From assembly GCA_030041175.1 (NCBI GenBank), contig JASHOK010000013.1:1-48911 (forward strand): a stretch of 48,911 nucleotides of DNA, given 5' to 3'. Below the pieces are notes generated by a model. It did no database searches, was not told where the DNA came from, and was given only the letters and a program-made list of their open reading frames with translations. Below, in pieces: positions 1 through 48,911 of this stretch. Origin of the DNA: Thermoplasmata archaeon. Lineage in GTDB: Archaea; Thermoplasmatota; Thermoplasmata; Lutacidiplasmatales; UBA184. The position numbers were made by a program, and so were the translations under genes. Position 1 is the first letter of the stretch, and the number at the start of each line of letters is the position of its first letter.

Positions 1-336
1 CGTCAGATGGGGTCCCTGGGACGAGGGCGGGGATTCCGCTGCGGCCGGTGCCGGCTTCGGCTCCCGCCGGAGCGGCGGGGAGTCGAGCCGGTGCCGCCGG
101 CAATCCCGCTGGGACGCTACCACCCAACCCCCTCTGCCCGCCGACACCTCTCGCCCCGGGGGCCCGAGCCCGAAATTCCCCGGGGTCGGATGGATTAAGA
201 GCCCCCGGACCGCCTGTCGAGTGCATCGAGCAGTGCGTGCATGAGTTCCAGCCGGTCTACGGGAGCCGATCGTCGGTACGGGCTGGCGCAGTCCCGCGCC
301 CAACCCAGGCGCCGCCAGCCGTAGGGGGCACTCGAA
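1..336. other. Window start, no gene assigned
   Basis: No convincing gene is seen in this stretch. All plus-strand frames read as Ala/Gly/Pro/Arg-rich low-complexity sequence with no family motif. A TATA-like GGATTAAGA at 191-199 reads as CTTAATCC on the minus strand. A short low-complexity minus-strand frame begins near GTG codons around 121-140 and runs off the window edge, so the N-terminus of a leftward gene is possible but cannot be supported. Confidence 0.4.
281..320. repeat. Inverted repeat before the zinc-ribbon gene
   Basis: GGCTGGCG at 281-288 and CGCCAGCC at 313-320 are perfect 8-base inverted arms with a 24-base spacer. The repeat ends 16 bases before the GTG start at 337. It could be an operator or an RNA hairpin; in such GC-rich DNA an 8-base match is weak evidence by itself. 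Confidence 0.4.
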
Positions 337-1392
337 GTGGACTGTCCGGTCTGTGGTGCGGAGAACCCGCCCGGGGCCTCGAACTGTCAAGGCTGCCAAC
401 TCTCGACGTCGCTGTTCTCGGCGGTCCGGGAGGCCGCGGGCACCGGACCCGCGGACTCGGACTACGCGAAGGCCATCGCAGAGATCCTTGCGGTCGTCGG
501 ACCGGAAGCGCCCGGCGCCGCCGGCGAAGCCCGGTCGGGAGCGACCCTGACCTCTCAACCCCGGTTCCCCGCGCTCACCGAAGCGCGTCGCCATCGAGAA
601 CCCGTCCTCCGGGAACCGACGCTACCGAACCTCCCGATGCTGCCCGCGGGCTCGGGCGTCTCGCTCCTCCACCAGCAGGTCGAGGAGCTCGTACAGGTCG
701 GGCGTCGAGAGGGGTTGGACCTGACGGACATCGACACGCAGATGATGGAGGCCCTCCGGACCGAGAACTCCTCCCAACTGGATTCGATTCGGCGGACCCT
801 CTTTGTCCAGGTCGCCGGCGCCGTCGCCGAGGATCTCGAGGTCCAGACCGCCCGGCGAAATGAGCTCGCGGCGCTCGTCGCAACCCCCGCGGTGGATGGA
901 GATCTGGCCACGTCCCGGGAGGCGTTCACTGCCGGCGACCTGGGGGGTACGGTTCGGGGTCTTCGACAGGTCGCCGACGGCCTCTCGTCTCTCGAAGAGG
1001 AGTGGGCCACCTGCCAGGTTCTGACGGCCGAGGCGGACCTCATGATCGAGACGATGCGAGACCTCGGCCACGACCCCGGCCCGGCTGCGGGTCCTCTGGC
1101 CGAAGGCCGTCGACTCGCGCGTCAGGGAGACTCGGAACGAGCGGAGCACGTCCTGGCCGGTGCGAACCGTGCCCTCTGGGAGCTGCTCGCGCCCGAACTG
1201 ACCCACAGCCTGAAGGGCATTCTCACTCAGCTCCAAGGGTGGGCGAGCTCGGGACAGGACATCACCCCGGAGGTCCACGAACTTCGTCAGCTCTCGGCGC
1301 TGATCCGGCGCCGGAACTTCGGGGCGGCGGTTTCCGCCTACCGGCGCCTCCGGGTGGCGACGTCGTCCACCGCGGTACCGTCTGCGCCCTGA
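337..1392 (+). CDS. Zinc-ribbon, coiled-coil-rich protein of unknown function
   Basis: The protein has 351 residues and starts with GTG. The first 20 residues form a zinc ribbon with Cys3, Cys6, Cys17 and Cys20 (CPVC...CQGC). Residues about 100-330 are charged and predicted mostly helical, with heptad-like Leu spacing that suggests coiled coil. No enzyme motif, signal peptide or membrane segment is visible. It lies 45 bases before hisS, which has its own TATA box, so the two are probably separate units. Small zinc-ribbon helical proteins of this kind are common and uncharacterised in Thermoplasmatota. The start is supported because the ribbon begins directly after it. I cannot assign a function. 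Confidence 0.75.
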   Translation: MDCPVCGAENPPGASNCQGCQLSTSLFSAVREAAGTGPADSDYAKAIAEILAVVGPEAPGAAGEARSGATLTSQPRFPALTEARRHREPVLREPTLPNLPMLPAGSGVSLLHQQVEELVQVGRREGLDLTDIDTQMMEALRTENSSQLDSIRRTLFVQVAGAVAEDLEVQTARRNELAALVATPAVDGDLATSREAFTAGDLGGTVRGLRQVADGLSSLEEEWATCQVLTAEADLMIETMRDLGHDPGPAAGPLAEGRRLARQGDSERAEHVLAGANRALWELLAPELTHSLKGILTQLQGWASSGQDITPEVHELRQLSALIRRRNFGAAVSAYRRLRVATSSTAVPSAP

Positions 1393-1407
1393 CGCTTTTC
1401 CCGAGTT

Positions 1408-1415
1408 CTAAATAT
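1408..1415 (+). promoter_or_regulatory. TATA box of hisS
   Basis: CTAAATAT is centred about 26 bases before the ATG of hisS at 1438. That is the usual archaeal TATA-to-start-site distance, so the hisS message should be leaderless or nearly so. Confidence 0.6.
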
Positions 1416-1437
1416 CTCGCGGGCGCTCCATTCAACG

Positions 1438-2739
1438 ATGCCCTTCTCGACGCTCCGGGGTTTCCGGGACTACCCTCCCCCCGACGCGGCCGCGCGAGCG
1501 GAGATCCGCCGGCGGATGCGAGCCGTCGCCCACCGGTGCGGCTACCAGGAACTCGAAACCCCGAGCGTGGAGAGCCTCGACCTGTTCCGGGTCAAAAGCG
1601 GGGGGGACATCGAAGAGCAGGTCTGGGGATTTGACGACAAGGGCGGACGCGAGGTCGCCCTGATCCCGGAGACCACGCCCGGTCTAGCGCGGGTCTTTGC
1701 GGAGCGGGCGAAGGCCGAGCCCCTCCCGGTCAAGTGGGTCACCCTCTCCAAGCTCTGGCGCTACGAGGAGCCTCAGGCCGGCCGGTCCCGCGAGTTCTCC
1801 CAAGTGAACTTCGATATCCTCGGCGTCCCCGGGATCGAGGCCGAGGCCGACATCCTGGCGACCGCGGCTCTCGCGCTCGACGAGGTCGGCGGCGATGGAC
1901 TCTACATCTTCCGGGTCAGTGACCGGCACTTTGCGGAAGGCCTGGGCCGCTCGGTAGGGGCGCGGGACCTGCTCCTGTTCTTCCACGCACTGGACCGGAG
2001 GTCCAAGGTCACGGAGCGAGAGTTCGTCGCCGACCTCCAGCGCTCCGGGCTCACGCCCGATGGCGTCAGCGCCCTGCAGGCCATCCTCACCGCCGCCGGT
2101 GAAGGAGTACCCGCCACGGACGTCGACCAGTTCGTCACTCGTTGGGACAGCCCCGGATTACCTCCCCCCGGGCCGGAAGGTCTGGGACGCCTTCGAGCAC
2201 TGTCGACTCGGGTGGTGAAGCTCGGGCTCGGGGACCGGGTGCTCTTCGATCCGACGATCGTCCGCGGGTTGGCGTACTACACCTCCACCGTCTTCGAGTG
2301 CTACGCTCGGAAGGGCGAGTCTCGGGCGCTGTTCGGAGGGGGCCGGTACGACCACCTCATCGAACTGTTCGGCGGGCCGCCGACGCCCGCGGTTGGGCTT
2401 GCGATCGGCGACCAGACGCTGGAGCTGCTGTTGCGCGGCGCCGGCCGCTGGCCGGAGGGAGACCCCGCACTGGACACCTACGTCGTCTCCGCCACCCCGG
2501 AGTTCGCCTCTGAGGCGGCGGCGTGGGCGCAGCGTCTTCGGGTCGCCGGGATCTCGGCGGACTCCGACCTGATGGGGCGCTCGATGTCTCGGCAGCTCAG
2601 GGAGGCGGCGCGCCGTCGGGCCCGGCGTGCGTTGATCGTCGGACCTCAGGAGGCCGCTCGGGGTGTGGTGCTCGAACGTGACCTGGGGACGGGTGCCCAG
2701 CGTGAGCTGGCGCCCGACGAGGTTCTACCTCGGGCGTGA
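1438..2739 (+). CDS. hisS: Histidyl-tRNA synthetase
   Basis: This class II synthetase charges tRNA-His with histidine using ATP. It is 433 residues long, normal for the family. Class II motif 2 is visible near residues 107-122 (WRYEEPQAGRSREFSQ), and the histidine-specific motif GLAYYTSTVFE near 277. A glycine-rich motif 3 region (PAVGLAIGDQTLELL) follows, and the last 90 or so residues fit the anticodon-binding domain. A TATA box about 26 bases upstream supports the ATG. The last 143 bases overlap the 3' end of the convergent CDIN1-like gene. Confidence 0.96.
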   Translation: MPFSTLRGFRDYPPPDAAARAEIRRRMRAVAHRCGYQELETPSVESLDLFRVKSGGDIEEQVWGFDDKGGREVALIPETTPGLARVFAERAKAEPLPVKWVTLSKLWRYEEPQAGRSREFSQVNFDILGVPGIEAEADILATAALALDEVGGDGLYIFRVSDRHFAEGLGRSVGARDLLLFFHALDRRSKVTEREFVADLQRSGLTPDGVSALQAILTAAGEGVPATDVDQFVTRWDSPGLPPPGPEGLGRLRALSTRVVKLGLGDRVLFDPTIVRGLAYYTSTVFECYARKGESRALFGGGRYDHLIELFGGPPTPAVGLAIGDQTLELLLRGAGRWPEGDPALDTYVVSATPEFASEAAAWAQRLRVAGISADSDLMGRSMSRQLREAARRRARRALIVGPQEAARGVVLERDLGTGAQRELAPDEVLPRA

Positions 2740-3481
2740 GCTGCTCGATCGTTGGGGCGTCCCAGAGCAGGATGCCCGGAGGACTCTCGGCACCGTCCAC
2801 GAATCCGTGCCAGTAGACCACCGCCCCCTCTCCGAACAACTCGGTGTAGGGCGCCAGCTGGCGTCGCAGGTTCTTCCGGAGCTCGACGTCGTCGCCGAAG
2901 TTGGCCTTCGACTCGATCCATTGCAGCCGCTGGCCGTAGAAAATGATCGGCGTCTCGAGAAGGGCGTCCGGGGTCTTCGGGTACTTTCCTCGAAGGTCCT
3001 TCTCGGTCTTGTACGGAATCGAATGCTTGTCGAGCCATCCATAGAGGCGGGACTCCCCAATGCGGCCCCGTTCGCGCTGAAGCTCCATCCCCTGCGGAGA
3101 ATAGACGAGGTCCTGCTCGAGCAACTCGCGCACCTCGGTCTGAAGGCGGGGTGTGGGTGCCGACGCCGGATTGAGGAAGCAGCCCCAGACCTGCTTCCGG
3201 GGCAGCTGCAACTCGCGGAGCATCAGCTGGCCCAACAGCACGGGTGGGAACTCGAGCTCGTGAGCGATCTCCGCCATCCGTTTTCCATGACGCCACTGCC
3301 CCAGTAGCCGCGGCAGTTGGCGCTTGATCACGTAGAAGCGGCGGGTCGCATCCCGGGAGACCCGCTGGGTGTGGATGATGAAGAGCAGCTCTCGGTCCAC
3401 ATGGTCGGCCTCGGCCAATCGGTCGACGTCCTCCGTGGTCCTGAGCAGGTCGTAGTACCGACGGTAGGTCTCGCGATCCAT
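2597..3481 (-). CDS. CDIN1 (C15orf41)-like TPD-motif nuclease-fold protein
   Basis: The protein has 294 residues. It carries the TPD motif of the archaeal/eukaryotic CDIN1 (C15orf41) family (KTPDALLETPI, residues 169-179), followed by WIESKANFG at 188-196. Asp172, Glu190 and Lys192 fit a PD-(D/E)XK nuclease core. The first 100 residues are helical and basic (RRFYVIKRQLPRLLGQWRHG) and may bind nucleic acid. The family's activity is not settled; human CDIN1 partners Codanin-1 and is mutated in congenital dyserythropoietic anaemia type I. It is the last gene of the LSm-ribK-RaSEA-nadE unit, 79 bases after nadE. From about residue 248 on it is antisense to hisS and becomes a Pro/Arg/His-rich tail, probably gained by loss of an earlier stop. 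Confidence 0.85.
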   Translation of the reverse strand: MDRETYRRYYDLLRTTEDVDRLAEADHVDRELLFIIHTQRVSRDATRRFYVIKRQLPRLLGQWRHGKRMAEIAHELEFPPVLLGQLMLRELQLPRKQVWGCFLNPASAPTPRLQTEVRELLEQDLVYSPQGMELQRERGRIGESRLYGWLDKHSIPYKTEKDLRGKYPKTPDALLETPIIFYGQRLQWIESKANFGDDVELRKNLRRQLAPYTELFGEGAVVYWHGFVDGAESPPGILLWDAPTIEQLTPEVEPRRAPAHAGHPSPGHVRAPHPERPPEVRRSTHAGPDGAPPP

Positions 3482-3560
3482 TCGAAAAGGCTCCCGCGGA
3501 AACCGGCCCCGAGGGGCCAGAACAGCCCACGCAGCCCCCCTGTGCTAAAACCTTTCTCGG

Positions 3561-4367
3561 CTACTCTCGCCAGTCGATCCCGACCGTGCGCAGACCGAGC
3601 TTGGGAATCGGCGGCGGCCGACGCTTGTGCCGCGTACGTTCGACGACGCGCTCGATCGTACGGACCTGGCCGGCCTCGAGACCGGTGGCCTGGGCGATCT
3701 CCTCCGGCGTACGGAGCTGCTCCAGACCGAACAGGATCTGGTCCAGCTCGGTGTACGGGAGGCCGAGCTCCTCTTCGTCCGTCTGACCCTCCCAGAGACC
3801 GGCGGTCGGTGCCCGTTCTCGGACCGAGGCGGGGAGCGCCAGCTGGGCGGCCAGCGCCCGCACCTGGGTCTTGTAGAGGTCGCCGATCGGGAGGAGGTCC
3901 ACGCCCCCGTCCCCCCACTTGGTGAAGTATCCCATCAGCAGCTCGGACTTGTTGCCGGTTCCGACCACCAGCCACCGGTGCTCGCGCGCGAGGAGGTACT
4001 CCATCGTCATCCGGAGTCGCGCCTTGACATTCCCCCAGTCGACCCGGTCGGTGACCTCCGGGAAGAGTCCCCGAAGCGCGGACTCCGGGGGGTCGATGGA
4101 AATGACGCGGAGCCCGATCCCGAGGGTTCGGGCATACTCCTCCACCTCGCCCCGGAGCGCGGGTGGATACTGCGCATCCGGCAACAGAAGACCCTGCACG
4201 CGCTCCGCCCCGACCGCATCCCGGGCCAGTCGCGCGACCAAGGCCGAGTCGATCCCGCCACTGAGTGCGACCAGCAGACCCTGGCACTCCGCATCCGCGA
4301 GATGCGATCGCAGGAACTGGTGGATGCTCGATTCTGCATGCGCCGGGAGCTTCGGCACGAGGCTCAT
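3561..4367 (-). CDS. nadE: NH3-dependent NAD+ synthetase
   Basis: NadE adenylates nicotinate adenine dinucleotide and amidates it with ammonia, the last step of NAD synthesis. The 268-residue protein has the N-type ATP pyrophosphatase loop SGGIDS (residues 36-41) and the family signature VGTGNKSELLMGYFTKWGDG, followed by LLPIGDLYKTQV. There is no glutaminase domain, so free ammonia is the expected donor. The start at 4367 overlaps the RaSEA stop as ATGA, indicating translational coupling; a longer in-frame extension upstream reads through RaSEA and is rejected. The C-terminus (RHKRRPPPIPKLGLR) matches the usual end of the family. Confidence 0.95.
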   Translation of the reverse strand: MSLVPKLPAHAESSIHQFLRSHLADAECQGLLVALSGGIDSALVARLARDAVGAERVQGLLLPDAQYPPALRGEVEEYARTLGIGLRVISIDPPESALRGLFPEVTDRVDWGNVKARLRMTMEYLLAREHRWLVVGTGNKSELLMGYFTKWGDGGVDLLPIGDLYKTQVRALAAQLALPASVRERAPTAGLWEGQTDEEELGLPYTELDQILFGLEQLRTPEEIAQATGLEAGQVRTIERVVERTRHKRRPPPIPKLGLRTVGIDWRE

Positions 4368-5383
4368 GCCTCGACCCCCAGCGGTTCGAGCAGCGCATCG
4401 GCCGTCCACTCGGCCCGGCATCCGCAATCGAGCGTAGACAGGCCACCGAATCGCTGAGACAGCGAAGCTTCCTCGAGAGCGGCGAGGACACTCCGGTCGC
4501 ATCGGCCGCAGTTGTGCGGACCGCGAGCCAGGCCGCCGGCCGTCGGAAAGGTGACCAGCCGGGTCGACCCGCGCACCGCTGCGCCTCGCTGGAGGACCTC
4601 GGCCAAGCTCCAGAGCCAGGGCGGGCGGTACCGATGGCGGTGGTACAGCCATTCGACCACCGTTCCGTTCTGGATGTGCACGGGGTTCACCGAGAGGGCA
4701 TCGAACCGAGGCGCGGCGACCTGGATGGACGTCACGACGTCCTCAATCGACTCCCGTTCGGTCAGATAGGGCGGTTTCAGGAGCAGGTACCCCTTGGCCC
4801 GGAGTCCCAGGGCTCGAAGGGCGTCGGCCGCCCTCAGATACTCGTCCGGCGGCGAGTTCTTGTTGACGTAGTGGAGCAGCACATCGGGCTGTGTGCTCTC
4901 CAGGCCGAGGGCGACTTCCACCTCGCCGCCGAAGGACGTACGGAGGGGCTCGAGCGCCTCCGCCGAAACGAACTCAGGTAAGGTCTCGAACAGGATCCGC
5001 CGTGCGCGACCCGCAAAGCCCGCGAGGATCCTCCGGCGAGAGCCCGCGTCGACTTCGCGATCGTCTAGGAAGCTGCCCGACGTGTAGATCTTCACGTAGG
5101 GCTCTCCGCGATACTCGCGGAGTGCGGCGTCGAGTTGCTCGCCCAGCTCCTCCGGCGTTGCGGACCGCCCGAGGGTGTCCTTCGCATATCCGCACATGGA
5201 GCAGCCCTTGAGATCCGCCCAGTAGCAGCCCCGGGTGCGGAGGATGAGCACGAAGGCCCGGACCCGCTCGTCGCCCAGGGCCTCGGCCTCGGTCCACTGA
5301 TTTACGTACTGCCGGGCGGATCCCGCGCCGGCGGGGGGAGGACGACGGTCCTGAGCGATCGACCGGGCAACCGACGGGGCCAC
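4364..5383 (-). CDS. Archaeosine radical SAM enzyme RaSEA
   Basis: This is a 339-residue radical SAM protein of the RaSEA family. RaSEA works with ArcS to turn lysine-modified preQ0 at position 15 of archaeal tRNA into archaeosine. The cluster ligands are Cys53, Cys61 and Cys64 in CYWADLKGCSMCGY, with the C-x7-C-x2-C spacing seen in this and the Elp3-like group rather than the common CxxxCxxC. Further Cys pairs near the C-terminus (HNCGRC, DCGC) may bind metal. The GTG start lies one base after the ribK stop, and the stop overlaps the nadE start. ArcS and the tRNA-guanine transglycosylase are not in this window. Confidence 0.87.
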   Translation of the reverse strand: MAPSVARSIAQDRRPPPAGAGSARQYVNQWTEAEALGDERVRAFVLILRTRGCYWADLKGCSMCGYAKDTLGRSATPEELGEQLDAALREYRGEPYVKIYTSGSFLDDREVDAGSRRRILAGFAGRARRILFETLPEFVSAEALEPLRTSFGGEVEVALGLESTQPDVLLHYVNKNSPPDEYLRAADALRALGLRAKGYLLLKPPYLTERESIEDVVTSIQVAAPRFDALSVNPVHIQNGTVVEWLYHRHRYRPPWLWSLAEVLQRGAAVRGSTRLVTFPTAGGLARGPHNCGRCDRSVLAALEEASLSQRFGGLSTLDCGCRAEWTADALLEPLGVEA

Positions 5384-5384
5384 G

Positions 5385-6071
5385 TCAGGACTCCTGCATT
5401 TCCACGGAAACGGTGTCGCCGTCCCGGACGCGCAGGGACCGGCGGAGCTCCTCCGGCGCGATCAATTCGACCACGTCCTGGTAGTGGCCCCGGTCCGGGC
5501 GGATCAGATGACAGGGCCGACCGTTGACGCGCCCGGCGTAGCAGGTGGCGCCACCGAACGTCCGCCCGCTGGCCTGAAACCCGTCGATGCGGACGCCCTC
5601 CCAGTGCCGGAGTCCCTCGATTCGGACCAGTTCCTTCGGGTCGACCTTGATGTTCAGCGTCCCGGGGAACGGCGTGTACCCGAGACGTTCCTGGAACTGC
5701 AGGATGTATCCGGGCTGGCTGAGATAGTACCGACCTTCTCCGAGGCCGGAGGCGACGGCTCCCGAAAAGGCCAGCCGTGCCGGTCCTTCAAAGACCCGCC
5801 GGTACGCGTGAAACTCCTTCCGCAGCAACTCGACGCCCGCGGCGGTCAGTGAGAGCCGTTGCTTGCGCGCTCCCAGGGAACGGGAGAGCAGACCGAGCTG
5901 GGCCAAGTGGACTAGGTAGCGGTCGGCGGCCTGCTGGCTGACCTCGAGCTGCGTACCGAGCTCGCCGGAGGTGACCTCCACCGGGTTCCGCTCGGCGCCT
6001 TGATGGGCCAGAATCCGTAGGAGTCGTAGTTCCTCGGCGCGGAGCCGCGTCCGCTTCGGCCGCTGGGTCAT
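5385..6071 (-). CDS. ribK: CTP-dependent riboflavin kinase with N-terminal winged helix
   Basis: RibK makes FMN from riboflavin using CTP, as is usual in archaea. The 228-residue protein has an N-terminal winged-helix domain (about residues 12-85: a LEVSQQAADRYLVHLAQLGL recognition region) and a C-terminal RibK barrel from about 95. RibK motifs are GEGRYYLSQPGY (111-122) and PGTLNIKV (136-143). The winged-helix fusion is known in several archaeal RibK proteins and may let the enzyme regulate flavin genes. It lies 16 bases after the LSm gene and just before RaSEA in the same operon. Confidence 0.93.
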   Translation of the reverse strand: MTQRPKRTRLRAEELRLLRILAHQGAERNPVEVTSGELGTQLEVSQQAADRYLVHLAQLGLLSRSLGARKQRLSLTAAGVELLRKEFHAYRRVFEGPARLAFSGAVASGLGEGRYYLSQPGYILQFQERLGYTPFPGTLNIKVDPKELVRIEGLRHWEGVRIDGFQASGRTFGGATCYAGRVNGRPCHLIRPDRGHYQDVVELIAPEELRRSLRVRDGDTVSVEMQES

Positions 6072-6087
6072 TCGTGGCGCCCCTGTC

Positions 6088-6327
6088 CTACGTCCGCTTG
6101 GGCGAGGGCCCGTTGGGCGCGGTGAGGCTGATGACGTTCGACCCTCGCACGAGGACCCGCCCGAGGCGACGCGCCCCGGCCGTGCTGGTCTCCTCCACGT
6201 CGTCCAGCACGAGGTTCATATGATCGTCCAGTCCGAGCAGCCGGCCGGACATCTCCCGGGAGTCCTTCAGCCGGAGCTGCACCCGTTGGTCGACCAGCCG
6301 TTCGAGAAGCGCCGTGGGCGTGGCCAT
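6088..6327 (-). CDS. LSm (Sm-like archaeal) RNA-binding protein
   Basis: This 79-residue protein has the Sm fold. Sm1 is visible in residues 8-45 (VDQRVQLRLKDSREMSGRLLGLDDHMNLVLDD) and Sm2 near 58-70 (RVLVRGSNVISL). Archaeal LSm proteins form heptameric rings that bind U-rich RNA and RNase P-related RNA. It is the first gene of a probable five-gene minus-strand operon. A TATA box about 28 bases upstream suggests a leaderless message. Confidence 0.94.
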   Translation of the reverse strand: MATPTALLERLVDQRVQLRLKDSREMSGRLLGLDDHMNLVLDDVEETSTAGARRLGRVLVRGSNVISLTAPNGPSPKRT

Positions 6328-6353
6328 CGGAGGGATGCGACCGAAGTGCGCGG

Positions 6354-6360
6354 GATAAGT
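6354..6360 (-). promoter_or_regulatory. TATA box of the LSm-ribK-RaSEA-nadE operon
   Basis: On the minus strand this reads ACTTATC, centred about 29 bases before the LSm start codon at 6327. The position fits a leaderless archaeal promoter driving the whole minus-strand unit. Confidence 0.55.
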
Positions 6361-6439
6361 CTTTCCCGGTGCGAGGGGCCGGAGGTTCCATTACCGAGAG
6401 CCGGCTGACCCTCGGGAAGGTGCCTCGGAGGTCGGCGGC

Positions 6440-7540
6440 ATGGCAGCGGGCTCCGAACCTCCGGAATTCGGGGACACGGCCATCACCTCCGTCGACGGGC
6501 GCCAGGGTCTGTTGACCTACCGGGGGTATCGGATCGAAGACCTCGTTCGTCAGCCCCAGTACGAATCCGTCGTCGGGCTCCTGCTCGACGGAACGCTACC
6601 CGACACGGTCGGCGCCGGACGCCTCGCGGCCGAGCTCCGCAACCGCCGGAACCTCCCCGAGGAAGTGGGCCGGGTCCTTGCGGCCCTCCCTCCGGATACG
6701 CCGGCCGTCGACGGCTTCCGCACCTGCGTTTCGGCCATGAACGATCTAGCCCGAGTCTTCCCGCCGACACGAGTCGAAGGGATGTCGCTGATCGCACGGA
6801 GTCCATCGCTGGTGGCGGGCCTGTATCGGCGTTCCGTCGGCGGACCGCCGATCGAGCCGGACCCCGAGCTCGATCACGTCGCGAACTACCTCTGGATGGT
6901 CATGGGTGAACGAGCTCCGCCCCCGAGGACTCGGGCCCTCGAGCGGTACTTCGTGCTCCTCTCCGACCACGGGATTTCGGCGTCCACGTTTGCCCTCCGG
7001 ATCGTCCTCTCGACCCGGTCGGACCTTGCCTCGGCCGTCTCCGCCGCTCTCGGAGCGCTCAAGGGGCCGCTCCATGGGGGAGCTCCTCCGGAAGTGCTCG
7101 ACATGCTGGATGCGGTCGGATCGGTCTCCCAGGTGGAGTCCTGGATCGACTCGGCCCTCGAGCGGAAGCAGCGGCTGTTCGGATTCGGCCACCCGACGTA
7201 CCAGGTGGAGGACCCGCGGGCCACTCTGCTGCGCGACTTTGCCCGAGAGGTGGCGACGCCGGCGCGGTACGCGCTCGCCGAGAGCTTCGAGCGGGTGGCG
7301 CTCGACCGACTCGCCCAGCGGTATCCGCAGTCGCCGCGCTTTACGAATGTCGATTTCTATGGCGCCGTTCTTCTCGAGGCGGTCGGCCTGCCGCGGACCC
7401 TGTTTACGCCCACATTCGCGCTGGCCCGGACGGCCGGATGGGCCGCTCACGCCCTCGAGCAGGTCGCGCAGGGCCGACTCGTCCGGCCTCCGGAGAGGTA
7501 CGTCGGGCCGGGCCCGCGGACCTGGGGCCGCGGCGCCTAG
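6440..7540 (+). CDS. gltA: Citrate synthase
   Basis: The enzyme condenses oxaloacetate and acetyl-CoA to citrate. It is 366 residues long, the size of the short archaeal/Gram-positive form. Active-site elements are present: His177 in [11 protein letters not shown], His212 in LKGPLHGGA, His251 and Arg260 in [13 protein letters not shown], and Asp305 in FTNVDFYG. Two positions after His251 are unusual (Pro-Thr where Arg-Val is common). A 2-methylcitrate synthase role cannot be excluded by sequence. A GGAGG-type ribosome-binding site lies about 10 bases upstream. Its stop codon overlaps the dnaK stop. Confidence 0.92.
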
Positions 7541-9435
7541 CTCTCGCCCTTCTCGTCCCCGGGGGGCGTGTCGACGACCTTGAAGTCCGCGTCCACGGGA
7601 CCGCTGCTCGGGCTGGACGCGCCCGGTTCCGTCGGCGCGTTCGGCTCGCCGGAGGACCCCGGGGGCGGCGGAGCCTGCTGGGCCGCCGCCTCGTAGAGCT
7701 TCTGCGAGATTTGGTGGAGCGTCTTGGTCAGGTCGTCCGTCTTCTCCTTCAAGGCCGCGACATCCTTCGAGTCCAGCGTCGCCCGAAGAGCCTCGACCTT
7801 CGACCGGACGGCCTGGGCATCCGCCTCGGGGATCTTGTCCTTGGCATCGTTCAGGATCCGCTCGGCCTCATACGTGAGCGCCTCTGCCTTGTTCCGCGTT
7901 TCGGCCTGTTCCCGGCGAGACTTGTCCTCGGACGCGAACTGCTCGGCCTGCTTCAGCATCCGGTCGATCTCCTCCTTGGAGAGCTTGGACGAGGCGGTGA
8001 TCGTGATCCCCTGCTTCTTGCCGGTCGCGAGGTCCTTCGCGGAGACATTCAGGATACCGTTCGCGTCGATGTCGAACGAGACCTCGACCTGCGGAACGCC
8101 CCGCGGCGCGAGCGGGATTCCGGTCAGCATGAAGTTCCCGAGCGCCACGTTATCGGCGGCCATCGGCCGCTCGCCCTGAGAGACCTTGATCTCGACCGAG
8201 CTCTGGCTGTCCGCCGCCGTCGTGAAGATCTGGCTCTTCCGCGTGGGGATCGTAGTGTTACGCTCGATAAGCTTCGTGAATACGCCGCCCATCGTCTCGA
8301 CGCCGAGGGACAGCGGGGTGACATCCAGCAGCAGGATGTCCTTGACCTCGCCGGCCAGAACGCCGGCCTGGATGGAGGCACCCATCGCGACGCACTCCAT
8401 CGGGTCCACGCCGTGCTCGATGGGACGACCGATGAGCTGCTCGACGAACTTCTGCACCATCGGCATCCGCGTGGGGCCGCCCACGAGGATGATCCGGTCG
8501 ATCTGCTCCTTGGAGAGCTTACCGTCGCTGATCGCCTGTTCGACCGGCTGGCGGCACCGGTCGATGAGGGGCCGGAGCAGTTCCTCCAGCTTGGCCCGTG
8601 TCAGGGTGAGGGCCAGGTGCTTCGGACCGTCGGCCGTTGCGGTGAGGAAGGGTAGGTTGACCTGCGTCTCGAGCGTCGAGGAGAGCTCGATCTTCGCCTT
8701 CTCGGCAGCGTCCCGGACCCGCTGCATCGCCATCTTGTCCGACCGAATGTCGATGGTCGACTCCTTCCGGAATTCCGAGGCGATGTAGTCCGCGAGGGTC
8801 GAATCCATGTCGGTGCCGCCGAGCTGGGTATCCCCGCTCGTCGACACGACCTCGAAGACGCCCTCACCGAACTCCATGATCGTGACATCGAGCGTACCGC
8901 CGCCAAGGTCGAAGACGAGAATCTTCTGGGACTTCCCCGCCTTGTCGAGCCCGTAGGCGAGCGACGCGGCGGTCGGCTCGTTGATGATCCGGACAACCTC
9001 AAGGCCGGCGATCTGCCCGGCGTCCTTCGTCGCCGTCCGCTGGTTGTCGTTGAAGTAGGCCGGGACCGTGATGACGGCCTTCTGGACCTTTTCTCCCAGG
9101 AAGGCCTCGGCGTCCCGCTTGATCTTCTGGAGGAGGAACGCAGACAGTTGCTGGGGCGTGTACTCCTTGCCGTCCGGTCCCCGGTACTTGTAGTCCGTGC
9201 CCATCTTCCGCTTGAAGGCGGTGAACGTGTACTGTGCGTTCGACACGGCCTGCCGCCGGGCCGGTTCGCCGACGATGAGCTGTCCGTCCTTCGCAAAGGC
9301 GACGTAGGACGGGAACGCCTTCCCGCCCCCGACGGTCGTGCCTTCGGCGCTCGGAATGATCACGGGGCGACCGCCCTCTAGGACGGCCGCTGCCGAGTTG
9401 CTGGTCCCCAGGTCGATACCGATGATTTTCGCCAT
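7537..9435 (-). CDS. dnaK: Hsp70 chaperone DnaK
   Basis: DnaK is an ATP-dependent protein-folding chaperone, held by only some archaea and thought to be of bacterial origin there. From the ATG at 9435 it has 632 residues. Hsp70 signatures are [14 protein letters not shown] at the N-terminus, [15 protein letters not shown], and a third near [13 protein letters not shown]. The substrate domain and a Lys/Glu-rich helical lid follow. The tail is Pro/Gly/Ser-rich and ends with DADFKVVD plus about ten acidic residues. The start is set by the family N-terminus; an 11-residue upstream extension is unlikely. Neither dnaJ nor grpE is adjacent. Confidence 0.97.
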
Positions 9436-9500
9436 GAATGGAATCCCTCTCTGCGCAGCGCTCTCCACGAGCTTCTGCAGTAGGAGAAGGCCTCCACTAC

Positions 9501-9509
9501 TATAAAAAG
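9501..9509 (-). promoter_or_regulatory. TATA box of dnaK
   Basis: CTTTTTATA on the minus strand is the most AT-rich site in the gap between dnaK and the methyltransferase. It is centred about 70 bases before the dnaK ATG, which predicts a 5' leader of about 45 bases rather than a leaderless message. Confidence 0.6.
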
Positions 9510-9552
9510 ACAGCTCAAGCCAGATTGCGGGGTCAGCGCCGGGGCGCCGACC

Positions 9553-10359
9553 CTAGACTGTCTCGAACAGCCCGATCATCTCGTCGCCGATCTCGAGCCG
9601 ACGGAAAACGGAGGTATTGAGGACGGCGCCGCCGAAGCGGCGCCACGCCGCCCGGGATCCCGGTCGAATTCGGCTACCGGCGGGAGAGGGAGGGTTCTGC
9701 CGGAAGTCCCAGGCGATCGGCCGAAAGCCCTCTTGCCTCAGGATAGAGGCAAGGTCCGCCTTCGTATACTCGATCACGTGCCCGTTATCGGCGTTGCCTT
9801 GAGCGGAAAAGACGTCCCCGTCGCGGATCGACCGGCCGGCGCTGAGACGCAGGCGATTCGTAAGCCGAGCCTGGTTCGGGGTGGCGATGAGAAGCCGACC
9901 GGGCTGGCGGAGGCGCTCTCGCATCGCCCGGAACACGACGCGGGGATTGATGAACAGGTGCTCCAGGACCTCCACGTACAGGATCAGGTCGTAGGGACCG
10001 CCCGCAATCTCGTGGAGAACCGGAGGCTGCGTGAGGTCGCAGTGAGTGAAGGCTCGGATTCCAAACCCCGGTACCCGTGCAAGGGCCTCTGCATCCGGGA
10101 CGTAGTAATCGGCCACATCGTAGACGCCACCGAAGCTGGCGTGCATGCAGGCCGACAGGCTCCCAATCCCGCCGCCGAGATCCAGCACGATCTTGCCGTC
10201 CAGCGAACCGAAGCGGTGCAGGAATCGGAGGATGTCGAGGTATCGGCGAGCCTGGAACTCTGCACGTTCCTGACGCTCCGGTGTGATCTGTAGTTGGCGC
10301 CAGTACTGGAACAGCAAGGCGTCAAGACGGTCGGGCGGGGGACGGAGCGACGGTTGCAC
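9553..10359 (-). CDS. Class I SAM-dependent methyltransferase
   Basis: The protein has 268 residues and starts with GTG. It shows the class I methyltransferase order: SAM motif I VLDLGGGIGSLS (residues about 58-69), an acidic post-I region, DLILYVEVLEHL as motif II with the EHL signature of UbiE/Methyltransf_11-like enzymes, and GRLLIATPNQARL as motif III. The substrate is unknown. The N-terminus is helical and lacks a signal peptide. About 250 bases upstream (10360-10611) hold only promoter-like sequence. It ends 43 bases before the dnaK TATA region and is probably its own unit. Confidence 0.85.
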   Translation of the reverse strand: MQPSLRPPPDRLDALLFQYWRQLQITPERQERAEFQARRYLDILRFLHRFGSLDGKIVLDLGGGIGSLSACMHASFGGVYDVADYYVPDAEALARVPGFGIRAFTHCDLTQPPVLHEIAGGPYDLILYVEVLEHLFINPRVVFRAMRERLRQPGRLLIATPNQARLTNRLRLSAGRSIRDGDVFSAQGNADNGHVIEYTKADLASILRQEGFRPIAWDFRQNPPSPAGSRIRPGSRAAWRRFGGAVLNTSVFRRLEIGDEMIGLFETV

Positions 10360-10611
10360 GGACGCTCGCTCTCCTCGGGCGAGCCCATAGCGGCGTCTAC
10401 GTAAGGTTTCGCGGAACGGCCGGCGGCGGGGAGTGGTGCGCAGTCGGAGCTCGGACCGGTGAACCGGCGGGCTCAGTTGCGGAGATTTCAGAGGCGGTTG
10501 GGGTTCTCGGCCGGGTTAAGAACCAGAAGCACTTCCATCGGGTCGGGGGTACAATAGTACGCCTCGTTGCCAGGACTCCGCGCGTGTGCTGTTCGTTGAG
10601 AGAGCGAGCCC

Positions 10612-12117
10612 GTGAGCGTCGCGGTCCGACTTCCGCCTGAGATTACCCGCTTCCTATCGCTGCAAGGCCCGCAGAGCCTGGTCATCCGGGGACCACCGGG
10701 TTCCGGCAAGACGACGCTCGCGACCGCAATGATCGAGTCGTTCCACGGCAGCCGGTTGTTCGTCACGAGCCGGGTGAGCAAGGACGACCTCGCCATCGGC
10801 TTCCCCTGGCTCGCGAAATCCACGATTGAACGGCTCGAAGTCATCGACGCTAGCAATACCGGCCACCCGGTGCGCGACGTGGCAGCCGCCATCGATCGGA
10901 CGCGGCACTTGCTCGAGCGGCCGCTCGACCCCGGCTCCGGAATCGAGCGGTTCCTCTGGCTACCCGCGCCGATCCAGGAAGCCTGGAGCCGGCTTCCGGA
11001 GGACGGGGCCTCGATCGTGGTGATCGACTCGTGGGATGCGCTTGTGGAGAAATATCTCGGCGTGCCGCGGAGCGGGGCGGACTCGTTCCTCCCCGACCGA
11101 ATGGAGATCGAACGACAGCTCTTGGACCAGATGGCCGAGTCGAGGTCCCACGTGATCCTGGTGCTCGAACGGGACGAGCCTTCCCATCTCGACTATCTGG
11201 TGAACGGCGTCCTGTCGACGTCCCGGACCCTGAACGACGGCCGGCTCGAACGCTGGCTCCAGATTTCGAAGCTCCGGTACCTGAGGGTCGACACCACCGA
11301 CTATCCGTTCACCCTCGAAGGCGGGCGTTTCGAGGCGATCACCCCGAACCCGCCGAATCTCCGGGCCACCTTCGGCGGGCACGACGAAGAACCCGACCCG
11401 ATCCCCGGGTATGTCTGGCCCGGTTCGAAGGCGTTCGCGCAGGCGTTCGGACGCCTCCAACTTCGCCGAGAGACCCTGCTCGACTGCGACGAGCAGGTCC
11501 CCGAAGCCGGGCCGCTGGCCCTCGTCCTACCGGTGGCGGCCCATGCCCTCCAGACCGGCGGGCGGGTATTGATCGTGCCGACGCCGGGCGGTTCCGTCGA
11601 GGACATCTGGACCACTCTCTCGCCGGTGGCCGCCTCCAGCGTGCTCCACCAGAATCTGACGATCGCGTCGAGCGATGGTCCGGTGGACCCGACCGACCCC
11701 AGCAATCCGTCGCTGGTCGACCTGACCCGTCCCGGGGCCGGCGAGCAGATGGCCTCGCGGCTCCGGACGTTGGCCGCCGCGAGTTCATCGGGTGTGAACC
11801 TCGTGATCGCGCCGCCCGGTGGCGTCGACGAGCTCGTGCGCGCTCTCCCCCGGCCCGCCCCGGGGCCGGACCCCGGTCGGCCGGCGCGAGAGCTCGTCCA
11901 TGGTCCTAACGCCCACATCATAGTGATCGCGCGGTCGTCGGACCCCCTCGCAGCCGCCCACCGCCGGTCGGCCTCGATCCATCTCCGGCTCCAGGACCGG
12001 CTGGGCCGCGTTCTCGTGTACGGCACTCGACCCCGGACGCCGGGATTCGTGCTGATCCAGCAGACCGGCAGCCGGGACAGTCGAGAAGGGACCTACGACC
12101 TGCTCCGGATCGTCTGA
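10612..12117 (+). CDS. KaiC/GvpD-like RecA-superfamily ATPase
   Basis: This 501-residue protein starts with GTG. The N-terminal half is a RecA/KaiC-type P-loop domain with Walker A GPPGSGKT (residues 27-34) and a Walker B-like strand SIVVIDSWDAL near residue 134. The C-terminal half has no second Walker A; it looks like a degenerate or accessory domain and ends with FVLIQQTGSRDSREGTYDLLRIV. Proteins of this type are often labelled GvpD-like and are common in Thermoplasmatota, but no gas vesicle genes are nearby. It faces a MEDS-domain gene 15 bases downstream, a signalling-type pairing. Role unknown. Confidence 0.75.
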   Translation: MSVAVRLPPEITRFLSLQGPQSLVIRGPPGSGKTTLATAMIESFHGSRLFVTSRVSKDDLAIGFPWLAKSTIERLEVIDASNTGHPVRDVAAAIDRTRHLLERPLDPGSGIERFLWLPAPIQEAWSRLPEDGASIVVIDSWDALVEKYLGVPRSGADSFLPDRMEIERQLLDQMAESRSHVILVLERDEPSHLDYLVNGVLSTSRTLNDGRLERWLQISKLRYLRVDTTDYPFTLEGGRFEAITPNPPNLRATFGGHDEEPDPIPGYVWPGSKAFAQAFGRLQLRRETLLDCDEQVPEAGPLALVLPVAAHALQTGGRVLIVPTPGGSVEDIWTTLSPVAASSVLHQNLTIASSDGPVDPTDPSNPSLVDLTRPGAGEQMASRLRTLAAASSSGVNLVIAPPGGVDELVRALPRPAPGPDPGRPARELVHGPNAHIIVIARSSDPLAAAHRRSASIHLRLQDRLGRVLVYGTRPRTPGFVLIQQTGSRDSREGTYDLLRIV

Positions 12118-12132
12118 GCCGGCCGCGCGGAC

Positions 12133-12852
12133 CTACGAGAGCGTCGTCCAATCGTCGAGCAGCTGACGGCCAGACGCGCTGAGAAACAGCAGCGGCGAGG
12201 GCGACTCGACCTGAACGTATCCGGCATCGACGGCCCAGCGAAGATCCGGTCGGAGCGCCTCGGGGATCGAGTCGGCGTTCGCAAAGAGGAACAACTGCAT
12301 CAGCCGGACCGGACGGTCGCGGGACTGAGAGAGTACCACGTGCGAGTGGTGCTCGCTGAGTTCCCGGAGCACTTCGAGCACGTCGCCCGGCGGAACCTTC
12401 CGGAGGTTGTAGGGACAGATGAAACGGGAGCGCTGACGCGGCTGCGTTTCGAACCAGCGCTCGTACTCGAGGTGCTCGTGAATGGTCTCCGGCGTCCAGA
12501 ACCAGGTCAGCGTCTCCCCTCCAGCCGTGACGCCCTCCGGATGCTGGCCGATGAAGGCGAGGACCTCGGGGACAGGGCGCAGCACGTCTCCGACCTTGTG
12601 AACCTGGGAATGTCCGAGCACGTGTACGACATCCGGCCGTTGCGGAAGCCGGGCCTTCAGTTCCGACTCATACATCGGAAGGAGGGTGCGTTCTGCCACC
12701 CAGTACGAGGCCGCCTGGTCGTTCGGGCATCCGGAGATGAATGACACGGCCTGGTCACAGGCTTCCTGCTGGGAGGCATGAAAGCTCACGCAGTGGGCCC
12801 CGATGGGCAAGTCCGATGCCGCTTGCAGGAGGCGAGCCATAGAACGCCTCAT
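12133..12852 (-). CDS. MEDS-domain (DcmR-like sensor) protein
   Basis: The protein has about 239 residues. The N-terminal 180 residues resemble the MEDS domain (DcmR sensory domain): GAHCVSFHASQQEACDQAVS, then YWVAERTLLP, and late in the domain FICPYNLRKVPPGDVLEVLR. MEDS domains are KaiC-related but lack ATPase motifs, and sense small molecules or partners in archaeal signalling proteins. The last 60 residues (ALRPDLRWAVDAGYVQVESP onward) could be a small winged helix. ATG codons occur at 12852 and 12840; the second keeps the whole domain. It converges on the KaiC-like gene. Confidence 0.7.
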   Translation of the reverse strand: MRRSMARLLQAASDLPIGAHCVSFHASQQEACDQAVSFISGCPNDQAASYWVAERTLLPMYESELKARLPQRPDVVHVLGHSQVHKVGDVLRPVPEVLAFIGQHPEGVTAGGETLTWFWTPETIHEHLEYERWFETQPRQRSRFICPYNLRKVPPGDVLEVLRELSEHHSHVVLSQSRDRPVRLMQLFLFANADSIPEALRPDLRWAVDAGYVQVESPSPLLFLSASGRQLLDDWTTLS

Positions 12853-12915
12853 CGAAGTACTGCGGGCCGACGGTAGATGAACCCTTCGACGGCCGCCCCC
12901 GGTCGTGGGTCGGCG

Positions 12916-13479
12916 TCAGGGCGCCGACGTGGAGGGGAGCGGAGGCTCCGGAGCCCGACTCACGAGGTTGTAGGTCCCCACGGCGCGGCCGACGACAATC
13001 CCCGAACTCAACGCAAAGAGGCCCTGGATCAGGACGAGCACGTCGGAGGCCGTTGCCGAGAGTCCAGTCGTGGGTGGTGCTCCGAGGAGCAGAGAAGCAG
13101 GGTCATAGTACGCGGCGAGGACCAGCCGAACGACCCAGAGGGCGAGATAGAGGCTGATGAGTTCGATCCCGTACTGGTAATAGAGAACTCCCCCCTCCCG
13201 ACGGGTCACCTTGACCAGGCGGTGGATGACCGGCCACGTGGCGGCCGCCGATACGCCAACGATCACGACGTCCAGTACGGTGAACCACGGGAACGCCCAA
13301 GCCACCGCGTAAATCGTGCTCACCTCGGCGTCGACGAAGAGCAGGAGCACAAGGACCGGGAACAGCAGCACGCGAGCCGCAGAATAGGGGCGACCCAGGT
13401 AGACCCGGTACGACCTCAGGCCGATCCAGAGCGCCAGGATAACCTCGACACCGAGGGCGAGTTGCAGTTCAGATGGCAT
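12916..13479 (-). CDS. Multi-pass membrane protein of unknown function
   Basis: This 187-residue protein has five to six likely membrane segments, including LQLALGVEVILALWIGL, VLLFPVLVLLLFVDAEVSTI, FPWFTVLDVVIVGVSAAATW, ELISLYLALWVVRLVLAAYY and VLVLIQGLFALSSGIVVG. The loop GRPYSAARVLL after the first helix faintly recalls CcdC/DUF1453 proteins, but the match is too weak to name it. The C-terminus is a short Pro/Ser-rich tail. It is divergent from the M20 gene, with AT-rich sequence at 13527-13535 as a possible promoter. Confidence 0.7.
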   Translation of the reverse strand: MPSELQLALGVEVILALWIGLRSYRVYLGRPYSAARVLLFPVLVLLLFVDAEVSTIYAVAWAFPWFTVLDVVIVGVSAAATWPVIHRLVKVTRREGGVLYYQYGIELISLYLALWVVRLVLAAYYDPASLLLGAPPTTGLSATASDVLVLIQGLFALSSGIVVGRAVGTYNLVSRAPEPPLPSTSAP

Positions 13480-13583
13480 CGCAGCGGCTCCCCGAGAGAC
13501 GGACGCGGTGGCGGGCGCTCGGTCGAATTTACCATTTGGCCCCAGGCCGGCGCCGGAGTACTCTGGCGGCCTTGAGCCGGGGC

Positions 13584-13590
13584 TCTTATT
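13584..13590 (+). promoter_or_regulatory. TATA box of the M20-desulfurase operon
   Basis: TCTTATT lies about 30 bases before the ATG at 13617. This supports that ATG over the longer in-frame start at 13473 and predicts a leaderless message. Confidence 0.5.
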
Positions 13591-13616
13591 ACCGCGACCT
13601 CGCTCGAACCGCCCCG

Positions 13617-14819
13617 ATGCCCGGGGACCTGCACCGGTGGACGCGCGAGGCCCGGCGGCAGCTCCCGGCTCTCCGAGCCTGGCGTGCCGACTTCCACCGT
13701 GATCCCGAACTTTCGAACCACGAAGTCCGGACCCAAGAGAAGGTGCTGCGCGCGCTCGCGACCCTCGGCATTCCGGCGCGGACCTACGGCAAGGACCTCC
13801 ATGGAGTGGTCGGTCTGATCGAGTCGGAGCGGACTGGGCCGGTGGTCGCGCTACGTGCGGACATGGATGCGCTACCGATCACGGAAGAGACCGGCGCTCC
13901 CTTTGCCTCGCGCACCGCCGGGACGATGCACGCGTGCGGGCACGACGTGCACATGGCCTGTCTCCTGGGGGCCGGCGCGCTCCTCCGTCGAAATCAGGGC
14001 CGCCTGCGAGGCGCCTTCAAGCTGGTCTTCCAGCCCGCCGAGGAGGACGGCCATCGGGGAGGTGCGCTACCGCTGCTCGAACGAGGCGCATTCGATCATC
14101 CGCACGTAGACTACGTGATCGGCCAACACGTTGCGTCCGAGGTGGCGCTCGGCACCATCGGCTGGAAGAAGGGCGCCATGATGGCCGCCCCCGACGAGTT
14201 CGAGATCCGGGTGCGGGGGTCTCCGGGGCATGCGTCCACGCCGCACCAGGGCCCGGACGCCGTGCTCGTCGCCGCCGAGATCATCACGGGCCTTCAGGCA
14301 TTCGTCAGCCGGGTCCGCAACCCGGTCGACCCCGTGGTCGTTACGGTAGGGACAGTGCACGGCGGCACTCGTCACAACATCATCCCGCGGGAGGTGGTCC
14401 TCACCGGAACGGTCCGGACGGTCGACGCGAAGACGCATGCGATGGCCGAGCAGTGGATTCGTCGCAGAGTACGACTGATCGCGGCCAGCATGGGGGCCCA
14501 GGTCACTATCCGCTACCGCAGCGGCTACCCCGTGCTCGTCAACGACGCGGACGCCACCCAGCGCGTTGTTGATGCGCTATCGGCCGAGTTCGGTCAGGAC
14601 CATCTCACGGAGCTCAAACATCCTGGGATGGGGGCCGAAGACTTTGCCCGGTACCTCGAGCGGGTGCCCGGCACGTTCCTGCGTCTGGGGGTCCGTACTC
14701 CGACGATGAGGGCCTCGTCGCACAGCAGCACGTTCTTTCCGGCCGACCAGGCCCTCGTGATCGGCACGGCCACGCTCGTGGCCGGCGCGATCGGGCTTCA
14801 GACGGGCCCGGGGCGATGA
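13617..14819 (+). CDS. M20 family metal-dependent amidohydrolase
   Basis: This 400-residue protein belongs to the M20D amidohydrolase group (hippurate, N-acyl amino acid and carboxypeptidase-like enzymes). Metal ligands are seen in HACGHDVH (Cys107, His109), FQPAEEDGHRGG (Glu142-Glu143) and a late SSHSSTFFP His. RADMDALPITEETG is the conserved Asp-containing strand. The dimerisation domain follows (residues about 190-300: VRGSPGHASTPHQGPDA). The substrate is unknown. The gene overlaps the next as ATGA, so it is co-translated with the cysteine desulfurase-like enzyme; the pair may act on acylated or sulfur-containing amino acids, which is inference. Confidence 0.9.
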   Translation: MPGDLHRWTREARRQLPALRAWRADFHRDPELSNHEVRTQEKVLRALATLGIPARTYGKDLHGVVGLIESERTGPVVALRADMDALPITEETGAPFASRTAGTMHACGHDVHMACLLGAGALLRRNQGRLRGAFKLVFQPAEEDGHRGGALPLLERGAFDHPHVDYVIGQHVASEVALGTIGWKKGAMMAAPDEFEIRVRGSPGHASTPHQGPDAVLVAAEIITGLQAFVSRVRNPVDPVVVTVGTVHGGTRHNIIPREVVLTGTVRTVDAKTHAMAEQWIRRRVRLIAASMGAQVTIRYRSGYPVLVNDADATQRVVDALSAEFGQDHLTELKHPGMGAEDFARYLERVPGTFLRLGVRTPTMRASSHSSTFFPADQALVIGTATLVAGAIGLQTGPGR

Positions 14820-16105
14820 CCGACTGGAACCGTGTGCGCAGGGACTTCCCCGCGCTCGCCCCGGTGTCCGGCCGGCCAGCACCGGTCTACCTCGATTCCG
14901 CGTGCATGTCGCTCGTTCCCCGGACGGTACTCGAGGCGATCGAAGCCTACTACTCGGAGTATCCGGGATGTGCGGGCCGCAGCCTCCACCGGTTCGCCGA
15001 GGAGGTGGGCCACCGGTACGAAGGGGCCCGGGAGGCGTTCGCACGGTTCCTCGGCGCTCCGTCCGCGTCCGGGATCGTGTTCCTGCGGAACGCCACCGAG
15101 GCGATCAACCTGGTCGCCCGGGGCCTCAACTGGGAGCCGGGAGACCGAGTTCTGGTCAGTGACCAGGAGCACAACTCCAACCTCGTCATCTGGCAGCGAC
15201 TCGCCGACGAGCGGGGCATCCGCCTGGCGCACCTGCGACTTCCCGCCGATGGCTCCTTCGATTTCGACGCCCTCGACGCGGAGCTCGACCGAGGGGTTCG
15301 ACTGGTGAGCTTCTTCCACACGTCCAATCTGGACGGACGCTCTCTCCCGATCCGCGAGATCGCCGAGCACGCCCACGCGAAGGGTGCAGAGCTCCTGGTG
15401 GACGGGTGCCAGGCCGCTCCGCACCAGCGCGTGGACCTTGCGACGCTGGGCGCCGATTACTACGCCCTTTCCCTGCACAAGATGCTGGGTCCGAGCGGGA
15501 CCGGTCTCCTCGCCGGCAGTCCCGAGCGTCTCGCCCAACTCGCTCCGCTCGTCGTCGGAGGAGAGACGGTCGAATGGACCAGCCTCACGGGTCACCAGCT
15601 CCGGCCGCCACCGCATCGGTTCGAAGCCGGTCTCCAGAACTATGCGGGAGTGCTCGGCGCGGCGGCGGGACTGCGATACCTGGAACGCATCGGTCTCGAG
15701 GACGTGGAGGCCCACGACGCGGCCATCAATGTGCGAGCGACCCGGGCCCTGATGGACGAATCGCGGGTGCACCTCCTGGGACCGACCGACCCGGCGCACC
15801 GGGCCAGCATCTACTCGTTCACCCTCGACGGCGTGGACCCGAACGATGCGGCGCTGTTTCTCGATGAGGGGTACGGAGTCATGGTTCGGTCCGGAATGCA
15901 CTGCGTCCATTCCTGGTACCGGGAGCGAAGCCTGCCCGGGAGCATCCGGGCCTCCTTCTACCTCTACACATCTCCGCGGGACGTCGACACGTTCGTTGCC
16001 GGGGTGCGTGAACTCCTGGGACGAATTCCCGCATCCCCGTCCGTCCGCGCCTCCTCGCCGGTGCCGCCTCCGCCTCGGCGGCCCACCCGGCGCGCAGCCC
16101 GGTAG
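14816..16105 (+). CDS. Cysteine desulfurase-like class V aminotransferase
   Basis: The protein has 429 residues and a fold type I PLP domain like SufS/CsdA. The PLP lysine is Lys222 in SLHKMLGPSGTG, with VDGCQAAPH as the preceding Asp-containing strand and QEHNSNLVIW as the substrate-side loop. Cys363 in VRSGMHCVH sits at the position of the persulfide-forming Cys. The C-terminal 30 residues are a Pro/Arg-rich tail. It most likely mobilises sulfur from cysteine, but related lyases (EgtE, isopenicillin epimerase-like) share this pattern. No sufBCD or scaffold genes are near. It is translationally coupled to the M20 gene. Confidence 0.85.
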   Translation: MTDWNRVRRDFPALAPVSGRPAPVYLDSACMSLVPRTVLEAIEAYYSEYPGCAGRSLHRFAEEVGHRYEGAREAFARFLGAPSASGIVFLRNATEAINLVARGLNWEPGDRVLVSDQEHNSNLVIWQRLADERGIRLAHLRLPADGSFDFDALDAELDRGVRLVSFFHTSNLDGRSLPIREIAEHAHAKGAELLVDGCQAAPHQRVDLATLGADYYALSLHKMLGPSGTGLLAGSPERLAQLAPLVVGGETVEWTSLTGHQLRPPPHRFEAGLQNYAGVLGAAAGLRYLERIGLEDVEAHDAAINVRATRALMDESRVHLLGPTDPAHRASIYSFTLDGVDPNDAALFLDEGYGVMVRSGMHCVHSWYRERSLPGSIRASFYLYTSPRDVDTFVAGVRELLGRIPASPSVRASSPVPPPPRRPTRRAAR

Positions 16106-16108
16106 CGA

Positions 16109-16921
16109 TCAGCGGTACATCGGCGCCGATTGAGGCGTCCCCGCCCGCTCCGCGCGGGGATGCTCCTGAGCCGACCGCTGGATGGTCAACAGGTGCTGTT
16201 CGATCCGCTCGGCTTCGTGGATCAGGGGCTCGGGGTCGAGGCTGGAGCGGAGGAGAATATGGTTGATCGTCTCGATGATCTTGGCCGCGGCCCGGGCGTC
16301 CGGGTACTCGGGATTCGCCTCAGCGAGGAACGTGAGCACATCGAAGCCCCGGCGGCGTCCCTCGTTCAGGAGCACGCCGGCAATCCCAGTGATGACCCCT
16401 TCCATGAACGGGGTCACGTTGGGCTCGATGTAGAGCTCCTGAGCTCGGCGCGTGCTGGCGATGCCGTAGACCCGGACCTCCGGAACCTTGGACGCGCGCC
16501 GGTGGTCCTTCGCCCCGGGCGACGGCTCGACGACAAGTCCTTCGGGGGAAACGAGCAGCCCGCAGCGCTGTTCCTGCACCCAGTTGAGAATCGCTGTGGC
16601 AAGGGGGTGGATGACGGTCGGTGGCGGCTGGAACTCGGAGATGAAGGCCACAATCCGATCCGCCACCCGGCCGTTCCGTCCTTGCGGCGGCGTACCGGAG
16701 TAGATCCGCACCGGGTGCTGGGGTTTCCCGTCTCGGACCAGCGAGACGGTCGGGAACGATGGAGACTCGACAATGCCAATCTGTTCCATCTCGAGCGTGT
16801 CGATGAGGTAGTTCGCGACGATCGAGCTCACGAGGCCGACCGAGGGAAACCCGTCAAGCACGATGGCACCCTCGACGTCGACCCGTTTGATCTCGTAGAT
16901 GCGAACCTCGTCGGCTTGCAT
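16109..16921 (-). CDS. PAC2 family protein (proteasome assembly chaperone-like)
   Basis: This 270-residue protein matches the PAC2 family: IVLDGFPSVGLVSSIVANYL near the N-terminus, IGIVESPSFPTVSLVRDGKP, and TPFMEGVITGIAGVLLNEGRR followed by TFLAEANPEYPDARAA. Archaeal members include PbaB-like proteins linked to proteasome assembly, though most are untested. The ATG at 16921 is chosen because family homology begins there; the upstream in-frame extension is low-complexity and overlaps the preceding gene. It lies 10 bases after the small helical protein gene, so they likely form an operon. Confidence 0.88.
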   Translation of the reverse strand: MQADEVRIYEIKRVDVEGAIVLDGFPSVGLVSSIVANYLIDTLEMEQIGIVESPSFPTVSLVRDGKPQHPVRIYSGTPPQGRNGRVADRIVAFISEFQPPPTVIHPLATAILNWVQEQRCGLLVSPEGLVVEPSPGAKDHRRASKVPEVRVYGIASTRRAQELYIEPNVTPFMEGVITGIAGVLLNEGRRRGFDVLTFLAEANPEYPDARAAAKIIETINHILLRSSLDPEPLIHEAERIEQHLLTIQRSAQEHPRAERAGTPQSAPMYR

Positions 16922-16931
16922 GAAGGTCCGC

Positions 16932-17291
16932 TTAGAGAGACTTCTCGACGATCTGGCCCAGCTCGCGGCTGAACAGCTCCACCACTTCGGCCGTGAGCTT
17001 GCTCCGCAGCTCCGGGGGCACGGCCGCAAGACCCAGCCGGGCCGTCAGCGCACCGACACGGAGCAGCGCCGCGTACTCCATCGCGCGAGCCTCCAGCAGG
17101 GCCCGGACTCCTTCCCGGAGGTCGTGGGCCAGCTTCGGGTCATCCTTGAGCGTCTTTTCCAGATGGTGACGGATCTCGTCCTTCACGACGTCCCGGATGG
17201 CCTCCCGGACGATCTCTTCCGGCCGGAGCAGGTCCTGGCTTCCCTTGAGCAGCGTCGCAATCGGCTCGCCGGGGGCCCCCTCGTCGGCCAT
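16932..17291 (-). CDS. Small helical protein of unknown function
   Basis: This 119-residue protein is almost wholly helical and charged (IVREAIRDVVKDEIRHHLEK, LLEARAMEYAALLRVG), with no Cys and no membrane segment. The ATG at 17291 is preferred over GTG at 17312 because a TATA-like GTTAAT (17319-17324) lies about 30 bases upstream of it. It precedes the PAC2 gene by 10 bases and may be its partner, which is inference. I do not recognise the family. Confidence 0.65.
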   Translation of the reverse strand: MADEGAPGEPIATLLKGSQDLLRPEEIVREAIRDVVKDEIRHHLEKTLKDDPKLAHDLREGVRALLEARAMEYAALLRVGALTARLGLAAVPPELRSKLTAEVVELFSRELGQIVEKSL

Positions 17292-17366
17292 CTTCGGCCG
17301 CACACGGGCCACCTCCGCATTAACTCTTCCGAACGCGGTGCAATCCGCCCCACCGGCGGCGAAGTG

Positions 17367-17372
17367 CTTATT
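17367..17372 (+). promoter_or_regulatory. TATA box of the tRNA-Ala gene
   Basis: CTTATT lies about 29 bases before the first base of the mature tRNA, a good distance for transcription starting at or just before the tRNA 5' end. Confidence 0.5.
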
Positions 17373-17398
17373 CCCCGGCGGCCCTCCGCCGCCCCGGT

Positions 17399-17504
17399 GG
17401 GCCGGTAGATCAGCGGAAGATCGCTACCTTGGCAAGGTAGAGGTCGCGAGTTCAAAGGGCCGGGAGCGGCGATGCGCTTCCGCCGGAAACTCTCGCCCGG
17501 TCCA
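17399..17504 (+). tRNA. tRNA-Ala (anticodon GGC), intron in the T-loop
   Basis: The acceptor arms GGGCCGG (17399-17405) and CCGGTCC (17497-17503) pair over seven positions with one G-U, followed by discriminator A. The D-stem is GATC/GATC around AGCGGAA. The anticodon stem CTACC/GGTAG holds the loop TTGGCAA, anticodon GGC at 17431-17433. The variable region is AGGTC. The T-stem GCGAG (17446-17450) pairs with CTCGC (17492-17496), but its loop is 41 bases instead of seven. Removing 34 bases gives a normal loop such as TTCAACT or TTCAAAT. No CCA is encoded at the 3' end. Confidence 0.9.
17455..17488 (+). other. T-loop intron of tRNA-Ala
   Basis: The 34-base insert folds into a hairpin: GGGAGCG and CGCTTCC pair over seven positions around a 6-base loop, extended by GGC/GCC. 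The flanks read TTCAAAG before the stem and GGAAACT after it, the same as in the tRNA-Arg gene. A 4-bp helix AGGG/CTCT with 3-base bulges CAA and AAA fits a relaxed bulge-helix-bulge splice site and gives these boundaries. The cut may shift by up to two or three bases because A-runs flank both sides. Confidence 0.75.
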
Positions 17505-17573
17505 CTCCGCCCTCGTCGGAGAGCCGCAGGGGCTTCGATGCCTGTCGAACCCTAAGCACGACATAGGACCAAC

Positions 17574-17581
17574 CCTTTATA
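17574..17581 (+). promoter_or_regulatory. TATA box of the HTH-HMG-CoA synthase operon
   Basis: CCTTTATA is centred about 27 bases before the GTG at 17605. This supports a leaderless message starting at that GTG and makes the operon independent of the tRNA-Ala gene upstream. Confidence 0.6.
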
Positions 17582-17604
17582 GCCGGCCGCGGGTCGGCGG
17601 CCTC

Positions 17605-18282
17605 GTGGCGGCCGAGTTGCGGGAGAAAATCGCCGGCGAGGTCGTCCTCTCACCGCACCCGGGCCGGACGCTGCGGAAGTGGCGGGAGGGCTTCCAGGTC
17701 TCCCAGCGAGAGCTGTCGAAGGCGCTCGATACCGTGCCGTCCGTGATCTCCGACTATGAGGCCGAGCGCCGAGCGAGTCCCGGCGCGACCTTCATCCGGC
17801 ACTACGTGGACGCCCTCCTCGAGATCGATACCCGGAACGGGCGACGGATCGCGCAGCGGCTAGGGAGCCGCCCGCACACCGAGGGGATCCTCGGCATGCG
17901 GGAGTTCGCGGTCGCGATCCCGCTGAAGTCGATCGCCGACCTCTTGGACGCGAAGCCCGTCAGCAGCGTCGATCTGCTGCGGGACATCCACGGGTATACG
18001 CTCTTGGATGCTCCGCGAGCGATCTTGTCGATGGATGCCTCGCGATTCGTCGAGGTGTATGGCTGGACCACGCAGCGCGCCCTGATCTTCTCGAACGTAA
18101 AGTACGGACGGTCGCCGATGGTCGCCGTGCGCGCCCATCCCCTCAAGCCCGCCGCGGTGATCTTCGCCAACCCCGGCCGCATCGACCCACTCGCCGTGCG
18201 GCTGAGCGAAGTCGAGAACATCCCACTGCTCTCCACGTCCTTTGGGCCGAGTGACGTGTTACGGCGCCTCGAAGAGTTGTGA
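17605..18282 (+). CDS. XRE-type HTH regulator linked to the mevalonate operon
   Basis: The protein has 225 residues from GTG. Residues about 22-55 form a Cro/C1-type helix-turn-helix ([20 protein letters not shown], then [13 protein letters not shown]). The C-terminal 130 residues are a mixed alpha/beta domain ([21 protein letters not shown]) that may bind an effector. Related regulators precede the HMG-CoA synthase gene in other euryarchaea, which suggests control of isoprenoid supply; this is inference. It ends 7 bases before HMG-CoA synthase. Confidence 0.85.
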
Positions 18283-18289
18283 GTCCACC

Positions 18290-19351
18290 ATGCAGCACAG
18301 TGAAGCCGGCATCGTGAGCTATGGAGTGTACGTCCCGCGCTACCGCATCACGCCCGCCGAGATCGGACAGGTCTGGGGTGTCGACGGCGTGGCGATGGGC
18401 CAGGGACTGAACATCGAGCGGAAGAGCGTACCGGCGCCCGACGAGGACACGGTCACGATCAGCACCGAGGCGCTCCGGGTAGCGCTGGCGCGTGGCCGGA
18501 TCGACCCGCAGGAAATCGGCGCGCTCTATGTGGGAAGCGAGTCCCACCCGTACGCCGTCAAGCCGACGGCCACGATCGTCGCCCACGCCGTGGGGGCCAC
18601 TCCGAGCCTGACCGCCGCGGACTTCGAGTTCGCCTGCAAGGCCGGCACCGCGGCGATCCAGACCTGTCTGGGGCTGGTCCGCTCGGAGATGATCCGCTAC
18701 GGGGTCGCCATCGGGACGGACACCTCCCAGGGAGCGCCGGGGGACGCCCTCGAGTACTCGGCCAGTGCGGGCGGCGGAGCGCTCGTCATCGGTCGAGAGA
18801 ATGTGATCGCGTCGGTGAATCACACGGTATCGTACACGACCGATACCCCCGACTTCTGGCGCCGGGAGGGACAACGGTACCCGAGCCACGGCGGCCGCTT
18901 CACGGGCGAGCCGGCGTACTTCCGGCATGTCGGCGAGTGTGCCAAACTGATGTTCAAGCAGGCCGGCACCACGACCAAGGACTACGCCCACGCGGTCTTT
19001 CATCAGCCGAACGGGAAGTTTCCCCGACGCATCGGCACGCAGCTCGGCTTCACGGATGACCAGCTCCGGTACGGCATGGTGACCCCCCGGATCGGGAACA
19101 CCTACTCGGCGGCCGCCCTCATCGGACTCGCGAACGTGCTCGACCATGCCAAGCCGGGCGAGCGGATCCTCGTGGTCGGCTACGGATCGGGGGCCGGTTC
19201 GGATGCCTTCGACCTCACCGTCACCGATGCCGCGGCGCAGTACGACCGGAGCATCGGCCTGCCGGTGCAGCAGTACCTGGACAGCGGCGTCGAGCTCTCG
19301 TATTCGGTCTACGCGAAGTTCCGGGGTAAGATCCACATGGGGGAGGCCTGA
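18290..19351 (+). CDS. Hydroxymethylglutaryl-CoA synthase
   Basis: HMG-CoA synthase condenses acetyl-CoA with acetoacetyl-CoA, the second step to mevalonate and archaeal lipids. The 353-residue archaeal form shows the nucleophilic Cys116 in [12 protein letters not shown], Glu84 in [13 protein letters not shown], and the catalytic His in [28 protein letters not shown] and [13 protein letters not shown] are conserved C-terminal segments. The ATG at 18290 matches the family start. The next gene (thiolase) begins two bases after the stop. In archaea this enzyme forms a complex with thiolase and DUF35, all present here in order. Confidence 0.96.
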
Positions 19352-19353
19352 GC

Positions 19354-20523
19354 ATGCGGGACGTCGCCATCCTCGGTACGGGGATGACCAAGTTCGGCGA
19401 GCTCTGGGACCGTTCCTTCCGGGAGATCGGGATCGAGGCGGGGTTCCAGGCTCTCGTCGACGGGAAGCTGTCGTCGCACGACCTCGGGGCGCTCTACCTG
19501 GGGAACATGGCCAGCGGGGCCTTCCTGGAACAGGAGCACATCGCCCCCCTCATCCTCGACTATGCGGGGCTGGCCGGTCATCATCTGCCGGCGATCCGCG
19601 TCGAGGCCGGTGGTGCCTCCGGCGCGCTGGCGCTGCACGAGGGCTATCTCGCGGTGGCGAGCGGCGCCTACGACTTCGTGGTCGTCGGTGGTGCGGAAAA
19701 GATGACGGACGTTTCCGACACGGAAGCCAGCCGGATCGTCGATGCAACGGCGGATACCGAATGGGAACTGGTCTTCGGTGCGACCCTGCCGTCGCTCTGG
19801 GCGATGGTCGCCCGAAAGCACATGCACGAGTACGGAACGCTTCGGGAGGATCTGGCCGCCCTCCCGGCGCACGACCACCTCATGGCCTCCAAGAACCCGC
19901 TCGCGCACTTCCGCAACAAGGTTAGCGTCGATCAAGTCGTGAACTCCGGGATGGTCGCCGACCCGCTCGGGCTACTCGACTGCTCGCCGCTCTCCGATGG
20001 CGCGGCGGCGGTGCTGCTCGGTCCGATGGAGAGCGCTCGAAAGTACACCGACACGCCGATCCGCATCGCGGCGAGTCAGATCGCCTGCGACACGATGGCG
20101 CTCCATCACCGCCGAGACCTCACCACCCTGGACTCGACGGTCTTCGCGGCGAAGCGGGCCTTTAGCCAGGCCCGGCGCAAGCCCGCGGACATTCAGGTCG
20201 CCGAGATCGACGACGCCTACTCCATCGCCGGTCTCGTGGCGCTGGAGGACCTCGGATTCGTCGCGAAGGGCGAAGCCGGAGCCGCCATGCGGGATGGCCG
20301 GTTCTTCGGAAAGGGTACGACCATGATCAACGCCTCCGGCGGGCTCAAGGCGCAGGGCCGTCCGTTCGGAGCGGTGGGGGTGGCGCAGGTCGTGGAACTC
20401 GTGCGGCAGCTGCGGGGGGAGGCCAAGGATCGCCAGGTGAGTGGCGCTCAGGTCGGACTCGCGCACAATGTGGGCGGGACCGGGGCCACGAGCGCCGTGA
20501 CGATCCTGGAGAGGGCCAACTAG
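19354..20523 (+). CDS. Archaeal SCP2-type thiolase, active-site residues changed
   Basis: By length (389 residues), position and overall sequence this is the acetyl-CoA acetyltransferase of the HMG-CoA synthase-thiolase-DUF35 complex. The catalytic motifs are altered, though. The nucleophile motif, normally VEAxCASG, is VEAGGASG (Gly87 for Cys). The HDxF motif is EIDDAY (Asp286 for His). The GHPxGATG motif is GRPFGAVG (Arg336 for His). The end motif HNVGGTGAT (371-379) is intact. All changes were read in frame from the DNA, with no frameshift. It may be a catalytically dead channelling subunit or have another chemistry. A ribosome-binding GGAGG overlaps the HMG-CoA synthase stop region. Confidence 0.85.
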   Translation: MRDVAILGTGMTKFGELWDRSFREIGIEAGFQALVDGKLSSHDLGALYLGNMASGAFLEQEHIAPLILDYAGLAGHHLPAIRVEAGGASGALALHEGYLAVASGAYDFVVVGGAEKMTDVSDTEASRIVDATADTEWELVFGATLPSLWAMVARKHMHEYGTLREDLAALPAHDHLMASKNPLAHFRNKVSVDQVVNSGMVADPLGLLDCSPLSDGAAAVLLGPMESARKYTDTPIRIAASQIACDTMALHHRRDLTTLDSTVFAAKRAFSQARRKPADIQVAEIDDAYSIAGLVALEDLGFVAKGEAGAAMRDGRFFGKGTTMINASGGLKAQGRPFGAVGVAQVVELVRQLRGEAKDRQVSGAQVGLAHNVGGTGATSAVTILERAN

Positions 20524-20535
20524 GAGGCAGCACCG

Positions 20536-21024
20536 ATGGCAATCGCACGATTCTGGCGTGAGACTCCCCGGCGGTACAATCTCGGGGGATCGCGGTGTCT
20601 GGTGTGTCAGTCGGTCTACTTCCCTCCGCGTACGGTCTGTCCGACCTGCTCGACGCACCGACAGTCCATCGGCAAGATGGAGCCGCTGCAGCTTTCGGGA
20701 GACGGAGAGGTCGTTTCCTACACGGTGGTGCACGAAGCAGCGATCGGGTTCGAAATGCAGGTTCCCTACGTCCTGGCCCTGGTGCGGACCACCGAGGGTC
20801 CGCTGCTCACGGGGCAGGTCGTCAACGTCGTGCCGGACGAGATGCGCGTCGGCCTCAAGGTCCGGGCCACGTTCCGGAAACTGCGCGAGGAAGGGCCGGC
20901 GGGCGTGATCCATTACGGGTACAAGTTCGCGCCCCGGGAAGAGGCCGAGGCGGGCCCGAGAGCCGGCCGGGAAGCGGAACCGGCTCCGGCGCACTCCCCC
21001 GACGTCTCCCGCGCGCGAGCGTGA
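20536..21024 (+). CDS. DUF35 OB-fold / zinc-ribbon protein of the thiolase complex
   Basis: This 162-residue DUF35 protein has an N-terminal rubredoxin-like zinc ribbon (CLVC...TVCPTC, residues about 21-39) and an OB fold after it (GEVVSYTVVHEA, YVLALVRTTEGPLLTGQVV). In archaea DUF35 bridges thiolase and HMG-CoA synthase and helps bind CoA. The last 30 residues are a Glu/Ala/Pro-rich tail not typical of the family. Its stop overlaps the GTG of the next gene (GTGA). Confidence 0.94.
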   Translation: MAIARFWRETPRRYNLGGSRCLVCQSVYFPPRTVCPTCSTHRQSIGKMEPLQLSGDGEVVSYTVVHEAAIGFEMQVPYVLALVRTTEGPLLTGQVVNVVPDEMRVGLKVRATFRKLREEGPAGVIHYGYKFAPREEAEAGPRAGREAEPAPAHSPDVSRARA

Positions 21025-21788
21025 CGGACCGGGCCCCGCCCTCCACCGGCTCGACTCCGTCGACCGAGTCGGGTCCGGCGGACGAAGAGTACGCCGAGGC
21101 GTACTCCGAGGGGTACGGGGAAGGGCTGCGCGAGGCATTTCGGGAGGTCCTTTCCCATGTCGGAAGGGGTCACACGGTCGGCGAGATACGGGTCCTGGTC
21201 GAGAGCCGGCTCGCACGGCTCCGGGACGACGTGGCCGCCAAGCGTCGGAGCGTGCTCGCGCCGCCGCGACGGCCGGCGTGGGGGTCGCTGCTCCGGCCTC
21301 CGGAGGCTGCCCGGGCCGAGGTCGATCCCATCCCCCGCCTCGCCCGCGGCACGAGCTACCTGTTCCGCGAGGATCGACCGCGACATGCCGTCACGTTCGT
21401 CAGCCGGTCGGGAGGGGAGTATGGCCGGGTCCTCTGCGTCAGCACGAATCCGCCCGAGTTTCCGAACGTCCCGAGGAACCGGGTCGAGGTCCTGCGTCTC
21501 GCGCTCCCGACTCCGGGGATCGGCGCCTCCGAAGGAGAGCTCGATCCCGGTGGCCTCGGCGGCCGGATCAAAGAGGCCACGGAAGCGGGCGGCGGAGCCC
21601 TGGTGTACCTGGACGCGCTGGAGGTGATGAGTACGGAGTACTCGCTGGACACTGCCCTCAAATTCGTCAACTTCGTGACCGCTCAGGTTGCGCGCACGGG
21701 CTCAGCGTTCGTCGCCTCGGTGGACCCGGGGACGCTCGAGGAGCGAGACCTCCGCCGACTCCAGCGGTCGTTTAATATCGTGAGCTGA
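21021..21788 (+). CDS. DUF835 domain protein
   Basis: The 255-residue protein starts with a GTG that overlaps the DUF35 stop. The first 90 residues are acidic, Pro/Ser-rich and then helical (EEYAEAYSEGYGEGLREAFR). A DUF835 domain covers the last 150 residues, seen in GTSYLFREDRPRHA, LVYLDALEVMSTEYSLD and RTGSAFVASVDPGTLEERD. DUF835 is related to the KaiC/RecA-like sensory folds and is frequent in Thermoplasmatota and Thermococcales. Its link to the isoprenoid operon is by position only; function unknown. Confidence 0.82.
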   Translation: MTDRAPPSTGSTPSTESGPADEEYAEAYSEGYGEGLREAFREVLSHVGRGHTVGEIRVLVESRLARLRDDVAAKRRSVLAPPRRPAWGSLLRPPEAARAEVDPIPRLARGTSYLFREDRPRHAVTFVSRSGGEYGRVLCVSTNPPEFPNVPRNRVEVLRLALPTPGIGASEGELDPGGLGGRIKEATEAGGGALVYLDALEVMSTEYSLDTALKFVNFVTAQVARTGSAFVASVDPGTLEERDLRRLQRSFNIVS

Positions 21789-21807
21789 CCGGACTCCGAA
21801 GGCAGCG

Positions 21808-23013
21808 ATGGAGGTCGCGTTCTTCACGGACAGCTACCTTCCGACGCGCGACGGCGTGGCAACGGTAACGAGTGCCCTGGCCCGAGAGCTCACGGACCTC
21901 GGTCACCCCGTCACCGTGTTCGCGCCGAGTCCGGGCGCCGGCTCGTCGACCGCGGAGCGCCGGGAAGATGGGGTCCCGGTCGTCCGCAGCCGATCGCTTC
22001 CGGTGCCGCTCTATGGACAGTATCGATGGGGCCTCTTTCCGATCAAGCAGCTCCGGGGCCAGAATCTCCGGCGCTTCGACGTCCTGCACCTGCACACCCC
22101 GGGCATCATGGGGAGCACCGGCTTCCTGGCCGCTCGCCACTTCCGCAAACCGCTCATCGGCACCTTCCACACCAACGTCTGGGAGATGCGCGGCAGCTTT
22201 CCGCGGACCTTACCGGTTCGGCTCTTCTTCCGCGTCGCCTCCTGGTACGCCCTCGGCTCGTACTACCGCTGCGACGTGACCACCGTCCCGAGCACGCCGG
22301 CGCGGGACTGGGTCGTTCAGCATAGCCGCAAGCCGTTCCGCCGGCCCGTAGAGGTCGTGCCCAATGGCATTGAGGTCGGGCGGTTCCATCCGGGCATTCA
22401 GACACCGGACTGGCGGGAGCGATGCGGTCTTCCCTCCGCGCCGCTCGTGACCTATCTCGGTCGGCTGACCCTGGACAAGGGCGTGCACCGGTTCCTCGAT
22501 GCGCTGGCGGAACTCGCGTCGCGCGAGGACTTCGTGGCACTGGTGGCGGGCTCCGGCCCCGAGGAGGGACGCATCCGGGAGCGGCTGCGGCAGGACCCGC
22601 GGCTGGCCGGCCGCGTGCGCTACGTCGGCCCGGTGGCCGAGGAGGAGAAAGCGTCGCTCCTGGCGCAGTCCGAGCTGTTCGTCCTGCCCTCGACGTCGGA
22701 CACCTCCTCGCTCGCGCTCCTGGAGGCGATGGCGTGCGGAGCCGCCTGCCTCGCGTTCGACGTGGGAGGCCCGGCCGACTTGATCGAGGACGGCGTGACC
22801 GGTCGACTGGTGTCGGCCACGGATGCCGGGTCCTTGGCCGCCGGTATCTCCGACCTCCTGGGCCGGGGTTCGGAGCGGGAACGGCTGCGCCGAGCGGCGA
22901 TCGACTACGTCCGCCGCGAGGCGTCCATCGAACGCACCGCCACTCGATTTATGGCGCTCTACGAGATGCTCCTCGCGGAGCGGAGAGTCGATGCCGGGCG
23001 CGTCGTCGGATGA
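21808..23013 (+). CDS. GT4-type glycosyltransferase
   Basis: This 401-residue retaining glycosyltransferase has the GT-B fold. The N-terminal domain begins MEVAFFTDSYLPTRDGVA with the glycine-rich acceptor loop, and GTFHTNVWEM follows. The C-terminal donor domain starts near VTYLGRLTLDKGVHRFLDAL and carries the EX7E-type motif in SSLALLEAMACGAACLAFD. It resembles diacylglycerol or inositol glycosyltransferases such as those making glycolipids, but the sugar and acceptor cannot be told. It overlaps the next gene by 23 bases. Confidence 0.9.
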   Translation: MEVAFFTDSYLPTRDGVATVTSALARELTDLGHPVTVFAPSPGAGSSTAERREDGVPVVRSRSLPVPLYGQYRWGLFPIKQLRGQNLRRFDVLHLHTPGIMGSTGFLAARHFRKPLIGTFHTNVWEMRGSFPRTLPVRLFFRVASWYALGSYYRCDVTTVPSTPARDWVVQHSRKPFRRPVEVVPNGIEVGRFHPGIQTPDWRERCGLPSAPLVTYLGRLTLDKGVHRFLDALAELASREDFVALVAGSGPEEGRIRERLRQDPRLAGRVRYVGPVAEEEKASLLAQSELFVLPSTSDTSSLALLEAMACGAACLAFDVGGPADLIEDGVTGRLVSATDAGSLAAGISDLLGRGSERERLRRAAIDYVRREASIERTATRFMALYEMLLAERRVDAGRVVG

Positions 23014-24064
23014 GCTGCACGCCCTCGCGCGTCGTGGTGCCCCCGAGATCCACGACAGCTACTCGGGCCGGGCGCTCGACCGGGCCTTCGAAGAGTACAA
23101 AGCCCGTCGACGGGAGAAGATCACCGGCTTCGCCCCTCGCGTGGACGGCGCCGAGGTCGCGTCGCTGCTCCACGCCCTGCTGACCGAGACGCCGTTCCGC
23201 CAGCTGCAGCTGGACTTTCCCCAAGCGTCGGCCGGGGACCCGGCCTGGGAGTTCCTGCGCCCGGCCCACTCGATCTCGATCGCGGAGGATGGCGCGGCCT
23301 TCCTGACGCCGCTCGACCCCGACCAGGCCCCCTCGCGCGTGATGGCGCGGATCCTGCTCCGGGAGGTGTACCTTCCGAGGTCGGCCCTGCAGGACCGCGA
23401 AGCGACCCGCGGGGTCCCGACCACGGCTCCCCGCGGCGACCTGTTCGCGCCTCCCGGCTGGGCCCAGTTCGTGCGCCGGACCGGCATCGTTCCGTTCTCG
23501 GTGGCGCTGCTGCTCTACTTCCCCGAGGAACGGGTCCGGTACGAACTCGACCTGATCAACAACGGATTGCTGCCCGACCTGCGGCACGGCCGCCTCCGGG
23601 GCGTAGCCCACGTGCGGCAGCCCGCGCGGGCGGCGCACGGCGTGGACCGGCTCATCGCGCGCGGCGACATTGCCCTCCTGAATGCACGAGCGCTCGAGAT
23701 CGTGGCCGAAACCCGCGGCGTCACGGCCCTTGACCTTGCCCCGGTCTTTGGCGGCGTTCGCGAACGCGCGGCGTCCGCCCTCGAAACGCTCCGGGCGCGG
23801 GGACTGCTCACCCTGGACCGGACCACGGGGCAGTACCGGCCGCACCTCGAGGCGGTGATGCCCGGCACGGACCGACCCCGGGCCGCAGGTCCGCCGGTCG
23901 TGGCCGGCGGAAATCCGATGCTCCGGACCAGCGTGGCCGAGCTGCTGGCTGCGGCCGACGCCCGGGCGACGTGCCCGCTGTGCGGAGAGACCATCCCCCC
24001 CGGACCCCGGGGGCTGCTCTGCGAGAAGTGCACGGCACTGGTCGGGAGCGGGGCCCCGACCTGA
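22991..24064 (+). CDS. Unrecognised protein with C-terminal zinc ribbon
   Basis: The protein has 357 residues. No known domain is recognised in the first 300. A central segment has helix-turn-helix-like spacing (TRGVTALDLAPVFGGVRERA, then LETLRARGLLTLD) and may be winged helix. The C-terminus has a zinc ribbon, CPLCGETIP...LLCEKC. The start at 22991 lies inside the glycosyltransferase end, suggesting coupling. It may be a nucleic-acid-binding protein; this is weak inference. It ends 8 bases before the tRNA-Arg gene on the other strand. Confidence 0.7.
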   Translation: MPGASSDELHALARRGAPEIHDSYSGRALDRAFEEYKARRREKITGFAPRVDGAEVASLLHALLTETPFRQLQLDFPQASAGDPAWEFLRPAHSISIAEDGAAFLTPLDPDQAPSRVMARILLREVYLPRSALQDREATRGVPTTAPRGDLFAPPGWAQFVRRTGIVPFSVALLLYFPEERVRYELDLINNGLLPDLRHGRLRGVAHVRQPARAAHGVDRLIARGDIALLNARALEIVAETRGVTALDLAPVFGGVRERAASALETLRARGLLTLDRTTGQYRPHLEAVMPGTDRPRAAGPPVVAGGNPMLRTSVAELLAAADARATCPLCGETIPPGPRGLLCEKCTALVGSGAPT

Positions 24065-24072
24065 CGGTCGAG

Positions 24073-24177
24073 CGGGCCTGTCGGGAGTTTCCGTCGGGGG
24101 GTTCCCCCCCGCGACCTTTGAACCCGAGTTCGCTGGCTTAGAAGGCCAGTGCTTTGTCCCAGCTAAGCTACAGGCCC
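24073..24177 (-). tRNA. tRNA-Arg (anticodon TCT), intron in the T-loop
   Basis: Read on the minus strand, the acceptor arms GGGCCTG (24177-24171) and CAGGCCC (24080-24074) pair fully, with discriminator G at 24073. The D-stem is GCTT/AAGC. The anticodon stem CTGGC/GCCAG holds the loop CTTCTAA, anticodon TCT (24142-24140). The variable region is CGAAC. The T-stem TCGGG (24127-24123) pairs with CCCGA (24085-24081), but the loop is 37 bases. Removing 30 bases gives TTCAACT or TTCAAAT. A TATA-like AATTAAG lies about 28 bases upstream. No CCA is encoded. Confidence 0.9.
24089..24118 (-). other. T-loop intron of tRNA-Arg
   Basis: The 30-base insert folds as GTC/GAC plus a six-pair G-run/C-run stem. 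Flanks are TTCAAAG and GGAAACT, identical to those of the tRNA-Ala intron although the stem sequences differ. The exact cut is uncertain by up to three bases because of the A-runs. A strict bulge-helix-bulge is less clear here than in tRNA-Ala. Confidence 0.7.
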
Positions 24178-24202
24178 GACGCGCCCATGCCCGCTGGGGA
24201 GC

Positions 24203-24808
24203 TTAATTCTTCGCGGGCGCCGCCGGACGCGGAGGCACCCCCGCCATGGCCCGGGCGACCAACCGAGCCAGCCGGAGCGGTTCCGGGAGGTTCCCGCGAA
24301 CCGTCGTCCGCCGGACGATCGCCTTGGCCTCAGCGCGCGTGCAGCCGACCGCGCTGACGTGGAGCGGATTCCCTTCGGCGGTGGCCAGCCGAAACAGCGG
24401 ATGGGCTCGGACCAGCCGCCACCGACGAGCCGCGTCGGTCGGGAAGTACTTGGTCAGCGCCGACCGGATCGCCCGAAAGTCGGGGGGATGCCGAGTGACC
24501 GTGACGACCGGCCGACGCAGGCGCTCGTACAGTCGGTCCAGGTCCACGAGGTTGAAGCCGCCAACGGCGATTCCATCCAGCAAGACGGCCCGGACCCCGT
24601 CCAAAAAGGAAGAACCCTGGATCAGGTCGAGGATCCGGTCGGTGGCATCGGTCCCGTCCACGGCCACCGTGGTGTGGACGATCCCTTCCACGTAATTGGG
24701 TGTGGAGACTACCACGCCCACGAGGCCCGCCCGCCGCGCAGAGCGGAGAAAAGGGCCGTCATCGAGCCCCAAGACCCGAAGGTGGGGCTTGGCCAGGGCT
24801 CGGGTCAA
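24203..24808 (-). CDS. DUF99 (UPF0215) family protein
   Basis: The protein has about 201 residues from a TTG start and matches the archaeal DUF99 family: LRVLGLDDGPF at the N-terminus, GVVVSTPNYVEGIVHTTVAVDG, then VLLDGIAVGGFNLVDLDRLY. DUF99 is distantly related to endonuclease V; activity is unproven. No ATG lies near the family start, so TTG at 24808 is chosen; the only in-frame ATG (24940) lies inside the divergent neighbour. Its start is 33 bases from that neighbour's start. Its stop region holds the promoter of the tRNA-Arg gene. Confidence 0.82.
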   Translation of the reverse strand: MTRALAKPHLRVLGLDDGPFLRSARRAGLVGVVVSTPNYVEGIVHTTVAVDGTDATDRILDLIQGSSFLDGVRAVLLDGIAVGGFNLVDLDRLYERLRRPVVTVTRHPPDFRAIRSALTKYFPTDAARRWRLVRAHPLFRLATAEGNPLHVSAVGCTRAEAKAIVRRTTVRGNLPEPLRLARLVARAMAGVPPRPAAPAKN

Positions 24809-24841
24809 GTCTTTAGACCCGCGGCCGCGTGAAGCCGGTGG

Positions 24842-25747
24842 ATGGCGACGCCGGTCGACCTTCGGTGCCCGCACTGCGGAGCCTACGTCACGGCGTACAC
24901 GGCGTATCCGCAAATCACGTCGTACACGCGCTGCCCGCACTGTGGCACTGTCCTCCCATTTGTCGGGCCCCGGGAACCGGCCCCGCTCTACAGCTGGGAG
25001 GTCTATCCCGGCCTATATCCCCCCACCCCCCTCCCGACGCCTCCGAGCCGGTATCGTGGGCCGGCACTGGTCGGCCTACTCCTTGCCGCAACGCTCGTTC
25101 TCGCCGGCCTGGGGGGCGTCTACGCCTGGGTTGGGGGCGACGCGCTGCAGCCCGGCAGTCTCACGGTCGGTGGGACCGTCAGCCCGGGCACCGCGACCGG
25201 AATCTGGGTCCTGGTCCAGGGCGAGAACGGGTTCTCGGAAAACGTCACGACGGTCGACGGCGCGTTTTCGGTATCTCACGTCCCGTACGGTGGCGTGATG
25301 ATCACCGCCGGAGCCAAGGGCTACTACGACGCCCAACTGCTCCTGTTCCTCTCCCCGGTCTATTCCAGCATTACCGGGAGCCCTCGCAGCCTCTCGCTGA
25401 CCCTGGCTCCGGGCAATCCCTCCGAGACCACGATCGTGGACACGACCGCCTTTCCGGACCTGGAGAATTTCGTGGCCACCGTCTGGTCCGGTACGGGCCT
25501 GCTGTGGATCGCCGCGCTCTTCACCGCGCTGGGCGCCACCGCCGTGCGCCGGGGCCGTGCCCCCTACGTTGTGGTCGGCGGCGCGACCGCCATCATCGCG
25601 CCGTTCGTGGTTCCGCTGCTCGGCATCGACGTGGTGAACGAGTGGTGGACCGCGATCGGGCTCCTCGCCATCCCGGCGGGTGTCGTCGTCCTGTTGCTCG
25701 CGCTACCGCCGTTCGCTCGGGCCCAGGCGCCGGTCGAACCCCTCTAG
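24842..25747 (+). CDS. Zinc-ribbon membrane protein with carboxypeptidase-regulatory-like domain
   Basis: The 301-residue protein has an N-terminal zinc ribbon (CPHCGAY...RCPHCGTV). A membrane helix follows at about residues 74-95 (ALVGLLLAATLVLAGLGGVY). A beta-sandwich segment (TVGGTVSPGTATGIWVLVQG, then TTVDGAFSVSHVPYGGVMIT) resembles the CarboxypepD-regulatory fold. Two or three helices near the C-terminus (LLWIAALFTALGATAVRRG, YVVVGGATAIIAPFVVPLLG, AIGLLAIPAGVVVLLLALP) complete it. The ribbon should face the cytoplasm and the sandwich the outside. Function unknown. Confidence 0.78.
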   Translation: MATPVDLRCPHCGAYVTAYTAYPQITSYTRCPHCGTVLPFVGPREPAPLYSWEVYPGLYPPTPLPTPPSRYRGPALVGLLLAATLVLAGLGGVYAWVGGDALQPGSLTVGGTVSPGTATGIWVLVQGENGFSENVTTVDGAFSVSHVPYGGVMITAGAKGYYDAQLLLFLSPVYSSITGSPRSLSLTLAPGNPSETTIVDTTAFPDLENFVATVWSGTGLLWIAALFTALGATAVRRGRAPYVVVGGATAIIAPFVVPLLGIDVVNEWWTAIGLLAIPAGVVVLLLALPPFARAQAPVEPL

Positions 25748-25763
25748 AAGCGCCGGCGCCGAA

Positions 25764-26255
25764 TCACGCGGCGCCGCCGCGGGGTCTCGGAGCGGCCTTC
25801 CGAGAATTCGGGAGGGGCCGACGGTTCCGGTATCCCCCCTGCAGCGGATGCCAAAAGCCGACCTCGTCCTCCCCGCGCCGCCAGCACAGGAAGACGACCT
25901 CGCCGTCGAGCTTGCCGTAAAAGTCGGCGAGGCCCACTTCGAGGTCCTTGACCTCAATGCCTTCCTCGTGCAGGCGCAGGACCTCCTGCTCGAGCCGCCG
26001 ACTCAGGCTCTGCCACTCCTCGTCCAGCCGGTGCCGGAGGGAGAAGTCGGGGTTGTCGTTCGACTCCAATTCCTTCCCCCAGAACGAGGCGAGTCGCTGG
26101 AGCTCCTCGTGAACGACACCGAGGCGCGCCGCCCACGCTTTGAGCTGAGGCAGGAGCGCCCGAAGCTCGTTCAGCCGAGCGTTGGCCTCCTCGACGGTCC
26201 AGAGGCGCGCGGGCGCGGTCGTGCCGTGCTCGTCGCCGGCCCGGTCGGTCTCCAT
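25764..26255 (-). CDS. DUF2203 family protein
   Basis: This 163-residue protein shows the DUF2203 pattern: LWTVEEANARLNELRALLPQ at the N-terminus, a helical middle, GIEVKDLEVGLADFYGKLDG, and FLCWRRGEDEVGFWHPLQGGYR near the C-terminus. The family is widespread in bacteria and archaea and has no known role. The ATG at 26255 is supported by a TATATA centred 26 bases upstream, giving a leaderless message. The last 20 residues are basic and Pro-rich. Confidence 0.88.
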   Translation of the reverse strand: METDRAGDEHGTTAPARLWTVEEANARLNELRALLPQLKAWAARLGVVHEELQRLASFWGKELESNDNPDFSLRHRLDEEWQSLSRRLEQEVLRLHEEGIEVKDLEVGLADFYGKLDGEVVFLCWRRGEDEVGFWHPLQGGYRNRRPLPNSRKAAPRPRGGAA

Positions 26256-26278
26256 CAGCCGTTCGATGCAGCCGGCGG

Positions 26279-26284
26279 TATATA
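26279..26284 (-). promoter_or_regulatory. TATA box of the DUF2203 gene
   Basis: TATATA is centred 26 bases before the ATG at 26255, fixing the gene start and indicating a leaderless transcript. Confidence 0.65.
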
Positions 26285-26347
26285 CCTGTTGCAATGCCGA
26301 ACCGGTCAGCCGCGTCCCGGCGGCCGGGCGCGCAGCGAAAACGGCGC

Positions 26348-27541
26348 TCAGATCAGTCGGAGTTCGCGGCCGGCTTTCTCGAAGGCCGCGATCGCGACGT
26401 CGACGTCTTCCGGGGTCAACGCGGCGTTCATGATCGTACGGATCCGCGCCTTGTCCTTGGCCACCATGGGAAAGACGATCGGCAGGGCGAACACGCCGAG
26501 CTCGAACAGTCGCTGACTCAGGCGCTTCGCTACCGAGCTTTCGCCGACGATCACCGGCGTGATCGGCGTCTCGCTGTGTCCGATGTCGAAGCCGAGCTGT
26601 CGCATCGCTTTCTTGAATCGTTCCGTATGACGCCAGAGCGTCTGGACGTGCTGCGGCTCCTGCTCGAGCACGTCGATCGCGGCGATGCAGGCGGCCGCGA
26701 CCGGGGGTGGATGGGAGCCACTCAGGAGCCACGTCCGCGACTTGTTGAACGCGAAGTCCCGGAGGGCCTGCGACCCCGAGATGTGCCCTCCGACGACGCC
26801 GAACGCCTTCGAAAAGGTGCCCATCTCGACGTGGACCTGGTTCCGTCCGAGGTGGAAGTGCGAGACGATCCCCCGTCCGCCCTCGCCCAGGACGCCCTCG
26901 CCGTGCGCGTCGTCGACGTAGACCATCGCGCCATGCTTCGCAGCGGCCGCGGCGATCCGGTCGAGCGGGGCGATGTCGCCGTCCATGGAAAAGACCCCGT
27001 CGGTGATCACAAGTACGCGTCGGTAGGACGGCTGGTGACGCTCCGCTTCATCCAGGACCCGCTCGAGGTCCGGAACGTCACCGTGCCGATACACCGCGCG
27101 CTCGGCCTTGGAGAGCCGGACCCCGTCGATGATGCTCCCGTGATTGAGCTCATCACTGATCACGAGGTCTCCGTCGCCGACGAGCTGAGGGATCAGTCCC
27201 GCGTTGGTGGCGAAGCCGCTCTGATACACGAGCGACGCCCCGGCGCCCTTGAACCGCGCGAGCCGCTGCTCGAGCTCGACATGCAGGTCCATCGTTCCGG
27301 CGATCGGCCGTACGGAGCCAGACCCGACGCCGTGCGTCCGGACCGCCTCGATGGCGGCCTGCTTCAGCGCCGGATGATTGCTGAGCCCGAGGTAATTGTT
27401 CGAACAGAACATCAGTACCTTCTTGCCGTCGACCTCGCACCACGGCGTGCTCGGGCCCTCGAGCACGTGCAGCCGCCAGTCGAGCTCGCTCTCGACGAGC
27501 TGCTGATACTCCTGGGCGAGGAACGAGGTCGGATCTCTCAT
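26348..27541 (-). CDS. kbl: Glycine C-acetyltransferase (2-amino-3-ketobutyrate CoA ligase)
   Basis: Kbl splits 2-amino-3-oxobutyrate with CoA to glycine and acetyl-CoA. The 397-residue PLP enzyme of the alpha-oxoamine synthase family shows Lys245 in MGTFSKAFG as the cofactor lysine, the VDDAHGEGVLG strand, FCSNNYLGLSNHP at the N-terminus, and GSGSVRPIAGT in the substrate-binding loop. Related 8-amino-7-oxononanoate synthases share these, but the neighbour tdh, whose product is the Kbl substrate, settles the call. Its ATG lies one base after the tdh stop. Confidence 0.95.
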   Translation of the reverse strand: MRDPTSFLAQEYQQLVESELDWRLHVLEGPSTPWCEVDGKKVLMFCSNNYLGLSNHPALKQAAIEAVRTHGVGSGSVRPIAGTMDLHVELEQRLARFKGAGASLVYQSGFATNAGLIPQLVGDGDLVISDELNHGSIIDGVRLSKAERAVYRHGDVPDLERVLDEAERHQPSYRRVLVITDGVFSMDGDIAPLDRIAAAAAKHGAMVYVDDAHGEGVLGEGGRGIVSHFHLGRNQVHVEMGTFSKAFGVVGGHISGSQALRDFAFNKSRTWLLSGSHPPPVAAACIAAIDVLEQEPQHVQTLWRHTERFKKAMRQLGFDIGHSETPITPVIVGESSVAKRLSQRLFELGVFALPIVFPMVAKDKARIRTIMNAALTPEDVDVAIAAFEKAGRELRLI

Positions 27542-27542
27542 G

Positions 27543-28604
27543 CTACCACCGGGCCTCCAGAGAGACCTTCGCCGCCTGCCCGGACTCGATCAGGTCCATG
27601 GCCCTCGGTAGATCTCGGATCGGGATCCGGTGCGTGATGATCTGCGACATCTTCCCCCGGAACTCTGGCTTTGCCAGAAGACCCTTGACCTGGTACCACG
27701 TCGCAAACATCCGGCGACCGAAGATCCCGTGAATCCGGGCCGCCCGGAAGATCACCGCGTCATCGAAGTTGAGGGGCGCCGGCTTGTCGAAGAGGCCGAG
27801 CAGGGACACCCGACCGCCCGGTGTTAGCGCGTCAAAGACCAGCTGCAGGGACGCCGGATGTCCGGACATCTCGACCGCGACATCGACCCCGTGGCCGCCG
27901 GTCAGCGACCGGATCGTATCGGCGATGGACTCGCCCTCCTGCGTCGGGTCCAGCACTCGGTCCGCGCCCATCTTGACGGCCAGGGCCTTGCGCACCGGAT
28001 TTACCTCGGTGGCGATCACCGTCTCCGCCCCGAGATGCTTGCCCACCGCGATCGCCAACAGTCCGATCGGTCCGCACCCGGTGACGAGCAGGTTGCTGCC
28101 CGCGAGATCTTCGATGTTGTCTTCGGGAAGCAGCGCATGCACCGCGTTCCCCAGCGGCTCTTGCACAGAAGCAAGTGCGGGGTCGAGTTCGGGGTCGTTC
28201 TTCCACGCGTTCTGTTCGGGTAGCACGGCGTATTCCGCGTAGACCCCGTTCCGATCGACGCCGAGCACTTCGACGTGCTCGCAGATGTGCATCTTGCCGG
28301 TGCGGCACTGGAAACAGGTGCCGTCGGCGATGTGGGTTTCCGCGGAAACGTGGTCCCCGACCTGGAGACTCCGGACCGCGCGGCCGATGGCCACGACCTC
28401 CCCGCTCACCTCGTGCCCGAAGATGAACGGGACCCGCTTGACGCGGGCCTGGGCCCACTCGTTCCACTTCCAGATATGAACGTCCGTCCCGCAGACGGAC
28501 GATGCGCGGACAGCGATCAACACCTCGTCATCGGAGGGTACGGGATTGGGGACGGTTCGAATCTCCCCGCCAGGCGCTCGCGCCGGTTTCACGTAGGCCT
28601 GCAC
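27543..28604 (-). CDS. tdh: L-threonine 3-dehydrogenase
   Basis: Tdh oxidises threonine with NAD+ to 2-amino-3-oxobutyrate, the Kbl substrate. This 353-residue medium-chain dehydrogenase has catalytic zinc ligands Cys38 (SSVCGTD) and His64-Glu65 (FGHEVSG) and a Rossmann loop LVTGCGPIGLLAI. In the structural zinc site the first Cys is replaced: Asp94, Cys97, Cys100 and Cys108 keep exact D-x2-C-x2-C-x7-C spacing, and acidic first ligands occur in some archaeal alcohol dehydrogenases. It is first in the tdh-kbl operon, with a TATA-like GTTATGC about 33 bases upstream. Confidence 0.95.
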   Translation of the reverse strand: MQAYVKPARAPGGEIRTVPNPVPSDDEVLIAVRASSVCGTDVHIWKWNEWAQARVKRVPFIFGHEVSGEVVAIGRAVRSLQVGDHVSAETHIADGTCFQCRTGKMHICEHVEVLGVDRNGVYAEYAVLPEQNAWKNDPELDPALASVQEPLGNAVHALLPEDNIEDLAGSNLLVTGCGPIGLLAIAVGKHLGAETVIATEVNPVRKALAVKMGADRVLDPTQEGESIADTIRSLTGGHGVDVAVEMSGHPASLQLVFDALTPGGRVSLLGLFDKPAPLNFDDAVIFRAARIHGIFGRRMFATWYQVKGLLAKPEFRGKMSQIITHRIPIRDLPRAMDLIESGQAAKVSLEARW

Positions 28605-28761
28605 AGTGAACCCGGCCCGGTGGAGCCGACTCGGGGCATAACGGTTGGCGAGGAGGAGCCGGGTCGCGGAGTTCGATCGACCCGGAGTCTCTCTACGCGC
28701 GCGTCCGAGCGCGGACCGAATCCGAGGTCCGGAGTCGAGAGAAAATCCGATTCACGAGTTA

Positions 28762-28785
28762 CGCAAGCGCGGTTTCGCGGTTGCG
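28762..28785. repeat. Inverted repeat abutting the ribosomal operon TATA box
   Basis: CGCAA-G-CGCG and CGCG-G-TTGCG form near-perfect inverted arms around a 4-base centre, directly before the TATA box of the rpl3 operon. The size and place fit an operator for a dimeric regulator, or a GC-rich BRE-proximal element. Function is inference. Confidence 0.5.
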
Positions 28786-28786
28786 C

Positions 28787-28795
28787 TTATATATA
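28787..28795 (+). promoter_or_regulatory. TATA box of the ribosomal protein operon
   Basis: TTATATATA is the best TATA box in the window. It predicts a start near 28816 and a 5' leader of about 28 bases before the rpl3 ATG at 28844; the leader contains an SD-like GGAGG. Confidence 0.75.
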
Positions 28796-28843
28796 GCACC
28801 CTTCTCCCCCGCCCCCACCGGAGGCGAACGACGCTCCAAATCG

Positions 28844-29845
28844 ATGGCCCGCCGACACCGACCTCGCCGAGGCTCGCTCGGCTACTCCCCTCGTTCTCGC
28901 TCGTCGCGTAGTGTACCTAGGGTACGCACCTGGCCCTCCGGACCGAAGCAGCCCACCCTGGAAGGCTTCGCCGGGTTCAAGGTTGGCATGACCCATGCTT
29001 TCATCGTAGACTATCGGAAGCGCTCGACTACGGCGGGCCAAGAGGTCTCGGTCCCGGTCACCGTCATCGAGACGCCGCCGATCCACGTGGTCGGAGCGCG
29101 TCTCTACCGGAGCGATCCGTACGGGAGCCGCGTCGTCGGGGAGGTCTGGTCGGAGGAGAGCCACGACGAAGTCGACCGGGCCATTCCTCGGCATCCCGCC
29201 AGTCCATCGGCGACGGTGGACTCCTTCAAGGCCGCCCCGGCCGATGACGTTCGACTGATCGTCCACACAGAGCCGTGGCTGGTGACCGGCGTCGGCTCAA
29301 AGACCCCCGATATCTTCGAGGTCCGAGTGTCGGGGGACGGGTTCGAGGACCGTCGATCGTTCGCGCTGAGTCAACTCGGAAAGGAAGTCACGATCGACCA
29401 AGTTGCCAAAGAAGGAGAATTCTGGGACCTCATCGGGGTCACCAAAGGGAAGGGCTTCCAGGGCCACATCCAGCGCTGGGGCGTTCACCTTCAGCCGCAC
29501 AAGAATTCGAAGCACCGCCGGATGATCGGGACGCTGGGCCCCCACAACCCCAGCTTCGTCACCTACCGGATCCCGCAAGCGGGCCAGATGGGATATCACC
29601 GACGAACGGTCTACAATATTCGTCTCCTGAAGATCGTCCGCGACCCCAAGACCGAGACGGTTGCGCCGAAGGGTGGTTACCTCCACTACGGTGCCGTCCG
29701 TTCGAGCTGTGTCATCGTGCACGGAACCGTGCCGGGTCCTTCGAAGCGGCTCCTCCGGTTCCGGATGCCGATCCGCAGCCAGGTGGCGAGTGTCGAGAAG
29801 GTGGACGTGCGCTTCCTCAGCACCGCGTCCAAGCAGGGAGTATGA
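28844..29845 (+). CDS. rpl3: Ribosomal protein uL3
   Basis: uL3 binds 23S rRNA near the peptidyl-transferase centre and opens the S10-type operon. The 333-residue archaeal form starts MARRHRPRRGSLGYSPRSR, has GFKVGMTH, and the conserved loop TKGKGFQGHIQRWGV with QMGYHRRT after it. The ATG fits the family start, and an SD-like GGAGG lies upstream. It ends in an ATGA overlap with rpl4. Confidence 0.98.
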   Translation: MARRHRPRRGSLGYSPRSRSSRSVPRVRTWPSGPKQPTLEGFAGFKVGMTHAFIVDYRKRSTTAGQEVSVPVTVIETPPIHVVGARLYRSDPYGSRVVGEVWSEESHDEVDRAIPRHPASPSATVDSFKAAPADDVRLIVHTEPWLVTGVGSKTPDIFEVRVSGDGFEDRRSFALSQLGKEVTIDQVAKEGEFWDLIGVTKGKGFQGHIQRWGVHLQPHKNSKHRRMIGTLGPHNPSFVTYRIPQAGQMGYHRRTVYNIRLLKIVRDPKTETVAPKGGYLHYGAVRSSCVIVHGTVPGPSKRLLRFRMPIRSQVASVEKVDVRFLSTASKQGV

Positions 29846-30657
29846 GCGCCGGCGCCCCGACCCCGATTCCGGCCACGCCGCTCGTCCGGGCCCACCTCGT
29901 AAACCTCGAGGGCAAATCCGGTACTGCCGTGACGCTCCCGAAGGCCTTCTCGGTTCCGGTTCGGCCGGACTTGATCCGCCGTGCCGTCGTGGCCGCTCAG
30001 TCGCACCGCATCCAGCCTCATGGCACAACCCCCACCGCCGGCCTCCGGCACTCCGTCGAGTGGTCCGGGAAGGGAAAGGGCGTGGCCCGTACGCCACGTC
30101 TCATGGACTCGATGCGCGGGGCCCAGTCGCCGAACACCGTCGGGGGCCGGCCGGCACACCCGCCTCGCGTGAACACACTGTGGGGAAAGAAGATCAACGT
30201 CAAGGAGCGTCGGAGAGCCTTCGCCGCGGCTCTCGCCGCCACGCGGGACGCGCAGCTCGTACGGGGCCGCGGGCACCGGGTTCCGGAGGGAACGAGCCTC
30301 CCCCTGGTCGTCGAGGACCCCGTGGAGGAGGTCACCTCCTCGAGCGCGGCGAGCCAGTTCCTCGAGCGAGTCGGCCTCCGCGACGACGTGACCCGGGCCC
30401 ACGATGGGACGCACATTCGGGCGGGCCGTGGGAAGCGCCGGGGACGGCTGCGTCGGGAGCCGTCGAGCCTGCTGGTCGTCACCAGTGCTCCCGGTAAGGC
30501 GCGAGGCTTCCGGAACCTGGCGGGCGTCGATGTGATCCCCGTGGGTCGTCTGGGAACCGAGGACCTGGCACCGGGCGGCGACCCGGGCCGCCTCACGATC
30601 TTCTCGAATGCGGCGCTGCTGGCGCTGAAGGTCCGTCTCGAAGGAGGCGTCGAATGA
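29842..30657 (+). CDS. rpl4: Ribosomal protein uL4
   Basis: uL4 lines the peptide exit tunnel. The 271-residue archaeal protein carries the tunnel-loop region HSVEWSGKGKGVARTPR and the segment AHPPRVNTLWGKKINVKERR. The end (VDVIPVGRLGTEDLAPGG) matches the family. It is coupled to rpl3 by ATGA and to rpl23 by a further 4-base overlap. The central RAGRGKRRGRLRR is the usual rRNA-binding patch. Confidence 0.98.
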   Translation: MSAGAPTPIPATPLVRAHLVNLEGKSGTAVTLPKAFSVPVRPDLIRRAVVAAQSHRIQPHGTTPTAGLRHSVEWSGKGKGVARTPRLMDSMRGAQSPNTVGGRPAHPPRVNTLWGKKINVKERRRAFAAALAATRDAQLVRGRGHRVPEGTSLPLVVEDPVEEVTSSSAASQFLERVGLRDDVTRAHDGTHIRAGRGKRRGRLRREPSSLLVVTSAPGKARGFRNLAGVDVIPVGRLGTEDLAPGGDPGRLTIFSNAALLALKVRLEGGVE

Positions 30658-30917
30658 CCGAGCTCCGGCACCGGGTCATCCTCCACCCGTACGTCACCGA
30701 AAAGGCGATGGACGAAATGGAGCGGATGAACAAGCTCGAGTTTTCGGTCGATCGCCGAGCCAGCCGGGCGCAGGTCAAGCATGCGGTCGAAGACCTCTAC
30801 CAGTGCAAGGTCGAGAAGGTCACGATCAAGATCGTGCGAACCGGGAAGATCGCAACGGTGCGCTTCAAGCCCGAGTATTCGGCCGAGGACATCGGCGCTC
30901 GTGCCGGGGTGTTCTGA
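30654..30917 (+). CDS. rpl23: Ribosomal protein uL23
   Basis: uL23 sits at the tunnel exit and forms part of the docking site for SRP and the translocon. The 87-residue protein shows the archaeal pattern VILHPYVTEKAM and VEDLYQCKVEKVTIKI. Size is normal for archaea. The start overlaps the rpl4 stop, and its stop overlaps the rpl2 start (TGATG). Confidence 0.98.
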   Translation: MTELRHRVILHPYVTEKAMDEMERMNKLEFSVDRRASRAQVKHAVEDLYQCKVEKVTIKIVRTGKIATVRFKPEYSAEDIGARAGVF

Positions 30918-31645
30918 TGGGAAAGCGGATCAAGTCCCGACGCCGAGGCGCCGGCACCGGCCCGTACATCTCTCCCAGCCACCGGCACCACGGGGCCATC
31001 TACCATCCGCCGCCGAGTGTGTCGGGCGATGGTCACGTCGTGTCGATCGACCAGGCCCCGGGCCGGACGGCGGCGGTGGTCGTCGTGAAGGGCCCGGCGG
31101 GCGAACGCGTACAGATGCTCGCCGCCGCCGGGATCGCCACGGGCGACACCGTTTCGCTGAATCAGGGCCCGGTCGTCCGGGGCAGCTTGCTCCCCCTCCA
31201 GAGCATTCCCGATGGCGTTCTCGTGTCGAACCTGGAGGTCAAACCGTTCGACGGCGGCCGCCTGGTCCGCGCGGCGGGAGCGAGTGCGCTTGTCGTAGCA
31301 CACTCCGGCAGCGAGGTCACCGTCCAGCTTCCCTCGGGCAAGTTCAAGCAGTTCTTGGAAACCTGTCGGGCCCAGGTCGGTGCTGTCGGCGGGGGCGGCC
31401 GACTGGAGCGGCCGTTCATCAAGGCCGGCAAGAAGGTGCTCGCGTTCCGATCCATCGCGCGTCCTCCGTTCAAGGTCCGGGGCGTCGCCATGAACCCGGT
31501 CAACCATCCGCACGGTGGCGGCGCTCACCAGCATGTCGGCCGTCCCAGCACCGTCGGTGCCGGCGCCTGGCCGGGGCAGAAGGTCGGCCGGTTCTCGCCC
31601 AAGCGCCGGCATGTCCGCCGGGCCCGCCGCGGAGGGGGAAGCTAG
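30917..31645 (+). CDS. rpl2: Ribosomal protein uL2
   Basis: uL2 helps join the subunits and supports the peptidyl-transferase centre. The 242-residue protein begins MGKRIKSRRRGAGTGPY. It has the conserved histidine-bearing loop MNPVNHPHGGGAHQHVGRPS near the C-terminus, with the HPHGGG motif intact. The ATG shares its A with the rpl23 TGA. Confidence 0.98.
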   Translation: MGKRIKSRRRGAGTGPYISPSHRHHGAIYHPPPSVSGDGHVVSIDQAPGRTAAVVVVKGPAGERVQMLAAAGIATGDTVSLNQGPVVRGSLLPLQSIPDGVLVSNLEVKPFDGGRLVRAAGASALVVAHSGSEVTVQLPSGKFKQFLETCRAQVGAVGGGGRLERPFIKAGKKVLAFRSIARPPFKVRGVAMNPVNHPHGGGAHQHVGRPSTVGAGAWPGQKVGRFSPKRRHVRRARRGGGS

Positions 31646-31648
31646 GCC

Positions 31649-32074
31649 ATGCCGAAGGGGCGCAAGGTCCGCAAGGCCGAGGTCCGCCGTAAGCGCGAGT
31701 TTACTCTGCGGGGGAAGACCCTTCCCGAGCTCCTGCAGCTCAGTCTCGCCGACCTTGCGGCCCTGCTGCCGGCGCGGCAGCGGCGGTCGATCCGCCGGGG
31801 CTTCAACGAGGACCAGCGTCGGTTCCTAGAGAAGCTGGGCGAGGGTGCGACGGACAAGCCCATCCGGACCCACTGTCGGGATGTCATCGTGCTTCCGCAG
31901 CACGTCGGGCGTCGGGTCGCCGTGCACAACGGCCGAGAGTACAAGGAGATCGAGGTCCGGCCGGAGATGATCGGACACTACTACGGAGAGTTCTCCCTGA
32001 CCCGCAAGTTCGAGAAGCACTCGGGGCCCGGCGTAGGAGCCACGCGGTCCTCGAAGTTCATGCCGCTCAAGTGA
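31649..32074 (+). CDS. rps19: Ribosomal protein uS19
   Basis: uS19 lies in the small-subunit head and contacts the A-site region. The 141-residue archaeal form shows KPIRTHCRDVIVLPQHVGRR and VAVHNGREYKEIEVRPEMIG, then GEFSLTRKFEKHSGPG. The N-terminal basic arm (MPKGRKVRKAEVRRKREF) is typical of archaeal and eukaryotic members. It starts three bases after the rpl2 stop. Confidence 0.98.
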   Translation: MPKGRKVRKAEVRRKREFTLRGKTLPELLQLSLADLAALLPARQRRSIRRGFNEDQRRFLEKLGEGATDKPIRTHCRDVIVLPQHVGRRVAVHNGREYKEIEVRPEMIGHYYGEFSLTRKFEKHSGPGVGATRSSKFMPLK

Positions 32075-32084
32075 GTGGAGTCCG

Positions 32085-32546
32085 ATGACGCGGGGGTACA
32101 CGTATCAGACGGAATCGGGCATCTCCGTCGCCCGCGCCCGGGGCCAGGAGCTCCCGATGTCGCCCAAGAAGACGTACGAGGTGCTCAACGCAATCCGGGG
32201 CAAGAACCTCGACTCGGCCCGGAAAATCCTGGACGATGCCGTCGCGCTCAAGCGCGCGATCCCCTTCCGACGCTACAACCAGGAGACCGCGCACAAGCGC
32301 GGGGTCGGCCCAGGACGATATCCCCGGAAGGTCTGCCAGGCCCTGCTCGACATCCTGGCGAATGCGGAGGCGAACGCCGAGTTCCAGGGTCTGGACACGG
32401 ACCGGCTCTTCGTGAAAGTGGCCGCGTCCTCCCGGGGGCGGATCGTGAAGGCGAGCATGCCCCGCGGGCAGGGCCGGGCTACGGCCTGGAATGAGCAGAC
32501 GACGCACGTCGAGATCGTGCTCGGCGAACGGAAGGAGGCGGCCTGA
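32085..32546 (+). CDS. rpl22: Ribosomal protein uL22
   Basis: uL22 reaches into the exit tunnel with a beta-hairpin. The 153-residue archaeal form has the MSPKKTYEVLNAIRGKNL helix, the motif FRRYNQETAHKRGVGPGRYP, and the hairpin region RIVKASMPRGQGRATAWNE. It ends with a TGATG overlap into rps3. Confidence 0.98.
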   Translation: MTRGYTYQTESGISVARARGQELPMSPKKTYEVLNAIRGKNLDSARKILDDAVALKRAIPFRRYNQETAHKRGVGPGRYPRKVCQALLDILANAEANAEFQGLDTDRLFVKVAASSRGRIVKASMPRGQGRATAWNEQTTHVEIVLGERKEAA

Positions 32547-33229
32547 TGTCCAGCGAGCGGAAGGTCATCGAAGAGGCCACCCGACGCGTGCTGCTGAAGG
32601 ATTTCCTGATCCAGCAGAGCGCCCGTGCCGGCTTCGGCGGCCTGGACATCCAGCGGACGCCCATGGGCACCCGCGTCACGCTGATCACGGAGCGGCCCGG
32701 GATCATCATCGGCCGCCGGGGAGAGCTCATCAAGCAGTTGACCCAGGACATCCAGAACCGGTTCAAGCTCGATAATCCCCAGATCGAAGTGCAGGAGGAG
32801 CGTCAGCCGGCGCTCAACGCCCAGCTGATGGCCGAGAAGCTGGCCGGGACGCTCGAGCGCGGGTGGCATTTCCGCCGCGCGGGTCACTCGACCGTCCGCC
32901 GGATCATGGAATCGGGCGCCCGAGGCTGTCAGGTGATCCTCTCCGGCAAGCTCACGGGCGAGCGGCACCGGACGGAGCGGTTCAAGGCCGGTACGATCAA
33001 GTACTGTGGGGAAGCGGCCATTCTGCTGATCGGCAAGGGCTTCGCCCAGGCTCGGCTCAAGCCCGGCGTGATCGGGGTCAAGGTCTGGATCATGGGTCCG
33101 GCGGCGAAGCTGCCGGATGAGATCCACGTCAAGGGCGTCGAAGAACGGTCCAAGGCCGCACCGGTCGAGCTGCCGTCGACCGAGGTTCCTCCATTGCCCG
33201 ACGTGCCCCCGGCCGAGGGAGCCTCATGA
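32546..33229 (+). CDS. rps3: Ribosomal protein uS3
   Basis: uS3 sits at the mRNA entry site. The 227-residue protein has the KH domain GIIIGRRGELIKQLTQDIQN and the C-terminal domain RAGHSTVRRIMESGARGCQV with the LSGKL strand. The last 30 residues (VEERSKAAPVELPSTEVPP) are the variable acidic/Pro tail. It overlaps rpl29 by four bases. Confidence 0.98.
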   Translation: MSSERKVIEEATRRVLLKDFLIQQSARAGFGGLDIQRTPMGTRVTLITERPGIIIGRRGELIKQLTQDIQNRFKLDNPQIEVQEERQPALNAQLMAEKLAGTLERGWHFRRAGHSTVRRIMESGARGCQVILSGKLTGERHRTERFKAGTIKYCGEAAILLIGKGFAQARLKPGVIGVKVWIMGPAAKLPDEIHVKGVEERSKAAPVELPSTEVPPLPDVPPAEGAS

Positions 33230-33441
33230 CGCTGCTCCGGATGAAGGAGCTCCGCGCGCTCTCGGACGAGGACCTTCAGAAGAAGATCGCCGACATCGAG
33301 AACGACCTGCTCCGCGAGCGCGGTACGGCGGCGATGGGCGGTGCACCGCCGAGCCCGGGCCGTCTCCGTGCCTTGCGGACGAACGTGGCTCGCGCACTGA
33401 CCGTCCTGTCCGAACGCGCCAATGCCGGCAAGACCCGGTAG
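33226..33441 (+). CDS. rpl29: Ribosomal protein uL29
   Basis: uL29 is a small helical protein near the tunnel exit beside uL23. The 71-residue protein begins MTLLRMKELRALSDEDLQKK and carries the helix-turn-helix typical of the family (LRALRTNVARALTVLSERAN). No SUI1 gene lies after it, unlike many archaea; the RNase P protein gene follows directly. Confidence 0.96.
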   Translation: MTLLRMKELRALSDEDLQKKIADIENDLLRERGTAAMGGAPPSPGRLRALRTNVARALTVLSERANAGKTR

Positions 33442-33461
33442 GGAGAAGGAAGGTTCGCAGC

Positions 33462-33776
33462 ATGTCGCTCGACGGCACGACGCGCTCCACCTCCGCGGTC
33501 CTGCTCGGGGAGATCATCGGACTCCCGGTTCACCTGGCCGAGGCGCCGGGTCTCCAGGGTCTTCCGTGGGACGGCGTCATTGCGGACGAGACTCTTCACA
33601 CGCTCGTCATTCGGAGGAACGGCTCCCGGCGCCTGCTCCGGGTCCCCAAGATGGGACTTCGGGTACGGGTGCTCAAGGACGGCGAAGAGATCCCGGTACT
33701 CGGCGAGGAGCTGCGAGTCCGGCCCGAGGACCGAACGAAGCTGCTGGCCCTGGGTGGCCGTCGGAGGTCCCGATGA
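33462..33776 (+). CDS. rnp1: RNase P protein component 1 (Rnp1/Pop4)
   Basis: Rnp1, the Pop4/Rpp29 homologue, is an RNA-binding subunit of archaeal RNase P, which trims pre-tRNA 5' ends. The 104-residue protein has the Sm-like barrel [36 protein letters not shown] and the C-terminal RPEDRTKLL. This position between uL29 and uS17 is typical of archaea. SD-like GGAGAAGGAAGG precedes the ATG. Confidence 0.95.
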
Positions 33777-34198
33777 GTCCGCCCGCCAAGCCCGCCGCCC
33801 GCAGGGCCCGGGATATCGGACTCGACGTCCGGAGCCCCAAGGAACGCTGCGACGACGCCCATTGCCCGTTCCACGGCCACCTGTCGGTACGAGGTCAGAT
33901 CTTCGAGGCCACGGTCGTTTCCACGGCGATGCAGCGCACGGCCGTGGTCGAGCGCACCATCCTCCGGCCCCTGCCGAAGTACGAGCGCTACGCCAAGCGA
34001 CGGCGACGGTATCTCGTCCACGACCCGCCCTGCCTCAAGGTCCGGGTCGGTCGCCGGGTTCGGGTGGCGGAGATCCGGCCGCTGTCGAAGACCGTGACCT
34101 TCTGCATCGTGGAAGACCTCGGCGATGCGGCGCTCCGGGCCGGTGGCGAAGAGGCCGCTCCGGTGCCGGGGACGCCTCCGAAGGAGGAGAGCTCGTGA
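33773..34198 (+). CDS. rps17: Ribosomal protein uS17
   Basis: uS17 is an OB-fold 16S rRNA-binding protein. The 141-residue protein contains the archaeal N-terminus [20 protein letters not shown] with two Cys, the OB-fold core [39 protein letters not shown] and [16 protein letters not shown] 25-residue Glu/Pro-rich tail is added. It starts in an ATGA overlap with rnp1. Confidence 0.97.
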
Positions 34199-34593
34199 AG
34201 GGGCTCGCGGGGTCTCGGGGTCGCGGGCTGCCGAAGGGCGCTCGTCTCGAGTGCGTGGACAACACGGGTGCGAAGGTCGTCGAGATCATCGCTGTGCGGA
34301 ACTGGCACGGCACCCACCGGAGGTACCCCCGGGCGGCGGTTGCCGACCTGGTGATCGCCTCGGTGAAGAAGGGGACGCCCGAAATGCGTCGGCAGGTGGT
34401 TCACGCGGTCATCGTCCGGTCCCGGGTTCCGATTCACCGCGCCGACGGGACTCGGATCCAGTTCGAGGACAACGCGGCGGTCATCACGACCGAGACGGGC
34501 GAGATCAAGGGGTCCCAGATCAAGGGCCCGGTGGCCAAGGAGGCCGCCGAACGATGGCCGAGGATCGCGGCGGCGTCGTCGATCATTGTCTGA
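34195..34593 (+). CDS. rpl14: Ribosomal protein uL14
   Basis: uL14 lies at the subunit interface where it contacts 16S rRNA and initiation factors. The 132-residue protein starts with GTG, overlapping the uS17 stop (GTGA). It shows [37 protein letters not shown] and [26 protein letters not shown] lies 5-10 bases upstream as ribosome-binding site. The GTG is chosen because no ATG lies near and the family starts here. Confidence 0.97.
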
Positions 34594-34607
34594 GGGAGCT
34601 TCAACCG

Positions 34608-35138
34608 ATGTCCGAATCCACGTCCGTACAGCCCCGCAAGCAACGGCGCGCATACTTCCAAGCGGCGGCCTTCGACCGGCATCGCCAGCTCACCGTCTCG
34701 TTGTCCCGCGAGCTGCGGGGCAAGTATCGCCGCCGGGCCCTGCCGCTCCGTAAGGGAGACACCGTCCGCATCATCTCGGGCAGCTTCAAGGGCCGAGAGG
34801 AAAGGGTCTCGAAGGTCGACGTGGCGTCGCTGCGCGTTACTCTGGACAACGTGACGATCAAGAAGGTCGACCAGAAGCTAAAGCCACTCCCGATCCGGTC
34901 GAATCACCTCATCCTGACCCGGTTGAATCTGGCCGATCCCTGGCGGCGGCGTATCCTGAATGTCAGCGCCGCAGAGGTTCCCCCCGAGGAGCCAGCACCC
35001 GCGGCCGAAACCCCGGCTCCGGAGCCGGAGACCCCCGAAGCGCCGACCACCGACGCCTCGCCGGAGGCCGCGGACGAGGACCCGGCACCGGTGCCCAAGA
35101 AACGGAAGAACCCGCCGGCCGCCACGGAGGACGCATGA
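34608..35138 (+). CDS. rpl24: Ribosomal protein uL24 with long acidic tail
   Basis: uL24 is a KOW-domain assembly protein near the tunnel exit. The 176-residue protein has the family core in residues about 10-120 (the RAYFQAAAFDRHRQLTVSLS start, then LRKGDTVRIISGSFKGREE). The last 55 residues are a Pro/Ala/Glu tail ending in a basic patch (PKKRKNPPAATEDA) not found in standard archaeal members. It overlaps rps4e by ATGA. Confidence 0.96.
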   Translation: MSESTSVQPRKQRRAYFQAAAFDRHRQLTVSLSRELRGKYRRRALPLRKGDTVRIISGSFKGREERVSKVDVASLRVTLDNVTIKKVDQKLKPLPIRSNHLILTRLNLADPWRRRILNVSAAEVPPEEPAPAAETPAPEPETPEAPTTDASPEAADEDPAPVPKKRKNPPAATEDA

Positions 35139-35851
35139 CTCATCGGCTCAAGCGACGCGCCGCACCGCGCAGCTGGACGATTCCCCGCAAGGGCACCAAG
35201 TGGGTCCAACGACCGTCGCCCGGGCCGCATCCCCAGGACCAATCCGTTCCGCTTCTGCTCGTACTCCGCGACGTGCTCCACGTGGCCCAGAGCGCCCGCG
35301 AGGCTCAGATTCTCGCACGTGCCGGGGCGGTGCATGTCGATGGGAAGGTCGTCGCAGACCTCGCACGAGGCATCGGACTCATGGACACGCTGACCCTCGG
35401 AGCCCCGCTCAACGCGCACTATCGGCTGTTCAAGGACCGGCGCGGAAAGCTTCGTCTGTACCCCATTCCCGCGGAAGAGGCATCGATCAAGATCGGTCGC
35501 ATTCAGCGGAAGACAACGGTCCGGGGCGGAAAGCTGCAGGTCACCCTGCACGATGGCCGGAACCTGCTCATGCCCGCCGGCGTCGATTGGAAGGTCGGCG
35601 ACTCTCTGAAGATCCACCTGCCCGACCAGAAGGTCCTCGGTCGGCTTCCGTTCGCCGCCGGCCACCTCGCGTACATGGCGGGCGGTTCTCATGTCGGCGA
35701 ACTGGCTCGCATCGACAAGGTCGAGGTTCTGAACTCTCCGCAGCCGAATCGGGTCCACTTCAAGGAGGGCTTCTCCACCGTCAAACCTTACGTCTTCGTC
35801 GTCGGGGAGAGCACGCCCCAGATCACCCTGCCGGAGGCGCTGAACCGATGA
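35135..35851 (+). CDS. rps4e: Ribosomal protein eS4
   Basis: eS4 is an archaeal/eukaryotic small-subunit protein with S4-like and KOW-like domains. The 238-residue protein begins MTHRLKRRAAPRSWTIPRKG and contains the S4-type LLLVLRDVLHVAQSAREAQI, then KIGRIQRKTTVRGGKLQVTL. FKEGFSTVKPYVFVVGE ends the fold. It is coupled to rpl24 and rpl5 by ATGA overlaps. Confidence 0.97.
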   Translation: MTHRLKRRAAPRSWTIPRKGTKWVQRPSPGPHPQDQSVPLLLVLRDVLHVAQSAREAQILARAGAVHVDGKVVADLARGIGLMDTLTLGAPLNAHYRLFKDRRGKLRLYPIPAEEASIKIGRIQRKTTVRGGKLQVTLHDGRNLLMPAGVDWKVGDSLKIHLPDQKVLGRLPFAAGHLAYMAGGSHVGELARIDKVEVLNSPQPNRVHFKEGFSTVKPYVFVVGESTPQITLPEALNR

Positions 35852-36405
35852 GCGCGCCCGCTCCCGCAGCCCCACGCCCCGCCGGCGCCCCCCCGGAGAA
35901 CCGCTGGCGCCAGCTGCGCGTGGTCAAGGTCGTGGTCAACATCGGAGTCGGAGAATCCGGGGACCGCCGGGCGAAGGCCGAGAAGGTCCTCACCATGGTG
36001 GCCCGGCAGAAGCCGGTGGCGACGCGATCCCACGCGACCAACCGAGACTTCGGCATCCGGGAGGGCCAGGAGATCGGCGTCAAGGTCACGCTACGCGGCG
36101 ACGCGGCCGTCGAGTTCCTCCAGCGGGCCTTCGAGGCCCGAGACAAGCAGTTCGACCCGGACTCGGTCGACGCCGACGGAAACTTTGCCCTCGGCATTCG
36201 GGATTACACGGACTTTACCGGCATGAAGTATGACCCCGCGATCGGGATCTTCGGCATGGACATCTCGGTCGAGATCGGTCGTGCCGGCTGGCGGGTCCGG
36301 GACCGAAAGGCGCAGCCGTCGTCACTGCCGGCCCACGCGCGCGTATCGCCGGACGAGACCCGGAAGTTCCTCGTGGATACCTTTGGCGTGACGCTGCTGG
36401 AGTGA
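35848..36405 (+). CDS. rpl5: Ribosomal protein uL5
   Basis: uL5 binds 5S rRNA and contacts P-site tRNA. The 185-residue protein shows [40 protein letters not shown] and [20 protein letters not shown]. The N-terminal 17 residues are Ala/Pro-rich and extend beyond the family core. Start overlaps the eS4 stop. Confidence 0.97.
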
Positions 36406-36407
36406 GC

Positions 36408-36554
36408 ATGAAGCCCAAGAAGATGTTCGGCCGGAAGGAAGGATGCCTGCGCTGCGATCGGAAGCGCGGCATCGTCCGCCGCTATGGCCTCCACCTGTGC
36501 CGGCAGTGTTTCCGGGAAGTGGCGATGGACCTGGGCTTCCGGAAGTACCAGTAG
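36408..36554 (+). CDS. rps14: Ribosomal protein uS14 (zinc form)
   Basis: The 48-residue protein is short but complete. It carries the zinc ribbon CLRC (Cys13, Cys16) and CRQC (Cys31, Cys34) of archaeal uS14, and the C-terminal [13 protein letters not shown] matches the family. uS14 sits in the head of the small subunit. It starts two bases after the rpl5 stop and is followed after nine bases by rps8, with GGGAGGAG as the ribosome-binding site of rps8. Confidence 0.97.
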
Positions 36555-36563
36555 GGAGGAGCG

Positions 36564-36953
36564 ATGCAGCAGGATCTACTCAATGATGCGCTCGTGGCGC
36601 TCCGGCACGCCGACCTCCAGGGCAAGCCAGCGGTCACGCTCGCCCCGGCCTCGAAGCTGGTCGGCGAGGTGCTGCGGATCCTCCAGTCCAACCAGTACAT
36701 CGACAGCTTCACCTTCGTGCAGACCGGGCGAGGCGGGAGCTACGAGGTCAAGCTCTCGCGCCGGATCAACTCCTGCGGCGTGATCAAGCCGCGACTGGCC
36801 GTCCGGCTCCGCGACCTCGAGAAGTTCGAAAGCCGGTACCTGCCGGCCCAGGACTTCGGTCGGCTGGTCCTGTCCACGAGCCACGGCGTGATCACCCAGG
36901 TCGAGGCCCGGGAACAGAAGATCGGCGGGAGGTTGCTCGCGTATGTCTTCTGA
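36564..36953 (+). CDS. rps8: Ribosomal protein uS8
   Basis: uS8 is a primary 16S rRNA-binding protein. The 129-residue protein begins MQQDLLNDALVALRHADLQG and ends with the conserved TSHGVITQVEAREQKIGGRL segment. VIKPRLAVRLRDLEKFE is the linker typical of archaeal members. It overlaps rpl6 by 11 bases. Confidence 0.98.
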   Translation: MQQDLLNDALVALRHADLQGKPAVTLAPASKLVGEVLRILQSNQYIDSFTFVQTGRGGSYEVKLSRRINSCGVIKPRLAVRLRDLEKFESRYLPAQDFGRLVLSTSHGVITQVEAREQKIGGRLLAYVF

Positions 36954-37506
36954 GCCGGCCGGGATCCAGGTTCCGCTGCCCGCGGGCGTGACGGCTCGTC
37001 TCGACCGGGACGAGCTGGTCGTTCACGGGCCCCACGGCGAGATCCGGCGGCCGGTTCCCGTCGGGGTACTGCGCGTCCAGCCGGCGTCCGGAGCGGTCGG
37101 CCTCTCGCTCGCGGTCCCGTCCCAGCGGAAGCGAGCCCGGGCGCTCCTGAACACGTGGGAGCGGCACGTCGGGAACATGGTCGCCGGCGTGACCCACGGC
37201 TTCGAGGCCCGGATGAAGGTGGTCGCGGCACACTTTCCGATGAAGGTCGCTGTCAAGGACCATAGCCTCGTCATCGAGAACTTCCTCGGCGAGAAGTACC
37301 CGCGGACCGCCTCCATCCTGACCGGCGTCGAGGCCAAGGTGGACGGAGAGTTCGTCGTGCTCACCGGCCCCGACATCGAACGCGTGGGACAGAGCGCGGC
37401 GAATATCGAGCGCACGACCAAGATCCGGGACTACGACCCCCGAGTCTTCCAGGACGGCATCTACATCATCGAGAAGGCGCGGCCCCGCGCCACCGAGGGC
37501 GCATGA
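36943..37506 (+). CDS. rpl6: Ribosomal protein uL6
   Basis: uL6 lies near the factor-binding site. The 187-residue protein has the archaeal two-domain pattern, with NMVAGVTHGFEARMKVVAAH in the first repeat and NFLGEKYPRTASILTGVEAK in the second. IKNAA-type RNA-binding motif ERVGQSAANIERTTKIRDYD is present. It overlaps rps8 before and rpl32e after. Confidence 0.97.
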   Translation: MSSEPAGIQVPLPAGVTARLDRDELVVHGPHGEIRRPVPVGVLRVQPASGAVGLSLAVPSQRKRARALLNTWERHVGNMVAGVTHGFEARMKVVAAHFPMKVAVKDHSLVIENFLGEKYPRTASILTGVEAKVDGEFVVLTGPDIERVGQSAANIERTTKIRDYDPRVFQDGIYIIEKARPRATEGA

Positions 37507-38102
37507 CGGACCCGGACGAAGCGACCGCGCCGGAGCCAGCGGCAGCCGCCTCCGGGGACGCGGAAGCGGCGCCGGCCGTGAAGAAGCCCCGGGCGGGCCG
37601 TACCACCGGCAAGAAGGCTGCGCCGGCGGCCGAGGAGACGCCCAAACCCAAGGCCAAGCCGGCCAAGGAGACGCCGCCTCCGAAACGGCCGACGCTGTCG
37701 CCCGAGCTCGCCCGGCTGCTCGCGGCCCGGCGGCTCCAGGATCGCCGTCGCCCGCTCTTCACCCGTCAGGCCTCGTACCGGTACTGGCGGATCGGCCGCG
37801 ACGAGTCCTGGCGCAAGCCCCGGGGTCTCCAATCGAAGCAGCGCCGCCACTACGGCTACCGATCCACGATCGTGAGCATCGGCTTCCGGTCTCCCCGGCA
37901 CGTGCGCGGACGGACCCCGAGCGGGTTCCGCCCGATCCTCGTCCAGACGGTACCCCAGATCGCCGCGATCGATCCCGCGCACGAGGCGGCGGTCATCGCC
38001 CGAACCGTGGGAACCCTGAAGCGACTGGTTCTCGAGGAAGCGGCGAGGAAGCGCGGCATTCACGTGCTCAACCCTCTGACGAAAGAGACGCGGGAGACGT
38101 AG
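37503..38102 (+). CDS. rpl32e: Ribosomal protein eL32 with long N-terminal extension
   Basis: The 199-residue protein is about 70 residues longer than standard archaeal eL32. The core begins near residue 65 and shows FTRQASYRYWRIGRDESWRK, RGLQSKQRRHYGYRSTIVSI and GFRSPRHVRGRTPSGFRPIL. The extension is Ala/Pro/Glu first, then Lys-rich (PKPKAKPAKETPPPKRP). The early start is supported by an ATGA overlap with rpl6, and the extension reads with codon use like the core. Confidence 0.95.
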   Translation: MTDPDEATAPEPAAAASGDAEAAPAVKKPRAGRTTGKKAAPAAEETPKPKAKPAKETPPPKRPTLSPELARLLAARRLQDRRRPLFTRQASYRYWRIGRDESWRKPRGLQSKQRRHYGYRSTIVSIGFRSPRHVRGRTPSGFRPILVQTVPQIAAIDPAHEAAVIARTVGTLKRLVLEEAARKRGIHVLNPLTKETRET

Positions 38103-38106
38103 ACCG

Positions 38107-38571
38107 ATGCCGGACCTCTCCAACCAGCGCCGGATGGCCGCCCAGCTGATGAAGTGCGGCGAGGGCCGGGTCTGGATCGACCCGTCCCGTCAGGAGGACC
38201 TCGCCGACGCCGTCACCCGGAAGGACATCCGCGGCGCCATCAAGGCCGGCGTGATCCAGCGGCTGCCGATCGCCGGCACTTCCCGAGGACGGGCCCGCCG
38301 TTTGGCCGAGGAACGCCGGAAGGGACGGCACCAGGGGCCCGGCTCCCGGAAGGGCTCTCCCACCTCCCGGGTCAGCAAGAAGAGCCGCTGGATGCGCCGG
38401 ATCCGGGCGCAGCGCAGCCTCCTCGCTGAGCTCCGGGCCCAGAAGAAGATCCCCCCGGCCGTGTATCGCTCCTTCTACCAGAAGGCGAAGGGCGGCATGT
38501 TCCGGAGCCGGGCCCACCTGCTCCTCAACCTTCGACTCGCGGGCCACGTGCCCGAGGAGAAGGCCGCATGA
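38107..38571 (+). CDS. rpl19e: Ribosomal protein eL19
   Basis: eL19 forms an inter-subunit bridge. The 154-residue protein begins MPDLSNQRRMAAQLMKCGEG and shows the family segment RVWIDPSRQEDLADAVTRKD, then basic RGRARRLAEERRKGRHQGPG. YRSFYQKAKGGMFRSRAHLL ends the conserved part. It overlaps rpl18 by ATGA. Confidence 0.97.
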   Translation: MPDLSNQRRMAAQLMKCGEGRVWIDPSRQEDLADAVTRKDIRGAIKAGVIQRLPIAGTSRGRARRLAEERRKGRHQGPGSRKGSPTSRVSKKSRWMRRIRAQRSLLAELRAQKKIPPAVYRSFYQKAKGGMFRSRAHLLLNLRLAGHVPEEKAA

Positions 38572-39095
38572 GCCAGGGACCGCGGTATCGGGTCCCCTTC
38601 CGCCGCCGGCGGGAAGGCAAGACGGACTACCGGATCCGCTTGCGGCTCCTCCGCGGCGAAGAACCTCGTGCGGTCGTTCGGATCACCAATCGACGGATCC
38701 TGGTCACGCTCACCGCCTACGACGCCGCGGGGGACCGGGTCCTGGCCGCCGCCGAGAGCCCGGAACTCGCGGCCGTCGGTTTCCCGGAGTCCCATCTGCA
38801 CACGACGCCGGCCGCCTACCTGACGGGCTACCTCGCCGGGGTCCGTGCCAAGGCCGCCGGCGCATCCTCCGCCGTCCTCGATGTCGGTCTCCGGCACCCG
38901 ACACCTGGCGGACGACTCATGGGGGCGCTCAAGGGACTCCTGGACGCAGGGGTCGAGATCCCCCACGGGGACGCCGGCCTTCCGTCGGCCGACCGACTGA
39001 ACGGCGTCCATCTTCCGTCGAAGCTCCCCAAGCCGGTCGAAGCCTACAAATCCGACCTCGCGCACGCCCCGTCCCACTCCCAGGAGACTGCATGA
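38568..39095 (+). CDS. rpl18: Ribosomal protein uL18
   Basis: uL18 binds 5S rRNA together with uL5. The 175-residue archaeal form shows YRVPFRRRREGKTDYRIRLR at the N-terminus, AAYLTGYLAGVRAKAAG and the late GVEIPHGDAGLPSADRLNGV. Start and stop overlap both neighbours by four bases. Confidence 0.97.
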   Translation: MSQGPRYRVPFRRRREGKTDYRIRLRLLRGEEPRAVVRITNRRILVTLTAYDAAGDRVLAAAESPELAAVGFPESHLHTTPAAYLTGYLAGVRAKAAGASSAVLDVGLRHPTPGGRLMGALKGLLDAGVEIPHGDAGLPSADRLNGVHLPSKLPKPVEAYKSDLAHAPSHSQETA

Positions 39096-39940
39096 GTCCG
39101 GCCGCTGCCTCCGCGCCTCCCGCCCCGCCGCCGGGGCCGGGCCCCGCCGGCCGTTTCGGCCCGGGCGGCCCGGCACCAGCGCCTCCGTGGGTACCGAAGA
39201 CCGAGCTCGGCCGCAAGGTGCACTCGGGCGAGATCACCACGATGTCCGCTGCCCTGCATAGCGGTCTTCCGCTCCGCGAGGCCGGGATCGTCGACGCGCT
39301 GCTCCCCGGCCTGCACGACGAGGTGCTGGACGTCAACATGGTTCAGCGCATGACCGACTCGGGTCGACGGTACAAGTTCGCGGTCACGGTCGTTGTCGGC
39401 AACGGCGACGGCTTCGTAGGGCTGGGCCGGGCCAAGGGCAAGGAGGTCGGCCCGACCATCCGCCGGGCCATCGACAAGGCCAAGCTCCACATGGTCGAGG
39501 TTCTTCGGGGCTGCGGCAGCTGGGAGTGCGGCTGCGGCCGTTCCCACTCCTTCCCGTTCACGATCCAGGGGCGGTCCGGGTCGGTCGTCACGACCTTCAA
39601 GCCGGCTCCGAGGGGCGTGGGCCTGGCGGTCGGCGACGTCGTCAAGCCCGTCCTCCGGTTCGCCGGCCTGACGGACGCGTGGGCCTTCACCGCGGGCCAC
39701 ACGAAGACCACGGTCAACTATGCACAGGCGGCGTTCGAGGCCCTCCGGCAGCTCTCGATCCTGAAGGTGCCTCCCGAGGACGCGAGCCGGCTCAAGATCG
39801 TCCGCGGACCGGTCGGCACTTCCATCCTTCCTCCCAAAGAAGAGTCCGTCCCGGAGCGCCGCGGGCCGCGAGGCGGCCGCGGAGGGCCCGGGGGCCGCGG
39901 GGGCGGTCCCCCCGGCCGTCGGAGGCCGGGTCCCCGGTGA
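39092..39940 (+). CDS. rps5: Ribosomal protein uS5 with Gly/Pro-rich ends
   Basis: uS5 helps decoding accuracy. The 282-residue protein has the double-stranded RNA-binding-like core VVVGNGDGFVGLGRAKGKEV, GRSGSVVTTFKPAPRGVGLA and the conserved CGSWECGCGRSHSFPF insert of archaea and eukaryotes. It carries a 30-residue Pro/Gly/Ala N-terminal tail and a 30-residue Arg/Gly-rich C-terminal tail (GPRGGRGGPGGRGGG), both unusual in length. Confidence 0.96.
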   Translation: MSPAAASAPPAPPPGPGPAGRFGPGGPAPAPPWVPKTELGRKVHSGEITTMSAALHSGLPLREAGIVDALLPGLHDEVLDVNMVQRMTDSGRRYKFAVTVVVGNGDGFVGLGRAKGKEVGPTIRRAIDKAKLHMVEVLRGCGSWECGCGRSHSFPFTIQGRSGSVVTTFKPAPRGVGLAVGDVVKPVLRFAGLTDAWAFTAGHTKTTVNYAQAAFEALRQLSILKVPPEDASRLKIVRGPVGTSILPPKEESVPERRGPRGGRGGPGGRGGGPPGRRRPGPR

Positions 39941-39943
39941 GCC

Positions 39944-40390
39944 ATGGCCTGGATCGTGGTCCGCGTCCGCGGAGGAATTCACTCGCGTCAGGATATCCAG
40001 GAGACGCTCAAGGAGCTCCATCTCACGCGAGCGAATCATGCGACCGTCCTTCCCGAAGAGCCCTCGTTCCGGGGCATGCTGATGGTGGCGCAAGGCTACC
40101 TCACCTGGGGAGAGGCGGAGACCGAAACGGTGGCGAGCCTGCTCACCGCTCGCGGAGAGACGCGAACGGGTGCCCGACTCTCCTCTCCCGCTTCCGGAGT
40201 CACGGACGTCGCCGAGCTCGCCCAGTCGGTGATCGGGAGCGGACTGGCCCGCGTCCGCTCCCTGAAGCCGCTGCTGCGGTTGGCGCCGCCCAAGGGCGGG
40301 TGGTCGTCCACGAAGAAGCCCTACTCGCTGGGCGGTGCGCTGGGCTACCGGGGCCGCGACATCAACGACCTCGTCCGGAGGATGATCTAG
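39944..40390 (+). CDS. rpl30: Ribosomal protein uL30
   Basis: This is the longer archaeal uL30 of 148 residues. It begins MAWIVVRVRGGIHSRQDIQE with LKELHLTRANHATVLPEEPS after it; GWSSTKKPYSLGGALGYRGR closes the conserved part. It starts three bases after the rps5 stop. Confidence 0.97.
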   Translation: MAWIVVRVRGGIHSRQDIQETLKELHLTRANHATVLPEEPSFRGMLMVAQGYLTWGEAETETVASLLTARGETRTGARLSSPASGVTDVAELAQSVIGSGLARVRSLKPLLRLAPPKGGWSSTKKPYSLGGALGYRGRDINDLVRRMI

Positions 40391-40398
40391 AGCGACCC

Positions 40399-40830
40399 AT
40401 GCCGTCCCGTACGCGAAAGTTCCGGGGCTCCCGTACCCATGGGCGGGGCATCAAGGCCGGGCGAGGCGCCGGCAAGCAGGGGGGGCGCGGCAACGCCGGA
40501 CTCCACAAGTACCAGTTCAAGTCGATGCTGATCTACGCGCCGGACCACTTCGGCCGACACGGCTTCAAGCGGCCGGCGGAGACGATCGCCACCCACCAGT
40601 CGATCAACGTGGGGCAGCTCGAGACGATCGCGCCGTTTCTGAGCGCGGCGCAGGCGCTCCGCCAGGACGGCGACAAGTGGGTCGCCAATCTCGAGGCACT
40701 CGGCATCGACCGGCTCCTCGGGGGAGGAGAGACCACCCGAAGCTGGTCGGTCTACGTCGCGCATGCCTCCAAACACGCCCGCGAGAAGGTCGAGGTACTG
40801 AAGGAACCCCCCGCCCCCGCGCCGGCCTGA
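40399..40830 (+). CDS. rpl15: Ribosomal protein uL15
   Basis: uL15 is a late large-subunit assembly protein. The 143-residue protein begins MPSRTRKFRGSRTHGRGIKA with the Gly-rich arm GRGAGKQGGRGNAGLHKYQF, then HFGRHGFKRP. SINVGQLETI is conserved. It is the last ribosomal protein of the cluster; secY follows after 77 bases with its own TATA box. Confidence 0.97.
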   Translation: MPSRTRKFRGSRTHGRGIKAGRGAGKQGGRGNAGLHKYQFKSMLIYAPDHFGRHGFKRPAETIATHQSINVGQLETIAPFLSAAQALRQDGDKWVANLEALGIDRLLGGGETTRSWSVYVAHASKHAREKVEVLKEPPAPAPA

Positions 40831-40860
40831 GGGTCGAGCCAGGGCCTTCGACCATCAACC

Positions 40861-40867
40861 TATATAT
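40861..40867 (+). promoter_or_regulatory. TATA box of the secY segment
   Basis: TATATAT lies about 44 bases before the secY ATG. It predicts a start near 40888 and a leader of about 20 bases, so secY and the genes after it may be expressed separately from the ribosomal genes. Confidence 0.65.
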
Positions 40868-40907
40868 GACGCCGGACGGGTGGCTCGGTCGAACCGGTTA
40901 ATCCCCG

Positions 40908-42677
40908 ATGGCGGACGAGGACGTACCCCGCGACTGGCGCTGGGCGATTCCCCTGTTCGTGGCGGAGGCGGTCATCCTCTTCCTGATCTGGGATGGGGCT
41001 CGACCGACGCTGCTGGCCTTCGTCCTCGCGGCGATCGGACTCACCCTGATCTTTCTGCTGATCCTGCTCGGCCTCTCGTACGCCGGGACCAAGTCGAAGC
41101 TCTACGGTCTCAAGCCGGTGACCACCCGGATGCCGGCCGTCACGCAGCCGGTCGGCCACGTCCACTTCCGGACGAAGATGCTCTGGGTCATCGCCGTCCT
41201 GCTGCTCTACTTCGTCCTGTCGAACATCTACCTGTTCGGCGTCAACCAGGCCACCGTCATCGACCTCTTCGCGAGCTACCGGGCCATCCTCGCCGGGCAG
41301 CAGGGCACGCTGATGCACCTCGGCATCGGCCCGATCGTGACCGGGTCGATCATCATGCAGCTCTTCACCGGGGCCAAGATCATCGGCCTCGACCTGACCA
41401 AGGACGACGACAAGGCCGTCTACCAGGGGACCCAGAAGGTCGTCGTCGTGGCGATGATCTTCGTGGAGGCGATCCCCCAGGTGTTCGGCTATCTCACGCC
41501 CTCCTCGTCGATCGTCTCCGGGTTGGGAAACTTCTCGCACGGGAACGGCACCCTCCTCGCCGACCTCATCATTGTCTCCCAGCTGGTCTTCGGGAGCTAC
41601 CTCGTCTTCCTGATGGACGAGGTGGTGAGTAAATGGGGTATCGGGAGCGGGATCTCATTATTCATCGCCGCCGGCGTTTCGCAACAGATCATCCAGGGAA
41701 CGCTGAACTGGTTACCGGCGACGCCGGGATCGCCGATCTCGGAGCAGAATCCGCCGTCCGGCACGATCCCGAAGACGCTCTGGTTCTTCACGCACCTCAA
41801 CGCCTCCCAGATGGCCGGCGGAGGGTGGGAGCTGGTGCTCCTCCATTCGCCGAATCCCATCGTCGCGTTAGCCGGTACCGGGGCGATCTTCTTCCTCGTC
41901 GCATGGACCGAGTCCACCCGGATCGAGCTTCCGCTCTCCCATGCCGAGGCCCGAGGTGCCCGTGGTCGGTACCCGCTGCGGCTGATCTACGCCAGCAACA
42001 TCCCGGTCATTCTGATGTCCGCGTTACTGGCCAACGTGTCGATGTTCTCCATCCTGCTCTGGAGCAACACGACGCTCTCGCGCTTCCCGCTGTTAGGACA
42101 TCAATGGTGGATCGGCTCGTATCCTGCGTCGTCGACCGTCGCCTCCGAGTTAGGGGTCTCGACGACGACCCCTCTTACCGGAGGTGCCTACTATCTCTCC
42201 CAGGTGAACGGCCTCGAGAGCTGGTTATTGCCGCTCATCAACCCCTCCGAGTACGGTTCGCTGCTCGTGGGGCACGCCCCCTGGCAGGACCTCCTTCACG
42301 TGCTCGTCTACTTCGGGGTGATGGTCGGAGGCTCGATCCTCTTCGCGAAGTTCTGGATCCAGACCACCAACATGGGCCCCGAGGCCGTCGCGCGGCAGAT
42401 CGAAGCGAGCGGCATGCAGATCCCGGGGTTCCGCCGGGAGCCGCGCGTCTTGCGCCGGGTCCTGGAGCGCTACATCCCGGTCATCACGGTGATCTCCGGA
42501 GCGGCGGTCGGTGGGCTGGCGGCCGGCGCAGACCTGATCGGAACGCTGGGTCAAGCGAGCGGCACCGGGGTGCTGTTGACCGTAGGTATCCTCATCAACT
42601 TCTATGAAGCGATGGGCCGGGAGCAGCTCATGGAAATGAACCCGCTGCTGCGCCGCTTCATCGGCGGAGAGGGCTGA
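40908..42677 (+). CDS. secY: Preprotein translocase SecY with extra N-terminal helices
   Basis: SecY is the membrane channel for protein export and insertion. At 589 residues it is about 100 longer than usual for archaea. Homology to archaeal SecY begins near residue 64 (LYGLKPVTTRMPAVTQPVGH) with TM1 at about 91-112 (MLWVIAVLLLYFVLSNIYLF). Residues 1-60 add two likely membrane helices (about 12-29 and 34-58). The pore region LGIGPIVTGSIIMQLFTGAK and the C-terminal NPLLRRFIGG are normal. A long outside loop lies at about 388-456. Seven TTA leucine codons cluster at residues 251-440 in an otherwise GC-ending gene. Confidence 0.96.
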   Translation: MADEDVPRDWRWAIPLFVAEAVILFLIWDGARPTLLAFVLAAIGLTLIFLLILLGLSYAGTKSKLYGLKPVTTRMPAVTQPVGHVHFRTKMLWVIAVLLLYFVLSNIYLFGVNQATVIDLFASYRAILAGQQGTLMHLGIGPIVTGSIIMQLFTGAKIIGLDLTKDDDKAVYQGTQKVVVVAMIFVEAIPQVFGYLTPSSSIVSGLGNFSHGNGTLLADLIIVSQLVFGSYLVFLMDEVVSKWGIGSGISLFIAAGVSQQIIQGTLNWLPATPGSPISEQNPPSGTIPKTLWFFTHLNASQMAGGGWELVLLHSPNPIVALAGTGAIFFLVAWTESTRIELPLSHAEARGARGRYPLRLIYASNIPVILMSALLANVSMFSILLWSNTTLSRFPLLGHQWWIGSYPASSTVASELGVSTTTPLTGGAYYLSQVNGLESWLLPLINPSEYGSLLVGHAPWQDLLHVLVYFGVMVGGSILFAKFWIQTTNMGPEAVARQIEASGMQIPGFRREPRVLRRVLERYIPVITVISGAAVGGLAAGADLIGTLGQASGTGVLLTVGILINFYEAMGREQLMEMNPLLRRFIGGEG

Positions 42678-42678
42678 C

Positions 42679-43539
42679 GTGCCGGATCCCGCGATGGATA
42701 CGCCGCTGAGATCCGAGGCCGACGACACCGAGGCGGAGGAGACCCCCACCGACGAGACGCCGTCGGAGGAAACTCCGGAGGCCGACGCGGGGACCGCGGC
42801 GGCGGCTCGGCCGCCGCCGCCCACGTTCAAGCCGAGCACGATGATCCTGACGTTCATGTTCCTGCTCGGCATCTTCATGATCTTCGATACGTCGCTGCGG
42901 AACCAGGTCGCGCTGCTCCTCGCCTATGCGCTGGTCCCGCTGTTTGGCTTCGACGGCCACTACGTACTCCTCACGATGTTCCTGGCCGCGGTGCTCGAGA
43001 TGCTCCTGACCGCGGTGGCGTACAACTACACGACCGACTGGGTGAAGGCCGCGAAGACGGCGAAGTGGTCGGCGGCCTTCCGGAAGGTCCAGATGGAGGC
43101 GCTCCGGTCCGGGAAGAAGGACAAGATGGAGGCGCTCAAGGCCCCCCAGGCGGAGCTGACGAAGCTCACGAGCGAGATGTCGATCAACCAGCTCAAGGGA
43201 ATGGCCGTCACGTGGTTCCTGGTCATTGCGATCTACACCTGGGTGGGGCTGTTCATCGCCTGCGGCGTCGACGGCTCTCCGATCTTCCCGGCTCCGCTCT
43301 ACTGCTCCACGACCTTCAGCGCCCTGGGGAACGTCGTGAACCTGGGCGGCACCTCGATCTCCCTGATGCACAAGGAGTGGATCGTGCCGCTCTGGTTCCT
43401 CATCTTCTCGCTCTACACCATCCCGAGTTCGCTGATCCTGCGGCGCTACCTCAAGCACTACTCGCTCCGGAAGTACTCCCGGAACGGCGAGGGTGCGCCT
43501 CCGCTCTCTGAGGCCCCACCGGCCCGAGGAGCGGCGTGA
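42679..43539 (+). CDS. EMC3/DUF106 (Oxa1 superfamily) membrane insertase
   Basis: This 286-residue protein is the archaeal DUF106 member of the Oxa1/YidC/EMC3/TMCO1 superfamily, which inserts membrane proteins. Residues 1-50 are acidic (TEAEETPTDETPSEETPEAD). Membrane segments are MILTFMFLLGIFMIFDTSL, YVLLTMFLAAVLEMLLTAVA, MAVTWFLVIAIYTWVGLFIA and VPLWFLIFSLYTIPSSLILR. A charged cytosolic hairpin (about residues 116-170) lies between the second and third. It starts with GTG one base after the secY stop; ATG at 42694 is the alternative. Location after secY is conserved in archaea. Confidence 0.9.
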   Translation: MPDPAMDTPLRSEADDTEAEETPTDETPSEETPEADAGTAAAARPPPPTFKPSTMILTFMFLLGIFMIFDTSLRNQVALLLAYALVPLFGFDGHYVLLTMFLAAVLEMLLTAVAYNYTTDWVKAAKTAKWSAAFRKVQMEALRSGKKDKMEALKAPQAELTKLTSEMSINQLKGMAVTWFLVIAIYTWVGLFIACGVDGSPIFPAPLYCSTTFSALGNVVNLGGTSISLMHKEWIVPLWFLIFSLYTIPSSLILRRYLKHYSLRKYSRNGEGAPPLSEAPPARGAA

Positions 43540-44084
43540 GTCTTCCGCTCGTAGCGGTCGGCGGTCCTCCGGGCAGCGGCAAGACGACGGCGGCCCTGCG
43601 GACGGCCGAGATCCTCGGCCTGGAGTATCACTCGGCCGGCGAGCGATTTCGAGCGCAGGCGGAGGAGCATGACATGCCGCTCGATGAGTTCTCCCGCTTC
43701 GCCGGGAACCACCCCGAGATCGACCGGGACCTGGATGCCTACATGCTCGGACTCGCGCGCCCCGGTCGGTTGCTCGACGCCCGGCTCGCCGGCCCTCTGG
43801 CCCGGCGCGCCGGCATGGCCGTCCTCTACCTGCTCGTGACCGCACGGCCCGAAGTGCGGGCGAAGCGCCTCGCCGCCCGGGACCATCTGCCGGTGCCGGC
43901 GGCCCGTCGCGCCATGGTGGCCCGCGAGACGAGCGAGTACAGCCGGTACCTGGCCCTGTACAGCATCGACCTGGCCACCGAGCCGGCGGACCTCACCGTC
44001 GATACCTCCGACCTCGCTCCCGCCGACGTCGTGACTCGACTCGTCGACTTCATCCGCGGGCGCGGCACGCCGTCGCCGGCATGA
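43536..44084 (+). CDS. cmk: Cytidylate kinase
   Basis: Cmk phosphorylates CMP and dCMP to their diphosphates. The 182-residue archaeal form has the P-loop GGPPGSGKTT (residues 9-18), YHSAGERFRAQAEEHDM as the nucleotide-binding helix, DRDLDAYMLGLAR, and a lid region RETSEYSRYLALYSID. It starts with GTG in a GTGA overlap with the insertase gene. In many archaea adkA lies between secY and this block; here it is absent. Confidence 0.92.
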   Translation: MSLPLVAVGGPPGSGKTTAALRTAEILGLEYHSAGERFRAQAEEHDMPLDEFSRFAGNHPEIDRDLDAYMLGLARPGRLLDARLAGPLARRAGMAVLYLLVTARPEVRAKRLAARDHLPVPAARRAMVARETSEYSRYLALYSIDLATEPADLTVDTSDLAPADVVTRLVDFIRGRGTPSPA

Positions 44085-45058
44085 GCGCGGCCGCGACCGA
44101 CCCTGCCGGATTCCCCCTGGAGGTCGAGGCCCGCATTCGCGAGGGGGCCTTTCTGCTCGTCGACAAGCCCCGGGGGCCCACCTCGCATCAGGTCGCCGCG
44201 TGGGTCCGGGACCTCCTCCGGGTCGACCGGGCCGGGCACGCCGGCACGCTCGATCCCCATGTCTCCGGGTTGCTCTGGGTGGGGGTCGGTCCCGCCCTCA
44301 AGCTCCTGCCGCTCCTCCTCGACTTTCCGAAGCGCTACGTCGGGGTGATCGATCTCCATGGGTCGGTCCCGGCCGCTGAGCTGGCGGCCGTCCTGGCCGA
44401 GTTCCAGGGGCCGATCTTCCAGACCCCTCCGGTCCGCTCGGCGGTCCGGCGAGAGCGGCGGATCCGTACCATCTTTCACCTGCAGTTGCTCGAGCAACGG
44501 GGGCCCCACCTGCTGGTGGATGTCACCTGCGAGTCGGGCACGTACATCCGGTCCCTCGCGGTGGACCTCGGGGAGGCACTGGGCGTGGGTGCCCATCTGG
44601 CGGAGCTGAGACGGATCGGTACCGGGCCGTTCCGCGAGGACCGAGCCGTCTCTCTGCACGCGCTGACCGATGCGGTCGTGTCGGCGCAGGCGGGGAACGC
44701 CGGGGCGCTTCTCGCCGCCCTGCATCCCATCGAAGAGGTCCGTCGGGAGTTCCCCCAGGTGGTGCTGAAACCGGGAGCCGCCGCCGCGGTGGCGCACGGC
44801 GCCGGAGTGGCGCGCGGCGGAATCCGTTCCATCTCTCGACCGTTCGCGGAAGGGGCCCACGTGATCCTGCTGTCGGGTGAGGGAACGTTCCTGGGCCTCG
44901 GCAGCGCCGTCGTTGCATCGGACCGATTCTCGAGTCGGCCCCATGGCTGGGTGATCGAGAGCCGACGGGTGATGGTCGACCCCGCGGAGTTCGAGCGGCT
45001 CTGGGACGCGGACCGGCGGCCGGGGTCGGCCCGGGCGCCCGCTACGGCGTCCCGCTGA
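44081..45058 (+). CDS. truB: tRNA/rRNA pseudouridine synthase Cbf5
   Basis: Cbf5 is the catalytic subunit of the archaeal H/ACA complex and can act on tRNA U55. The 325-residue protein has FLLVDKPRGPTSHQVAAWV, the catalytic motif GHAGTLDPHVSG with its Asp, and VTCESGTYIRSLAVDLGEAL. A PUA domain covers the last 90 residues (PQVVLKPGAAAAVAHGAGVA onward). It begins in ATGA overlap with cmk. eL14 and eL34 genes, often near here in archaea, are missing. Its 3' end overlaps the RAM gene by 17 bases. Confidence 0.95.
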   Translation: MSAAATDPAGFPLEVEARIREGAFLLVDKPRGPTSHQVAAWVRDLLRVDRAGHAGTLDPHVSGLLWVGVGPALKLLPLLLDFPKRYVGVIDLHGSVPAAELAAVLAEFQGPIFQTPPVRSAVRRERRIRTIFHLQLLEQRGPHLLVDVTCESGTYIRSLAVDLGEALGVGAHLAELRRIGTGPFREDRAVSLHALTDAVVSAQAGNAGALLAALHPIEEVRREFPQVVLKPGAAAAVAHGAGVARGGIRSISRPFAEGAHVILLSGEGTFLGLGSAVVASDRFSSRPHGWVIESRRVMVDPAEFERLWDADRRPGSARAPATASR

Positions 45059-45302
45059 CGGCGACGAGCGTCTCGGTGCTCTTGACGCCCGGGACCTTCC
45101 GGATCCGGTGGATGACCACGTCGAGGGCCTCGTTGATGTGCGGCGCCTGGATTTTGACGATCAGGTCGAACGGACCGGTGACCGCTTCGACCTCGGCGAC
45201 ATGCGGGATCGCCCGCAAGCGACGTATCACGTCCTCGAGCTGGCTCACGTCCGTCTCGGCGAGAAGGTAGAGCGTTTCCATCGGGGCTGAGGCGTCGGGC
45301 AC
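45042..45302 (-). CDS. Stand-alone Lrp/AsnC ligand-binding (RAM) domain
   Basis: This 86-residue protein is a RAM/AsnC_trans_reg domain alone, with no helix-turn-helix. It shows METLYLLAETDVSQLEDVIR, VAEVEAVTGPFDLIVKIQAP and IRKVPGVKSTETLVAV. RAM domains bind amino acids and form dimers or octamers; free-standing ones may tune Lrp proteins or enzymes. ATG codons at 45302 and 45281 are both possible. It is divergent from cysS across a symmetric promoter region. Confidence 0.9.
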   Translation of the reverse strand: MPDASAPMETLYLLAETDVSQLEDVIRRLRAIPHVAEVEAVTGPFDLIVKIQAPHINEALDVVIHRIRKVPGVKSTETLVAVSGTP

Positions 45303-45319
45303 GGGGCTCCCCCCTCTTG

Positions 45320-45381
45320 AAGGTAACCGGGTGGCGAGGGTTGACTGGACCCCCTATAACCCCCGCTTCCTCGGTTACCTT
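45320..45381. promoter_or_regulatory. Symmetric divergent promoter region of the RAM gene and cysS
   Basis: AAGGTAACCG (45320-45329) and CGGTTACCTT (45372-45381) are perfect 10-base inverted arms. A CTATAA (45353-45358) sits at the centre. Read toward each gene, CGGTTACCTT occurs about 20 bases before both start codons, so each arm lies where the transcription start would fall if one central TATA served both sides. Confidence 0.6.
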
Positions 45382-45397
45382 GAGGCGCCGCGGGCCG

Positions 45398-46636
45398 ATG
45401 CCACTTCTCGTCCGGGATTCGCTCAGCGGCCAGACCCGGAGCCTGACGTCACCGGCGCCGGGTCGTCCGCTCTCGATGTATGTGTGCGGGCCGACGATCT
45501 ACGCGCGTGCCCATGTGGGCCACGGCCGGAACTACCTGTACTTCGACATTCTCCGCCGATACTTCCGGGACCGGGGGCAGCGGATCCGGCACGTCATGAA
45601 CATCACGGACTATGAGGACAAGATCACCCAGCGCGCCGGGGAGCTCGGCCTCACCTGGCGCAACCTGGCGCGACGCGAGGCGAAAGACTTCCTCGCGGAC
45701 TTTCGGCGCCTCGGCCTGCTTCCCCCGTATGTGACGCCGCGGGCCAGCGCCTTCGTTCGGGAGATGCTCCGGTACGCCGAGGCGCTGGTCCGGACCGGCC
45801 GGACGTCCTGGGATGGCGACGAACTGTACTTCGAGCCCACGCCCGAGTCCGACCGGCAGAACTTTCCGGTCGGCGACGAGCTCTCGCAGCACGCGGTTCC
45901 GGAACCGGACCTCCCGCTACCCGGGAGCGACCCGCGGGCACGCCGGGTGCTCCTCTTCCGCCGCCAGGAGCCGCCGGCGGCGAGTTGGCCCTCTCCGTGG
46001 GGGCCGGGCGCCCCCGGCTGGACGCTCGAGTGTTACGCGATGGCCCAGCGGTACCTGGGCCTCCCGGTCGACATCCATGGGGGCGGGACCGACCTGATCT
46101 TCCCCCATCACTACTCCGAGAACGCGGTTTCTCTCGTGCTCGACCGCCAGCTCTTCTCCCGAACCTTCCTCTACACCGGTTTCGTCACCCAGCAGGGGCG
46201 GAAGATGTCCAAGTCCACGGGCAACCTCGTCCCCCTGGGCGACGCGCTGGACCGGTACGGTGCCTCCGCGCTCCGGTGGTACTTTCTGACGCCGCGGTAC
46301 AACGCCCGATTGGAGTGGACCGAGGACGGCGCCGGCCATGCGCGGTCCGAGTATGAGGGGGTCCGCGACCGACTCCGGGTTTCGGTGCGGCCGGGCCGAG
46401 GCGGGTCCCTCCGGGTGCAGGACCTCGCGGACGCCGTGGACCGTATGTTCGTCCATTTCGAGGACGGCTTCGGCGTGGACGGGGTGCTCGATGAGCTTCG
46501 CCTCTGGGCCGAACGGGTCGGCCGGTCGGCGACACCGGGCTTCGGCCGGGGGGAGCTGGGGGAGGCCCGTCGCCTCTACCAGCGGGTCGAGCGACTGCTC
46601 GGCCTCCGGCTCATATCCCGCGCCGATCCAGAATGA
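45398..46636 (+). CDS. cysS: Cysteinyl-tRNA synthetase
   Basis: CysRS charges tRNA-Cys. The 412-residue protein has the HIGH-type motif AHVGHGRNY, the KMSKS motif GRKMSKSTGN, and zinc ligands expected in MYVCGPTIY, TLECYAMAQ and LIFPHHYSEN. It is shorter than many bacterial forms because the C-terminal anticodon region is reduced. The ATG at 45398 matches the family start. Its last 26 bases overlap the convergent thiolase gene. Confidence 0.95.
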   Translation: MPLLVRDSLSGQTRSLTSPAPGRPLSMYVCGPTIYARAHVGHGRNYLYFDILRRYFRDRGQRIRHVMNITDYEDKITQRAGELGLTWRNLARREAKDFLADFRRLGLLPPYVTPRASAFVREMLRYAEALVRTGRTSWDGDELYFEPTPESDRQNFPVGDELSQHAVPEPDLPLPGSDPRARRVLLFRRQEPPAASWPSPWGPGAPGWTLECYAMAQRYLGLPVDIHGGGTDLIFPHHYSENAVSLVLDRQLFSRTFLYTGFVTQQGRKMSKSTGNLVPLGDALDRYGASALRWYFLTPRYNARLEWTEDGAGHARSEYEGVRDRLRVSVRPGRGGSLRVQDLADAVDRMFVHFEDGFGVDGVLDELRLWAERVGRSATPGFGRGELGEARRLYQRVERLLGLRLISRADPE

Positions 46637-47828
46637 TACTGAGCCCGTTGCCTCCGCCCATGCAGAGGGTGGCGAGGCCGAGGTCGCCACCGGACTCGAT
46701 GAGGTCGTAGAGCAGCGTGACCACGATCCGCGCCCCGCTCGCGCCGATCGGATGGCCCAGGGCCACCGCACCCCCCTTCGGGTTGAACTGGGTCTCGGTG
46801 AATCCAAACGTCCGCTGGACGGCGATCGAGGCGGAGCTGAATGCCTCGTTGTGCTCCACCCGGTCAAAGTCCGCCGGCGTGAGGCCGGTGCGCGACAGAT
46901 GCAGCTTGACCGTGGGAATCGGTGACTCCATCACATCTTCCGGAGCGACGCCGCTCACGGCATAGGAGTGGATCCAGGCCAAGGGCTTGAGCCCAAAGCG
47001 CTGCAGGGCCGGCTCGCCGGCGAGCACGAGCGCGGCTGCGCCGTCGGAGAGCTGCGACGAGTTTCCGGCGGTAAGTACTCCGCCGGGCCGGAAGGCCGGC
47101 TTGAGCTTCGCGAGCGTCTCGACCGTCGAGTCGCCCCGGATCCCTTCGTCGTTCTCCAGGCCCTTGCCCGAAGAGGTTCGTTCGGCGGGCACCGGCACGA
47201 TCTCCGGCTTGAACCTCCCGGCCTTAGTGGCCTCCGCGGCGAGGCGATGGCTCCGGGCCGCGAACGTATCCACTTCCGTCCGGGTGAGCTGGAAGTGCTG
47301 CGCCACCCGTTCTCCGGTCACCCCCATGTGATCGTGGTCGCCATACGCATCGAGGAGGGAGTCCCGGAGCACCGCGTCCTCGTGCGCCCACGACCCGTAC
47401 CGATGCCCCTCTCGGAGATGGGGAGGCGCCAGGAAGGGGGCGGAGTCCATGCTCTCCATGCCTCCGGCGACCACGAGGTCGAAGTCTCCCGCGCGGATCT
47501 CCGCTGCACCGAGGGTGATCGCCTTCAGGCCGGAGCCGCACACTTTGTTGATCGTTACCGCTCCGGAGGTGGCGGGGATTCCGGCGCCGAGCAGCACCTG
47601 CCGGGCCGGGTTCTGGCCCGTTCCCGCCTGGATACAGTGACCGAACAGAACCTCGGGGATGTCGGCCGGGGTCAGATGGGCCCGTTCCAGGGCCGCACCG
47701 ACGGCGATCGTCCCCAACGTGACCGCCGGTGTTTGCCGGAGATTCCCACCGAACTTGCCGATCGGAGTCCGGACGGCGCTCACGATGCCGATCCGGGGGC
47801 TCATCGGCGGCGGAGCGCCGGAGCTCAC
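46611..47828 (-). CDS. Acetyl-CoA C-acetyltransferase, bacterial type
   Basis: This thiolase joins two acetyl-CoA molecules to acetoacetyl-CoA or cleaves 3-ketoacyl-CoA. The 405-residue protein keeps every active-site motif: Cys97 in NKVCGSGLKAITLG, NEAFSSASIAVQ, AVALGHPIGASGARI, and the C-terminal LCMGGGNGLSII with the second Cys. It differs in type from the SCP2-like protein in the HMG-CoA synthase operon and could supply acetoacetyl-CoA. GTG at 47828 lies two bases after the pcn stop; ATG at 47804 (MSPRIGIVSAVRTPIG) is a close alternative. Confidence 0.94.
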   Translation of the reverse strand: MSSGAPPPMSPRIGIVSAVRTPIGKFGGNLRQTPAVTLGTIAVGAALERAHLTPADIPEVLFGHCIQAGTGQNPARQVLLGAGIPATSGAVTINKVCGSGLKAITLGAAEIRAGDFDLVVAGGMESMDSAPFLAPPHLREGHRYGSWAHEDAVLRDSLLDAYGDHDHMGVTGERVAQHFQLTRTEVDTFAARSHRLAAEATKAGRFKPEIVPVPAERTSSGKGLENDEGIRGDSTVETLAKLKPAFRPGGVLTAGNSSQLSDGAAALVLAGEPALQRFGLKPLAWIHSYAVSGVAPEDVMESPIPTVKLHLSRTGLTPADFDRVEHNEAFSSASIAVQRTFGFTETQFNPKGGAVALGHPIGASGARIVVTLLYDLIESGGDLGLATLCMGGGNGLSIILDRRGI

Positions 47829-47830
47829 GA

Positions 47831-48568
47831 TCAGTCCTCTTCGACCCGCGGCGCCAGCAGGAAGGACCCGTCGCCCTTACCACCGGCGACCTTGAACTCG
47901 ATCTTGAGGGGATACTCGTTCCCGACGTGGAGCGTCACGACTTCGTCCGAGCTGATCGACTTCACCATGTTGGAGAAGAAATCGAGTGGGTACATGCTCT
48001 TCACCGTCTCCTTGGCCGACAGCTCGGGGAGGGCGTCCTTGGGGATCTTGAGGTCGACCCGGTCGGTCTCCCCCTCAGAATGCATCGTGAAGTGGTCGGC
48101 GGTGAGCTCCAGGGTGACGTGGTCCGAGACGCTCTCGCTTCCGCGAATCCCTTGGCGGAGCTCCTCGGTGTTCACCTTCACCGTACCGGGCGGGTTGACA
48201 TTCGGCACCTTCGGGTCGGTGATCCCGGCGGGGTCGACCACACCCATGTGCCGCGTGAGCTTGCCCACGCTAACGATCAGCTTGCTCTTGCCGCCGTCGT
48301 ACTGCAGGTCCAGGACATCGCCCGGCTTGCTCAGCCGGAGAACCTCCTTGACCTTCTCGATGTCGAGTCCGATATCCGTCGCCTCCCCCGTGAACTCCTC
48401 GAAGGCGGACCGGTTCAGGTGGAGGACCAGCATGGCGACATGCGACGGGTCGACGGCCTTTACGTCGATTCCATCCTTGGAGACACTCAGCTTGACCTCC
48501 GATACGAGCGTCGAGATTACCTCGACGACCTCGCGGAGCACCTCCATCTTGACCTTCGCCTTGAACAT
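47831..48568 (-). CDS. pcn: DNA polymerase sliding clamp PCNA
   Basis: PCNA is the homotrimeric ring that tethers DNA polymerase and other replication enzymes. The 245-residue protein begins MFKAKVKMEVLREVVEVIST and has the two-domain repeat: VDPSHVAMLVLHLNRSAFEE in the first domain, and ETVKSMYPLDFFSNMVKSIS with SDEVVTLHVGNEYPLKIEF in the second. The C-terminus ends LLAPRVEED, as usual for the archaeal clamp. It is followed after two bases by the thiolase gene. A TATA box lies about 36 bases upstream. Confidence 0.97.
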   Translation of the reverse strand: MFKAKVKMEVLREVVEVISTLVSEVKLSVSKDGIDVKAVDPSHVAMLVLHLNRSAFEEFTGEATDIGLDIEKVKEVLRLSKPGDVLDLQYDGGKSKLIVSVGKLTRHMGVVDPAGITDPKVPNVNPPGTVKVNTEELRQGIRGSESVSDHVTLELTADHFTMHSEGETDRVDLKIPKDALPELSAKETVKSMYPLDFFSNMVKSISSDEVVTLHVGNEYPLKIEFKVAGGKGDGSFLLAPRVEED

Positions 48569-48583
48569 CGGAAACCCTGCGCG

Positions 48584-48636
48584 CGCCGAGAATGGGTCCG
48601 ATAAATAAGGTTGTGCCGAGCCGTGAATTCTCGGCG
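48584..48636. promoter_or_regulatory. Inverted repeat around the pcn TATA box
   Basis: CGCCGAGAAT (48584-48593) and ATTCTCGGCG (48627-48636) are perfect 10-base inverted arms. Between them lies the minus-strand TATA box TTATTTAT (48601-48608) of pcn. A third partial copy, CGGAGAAT, follows at 48635-48642. This fits an operator pair controlling pcn, the divergent AlaX gene, or both. Confidence 0.6.
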
Positions 48637-48702
48637 GAGAATGCGAGCACTGCCCACGCCGGGCGGAACGCTCTTGCCTCGCCCGTGCTACCCCGGCGGC
48701 GC

Positions 48703-48911
48703 ATGACCGAGCTGGCCTACCTGGCCGATGAGGCATCCGCCTACACCCGGGATTTCAGAGCCAAGGTCGTCGCCCTGCCCCCGGGGGCCGTGGTCCTCGA
48801 CCGGACGTACTTCTATCCGGCCGGGGGGGGCCAGCAGGCCGACCACGGGACGCTGGGCCCGGTGGGTCAGGCCCGGTACTCGGTCGTTGACGTCACGAAG
48901 TCCGGAAGCTC
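48703..48911 (+). CDS. alaX: AlaX-type alanyl-tRNA editing protein, 3' end cut off
   Basis: Only the first 69 residues are in the window. They show the AlaRS/AlaX editing-domain start: YLADEASAYTRDFRAKVVAL, then DRTYFYPAGGGQQADHGTLG, the conserved glycine-rich segment of this fold. No class II synthetase core precedes it, so it is a free-standing editing protein that removes Ser or Gly from mischarged tRNA-Ala. The zinc-binding HxxxH motif would lie beyond the window. It is divergent from pcn. Confidence 0.85.
   Translation, partial: MTELAYLADEASAYTRDFRAKVVALPPGAVVLDRTYFYPAGGGQQADHGTLGPVGQARYSVVDVTKSGS

Follow-up and report, generated by a model that had tools for sequence, protein, structure and literature searches.

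Two tRNA Genes Interrupted in the T-Loop

The window, i.e., the whole 48,911-nucleotide stretch of DNA from a soil archaeon analysed here, contains a gene for tRNA-Arg(TCT) that is interrupted in its T-loop (Table 1). The T-loop measures 37 nt and reads TTCAAAG...GGAAACT, while all other arms are paired, including the acceptor stem (GGGCCTG/CAGGCCC) with the T-stem being TCGGG/CCCGA, and the anticodon loop reads CTTCTAA. ARAGORN calls no tRNA in the window, and the Rfam tRNA model matches the gene only in part (24119–24177, 35.5 bits); once the 30 nt are taken out, ARAGORN names tRNA-Arg(tct). The first-pass annotation, which had described a complete cloverleaf with a 37-base T-loop, is borne out in that splicing in silico gives a proper tRNA. 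The placement of the splice points at 59/60 follows from the bulge-helix-bulge (BHB) cutting rule together with a mature T-loop of 7 nt. Canonical introns lie at 37/38, one base 3′ of the anticodon, and the insert is not of that type; nor is the gene permuted or split, as its halves stand in normal order, 30 nt apart. An origin as a group I/II or self-splicing intron was dismissed, 30 nt being far too short. By-eye reading of the neighbouring open reading frames (ORFs) recognised no integrase or mobile element near tRNA-Arg.

The gene for tRNA-Ala(GGC) is interrupted at the same site and is named correctly by ARAGORN once 34 nt are taken out. The pattern TTCAAAG-N(10–40)-GGAAACT occurs twice in the window versus 0.00 times expected from shuffles, and the earlier statement that both tRNAs carry this junction holds. 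The spacing of the oppositely oriented Ala (+) and Arg (−) genes, 6.57 kb in the window, is kept in two related genomes (6,583 bp in both G005, a member of the same genus, and G002), and pairs of opposite-strand matches to the covariance model R1 (see below) at distances of 5.4–6.6 kb recur in other genera, a portion of which was read. In the surroundings of tRNA-Ala (window 16109–20523), ORFs resemble, by eye, a PAC2-type protein, a helix-turn-helix (HTH) regulator, an HMG-CoA synthase and a thiolase.

Table 1. Features of the two interrupted tRNA genes in the window (predicted introns and exons)
Feature	Position	Strand	Remarks
tRNA-Arg(TCT) gene with T-loop intron	24073..24177	−	R1 98.8 bits, E 2.5e-21 (own sequence among the 21 used to build the model); ARAGORN once spliced
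tRNA-Arg 5′ exon, positions 1–59	24117..24177	−	ends TTCAAA
tRNA-Arg intron, 30 nt, at 59/60	24087..24116	−	GGTCGCGGGGGGGAACCCCCCGACGGAAAC; hairpin + GGAA facing T-loop TTCA
tRNA-Arg 3′ exon	24073..24086	−	T60, T-stem 3′ strand, acceptor 3′ strand, discriminator G
AT-rich promoter-like box	24202..24211	−	AAGAATTAAG; 25–34 nt upstream of tRNA-Arg 5′ end
tRNA-Ala(GGC) gene with T-loop intron	17399..17504	+	same site as in tRNA-Arg
tRNA-Ala(GGC) intron, 34 nt, at 59/60	17457..17490	+	

A Single-Site Intron Set across the Genome

The genome to which the window belongs (G000) is a MAG of 89% completeness. By combined Rfam, pattern and model searches, about 41 tRNA genes were found in it, at least 14 of which carry an intron of 28–38 nt at position 59/60, namely those for Arg(TCT), Arg(TCG), Ala(GGC), Glu(CTC), Gln(CTG), Asn(GTT), Asp(GTC), Gly(TCC), His(GTG), Lys(TTT), Leu(TAG), Ser(CGA), Ser(GCT) and Ser(GGA); in the case of Leu(TAG) the gene and in that of Lys(TTT) the splice site were set by hand. 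The other genes, about 27, are without a T-loop intron. For Asn, Asp and His, the sole gene found is the interrupted one and these genes should, therefore, be functional, with the caveat that a MAG of this completeness may lack a second, uninterrupted copy. ARAGORN recognises 12 spliced sequences as canonical tRNAs of the expected type, which before had been unrecognised or mis-sized. Upstream of T-loop-intron tRNAs and of the other tRNAs of the genome alike, a promoter-like AT peak is present at −40 to −28.

In the whole genome, TTCAAAG-N-GGAAACT occurs three times versus none for the reversed control. Of the conserved splice context that had been postulated, what stands is a constrained one: position 59/60 is used in 14/14 T-loop-interrupted tRNAs, whereas the exact junction is present in only 3/14. 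Likewise, a search of the tRNAs of this genome and its relatives for the junction revealed same-site introns to be widespread and, in G000, the exact junction to be confined to a minority. Matches to a relaxed pattern are many in the coding regions of the genome and failed the cloverleaf test.

Structure and Covariation of the Predicted Splice Motif

In the proposed precursor, the T-stem would be extended by a helix of T-loop bases 54–57 (TTCR) with the 3′ end of the intron (NGAA), flanked on either strand by a bulge of 3 nt (AAN and NNT) and with the variable intron hairpin as a cap. Unaided, RNAfold returns exactly this BHB—4-bp helix, two 3-nt bulges and hairpin cap—for Gly(TCC), Gln(CTG) and Arg(TCG). 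For tRNA-Arg(TCT) of the window, it prefers a symmetric 7x7 open loop, the BHB fold being 2.9 kcal/mol less stable; the central helix of this tRNA has three pairs (TTC/GAA) plus an A57.G mismatch, making it a relaxed form of a motif that introns with G57:C or A57:U match exactly. Nearly half of the introns have a fully paired central helix. In the inner helix of the intron, both-sided changes were seen in 7/7 pairs among 21 sequences; for the structure as a whole, slid controls scored far lower.

Base 57 covaries with its partner in the intron. Among 54 introns from four family genomes (G000, G005, G009 and G029), the combinations are G57:C (20), A57:G (28), A57:U (4) and other (2); the base opposite G57 is C in 20/21 and that opposite A57 in none (p = 7e-14, the cells being counts of sequences and not of independent events). 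Outside the family, G57:C (26), G57:A (4), G57:U (2), A57:U (5) and A57:G (1) were counted, i.e., G57 faces C in 26/32 and A57 faces U in 5/6. The partners of T54 and T55 are always A or G and that of C56 is G in 53/54, a conservation that is partly built in, since the finders demanded 2 or 3 of the 4 pairs; the covariation at base 57 is much less affected by this requirement. The first intron base is G in 24/54 and the last two bases are AC in 28/54. A preference for A57.G, which occurs in 28/33 A57 introns of the family versus 1/6 outside, was also observed.

Among tRNAs, T54-T55-C56-R57-A58 is nearly invariant. An intron at 59/60 that forms a BHB must, therefore, end in (C/U)GAA, or a sequence close to it, followed by two bases of the bulge, and the junction is near-identical (GAA) because the invariant T-loop (TTCR) constitutes one strand of the central helix. 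The shared junction would, thus, largely be forced by BHB geometry.

Splicing Enzymes

Both a splicing endonuclease and a ligase are encoded in the genome. EndA (contig C69, 355 aa) comprises two tRNA_int_endo units in one chain, and its alignment with two-unit enzymes of solved structure covers most of the protein; according to our own reading, the C-terminal unit retains the catalytic Y, H and K (FRAY, HARY, RKEF), which the N-terminal unit lacks. Broad-specificity EndAs carry a CSL of 15–18 residues, or the shorter ASL, with a lysine conserved close to the active site; in the corresponding region of 32 aligned Thermoplasmata EndAs, compared by sequence, neither a family-specific insertion nor a conserved lysine was found. 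Judged from its sequence, the enzyme is of the fused two-unit α′2 type with no apparent specificity loop. Full-length RtcB is encoded at C4:26718–28022. The two-unit EndA would cleave each bulge between its second and third base (AA^N and NN^T), and RtcB would ligate the exons to yield the 7-nt T-loop TTCAAAT.

In the literature, α′2 enzymes are rated as narrow in specificity (PMC6379350) and are said to cut the canonical BHB only (PMC4033280), while BHL-like motifs are also said to be within reach of homodimeric enzymes, minimal BHB substrates are cleaved by the Ferroplasma homodimer, and archaeal recognition is independent of the mature domain of the tRNA (PMC8707768). On both views, an ordinary enzyme could cut those T-loop introns that are fully paired; for the A57.G introns, some tolerance would be needed.

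Taken together, the insert of tRNA-Arg is very probably a BHB intron at 59/60, belonging to a vertically inherited set of 13–14 and spliced by EndA and RtcB. While anatomy, position, covariation, distribution and the presence of the enzymes are read directly from the sequences, we infer from these that splicing of the RNA takes place, and that it uses these exact bonds.

Distribution in Lutacidiplasmatales and Other Thermoplasmatota

The relatives of this EndA come from Thermoplasmata MAGs, e.g., of SubAcS15-31 and UBA184, which belong to Ca. Lutacidiplasmatales (PMC9287336). With R1, a covariance model from 21 T-loop-intron tRNA genes, matches were obtained in 37/37 family genomes examined (7–13 genes each, E<=3e-10), some of which can be intronless tRNAs, as these reach ~55 bits. 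The lineage-wide set of T-loop introns that had been suspected from two genes is, thus, corroborated, and it uses one position. Inventories of the four genomes named above, which represent two genera, list 13–14 introns each in essentially the same tRNAs, with the Leu(TAG) intron recovered in 2/4.

Beyond the family, 24 genomes of the order and class plus later samples were surveyed at loci preselected by R1. Introns at 59/60 were confirmed by a cloverleaf and BHB check in families f2–f9, f11–f14 and f16–f18 and by eye in f20, giving 16 further families within the class; in the rest of the phylum, two families (f26 and f41) were confirmed. The tRNAs interrupted outside the family are mostly those for Arg, Lys and Ala. 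No 59/60 intron was seen in three genomes checked of f19, where every match is near 72–76 nt, nor in f15 (G051), f10 (one locus checked) and f21. It is only the covariance model that reveals this wider distribution, and not the strict pattern search; outside the family, the strict junction pattern hits chance-like non-tRNA stretches, similar in number to the reversed control. At the level of sequence, the predicted 59/60 introns are confirmed as a family-wide set and a phylum-wide tendency.

Origin of the Intron Set and Alternative Readings

Intron cores of the same tRNA resemble each other across genomes (0.415, p = 1e-16; shuffled 0.239), whereas those of different tRNAs are no closer within one genome than between genomes (0.264 vs. 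0.267, p = 0.69). For these reasons, the introns appear to be old and inherited with their genes. A recent intragenomic spread from tRNA to tRNA, as suggested by the first-pass annotation and proposed for Thermoproteales, is contradicted by these values as well as by essentially the same 13–14 tRNAs being interrupted in four genomes of two genera; near-identical introns among the tRNAs of one genome, the hallmark of transposing introns of the Thermoproteales type, were not found. In its favour are the identity of TTCAAAG/GGAAACT in three G000 tRNAs and in several tRNAs of relatives, and the common ends of the Ala and Ser(CGA) introns (GGGCCG...CGCCGGAAAC); copying of introns among tRNAs in Thermoproteales was reportedly described by Fujishima in 2010, a precedent cited in PMC3293823. 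We, nevertheless, consider recent copying highly improbable, while ancient copying, before the family diverged, would be compatible with the data. Even less credible is that the enlarged T-loop is never removed, being either a stable structural element or the mark of a pseudogene. The hairpin is indeed very stable (T-arm ~−26 kcal/mol), but the insert lies at precisely one position, covariation links its 3′ end to the T-loop, its stem has diverged in sequence while remaining paired, and the sole genes found for Asn, Asp and His are interrupted. Moreover, one would not expect a T-loop of 37 nt to build the tRNA elbow.

A further reading, which refines BHB splicing rather than competing with it, holds that the introns rely on a specialised, broadened EndA of the family, with A57.G as the trace of relaxed specificity. 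It draws on the different A57.G shares given above (28/33 in the family vs. 1/6 outside), but the family enzymes display no insertion or loop of their own in comparison with other Thermoplasmata EndAs, share catalytic residues and architecture with them, and are of the same type as those of families with fully paired motifs, so that we regard it as unlikely. Of the relaxed endonuclease envisaged earlier, only a weak form, tolerance of A57.G, stays tenable, given an α′2-type enzyme without family-specific insertion and nearly half of the introns being fully paired. In the preferred reading, BHB splicing, the 59/60 set has been passed on vertically in Ca. Lutacidiplasmatales; introns of this kind are present in many other Thermoplasmatota. 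It is conceivable, albeit speculative, that these introns are ancestral and retained in Thermoplasmatota, with the intron 3′ end holding the T-loop in a helix and thereby delaying T-loop modification and elbow folding until splicing as a maturation checkpoint, an ordinary two-unit EndA maintaining the set, and Lutacidiplasmatales having shifted to A57.G. If true, this would counter the view that a two-unit EndA confines introns to the anticodon loop.

Comparison with Known Systems

The introns are like the archaeal non-canonical BHB introns of Thermoproteales, other Crenarchaeota, Thaumarchaeota and Caldiarchaeum in being short and located outside 37/38, the T-arm included (PMC3293823, PMC8450103, PMC3218864). 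However, the positions of the latter are described as scattered, whereas here at least 14 introns share one position in a member of Thermoplasmatota with a fused two-unit EndA. Non-canonical introns have been regarded as almost exclusive to Crenarchaeota (PMC3218864, 2011), Korarchaeum as the sole archaeon combining an α2 enzyme with non-canonical tRNA introns (PMC4033280, 2014), and reviews and method papers assign such introns chiefly to Crenarchaeota and Thaumarchaeota. Permuted tRNAs of Thermofilum pendens and Cyanidioschyzon merolae have their exon joint at 59/60, as here (PMC3218864); unlike in those, the exons in G000 keep their normal order and are separated in cis by a short intron. 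The EndA is like the α′2 enzymes of Archaeoglobus, Thermoplasma and Ferroplasma (one chain, two tRNA_int_endo units, catalytic triad in the C-terminal unit only), which are described as narrow (PMC6379350) and for whose hosts the literature consulted reports no T-loop intron load. In the open-access literature, to which the search extended, the term "T-loop intron" is absent and Methanomassiliicoccales are never joined with "tRNA intron"; individual 59/60 introns may already have been predicted by tRNAscan-SE 2.0 and annotated in databases. The set would represent a known kind of intron, with predicted splicing, in a new arrangement that is lineage-wide and single-site.

In Thermoplasmatota, tRNA introns outside the anticodon loop were not regarded as common, yet they run through much of the phylum. 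While reviews connect the scattered kind of non-canonical tRNA intron with broadened endonucleases and with Crenarchaeota, the present set suggests that a plain BHB-cutting enzyme can suffice for many introns where the T-loop supplies half of the motif. The G57:C, A57:U and A57.G introns provide a natural test series for EndA specificity. On the practical side, gene finders that lack BHB models overlook essential tRNAs here or call them wrongly, as exemplified by ARAGORN in the window.

Other Unusual tRNA Genes of the Genome

Besides the T-loop introns, this genome also has canonical ones, with four tRNA genes (L021, L022, L026 and L027) carrying anticodon-loop introns. The tRNA-Lys(TTT) gene (L042, C83:46439–46581) has a second intron in the D-loop, which is apparently also present in several other Thermoplasmata families (L249, L241, L242, L246, L236 and L323); the two-intron tRNA-Lys may be class-wide. 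In addition to its T-loop intron, tRNA-Leu(TAG) (L195, C59:9130–9234 plus upstream sequence) has an apparent extra insertion between D-arm and anticodon stem, apparently shared by the relatives G010, G004 and G031. A tRNA-like sequence whose anticodon is GCG (L032, C30:27068–27141) has a mismatch in the acceptor and a poor D-arm; it may be either a pseudogene or subject to other unusual processing. Finally, a CAT-anticodon tRNA (L039, C27:1116–1218) contains a D-loop insertion of ~30 nt and an uninterrupted T-loop.
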